Assembly: GCA_003557545.1 (NCBI GenBank)
Contig: PWOD01000087.1
Coordinates: forward strand, 1-15,125
Direction: 5' to 3'
From: a bacterium
Lineage (GTDB): Bacteria; T1Sed10-126
DNA length: 15,125 nt
Each line of letters begins with the position of its first letter. Positions within the stretch are counted from its first letter, which is position 1. Both the position numbers and the translations under genes were made by a program. A model generated the notes under the pieces. It was not told the origin of the DNA and made no database searches. It worked only from the letters and a program-made list of their open reading frames with translations. Below, in pieces: positions 1 to 15,125 of the stretch.

Positions 1-1
1 G

Positions 2-1036
2 ATGGTTGAGGAGGATCTTGGCCGTCTGCAACTGCCGAGTATGGTTCCTGATAATACTGATCATCTGGACACAGGATTTACCGTTTCTATAGATGCCAAA
101 GAGGACACAACGACAGGGATAAGTGCCTATGACAGGGCGAAAACAATAGCGCTGGCAGTTGATCCCCGTAGTAGCGCCGATGATTTTCAGCGGCCCGGCC
201 ATATTTTTCCTTTAAAGGCTGTTGAAGGTGGTGTTCTGAGAAGAGCCGGACACACCGAGGCTGCGGTTGATCTGGCCCGGCTGGCCGGGCTTCAACCGGC
301 CGGGGTGATCTGTGAGATCATGAGCGAGGATGGAACTATGGCCCGGGGGGCCGAACTGGAACAGCTGGCTGAAAACTATCAGCTGCCGATCATTTCTATT
401 GAGGCGTTGATCGGTTATCGGCGGCGGATTGAAAAACATGTTGAAAGAACTGCTTGTTCTGAAATGCCCACAGAGTTTGGTGAGTTTACCGCTGTGGCGT
501 ACCGTGACAAACTGCAGGAGGTTGAACATCTGGCCCTTGTTTACGGGGATGTTGAAGGAAAGCAGGATGTACTGGTTAGAGTTCATTCCCAGTGTCTTAC
601 CGGGGATGTTTTTACCAGCAAAAGATGTGATTGCCGGGCCCAACTTCACCTTGCTCTAAAAAAGGTTCGGCAGGAGGGGCAGGGAGTAGTTCTGTACCTG
701 ACCCAGGAAGGTCGGGGAATTGGGCTCTGTAATAAGATTCATGCTTATCATCTGCAGGACCAGGGGATGGATACTGTTGAAGCCAATGAAGCCCTGGGAT
801 TTAAAGCTGATCTTCGGGATTATGGTATTGGTGCCCAGATTCTGCAGGATCTGGGCCTGTCGACCTTGCGGCTGTTGACCAATAATCCTCGAAAAGTTGT
901 TGGTCTTGAAGGTTATGGACTGACAATTGTTGATCGGCTTCCGCTGGAAATAGAGCCAAATAAGATAAACCGGCAGTATTTAGAGGCTAAAAAAGCAAAG
1001 TTGGGTCATATCTTGAACCGGGTAAAGGAAGGTTGA
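2..1036 (+). CDS. ribBA: RibBA, bifunctional DHBP synthase / GTP cyclohydrolase II (5' partial)
   Basis: Makes both precursors of riboflavin: 3,4-dihydroxy-2-butanone 4-phosphate from ribulose 5-phosphate, and the pyrimidine intermediate from GTP. The visible 344 residues begin inside the DHBP synthase domain. Its [11 protein letters not shown] stretch (about 36-46), GHIFPL (66-71) and [11 protein letters not shown] (81-91) are clear. The GTP cyclohydrolase II domain starts near residue 160. It has zinc-ligand cysteines C198, C209 and C211 (SQCLTGD...KRCDC), the catalytic loop QEGRGIGL (235-242) and LTNNPRK (292-298). Full RibBA proteins have about 400 residues, so roughly 55 N-terminal residues lie upstream of the window. 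The ATG at base 2 is therefore an internal Met, not the true start. The stop lies 6 bases before ribH, so the two genes are in one operon. Confidence 0.95.
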
Positions 1037-1042
1037 TAACCA

Positions 1043-1507
1043 ATGGTTAAACTTATTAAAGGTAGTTTTGATGGATCGGGGATGTCAGTGGCGATTGTTC
1101 TTTCGGAGTTTAACGAAATGATCACTGGTCAGCTTAAAAAGGGTGCAATTGATGCCCTGACCAAGGCCGGCGTTGATGAGGAGGCGATTACTGTCTATCA
1201 GACCCCGGGAAGTTTTGAGCTGCCAGCTCTGGCCCGGAAAGTCGTGGAAACTGGACGTTATGATGGAGTCGTCTGTCTGGGAGCAGTAATTCGGGGAGAA
1301 ACTCCACATTTTGATTATGTTGCTTCCGAAGTTACCAGGGGTATCGGTAATTTAAATTACCGATCGGAGATTCCCGTTGTATTCGGTGTTATTACTGCCA
1401 GTACTGTTGATCAGGCGGTTGATCGGGCTGGAGTCAAGGCCGGTAATAAAGGGGCGGAAGCCGCCCTCGCCCTCGTTCAGCAGGCTGCAGTTTATCGGAA
1501 TCTGTAG
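1043..1507 (+). CDS. ribH: RibH, 6,7-dimethyl-8-ribityllumazine synthase
   Basis: Condenses the RibA-derived pyrimidine with the RibB product (3,4-dihydroxy-2-butanone 4-phosphate) to give lumazine, the penultimate step of riboflavin synthesis. Its 154 residues match the usual family length. Family landmarks are present: the FNEMIT substrate loop (23-28), GSFELP (56-61), AVIRGETPHFDYV (81-93) with catalytic His89, and DRAGVKAGNKG (127-137). The ATG is preceded by AAGGA (1025-1029) and AGGT inside the end of ribBA, which supports operon expression. The stretch around residues 101-107 is encoded by a perfect 22-bp palindrome, listed separately. The protein alignment there has normal length, so the palindrome is not an insertion. 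Confidence 0.95.
   Translation: MVKLIKGSFDGSGMSVAIVLSEFNEMITGQLKKGAIDALTKAGVDEEAITVYQTPGSFELPALARKVVETGRYDGVVCLGAVIRGETPHFDYVASEVTRGIGNLNYRSEIPVVFGVITASTVDQAVDRAGVKAGNKGAEAALALVQQAAVYRNL
1343..1364. repeat. Perfect 22-bp palindrome within ribH
   Basis: The half-site ATCGGTAATTT (1343-1353) is followed at once by its exact reverse complement (1354-1364). The flanking bases T1342 and C1365 do not pair. As RNA it could form a 9-bp stem with a TTAA loop. It lies in codons for an ordinary-length part of RibH. Its function is unknown; it could be a protein-binding site or an mRNA hairpin. Confidence 0.8.
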
Positions 1508-1560
1508 TAAGTTTTCAAACTTTAATTCGGTTAAATCCGCTAGCTGGAGTGTGCCTTTAA

Positions 1561-1932
1561 TTGTCTCGTCAAAAAAGTCGCGAAGAAGCATTCAAGATCC
1601 TTTATGCCAGTGAGGTCGGGGGGGATTATCAGCCCGATAACCCGTCTGATTTTACTCTCGAACTGGTTGAAGGAATCAAACAGAACCACCAGCAGATCAA
1701 CCAGCAGTTGTCAGAACAGCTGGCTGATTGGAGCCTTGAAAGGATCTTTCCGGTTGAACGGGTTATTTTGAGGTTGGGACTTTACGAGCTCCTTTATCAG
1801 CAGACCGGTCGAGCCATTGTTATCAATGAGGCAGTTGAACTGGCCAAAAAATTTGGTGACAGAAATTCAGCTTCCTTTGTTAATGGAATTCTTGATAATT
1901 TCAAGGGTGGAGATGAGCATGCGCCGGCGTAG
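1561..1932 (+). CDS. nusB: NusB, transcription antitermination factor
   Basis: NusB pairs with NusE (ribosomal protein S10) on boxA RNA to support rRNA antitermination. The 123-residue protein shows the family pattern: an N-terminal SRQKSREEAFKILYA helix, LVEGI (35-39), the central ERVILRLGLYELLY (66-79), and the C-terminal INEAVELAKKFGDRNSASFVNGILD (88-112). The start is TTG, with GGAG at 1546-1549 about 11 bases upstream. No ATG is available before the conserved N-terminal helix, so TTG is the sensible start. It is slightly shorter than typical NusB (about 130-150 residues). It follows ribH by 53 bases, a common neighbourhood in Bacillota. Its 3' end overlaps the next gene. Confidence 0.93.
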   Translation: MSRQKSREEAFKILYASEVGGDYQPDNPSDFTLELVEGIKQNHQQINQQLSEQLADWSLERIFPVERVILRLGLYELLYQQTGRAIVINEAVELAKKFGDRNSASFVNGILDNFKGGDEHAPA

Positions 1933-3898
1933 CTGGTTTTTGCTTGTCCTGGCGGTTGTTATCTTCTCTGTTGCCGGCCTCGCTTATTATCTGTTTCCCA
2001 TAGTTTTGACTGAAATAGACTGGCTGGTTTCTGAGGAAACCGAGAGGCCCGAGGTTGCCCCGGAAGATGTTGCTGTTGAACTTCCTTCTGATTTGGATCT
2101 TGATTACCAGCTGCCTGAAGATTTACGGGAACGGCTGGAGGTTTCCCGCCGCCAGCAACAAGCTTATTTTGAGCAGGCCCGCGCCGCCCACGAGGCCGGC
2201 CGGTTGGCGGAAGCTGAGCGTATCTATCAGCGGGTTCTGGGGACTTCAGGATTGGATAGATTTGCTGCCCTTGCTTATCGTTATCTTGGTGATATACAAA
2301 CTGCCCGGGAACAGTTTGAACGGGCGATTCAGCTTTATGATTATTCACTTGACGTTATAGATACATTTCCTGAAACCTATTATCGTCGTGCTTTAACCCT
2401 GGAAGAAATCGGTCAGTCCCAACCGGCGCTGGAAGATCTGAACCTGGCTATACAGCTGGCTCCGGAGCCGTTATTTTTGTTCGCCCGGGGTAACTGGTAT
2501 CTGGGACGGGGAAGCTTTTCTGAAGCAATTGAAGATTATACTCGTGGACTGGGAAAAGATCAGTTTACAACTGAATTTTATTTTAACCGGGCCATGGCCT
2601 ATTACCGACAGGGGCGGCGAGAGTCTGCGTTAGACGATTTTTCTCGGGTTGTTGAAATCTCCGGGGATTCTTCAGTAAACTATCAGGCGCACAAAGCCCG
2701 CGCCCAAATTTTTCTTGATCAGGATAATCTCTCCGCTGCAGAAAATGAACTGCGTCAGGCCCGGCAACAGCAGATGACTCCGCTGGTGTTATATAATTTA
2801 TCGCTTGTCCTGAGTGCTCAAAATAATTATCAAGAAGCATTGGATAATATTGAACAGGCTCTTCCACTGGAAATAACCCGCCCTGATATTTTGAGTTCTG
2901 GGCAGATTTATATGCAGCTAGGATATCTTTATGAACAGACCGGACGATATGCCAAAGCGGTTGATGCATATCTGGAGGCGAATAACTATTTTCCTGAAGA
3001 ACATAAAATTCTCTTCGCTGTGGGCCGGCTCTATGAGCAGTTGGACAATCATTCGATGGCGCTTAATTATTATCGGCAGATTCTTGAGGATGAGGATCCA
3101 GAAGAGTTTTATCAGCAGTTGATCTATCGTCGGGTTGGTGAAATCTGGTTGGAACGTGAGCAGCCCGACCGAGCCCGGCCGGCTTTTCGTAATGTTCTGG
3201 AACTAAATCCGACTGAGGATGAAGCCCATTATAATCTTGGTGTTGCCTATTTTAGAGAAAATATTTTTGATCGAGCGATTACTGCTTTTAGCGATGCAGT
3301 CAGATTATTTCCTGAATCTGAAATATATCGCTACGACCTGGCCCGGGCGCTTTTTTTGCATGGTGAAAGAGCCCAGGCCAGGGAGCAGTTTCAGACAGTT
3401 TTAAGTTATCATGAAAATCATATTGATGCTCAAAAAATGCTGTCTTTTATTGAGTATAACTGGGGTATGATGGATTCGGCTGCCCGGGGGTTCAAACTCT
3501 CCCTGGAGGCTTCGCTGGACGAGCAGGAAACTGCCTGGATGCTTCTGCAGCTGGGTAATATTGCCATGTATAAAAATGATTTTACTGAGGCGATGGCTTA
3601 TTATCAGGAAGTTATTGAAACCTATCAACTTCCCGAGGCTTATTATAATCTGGGGCTCTGTTTTCTTGTTCAGGAGAAGTGGGATCGAGCGCTGTCAGTT
3701 TTTGAGCTGGCTCTGGAAAAAGGGTTGGAAACCGATAAGATACGGCAGGGTCTTGGCTACCTATTTTTTAATCGTGGCCTCTATCAGACCGCCCAGGGAC
3801 AGTTTGAGCGAGCCGCTGAACTGGCTCCGGCTGATCTGCGAGCCCAGTATAATCTGTATAGGATTAATCGTTGGATGGAGGAACTGAATGATGATTAA
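1919..3898 (+). CDS. Membrane-anchored TPR-repeat protein
   Basis: A 659-residue protein with an RRR-start and one hydrophobic segment (about 7-26). A short acidic linker (about 38-62) follows, then tandem tetratricopeptide repeats from about residue 80 to the C-terminus. TPR signatures are plain, such as EAHYNLGVAYFRENIFDRAITAFSDA written in part as YNLGVAYF and AYYNLGLCF. By the positive-inside rule the repeats should lie outside the cytoplasmic membrane. TPR arrays are protein-binding scaffolds; no enzyme domain is visible. The ATG at 1919 is chosen because GGAG (1909-1912) sits 6 bases upstream; the ATG at 1913 is possible. An upstream in-frame extension would run through nusB in another frame and is unlikely. 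The gene overlaps nusB by 14 bases and the next gene by 11, suggesting translational coupling. The partner is unknown. Confidence 0.85.
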   Translation: MRRRSWFLLVLAVVIFSVAGLAYYLFPIVLTEIDWLVSEETERPEVAPEDVAVELPSDLDLDYQLPEDLRERLEVSRRQQQAYFEQARAAHEAGRLAEAERIYQRVLGTSGLDRFAALAYRYLGDIQTAREQFERAIQLYDYSLDVIDTFPETYYRRALTLEEIGQSQPALEDLNLAIQLAPEPLFLFARGNWYLGRGSFSEAIEDYTRGLGKDQFTTEFYFNRAMAYYRQGRRESALDDFSRVVEISGDSSVNYQAHKARAQIFLDQDNLSAAENELRQARQQQMTPLVLYNLSLVLSAQNNYQEALDNIEQALPLEITRPDILSSGQIYMQLGYLYEQTGRYAKAVDAYLEANNYFPEEHKILFAVGRLYEQLDNHSMALNYYRQILEDEDPEEFYQQLIYRRVGEIWLEREQPDRARPAFRNVLELNPTEDEAHYNLGVAYFRENIFDRAITAFSDAVRLFPESEIYRYDLARALFLHGERAQAREQFQTVLSYHENHIDAQKMLSFIEYNWGMMDSAARGFKLSLEASLDEQETAWMLLQLGNIAMYKNDFTEAMAYYQEVIETYQLPEAYYNLGLCFLVQEKWDRALSVFELALEKGLETDKIRQGLGYLFFNRGLYQTAQGQFERAAELAPADLRAQYNLYRINRWMEELNDD

Positions 3899-4454
3899 AG
3901 ATGATTATTTTTTAACCAGTGCTAAGGTGATAGAAGAAACCGGCAGAAACTTTACCGGCCAGCTTAAACAGCTGGCTCAAACAGTGCTTGAAACCTGGCA
4001 AAATGGCGGAAAAGTGATTAGTTTTGGAAACGGGGGTAGTGCTGGCGATAGTCTCCATTTTACAACTGAACTGGTCGCTCGGTTTGGCAGTCAGCCAATT
4101 CACCAGCCGGCGATATCACTGGCCGCTAATCCTTGCACGGTTACAGCTGTCGCGAATGACTGGTCGTTCGATGAACTTTTTTCCCGGCAGATAAAAGCGC
4201 TTGGCACAGAGCGGGATATTTATTTCGGGTTGACCACCTCGGGAAACTCTGAAAATGTTTATCGTGGGGTTCAACAGGCCCTGGAAATGGGAGGTCGAGT
4301 GGTCGGCTTTACCGGCCAGAGTGGCGGTCGGCTTAAGCAGCTGGAAATCGATTTGATCGCCATACCATCGGCGGTAACCGCTCATGTTCAGGAAGCCCAT
4401 ATTGTTTGTCTGCACTGGCTGTGCCGGGTGATTGATACTGCTTTAAACGGTTGA
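3888..4454 (+). CDS. gmhA: SIS-domain phosphosugar isomerase, GmhA-like (sedoheptulose-7-phosphate isomerase)
   Basis: A cytoplasmic sugar-isomerase (SIS) protein of 188 residues, the usual GmhA length. GmhA converts sedoheptulose 7-phosphate to D-glycero-manno-heptose 7-phosphate, the first step to ADP-heptose for lipopolysaccharide or surface glycans. Motifs are FGNGGSAGDSLHF (46-58), the acid-base Glu in TTEL (Glu61), TTSGNS (116-121), and VQEAH with His171. Both catalytic positions of the family are thus kept. GGAGG (3877-3881) lies 6 bases before the ATG, inside the end of the TPR gene. No other heptose genes (hldE, gmhB) are in the window. DiaA-like SIS proteins look similar, so the substrate is probable rather than certain. 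Confidence 0.82.
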   Translation: MMIKDDYFLTSAKVIEETGRNFTGQLKQLAQTVLETWQNGGKVISFGNGGSAGDSLHFTTELVARFGSQPIHQPAISLAANPCTVTAVANDWSFDELFSRQIKALGTERDIYFGLTTSGNSENVYRGVQQALEMGGRVVGFTGQSGGRLKQLEIDLIAIPSAVTAHVQEAHIVCLHWLCRVIDTALNG

Positions 4455-4504
4455 TCTTATCCGCTTTAAAAACCTCAATTCTGCCCATTAACCGGTGTTT
4501 AGAG

Positions 4505-4531
4505 TTGCCAAATTGCTCTGAATACTATAAT
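4505..4531 (+). promoter_or_regulatory. Candidate sigma-A-type promoter for icd
   Basis: TTGCCA (4505-4510) and a perfect TATAAT (4526-4531) are separated by 15 bases, shorter than the ideal 17. The site lies in the 122-base gap before icd and gives a leader of about 40 bases. No clear terminator for the upstream operon is visible in this gap. Confidence 0.45.
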
Positions 4532-4576
4532 CTTACAGTGATTTTGAAAAACTAATTAATTCTGGAGGTCTAGAAA

Positions 4577-5830
4577 ATGAGTCAATATCAAGCGATTGAA
4601 ATTCCGCAGGATGGGACTAAAATTTCTTATCAGGATGGGAGCTTAAATTTCCCCGATAATCCGATTATTCCTTATATTGAAGGTGATGGAACAGGTAAGG
4701 ATATCTCACCTGTTATGCGTCAGGTTATCGATGGAGCAGTTGAAAAAGTTTATGCTGGTGAAAAAAAGATTGCCTGGATGCGTATCTATGCCGGTGAATC
4801 TGCCGAAGAGGTTTATGGAACAGTTTTTCCCGATGAAACTCTGCAGGCGATCACTGAGTTCAGAGTGGCGATTAAAGGTCCTCTGACTACCCCGGTTGGT
4901 TCCGGGTTCAGGAGTTTGAATGTCGCTCTACGGCAGCAGCTTGATCTTTATGCCTGTGTCCGCCCTGTTTATTATCTTGAGGGACTGCCATCACCGGTAC
5001 GGGAACCGGAACTGGTTGATTTTGTAATATTTCGCGAAAATACAGAGGATGTTTATGCGGGGATTGAGTGGGCTTCCGGGACTGATGAGGTGGAGCAGGT
5101 TCGGGATTTTTTTGAAAACGAGATGAAGGTTGAAGGAATTCATGCCGGACCGGTAGGACTGGGACTCAAGCCGATCAGTCAGTTTGCGACTAAACGGCTG
5201 GTTCGTCGGGCTATTGATTATGCTCTTCAACATGGTAGAGAATCAGTAACCCTTGTTCATAAAGGTAATATTATGAAATTTACTGAAGGAGCTTTTCGGA
5301 ACTGGGGTTACGAGGTGGCCGAAGAGGAGTATGGCAAGGAGGTTATTACGGAAGATCAACTGTGGGATGAGTTTTCTGGTGAGCAGCCGGAGGGCACTGT
5401 TGTTGTCAAGGATAGAATTGCTGATAACATGCTGCAGCAGATTTTGACCCGGACGGCTGATTATGATGTTCTTGCTCTCCCCAATCTTAACGGTGATTAT
5501 ATTAGTGACTCAGCCGGCGGAATGATTGGCGGTCTGGGAATCTGTCCGGGCGCGAATTTTGGTGATGGTCTGGCCCTTTTTGAGCCGACCCATGGTAGCG
5601 CTCCCAAACATGCCGGTAAGGATAAGGTGAATCCAACAGCACTGATTCTTTCGGCCTGTGAGATGCTTGATTTCATTGGCTGGCCAGAGGCCTCCTCGGC
5701 GATCAAGAACTCTCTGGAACTAACCTTCCAGCAAAAATATGTCACCTATGATCTGGCCCGGCAGTTGCCTGGTTCTCAGAAGGTTAGTACCAGTCAGTTT
5801 GGCCGGCGTATAATCGATAATATCAGTTAG
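4577..5830 (+). CDS. icd: Isocitrate dehydrogenase, NADP-dependent type
   Basis: Oxidatively decarboxylates isocitrate to 2-oxoglutarate. The 417 residues align closely with E. coli Icd (416). Substrate residues are present: Ser113, Arg119, Arg129 and Arg153, with Tyr160, the VHKGNIMK lysine (about 229), and metal ligands Asp283, Asp307 and Asp311. NADP-specificity positions Lys344, Tyr391 and Arg395 are present, while Tyr345 of E. coli is His here. NADP use is therefore likely but not proven. An excellent SD, GGAGG (4564-4568), sits 8 bases before the ATG. It is followed by citrate synthase on the same strand, which together would serve glutamate-precursor synthesis. Ser113, the E. coli phosphorylation site, is kept, but no kinase gene is seen here. 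Confidence 0.95.
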   Translation: MSQYQAIEIPQDGTKISYQDGSLNFPDNPIIPYIEGDGTGKDISPVMRQVIDGAVEKVYAGEKKIAWMRIYAGESAEEVYGTVFPDETLQAITEFRVAIKGPLTTPVGSGFRSLNVALRQQLDLYACVRPVYYLEGLPSPVREPELVDFVIFRENTEDVYAGIEWASGTDEVEQVRDFFENEMKVEGIHAGPVGLGLKPISQFATKRLVRRAIDYALQHGRESVTLVHKGNIMKFTEGAFRNWGYEVAEEEYGKEVITEDQLWDEFSGEQPEGTVVVKDRIADNMLQQILTRTADYDVLALPNLNGDYISDSAGGMIGGLGICPGANFGDGLALFEPTHGSAPKHAGKDKVNPTALILSACEMLDFIGWPEASSAIKNSLELTFQQKYVTYDLARQLPGSQKVSTSQFGRRIIDNIS

Positions 5831-5880
5831 CCGGTCATCCAGCAGCCTGGTTTCTGGTTGAATTGAATCGGCGACCTGAT

Positions 5881-5896
5881 CTCAGACAGCTCTGAG
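5881..5896. repeat. Short inverted repeat downstream of icd
   Basis: CTCAGA, a CAGC loop, then TCTGAG form a perfect 6-bp stem about 50 bases after the icd stop. No T-run follows directly, so it is a poor intrinsic terminator. It may protect mRNA ends or be chance. Confidence 0.4.
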
Positions 5897-5932
5897 TTGA
5901 CTGTATGAAAAAAATCTGTTGAATTTTTAAAT

Positions 5933-5954
5933 TATTTCCATAAAATTGGAAATA
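5933..5954. repeat. Inverted repeat upstream of citrate synthase, possible operator
   Basis: TATTTCCA (5933-5940) and TGGAAATA (5947-5954) are perfect 8-bp arms with a 6-base spacer. The dyad lies directly upstream of the -35 of the best promoter candidate, at 5956. That position suits a DNA-binding regulator. The stem is AT-rich and has no T-run. Confidence 0.5.
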
Positions 5955-5955
5955 G

Positions 5956-5983
5956 TTGAAAAAATTTAGCATTATTTTACAAT
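5956..5983 (+). promoter_or_regulatory. Candidate promoter for citrate synthase
   Basis: TTGAAA (5956-5961), a 16-base spacer and TACAAT (5978-5983) match the vegetative consensus at 5 of 6 bases in each box. Transcription from here would give a leader of about 110 bases. The -10 also forms one arm of a short dyad, TACAAT/ATTGTA (5978-5983 and 5991-5996). A weaker second candidate is TTGTTA (6015-6020) with TTTAAT (6037-6042). Confidence 0.45.
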
Positions 5984-5998
5984 ATTTAAGATTGTAGG

Positions 5999-6050
5999 CA
6001 CAAAAAATGACCGTTTGTTAAGTTAGTTATTTACAGTTTAATTTTTTGTG
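5999..6050. repeat. 10-bp inverted repeat in the citrate synthase leader
   Basis: CACAAAAAAT (5999-6008) and its exact complement ATTTTTTGTG (6041-6050) flank 32 bases. The second promoter candidate lies between and over these arms. It could be a paired operator or a leader stem; the arms are low-complexity, so chance is not excluded. Confidence 0.45.
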
Positions 6051-6101
6051 TTCTGCAAAATCGGTTGTTTAACATAAAAAAATTTGTCGGGAGGCCCCAG
6101 T

Positions 6102-7232
6102 ATGACTTCTGACGGCTTAAAAAATGTAGTCTTAACGGAATCGGAGATGAGTTATCTGGATGGTGATACCGGGGATTTGGTATACCGCGGTTATGATATT
6201 ACAGAGCTGGCAGAGCGGGCCCGGTTTGAAGAGCTGTTCCATCTGTTCTGGGAAGGGGATTTTCCCAGTCAGGAGCAGTTTGATCAGACCTGTAGTGTGC
6301 TGGCTGAAAATCGTCCTATTTCCGATGAAATAAAGCAGCTGGCTAAAAAACTTGCGGAAAATCAGATGCATCCGATGGCGGCTTTGCGAACTCTCGTTTC
6401 AGCTTTGCCGGCCTTTGATCCGGATGCCGGCAGTTCACCACTGAATATGGAGGCTAACTATCGAAAAGCCGAACGGATCGCTGCCAAACTAATTACTTTA
6501 ATTGCTGCTTTCGATCGCTATCGTAAGGGCCATGAAGCGGTTGATCCCGATCCGGAACTCAGCCATGCAGGTAATTTTCTCTATATGTTGAGTGGTGAAA
6601 AACCCAGCCCCGGCGCGGAGGAGATTTTTAATAGCTGTCTGGTTTTACACGCTGACCACGGTTTTAACGCTTCTACCTTTGCCGCCCGGGTTACTGCATC
6701 AACCCTGAGTGATATTCACTCGGCGATTACTTCCGCAATCGGAACCCTTAAAGGGCTTATTCATGGCGGAGCTAATTCTGAAGTTATGCGGATGCTTCTC
6801 GAAATTGATCAGCAGCAGATTGATCCAATCGATTATGTAAAACAGAAACTTGCCGCTGGCGAGGTTATTATGGGGTTTGGTCATGCTGTTTATAATACGA
6901 TCGATCCTCGTTCCCCTTATCTCCGGAAGATGTGCCAAAAGCTTGGTGAGGAGCAGGGTGAAACTAAATGGTACCGCTATAGCACCAAAATTGAGGATTA
7001 TATGGAAGAGGCTAAAGGAATCCGTTGTAACGTTGATTTTTACTCAGCCTCAGTTTATTACCTGCTGGGCATATCGATTGATCTTTATACTACAATTTTT
7101 GCTGCCAGTCGGGTCGTTGGTTGGATAGGTCATATTATGGAGCAGTATGCAGAACGAACTTTGATCCGTCCTCGAGCTCGTTATGTGGGGCCGATGAATT
7201 TAAAATATTGTCCATTGTCTCAGCGGCAGTAA
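6102..7232 (+). CDS. gltA: Citrate synthase
   Basis: Condenses oxaloacetate and acetyl-CoA to citrate. The 376 residues fit the short dimeric class. Family motifs are LHADHGFNASTFAAR (182-196), GLIHGGANSEV (218-228) with catalytic His221, GFGHAVYNTIDPR (258-270) with His261 and Arg270, catalytic Asp312 in NVDFYSA, Arg337 and RPRARYVGP (356-364). Most bacterial enzymes read GHRVYK where this one has GHAVYN; the animal enzymes also have Ala there. The ATG at 6102 is preceded by GGGAGG (6089-6094) at 7 bases; an in-frame TTG at 6084 would place the SD inside the gene and is rejected. 2-Methylcitrate synthase is a close relative, but the adjacent icd favours citrate synthase. Confidence 0.93.
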   Translation: MTSDGLKNVVLTESEMSYLDGDTGDLVYRGYDITELAERARFEELFHLFWEGDFPSQEQFDQTCSVLAENRPISDEIKQLAKKLAENQMHPMAALRTLVSALPAFDPDAGSSPLNMEANYRKAERIAAKLITLIAAFDRYRKGHEAVDPDPELSHAGNFLYMLSGEKPSPGAEEIFNSCLVLHADHGFNASTFAARVTASTLSDIHSAITSAIGTLKGLIHGGANSEVMRMLLEIDQQQIDPIDYVKQKLAAGEVIMGFGHAVYNTIDPRSPYLRKMCQKLGEEQGETKWYRYSTKIEDYMEEAKGIRCNVDFYSASVYYLLGISIDLYTTIFAASRVVGWIGHIMEQYAERTLIRPRARYVGPMNLKYCPLSQRQ

Positions 7233-7237
7233 TAGTC

Positions 7238-7255
7238 CCAGCCCAGAGGTTGGTT
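7238..7255 (+). terminator. Weak intrinsic terminator candidate after citrate synthase
   Basis: Six bases after the stop, CCAGCC (7238-7243), a CAGA loop and GGTTGG (7248-7253) form a 6-bp stem with one G-T wobble, followed by TTGCTT. The T tract is interrupted, so termination may be partial. Confidence 0.35.
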
Positions 7256-7268
7256 GCTTAAAAAAATC

Positions 7269-7297
7269 TTGCTTTAGTGCGATCCTCCCCTTATATT
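7269..7297 (+). promoter_or_regulatory. Candidate promoter for the DUF2851 gene cluster
   Basis: TTGCTT (7269-7274), a 17-base spacer and TATATT (7292-7297) fit a vegetative promoter at 4 and 5 of 6 bases. It would give a leader of about 60 bases carrying two purine-rich SD-like stretches, GGAGGAGG (7327-7334) and GGGAGGG (7349-7355). Confidence 0.35.
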
Positions 7298-7361
7298 TAA
7301 ACTGTACTGACTTAAAATCCAGGGTCGGAGGAGGCATATCTATCTTCTGGGAGGGATAGCT

Positions 7362-8708
7362 ATGTCTTCAACCGGTCAACTCGCCTGTCAGTTTAACCCC
7401 GCATCACTTGCAGATGGCAGAATTTCAGAGGCTCAGCTGGTTAGGTTATGGACAATCTTTGCCCGCTCTTCTCCGACCTTCTGGAGCAGTTCCGGTAAAC
7501 TGCTGAAAATAATTCGACCGGGGTATGTAAATCATTCTTCCGGTCCGGATATTTTTGAAGCAACTCTAGAAATTGCTGGAATTACCCGGACTGGAGCGAT
7601 AGAACTGCATCTGCACCCTGAAAGTTGGTATCAGCACGGACATCATCATGATCCCGGCTATAACAATCTGATTTTACATATCTCATTGCGTCCAGGAAAA
7701 TCTCTGGGGATTCGTCGGCAGGATGGAATTGAGGTTCCCCATCTGGTGCTCACCAAATCGATTGAGTTCAAGCGCTTTGTGCGGCAGACTGGACCGGTTG
7801 AGCTGTTCGACCGCCAGCTGGATCGTCGCCGGATCAGCGATTATTTTACTGCTGCCGGAGTTGCCTGGTTATTACACCAGGTCGGTTATCTCTGGCGGCT
7901 TCCTCCCACCAGGCAGGTTTTTCAGCCGCTGATTGAGAGCCTTGGCTTCACCTATAATCATCGAGCTTTTCGGGGCTTGGCCCGCCGCATCTCGGCCGCT
8001 GAGTTTTATCAGCAACTGACCCGGTACAGCAAAGTCGCCGAGTTAGAGGGCTGGTTGCTCGGTACTGCAGGTTGGTTTGTCAATCGGGCGGGCCGAGCTG
8101 TTAACCGTTCTATTCGCCGCCGTCGTCGCTGCTGGCGCCAAATTTCTGGCCGCACCTTGATCGAGCAGGCCGGGTACTGGCGGTTTGCCGCGGTTAGACC
8201 CCAGGCTTATCCGCACCGCCGCTGGGTGTTGTTTGGCTGGGCCACCCGGCGGCTGTCGATCAGCTGGGAAAGGTGGTTCTGGCAGGTCGGGCGTCAGGCA
8301 CTGTCCAAAGCCAATCCCTCCGTCTATTTGAAAACCCGCTTACTGGAGCTGTTTCGCTTTCCCCGAGGTAGTTATTGGTGTTATCATTATAGTTTCACTG
8401 ATCCTCGGCGGGATGCTCGGGCGGCAGTCGGTCCTGCCTGGGCTGAACAGCTGATTGTTAATTTATGGCTGCCTTATCTTTACATGCGGGCCATGAAAAC
8501 TGCTGATTATGATCTGCAGAGAGAGGTGGAACAGGTACTTCGATGCTATCCACCGGTTCTGGAAAACCGGCGAACCCGGCTGCTGGCCCGCCGCTGTAAT
8601 CAGTTTTCTGAGTTTCAGTGGGAATCAGCTCTTCAGCAGCAGGGGGCGGTTTTGATCTATAAATATGGCTGTAAAAAACTTAACTGTGAAAACTGTTTGT
8701 TTGGCTAA
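7362..8708 (+). CDS. DUF2851-family protein, function unknown
   Basis: A 448-residue protein with the features I associate with DUF2851: an early LVRLW, PGYVNHSSGPDIFEA (53-67), GAIELHLHPESWYQHGHHHD (78-97), then YNNLILHI (100-107), and a Cys-rich end with C437, C442 and C445. I know of no established biochemical function for the family. The GPD ... E-L-H order faintly recalls a PD-(D/E)xK nuclease core, and the C-terminal cysteines could bind metal; both are inference. Residues about 240-260 are very Arg-rich. The ATG has GGGAGGG 6 bases upstream. It starts a co-directional cluster with three further genes. There are no signal or membrane segments, so it should be cytoplasmic. Confidence 0.75.
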   Translation: MSSTGQLACQFNPASLADGRISEAQLVRLWTIFARSSPTFWSSSGKLLKIIRPGYVNHSSGPDIFEATLEIAGITRTGAIELHLHPESWYQHGHHHDPGYNNLILHISLRPGKSLGIRRQDGIEVPHLVLTKSIEFKRFVRQTGPVELFDRQLDRRRISDYFTAAGVAWLLHQVGYLWRLPPTRQVFQPLIESLGFTYNHRAFRGLARRISAAEFYQQLTRYSKVAELEGWLLGTAGWFVNRAGRAVNRSIRRRRRCWRQISGRTLIEQAGYWRFAAVRPQAYPHRRWVLFGWATRRLSISWERWFWQVGRQALSKANPSVYLKTRLLELFRFPRGSYWCYHYSFTDPRRDARAAVGPAWAEQLIVNLWLPYLYMRAMKTADYDLQREVEQVLRCYPPVLENRRTRLLARRCNQFSEFQWESALQQQGAVLIYKYGCKKLNCENCLFG

Positions 8709-8836
8709 ACAGCGGTTGATTTACTGGATAGTTTGGTTTACCATAATCGCTCTGTCGGGCGGACAATTTTTCCTGTCAAAAGATAGATAGATGGCAGCTC
8801 TATTGAATGATATACTTGACTCAGGGTGCATAGGTA

Positions 8837-10396
8837 ATGACAACAAATATTTTTATTATGCTGACAATTTTTTTCGCGGCGCTGGTCTTGCTGGTGATTA
8901 CGCTGCTTGTTCTGGAAAACCGGGGAAAACTGCGGGATCTTGAGAGGTTGGATAAGGAGCTTGATAAAAAGCTACAGGAGAACCAGCAAGAGGTTGAAAT
9001 TATAGCTGACGATTCAGCAGAAAGTTCCGAGACTGATGAAGCTAACCAGGCTGAGGGCGAACAGCCTTCGGCCGGTCAACAGCTGAAGGTTGAACATCAG
9101 TTGAAACAGTTGGTTCAGTCCCCGCAGCAGCCTCAAAATCCCCAGCAGACGGAGCTGGAACTTCCCTTTGAACCAATCTATAGTTTTCCGCCTGATCCCC
9201 AGCAGTGGACTGACAGGTACAGGGAGTTAAATCGTTATCCCTGGCCTCAACCTGATGAGGCCGCCCAGGCAGAATATGAAGATCGGGCCGCACCTGATCC
9301 CTCCTCTGAAAAATTTGTTGAGGCAGTTGATTGGCTGACCGAGGCTGGAACTGAGGCGATTCATCGGCAGGAAAAATTCACCAAGTTTTTCAGTTCCTTG
9401 GTTCCCTTTATTGAAGCTCCGCGTGCCGCTGGAGCAGAAGCTGTAGCCCGGGTACCCTGGCGGGGTAAATCGGCTAATATCAGCCGGCTAATAGGTGAAC
9501 GGCTGCTGGTCATGGCAGTTGCATTGAGCAGTTACGGTGCGGTTAAGATGAATTCTCACAAGAAAGCTTTGAAAAATCTACTGGATGGACAGTGGAATGC
9601 TGATGGTCTGGAAACTCCATTGGTTTATCAGGCGATCGGCCGGCTTGGTCTGTTGACCGCCACTGATATGGGTAGTTTTCAGGAAATTTTAAAGACCCAT
9701 CTGATAGCCTGCTCGCCCGATCCGGAGGGGCCCCGGTTAAAACGCCAAGGTCAGGCCCGCTATCATGCGCTGCTGCTGGCCCTTTCTTCCGGACCTGAAT
9801 ATCCGTTTCCTCTGGATGATCAGCAGCGGTCTCGACTCTGGGTGTTTGATGAAGATCGTCCTCCGCTGGCTGTCTGGGAGCATCTATTACCGGTGCTTTA
9901 TACTCTCTGGAACTATCATTGGTCGGCCCGGCAAAATTATCAGGCCACGCGTGATCTTACAGCCCTGCTGGGAGAGTGGTGGGATTCTAATCCTCCGCCT
10001 GAAGATTTTTTCGATGAAAACCCCGGTTACTGGGAAGCGCTTCTGATCTGTGCCTGGGCCTGGACCCCGGAACATCCGGGGATCTGGGGTAGTCTTGAGG
10101 AAAGGTTTGCTCAAATCGATGCTGAAAATCCCTGGTTGCAGGAGGTCACCGACTGTTACCTGGGCTGGGTTGAATATTATCGTGAAAACTCCCGGCGTCC
10201 GGAAGAGTCTTTCCATGGCCATCGGTTCCCACCGCTGGCCTGGATTAAACCTCTGCCCTCCGATCTTATCGAAACGGTTTCGCAGCCCTCCTTTGATTTT
10301 CCTGATAGCTGGCTGGCTGAACTTGGACAGGTGGAATGGCCTGACATCTACAGCCTCGAAAGCTCTTATCAACCTTCGGTTGAGGTTAACCGGTAA
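8837..10396 (+). CDS. Unknown membrane-tethered, Trp-rich protein
   Basis: I do not recognise this 519-residue protein. It has an uncharged N-terminus and one membrane helix (about 5-26). A charged, probably coiled-coil segment (about 28-56) follows, then a Glu/Gln/Pro-rich linker (about 57-110). The rest is a large, probably helical domain (about 155-500) rich in Trp, including a WWD and a WAW. Basic residues just after the helix suggest the bulk is cytoplasmic. No catalytic motif is evident. The ATG at 8837 has AGGGTG (8823-8828) 8 bases upstream, and the membrane helix directly follows, which supports this start. It lies 128 bases after the DUF2851 gene and 34 bases before the next gene. 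A role in a membrane-linked complex with its neighbours is only inference. Confidence 0.7.
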   Translation: MTTNIFIMLTIFFAALVLLVITLLVLENRGKLRDLERLDKELDKKLQENQQEVEIIADDSAESSETDEANQAEGEQPSAGQQLKVEHQLKQLVQSPQQPQNPQQTELELPFEPIYSFPPDPQQWTDRYRELNRYPWPQPDEAAQAEYEDRAAPDPSSEKFVEAVDWLTEAGTEAIHRQEKFTKFFSSLVPFIEAPRAAGAEAVARVPWRGKSANISRLIGERLLVMAVALSSYGAVKMNSHKKALKNLLDGQWNADGLETPLVYQAIGRLGLLTATDMGSFQEILKTHLIACSPDPEGPRLKRQGQARYHALLLALSSGPEYPFPLDDQQRSRLWVFDEDRPPLAVWEHLLPVLYTLWNYHWSARQNYQATRDLTALLGEWWDSNPPPEDFFDENPGYWEALLICAWAWTPEHPGIWGSLEERFAQIDAENPWLQEVTDCYLGWVEYYRENSRRPEESFHGHRFPPLAWIKPLPSDLIETVSQPSFDFPDSWLAELGQVEWPDIYSLESSYQPSVEVNR

Positions 10397-10430
10397 AAAT
10401 TTTTAAATTTAACAGTCAATGGTGGTTTTT

Positions 10431-10955
10431 ATGCAATTAGATTTTGAACTGGCCACACTTCGTGAACAGCCCCTTGGGGCCGCTGAAAAACAGGTTCTTT
10501 CTGAATATTTTCAGCTGGAAGGACGTCGGCAGTTTGAATTATATGGTGGGATCGACTCCTTTGGGATTACAAATACAGTCGGCCTTTATGCTGCATTGAA
10601 TTTTAATTTTAATCTTCTGCAGGAGCTGTCCGATAAACAGCTCACTCTTGAACTGAGCTGTCGAGATCACTGGATCAATCTGATTAAATCGATCCATCGT
10701 GAGTTTTATCGGGGACGACCTAATTTTTACGAGTTGATGTACTGGACCGCCCTGGCTCTGGAAAAACATGCCGTAGTTAAAATAGAAACCGGTCAGGATG
10801 AATATCGCTATCTGCTGCAGGAGATGCAGCGCCGCCAGCTTACCCTGCTGGGCTCGATTCCCGAGGGGCGGATTAAACAGTTTAATCAAAAGCTCCAGCT
10901 GTTCTATCAGTTGCTTGATATTCCCGGTTTAAATACCAGCCTGATTAGAGTTTGA
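10431..10955 (+). CDS. Small unknown protein (174 residues)
   Basis: I do not recognise this protein. It is soluble, with no signal or membrane segment. It appears largely helical, with an aromatic middle (FYRGRPNFYELMYW, about 93-106) and a Gln-rich helical end. I choose the ATG at 10431 because GGTGG (10421-10425) lies 5 bases upstream. An ATG at 10419 would add MVVF but lacks an SD. It sits 34 bases after the Trp-rich membrane protein and 6 bases before the HAD gene, so all are probably co-transcribed. Codon use resembles the neighbours, which argues for a real gene. Confidence 0.65.
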   Translation: MQLDFELATLREQPLGAAEKQVLSEYFQLEGRRQFELYGGIDSFGITNTVGLYAALNFNFNLLQELSDKQLTLELSCRDHWINLIKSIHREFYRGRPNFYELMYWTALALEKHAVVKIETGQDEYRYLLQEMQRRQLTLLGSIPEGRIKQFNQKLQLFYQLLDIPGLNTSLIRV

Positions 10956-10961
10956 TTTTCC

Positions 10962-11678
10962 TTGTCCAGCGGCCTCTCTCCGGTGTTAATCTGTGATCTT
11001 GGTGATACTTTAATAAGACCCTCACCCCCGGTCGAGCAGCAGTATCATTCTGTGGCAGCCCAACTTTTTCCTCATCGTGAACTGCCATCTATTCTTCTTA
11101 TAAAACAGCGTTTCCGGCGGGGGTTTGATCAGCTTTACAGGAGCAGTAAGGGCTGCTGTTTTGGTTCCACCCGGGCTGAGTCTCTGTGGTTCTGGAATAG
11201 AGTCGTGTCCTCTGTGTTTCCGCGGCTGGCCGGTCAGCAATTGACCGATTTTACTGATCGATTATTTGAAAATTTTTCCCGGGCCGAGGCCTGGGAGATT
11301 TTTCCTGATGCCCGGCAGGTTCTGCGGCAGCTGAAACAGGACGGTTGGCAGTTGGTTTTGCTTACCAACTGGGATCTACGAGCCCGGGAGCTGATCGATC
11401 GACTCCGGTTCGGTGAGCTGTTTGAAGGCTATTTTATTTCCAGTGAGGTTGGTTACCATAAACCGGACATCCGGTTGTTTGAGCTGGTATTGGAACAGTT
11501 GGACCAGAGTCCGGAAAGAATCTGGATGATCGGTAATGATCCGGAAGTTGATCTCAAACCTGCGGCTCACCTGGGTCTGCACACAATCTGGTATAACAAT
11601 ACCGGGACTGACACCGACAGCTGGGAGCCCTCTGTTCTTAACTGGCAGCAGGTTGGTCAGTTGTTAGGAAAAACTTAA
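10962..11678 (+). CDS. HAD-family hydrolase with variant motif I
   Basis: A haloacid-dehalogenase superfamily hydrolase of 238 residues, probably a small-molecule phosphatase. Motif I is CDLGDT, with nucleophile Asp12. Position +2 is Gly14 instead of the usual Asp; the Asp comes at +3. Motif II is LTNWD (Thr135), motif III YHKPD (Lys167), and motif IV IGNDPEVD (Asp193, Asp197). A helical cap (about 20-110) fits subfamily I. Variants such as DxGNT and DxYGT occur in dehalogenases and in YihX-like proteins, so activity is possible. The start is uncertain. TTG at 10962 is given because GTG at 10983 would leave almost no residues before motif I; neither has a strong SD. Its stop overlaps the convergent iron-sulfur gene by 4 bases. 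Confidence 0.8.
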   Translation: MSSGLSPVLICDLGDTLIRPSPPVEQQYHSVAAQLFPHRELPSILLIKQRFRRGFDQLYRSSKGCCFGSTRAESLWFWNRVVSSVFPRLAGQQLTDFTDRLFENFSRAEAWEIFPDARQVLRQLKQDGWQLVLLTNWDLRARELIDRLRFGELFEGYFISSEVGYHKPDIRLFELVLEQLDQSPERIWMIGNDPEVDLKPAAHLGLHTIWYNNTGTDTDSWEPSVLNWQQVGQLLGKT

Positions 11679-12394
11679 TTTCTCTCCATTTCTTCCACTG
11701 ATCTGGATTTAATTAAAAACTCTTTCACCCGGCTGATAAGTTCGGTTACATTGATCTCACGGGGACAGACTTCCAGACAGTTATACTCGGTCTCACAGCC
11801 CCAGACTGCCGCGGGACTGTTAAGTTCTTCCAGAACTTTTCTCTGGAGTGGCTCAATCAGCGGAAGATAACGATATAGTTTTATTAGTGAAGCCGGTCCG
11901 CTGAACTGATTGTTTGCCCAGTTGGCCGGACAGGCCGAGTCACAACAACCGCAGAGGTTACAGATCGCCGCTTCACGCATTCGGTCGACCTGCTGTTCGG
12001 TAGGTGGCTCGTGGTTCTTAACCGTTCCCTCCTGCAATATTGTTCGGGCGGTTTTTTCCACAGCTGTCAGATCAACTATCAAATCTTTTTTTACTGGATA
12101 ACCATGAAGGGGTTCCAGGATGATCTTCTCGGGCTCACCCAGATCTTTAATCAGGGTTTTGCAGGCCAGTTGTGGATTGTTGTTGATGATCATGGCATCG
12201 GCTCCACACTGACCGGTTTCACAACTGGCCCGAAAAGCCAGTCCAGAATCAAGCTCCCGCTGGATTGTCAGCAGCCCGTCCAGTACTCGTTCATCCGGTG
12301 CCATCTGGAGCTGGTATTCCTCCCAGTAGGGTTTTATCCCGGCCTCCGGGCAGCCCCGTCGCACTACTATCCTCTGCTCAGTTAAGCTGTTCAT
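11675..12394 (-). CDS. SdhB/FrdB-type iron-sulfur subunit
   Basis: The electron-transfer subunit of a succinate dehydrogenase or fumarate reductase, 239 residues. The N-terminal [2Fe-2S] domain has C58, C63 and C78, with Asp66 where many relatives have the fourth Cys; E. coli SdhB also has Asp there. The C-terminal domain carries C145-x2-C148-x2-C151-x3-C155-Pro, and then C200, C206 and C210-Pro, the ligands of the [4Fe-4S] and [3Fe-4S] centres. All three clusters therefore look intact. Its ATG overlaps the stop of the flavoprotein gene by 4 bases (ATGA), so translation is coupled. No membrane-anchor gene follows; the 3' end meets the convergent HAD gene. Sdh or Frd direction cannot be fixed from this subunit. 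Confidence 0.9.
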   Translation of the reverse strand: MNSLTEQRIVVRRGCPEAGIKPYWEEYQLQMAPDERVLDGLLTIQRELDSGLAFRASCETGQCGADAMIINNNPQLACKTLIKDLGEPEKIILEPLHGYPVKKDLIVDLTAVEKTARTILQEGTVKNHEPPTEQQVDRMREAAICNLCGCCDSACPANWANNQFSGPASLIKLYRYLPLIEPLQRKVLEELNSPAAVWGCETEYNCLEVCPREINVTELISRVKEFLIKSRSVEEMERN

Positions 12395-14097
12395 TCTGTC
12401 TTCACCCGGTCATAAAAAATTTTATTCTGTTGAGCGGCTGTGCCGATAATGCTGTGAGCCTGATAGCGGATATCATTCTGTTCCGGGTGATCAGCTCGGT
12501 AATGGCTGCCCCGACTTTCTTGTCGGGCGAGAGCCGCCCGCCCGGCGAGCCGGCCCAGTCTGAGCATGTTTTTTAGTTCCAGTAGCCGGATTAAATCGAA
12601 TCGATAGCGGCGGTCGGCCTGTAGAGAATCAGTTTTCTGTTTTTCAACCTTCCTGGTAAGCTGATCAATCTCAGCCAGCAGACCGTTTAAACCCTCGGCC
12701 TCTCGCACAATCCCCATCTGTTTGCCAAAAGCTGTCTGTAACTGTTGTCTCCAGCAATCGACCTTGTTGGTGGCAGTGTTAGAAAAACAGAGTTTTTTCA
12801 GGGCCGTCTGCAGCTGGTTTTCCAGATCTTTTGTTGGGAGTTCTGTATGGCTGGTCCGACCGACCATTTTTTCGCCGCTGGTTTTACCCATCACCAGAGT
12901 TTCGGCCAGCGAGTTGGTGCCTAACCGGTTGGCCCCGTGGATCGATAAACAGGCGGTTTCGCCGGCCGCCCAGAGACCGGGGACCGGCTGTTTCTGCCGG
13001 TTGAGAACCTGTCCGGCAAGATTGGTAGGTAATCCACCCATCCAGTAATGGGCGGCTGGCTTAACAGGAATTTGCTGCCGGGCAGGATTGATTTTGAGAT
13101 AATCCCGGCAGGTTGTGTAAACTTCAGGAAGTTGCTGACGGATAAATTTTTCGGAAAGACCGGTTAGATCAAGCCAGACACAGTTATCAGCTGTGTCCCC
13201 CCGGCCCGCCGCTATTTCGCTGGTTATCGCCTGGCTTATCCTGTCCCGCTCGGCGGTATCCAGGTTTTCCGGGTCGTACTGTTGCATGAATCTCTGCTGA
13301 TGTTTGTTTCTTAAAATCCCCCCGGCACTGCGGGCTGCACCGGTAATTAAAATTCCTGAACGAGCCAGGGCCGTCGGATGAAACTGGAAAAATTCAGGAT
13401 CTTTTAGCGGATATCCCGCTTCGACTGCCAGGGCCTGTCCATCGCCGGTACTGGGTAGCGGGTTGGTTGTAAATTCATATAGCTGGCCGGCCCCGCCGGT
13501 GGCCAGTAGCGTGTTGTCTGCTAGAAAAATCAGCGGTTCTCCAGCTGCTATATCCCAGCCAATTACTCCCCTGATCCGTTCTTTGTATCGGATCAGCTGA
13601 ACTGCCGGAGTTTCTTCATAAAATTTTATCGGCTGGTTAAGACAGTGGTCATACAGGGTGTGCAGCAGTAGTTGTCCGGTTCGATCGCCGGCAAAACAGC
13701 TGCGCTGTGCAGGCTTCCCGGAACTTTTTTTGTGCCCGGCAAAAGGCCGTTGGGCAATGTTATTATTTTCGTGGGTAAATGGTAGTCCGCGGCGAGCGAG
13801 CCAGTTGATCTCTTCCGGTATCCGCTGACATAGCTGGTTGACCGCCTTTACATCGGACAGTCCGGCGCCGGCCCGAACTGTATCAGCAGCATGATTTTTT
13901 GGACTGTCCTGGGAAGTTCGATTTAAAACTGCTGCTATTCCTCCGCGGGCTGCCGCTGTGGGGCTTCTCAGGATTGGAACTTTTGAGATTATTCCCACAT
14001 CAACCGCAGCTTTATTTGTTGCAGCCAGTGCTGCTCGTAGCCCTGTGGCACCGCCACCTACTATCAAAATATCGTGGTTGTTAATTCGTGTTTTCAA
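12391..14097 (-). CDS. SdhA/FrdA-type flavoprotein, divergent active site
   Basis: The FAD subunit of a succinate dehydrogenase/fumarate reductase-like enzyme, 568 residues. The FAD-binding GGGATGLRAA (14-23), QFHPTAL (238-244, His240), RD with Arg284, HYWMGG (His350) and GANRLG (Arg391) are kept. These match His232, Arg287, His355 and Arg390 of E. coli FrdA. Three positions differ. The FAD-linking His44 is Pro46 (RSPTAAA), the proton-relay Glu245 is Gly253, and Glu250 is Ala258 (TGAARSAGG). FAD is thus probably non-covalent. The iron-sulfur partner next to it argues against L-aspartate oxidase. The start is TTG with AAGGAG (14110-14105) 7 bases upstream. Succinate oxidation seems unlikely; fumarate reduction or another substrate is possible. 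Confidence 0.85.
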   Translation of the reverse strand: MKTRINNHDILIVGGGATGLRAALAATNKAAVDVGIISKVPILRSPTAAARGGIAAVLNRTSQDSPKNHAADTVRAGAGLSDVKAVNQLCQRIPEEINWLARRGLPFTHENNNIAQRPFAGHKKSSGKPAQRSCFAGDRTGQLLLHTLYDHCLNQPIKFYEETPAVQLIRYKERIRGVIGWDIAAGEPLIFLADNTLLATGGAGQLYEFTTNPLPSTGDGQALAVEAGYPLKDPEFFQFHPTALARSGILITGAARSAGGILRNKHQQRFMQQYDPENLDTAERDRISQAITSEIAAGRGDTADNCVWLDLTGLSEKFIRQQLPEVYTTCRDYLKINPARQQIPVKPAAHYWMGGLPTNLAGQVLNRQKQPVPGLWAAGETACLSIHGANRLGTNSLAETLVMGKTSGEKMVGRTSHTELPTKDLENQLQTALKKLCFSNTATNKVDCWRQQLQTAFGKQMGIVREAEGLNGLLAEIDQLTRKVEKQKTDSLQADRRYRFDLIRLLELKNMLRLGRLAGRAALARQESRGSHYRADHPEQNDIRYQAHSIIGTAAQQNKIFYDRVKTE

Positions 14098-14123
14098 CAG
14101 GTCGCTCCTTAAATCTGAAATAC

Positions 14124-14150
14124 CTGACAGCTTTCCCTAAATTTTATAAT
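14124..14150 (+). promoter_or_regulatory. Candidate promoter for the AMMECR1 gene
   Basis: CTGACA (14124-14129), 15 bases, then a perfect TATAAT (14145-14150), in the 111-base divergent gap between the flavoprotein and AMMECR1 genes. The spacer is short. I see no convincing promoter for the flavoprotein on the minus strand in this gap. Confidence 0.4.
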
Positions 14151-14176
14151 ATGGTAGTAATTGCTCACAGAGGTTT

Positions 14177-14201
14177 ACCTTAAAATTTTAACTTTAAAGG
14201 T
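14177..14201 (+). promoter_or_regulatory. Hairpin covering the AMMECR1 ribosome-binding site
   Basis: ACCTTAAA (14177-14184) can pair with TTTAAAGGT (14193-14201) with one bulged A, giving 8 base pairs around an 8-base loop. The 3' arm holds the SD (AAAGGTG, 14196-14202). A perfect 12-bp AT palindrome (14180-14191) overlaps it. It could lower or regulate translation, but it is AT-rich and modest. Confidence 0.35.
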
Positions 14202-14208
14202 GATTATT

Positions 14209-14742
14209 ATGGAATTGGAGAGAGCAGTAATTACTCTTGCTCGGGCTGCTGTAGAACGGTATCTGGATGAGCAGAAAAAAATCTCCCCACCCGCTGATCT
14301 GCCGGGCCGTTTGCTGACTGAGAGAGGAGGCGTTTTTGTTACTCTAAAAAAATCCGGTCAGTTGCGGGGTTGTGTCGGAACCTATCAGCCAACCTGTGAT
14401 AATCTTGCCCGCGAAATCATTAAAAATGCAATTTCAGCCGCTTTTCGGGACCCGCGGTTTGCTCCCCTGGTTAGTTCGGAGCTGTCGGAGATCCTTTTTA
14501 CTGTTTCTTTGCTGGGAAAACCTCAACCGGTTACTGATATCAATCAACTTGATCCGAAAAAATATGGAGTGATTGCTGAAAAGCATGGTCACAAAGGTCT
14601 GCTGTTACCTGATTTGGAAGGATTGAATACCGTGGAGCAGCAGCTGGCAGCGGTTCATCGGAAAGCCGCTCTTCCTGCGGATGAAAAGGACGTTAACTAT
14701 CAACGGTTTACTGTGGAAAAATATTCGGAGCCGCTCAGTTAA
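14209..14742 (+). CDS. amrA: AMMECR1-domain protein (AmmeMemoRadiSam system protein A type)
   Basis: A 177-residue protein made of one AMMECR1 domain. The family hallmark LRGCVG lies at 52-57 (LRGCIG in most). DPRFAPL (81-87), YGVIAEKHG (119-127), GLLLPDLEGLNTVEQQ (130-145) and a C-terminal RFTVEKY follow. This pattern fits the stand-alone bacterial form found with Memo-like and radical-SAM partners (AmmeMemoRadiSam). Neither partner is in this window. The biochemical role is not settled. The ATG at 14209 is chosen for AAAGGTG (14196-14202) 6 bases upstream; an in-frame ATG at 14161 would add 16 residues without an SD and before the domain. It is divergent from the flavoprotein gene. Confidence 0.85.
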   Translation: MELERAVITLARAAVERYLDEQKKISPPADLPGRLLTERGGVFVTLKKSGQLRGCVGTYQPTCDNLAREIIKNAISAAFRDPRFAPLVSSELSEILFTVSLLGKPQPVTDINQLDPKKYGVIAEKHGHKGLLLPDLEGLNTVEQQLAAVHRKAALPADEKDVNYQRFTVEKYSEPLS

Positions 14743-14763
14743 GCAGAAACTCCCACTGTCTAA

Positions 14764-14797
14764 CTAACCTTTATGAGGTTTAGGAGCTGGACTTTTT
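14764..14797 (+). terminator. Weak terminator-like hairpin after the AMMECR1 gene
   Basis: CTAACCT (14764-14770), a TTATG loop and AGGT(T)TAG (14776-14783) make a 7-bp stem with one bulge. A T-run (14793-14797) begins 9 bases later, which is further than in a standard intrinsic terminator. Confidence 0.3.
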
Positions 14798-14841
14798 ATT
14801 TTAAAAAAGGTATGATTTTTAGCTTTTTAATAGTAATCGCT

Positions 14842-14861
14842 GCCTGTTCAGGCGGTATAAT
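14842..14861 (+). promoter_or_regulatory. TATAAT with overlapping palindrome before the MetE-like gene
   Basis: A perfect TATAAT lies at 14856-14861, about 30 bases before the TTG start. No good -35 is seen 17 bases upstream. Instead a 12-bp palindrome, GCCTGTTCAGGC (14842-14853), lies where the spacer would be, as an activator or repressor site might. Confidence 0.4.
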
Positions 14862-14890
14862 GTAGAAAATATTATAAGGAGGTTTTCTTT

Positions 14891-15125
14891 TTGGAACTAA
14901 TTGTGGAAAATCATAGCATGTACCCTCGGGTGGGTGAGACTGATTCTGAACTTCGCTTGCGCCGTGCACATCACCAGTTTGATCATGGCGAGATCACGCA
15001 GCAGGAGCTGGCCTCGATTGAGAATGATTATGTCGAGGAGCTTATTGCCGAACAACAGCAGGCCGGATTGGATATTGTAACGGATGGTATGATTCGCTGG
15101 TATGATCATATTTCCCATCTCAACC
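14891..15125 (+). CDS. MetE-like cobalamin-independent methionine synthase family protein (3' partial)
   Basis: The first 78 residues of a gene that runs past the window. The N-terminus has MYPRVG (10-15) and an acidic helix ending QQAGLDIVTDGMIRWYDHISHL. This is the first strand-helix unit of a MetE-type (beta/alpha)8 barrel. MetE transfers a methyl group from methyltetrahydrofolate to homocysteine. Short homologues with one barrel may use other methyl donors, and length cannot be judged here. The YDH element recalls the N-terminal half of MetE, the TDG element the C-terminal half. The start is TTG, fixed by AAGGAGG (14876-14882) 8 bases upstream; no ATG is available before the conserved region. 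Confidence 0.7.
   Translation, partial: MELIVENHSMYPRVGETDSELRLRRAHHQFDHGEITQQELASIENDYVEELIAEQQQAGLDIVTDGMIRWYDHISHLN

Follow-up and report, generated by a model that had tools for sequence, protein, structure and literature searches.

The window (the whole analysed stretch of 15,125 nt, contig PWOD01000087.1 of assembly GCA_003557545.1) encodes an intact SdhAB pair, the flavoprotein of which has the predicted fold of SDHA and FrdA and carries a set of unusual active-site residues that recurs in a second genus, and no SdhC or CCG-domain match was found in either genome. With a probability of about one half, this SdhAB is a soluble, quinone-independent, one-way reductase of a fumarate-like unsaturated dicarboxylate that binds its FAD non-covalently.

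The sdhAB genes

The flavoprotein gene is an intact open reading frame of 568 codons on the minus strand (12391..14097), reading from a TTG start at 14097 to 12391; plus-strand frame 1 across the same interval has stop codons throughout. Direct reading places an AAGGAG Shine-Dalgarno sequence 7 nt upstream of the TTG (14105..14110, minus strand). The stop codon of sdhA overlaps the start of sdhB by 4 nt (ATGA), and sdhB (11675..12394, minus strand), which is likewise intact, encodes an SdhB-like iron-sulfur subunit of 239 amino acids that scores 173 bits with TIGR00384, exceeding the cut-off of 88. PF00890 (FAD_binding_2, 334 bits) and PF02910 (Succ_DH_flav_C, 79 bits) span the full length of SdhA, and with TIGR01812 the protein reaches 553.3 bits, which is under the curated cut-off of 567.3, whereas the protein of the sister genome, G001, is over it with 570.4. 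An AlphaFold model (alignment of 27) has a pTM of 0.88, and its best PDB matches are SDHA and FrdA chains. Judged by its sequence, the window flavoprotein is a member of the SdhA/FrdA flavoprotein superfamily, and besides NadB it is the only full-length protein of the SdhA type encoded in its genome, as is the homologue in G001.

Active-site residues

Homologues were taken from 386 genomes sampled across the domain, from 80 named NadB-like loci (mostly of cyanobacteria) and from E. coli. Besides the window protein and its sister, the alignment holds 172 proteins, 83 of the SDH/FRD type and 89 of the NadB type; alignment counts for FrdA include the initiator Met and are one higher than the published numbering. 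Among the genomes compared, G001 alone is of the same family; it belongs to a different genus, so that the lineage is represented by two sequences.

In E. coli FrdA the residues that bind fumarate are His232, His355, Arg390 and Thr244, while the hydride comes from N5 of the FAD and the proton from Arg287 (PMC5773532). In the alignment the window protein keeps all of these: His240 (13378..13380, FrdA His232), a ligand of the substrate carboxylate, Thr252 (13342..13344, FrdA Thr244), the substrate ligands His350 (13048..13050, FrdA His355) and Arg391 (12925..12927, FrdA Arg390), and the proton donor Arg284 (13246..13248, FrdA Arg287; role from PMC5773532), and also Arg256 (13330..13332, FrdA Arg248), the outer Arg of the proton relay; all these codons, like those below, lie on the minus strand. 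A sequence-only reading of this DNA had already listed His240, Arg284, His350 and Arg391 as kept, which the alignment with the E. coli proteins bears out, and the motifs that it described, R44-S45-P46-T47 and T252-G253-A254-A255-R256-S257-A258-G-G, are present. Of the SDH-conserved columns, 102 out of 126 are kept.

Several positions deviate. Gly253 (13339..13341) stands where all 172 other homologues have Glu (SdhA Glu255, FrdA Glu245 and NadB Glu260 in E. coli), and the canonical T-E-[GA] Glu next to the substrate Thr is missing in the window and in its sister. Ser257-Ala258 (13324..13329) replaces the Gly-Glu of RGEGG, with Ser-Leu in the sister, in a column that at Ala258 otherwise holds Glu (170 of 172) or Asp (2 of 172). 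Arg51 (13945..13947) aligns with SdhA Gln50 and FrdA Glu49 and is found only in the window and the sister, the 83 SDH/FRD-type proteins having Gln (67), Glu (15) or Met (1) at this place; PMC10308238, citing Maklashina 2006, presents Gln here as the mark of SQR and Glu as that of QFR. Finally, Pro46 (CCC, 13960..13962) occupies the position of the FAD-linking His, which is His in 82 of the 83 SDH/FRD-type proteins and Gln in the remaining one, and the FAD-binding His of the RSHT in the covalent-flavin motif PROSITE PS00504 is missing in the window and kept in the sister. A loss of this His was also seen in another genome (G002, locus L013), where a second SdhA has RSQS, yet a normal TEGARGEGG motif.

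The sister protein and phylogenetic placement

The sister SdhA is syntenic and 49% identical; it has Gly253, Ser257, Leu258 and Arg51 and keeps the His46 of RSHT. Gly253 is encoded by GGG in the sister and by GGT in the window, where two bases would have to change to give a Glu codon, whereas the window's CCC for Pro46 differs by a single base from the sister's CAC, and this in a single MAG. By this comparison, the remodelling characterizes the lineage as far as it was sampled, with Pro46 a later change of the window only, which suggests that the Glu was lost first and the His later, in one genus. The sequence-only reading had singled out both losses: the Glu losses are solid, being shared by the sister, and the His loss amounts to one base in one genome. 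Its emphasis on the FAD-linking His was misplaced, as the changes that define the lineage are Gly253, Arg51 and the loss of GEGG, and a loss of the His as the defining trait was rejected on account of the sister. Arg51 itself had escaped it. So had Ala120, Gln142 and Trp352, which the two proteins share, as well as the odd features of SdhB and the apparent lack of an anchor.

Window and sister share 273 of 559 amino acids, whereas their fourfold degenerate sites are near saturation (61 of 157 identical). Because of this, and of the SDH-conserved columns that are kept, decay of sdhA is unlikely, and the gene is, by these sequence comparisons, under purifying selection.

Window and sister are joined with a support of 100 both in a quick tree (74 proteins) and in a careful one (71), and their branches are long. 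In the careful tree the pair is, along with NadB, split from all 58 ordinary SDH/FRDs (100/98). A tree had been proposed earlier as a check on an affiliation with ordinary SDHs, and the pair does lie outside them in this tree, but the AU test speaks only marginally against the one alternative placement that was compared, in which the pair is forced beside the FrdA group of the E. coli type (p-AU 0.07). That the pair belongs outside the ordinary SDH/FRDs sampled is likely but short of proof.

The iron-sulfur subunit, the anchor and the neighbourhood

The window SdhB keeps the ligands of the 2Fe-2S, the 4Fe-4S and the third cluster, including the Asp that E. coli SdhB also has in its 2Fe-2S site and all seven Cys that serve the other two clusters. 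In the position of Ile209 of SdhB, which is the open corner of the 3Fe-4S cluster (the third one), the alignment shows Glu203 (11786..11788, minus strand) and in the sister (locus L201, 120-818) an Asp, whereas 44 other SdhBs have no acidic residue there (I, V, L, A, T or Cys, the Cys belonging to WDCxRCxxC-type sequences). A third cluster that is a carboxylate-ligated 4Fe-4S is possible. An argument on the quinone site from Trp164 of SdhB was dropped, as this residue varies among ordinary SdhBs.

Sdh_cyt (PF01127, SdhC) and CCG (PF02754) have no match in the window MAG or in G001, both of which are 92-93% complete, whereas in 14 control genomes the same searches gave matches in 11 and 12 cases, respectively. 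A membrane anchor is thus probably absent, not certainly so, since the MAGs are not complete, the search covered the Sdh_cyt and CCG families, and a divergent SdhC can escape PF01127. Adjacent to sdhAB there is no gene for an anchor (SdhC/D, FrdC/D) or a CCG-type SdhE, none for an electron-donor subunit or for NADH oxidation, and none that hints at a substrate.

G001 shares the gene block ribBA-ribH-...-gmhA-icd-citrate synthase-DUF2851-519 aa-178 aa-sdhB/sdhA-...-AMMECR1. Within it, two proteins beside sdhAB are conserved in both genera: one of 178 (window 10419-10955, plus strand) or 174 amino acids (L201 805-1329, minus strand), and one of 519 (window 8837-10396, plus strand) or 512 amino acids (L201 1347-2885, minus strand). 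The two window proteins have no Pfam or NCBIfam match.

Metabolic context

Both genomes encode fumarase and malic enzyme, and fumarate therefore has another outlet, a point that counts against the proposed reductase. SucCD was not found in either genome, where the sole Ligase_CoA match is FdrA in each case (L213 409-1992, L212 442-1992), and aconitase was not found in the window MAG, even though the window itself contains icd and citrate synthase; G001 has AcnA (L193). A normal oxidative role in the TCA cycle was considered and is unlikely in view of the Ligase_CoA search, which gave no SucCD. As for quinone biosynthesis, the UbiA matches are remote. In both genomes a divergent paralogue of Complex1_49kDa (L205 1024-2280, L206 1081-2223) precedes membrane subunits; it lacks the CxxC motifs of a second, hydrogenase-like copy and possibly belongs to an Ehr-like complex.

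Proposed mechanism

Electrons would enter from a cytosolic donor, either ferredoxin or an NADH-linked partner, through the iron-sulfur chain of SdhB and end up on an FAD that is bound non-covalently. From this flavin a hydride would go to the substrate, which His240, Thr252, His350 and Arg391 would hold in place, with Arg284 supplying the proton. Because the Glu at 253 is gone, Arg284 would have to be re-protonated by water or via Arg256 alone, as has been proposed for urocanate reductase. Another proton route had been put forward before and gains support by analogy, as urocanate reductase also lacks the relay Glu and keeps both Args (PMC7921117).

Two results on other proteins bear on the flavin. 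Arg287 and Glu245 form the proposed proton route of FrdA, and a change of either abolishes covalent flavinylation (PMC5773532), while the covalent bond shifts the potential of the FAD upward by about 100 mV, and succinate oxidation depends on this bond (PMC10238741). A natural enzyme with Gly in place of this Glu is therefore predicted to be non-covalent and to favour reduction, its low-potential flavin making it run in the reducing direction. The earlier suggestion of a non-covalent FAD is thus well supported by analogy: the window protein lacks the His, and E245 mutants of FrdA lose the covalent flavin in spite of having it (PMC5773532). By the same analogy the FAD of the sister is perhaps non-covalent as well, although its kept His suggests that a covalent flavin may persist in part of the lineage.

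Arg51 would bring a positive charge close to the flavin and the pocket and, together with Ser257, may admit a bulkier relative of fumarate or one with an extra carboxylate. Because of these two residues, a changed or widened substrate appears about as likely as fumarate itself.

Alternative explanations

The preferred reading, a one-way soluble reductase, has two narrower forms, neither of which is held with confidence. The slightly better of them, still tentative, is an ordinary cytosolic AB fumarate reductase with fumarate as its substrate, another proton route and a non-covalent flavin. It fits the complete set of fumarate ligands and the kept proton-donor Arg, the precedent of a cytoplasmic FrdAB (PMC10308238), the fact that each genome has a sole SdhA-like protein besides NadB and a conserved gene neighbourhood that includes icd and citrate synthase; however, it has to accommodate the loss of a Glu that is invariant in 172 SDH, FRD and NadB homologues, and it leaves Arg51 and Ser257 unexplained. 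The two residues raise the weight of a changed substrate against that of a one-way fumarate reductase, as far as sequence can tell, and the other form, a tentative proposal as well, is a reductase or dehydrogenase that acts on an unsaturated di- or tricarboxylate other than fumarate, in which the loss of the Glu would make room and Arg51 would bind the added group. Two of the three positions that distinguish UrdA (Glu to Ala and Gly to Phe) are also changed here (PMC7921117), Arg51 sits at the Gln/Glu position that PMC10308238 links to the substrate direction, and the missing SucCD in both genomes makes a normal oxidative TCA role unlikely. The neighbouring genes, however, give no clue to such a substrate, and the ligand set for fumarate is complete. 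A wider version, namely a lineage-specific AB member of complex II that acts on another di- or tricarboxylate without relay Glu and covalent flavin, independent of quinone and with a carboxylate-ligated 4Fe-4S as its third cluster, appears rather doubtful.

The loss of a Glu that is invariant elsewhere also speaks against the one-way reductase, as it could mean a slow enzyme or a recruitment to another task. That a catalytically weakened SdhA homologue has been kept as a fumarate or succinate sensor or as a scaffold, with its catalytic residues relaxed, is nevertheless improbable: the long branch in the tree and the loss of the Glu, in the window also of the flavin-linking His, would agree with it, but the other catalytic residues and all cluster ligands of SdhB are kept and the gene is under purifying selection. 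Far less probable still is a sequencing or assembly error behind the odd residues. Pro46, one base from His and seen in one MAG, could be explained in this way, but the open reading frame is intact, and Gly253, Arg51, Ser257 and the loss of Glu258 recur in an independent genome of another genus, so that an artefact was rejected for Gly253 and Arg51 and the error is already refuted for everything except Pro46.

Significance and comparison with known systems

How the Arg-Glu-Arg relay and the Gln or Glu next to the flavin determine catalysis in complex II has been studied in depth, and crystal structures of E. coli FrdA mutants exist for both positions (E245Q, 5VPN; E49Q, 2B76). A natural AB enzyme from two genera in which both positions are replaced and the ligands are intact offers a direct test of whether fumarate reduction needs the Glu. 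The sister, with the His kept and the Glu lost, bears on whether the Glu is needed for flavinylation, and the pair together bears on how the family changes its substrate; the order of the residue losses can be tested with the two proteins.

With E. coli FrdA and SdhA (1KF6, 1NEK) the window protein shares the fold, the FAD domain, the ligands His240, Thr252, His350 and Arg391, Arg284 and the AB pairing, whereas it has no covalent His, no Glu245/255, an Arg in place of Glu49/Gln50 and no anchor that could be found; their GEGG is SAGG in the window and SLGG in the sister. NadB is not known to have a His-FAD bond either, and Ala76, Ala120 and Trp352 (in PAAHYWMGG) of the window protein are NadB-like. 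NadB, however, keeps the Glu, has Glu121 where the window protein has Phe119, and lacks an SdhB. An identity as NadB was rejected because of Phe119, a TIGR00551 score of 368.7 bits against a cut-off of 452.8, the adjacent sdhB and a normal NadB that the window genome has elsewhere. TfrAB is a soluble AB fumarate reductase and resembles the window pair in its AB make-up, but it was rejected as well, as a CCG domain is found neither in SdhB nor in the two genomes and the TfrA model gives 396 bits against a cut-off of 718.

UrdA belongs to the flavocytochrome c branch and is not known to have an SdhB partner. The UrdA of Shewanella has Ala at the relay Glu, with both Args kept, Phe in place of a conserved Gly adjacent to the relay Arg and a Tyr where the substrate His would be, and takes its protons via a water channel (PMC7921117). 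The likeness lies in the missing relay Glu, the two kept Args and the changed residue after the relay Arg (PMC7921117), so that two of the three hallmark positions are also changed here (Gly253 and Ser257), where UrdA Phe391 is equated with Ser257 by its place right after UrdA Arg390 (Arg256 of the window protein) and not by alignment. The third hallmark, the Tyr that characterizes urocanate reductases, is absent, as His240 is kept, and the best matches are SDH/FRD. In subunit make-up, by which alone they were compared, a parallel is FrdAB (SDH2) of Pelotomaculum thermopropionicum, an A and B pair without a membrane subunit, which is adjoined by an FrhB-like gene where the window sdhAB is not; cytoplasmic AB-type fumarate reductases without an anchor have been proposed in Pelotomaculum and Syntrophobacter, in Pelotomaculum as NADH-linked (PMC10308238). 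An anchor-less AB pair is thus no novelty as an architecture, and it is the active site that is unusual.
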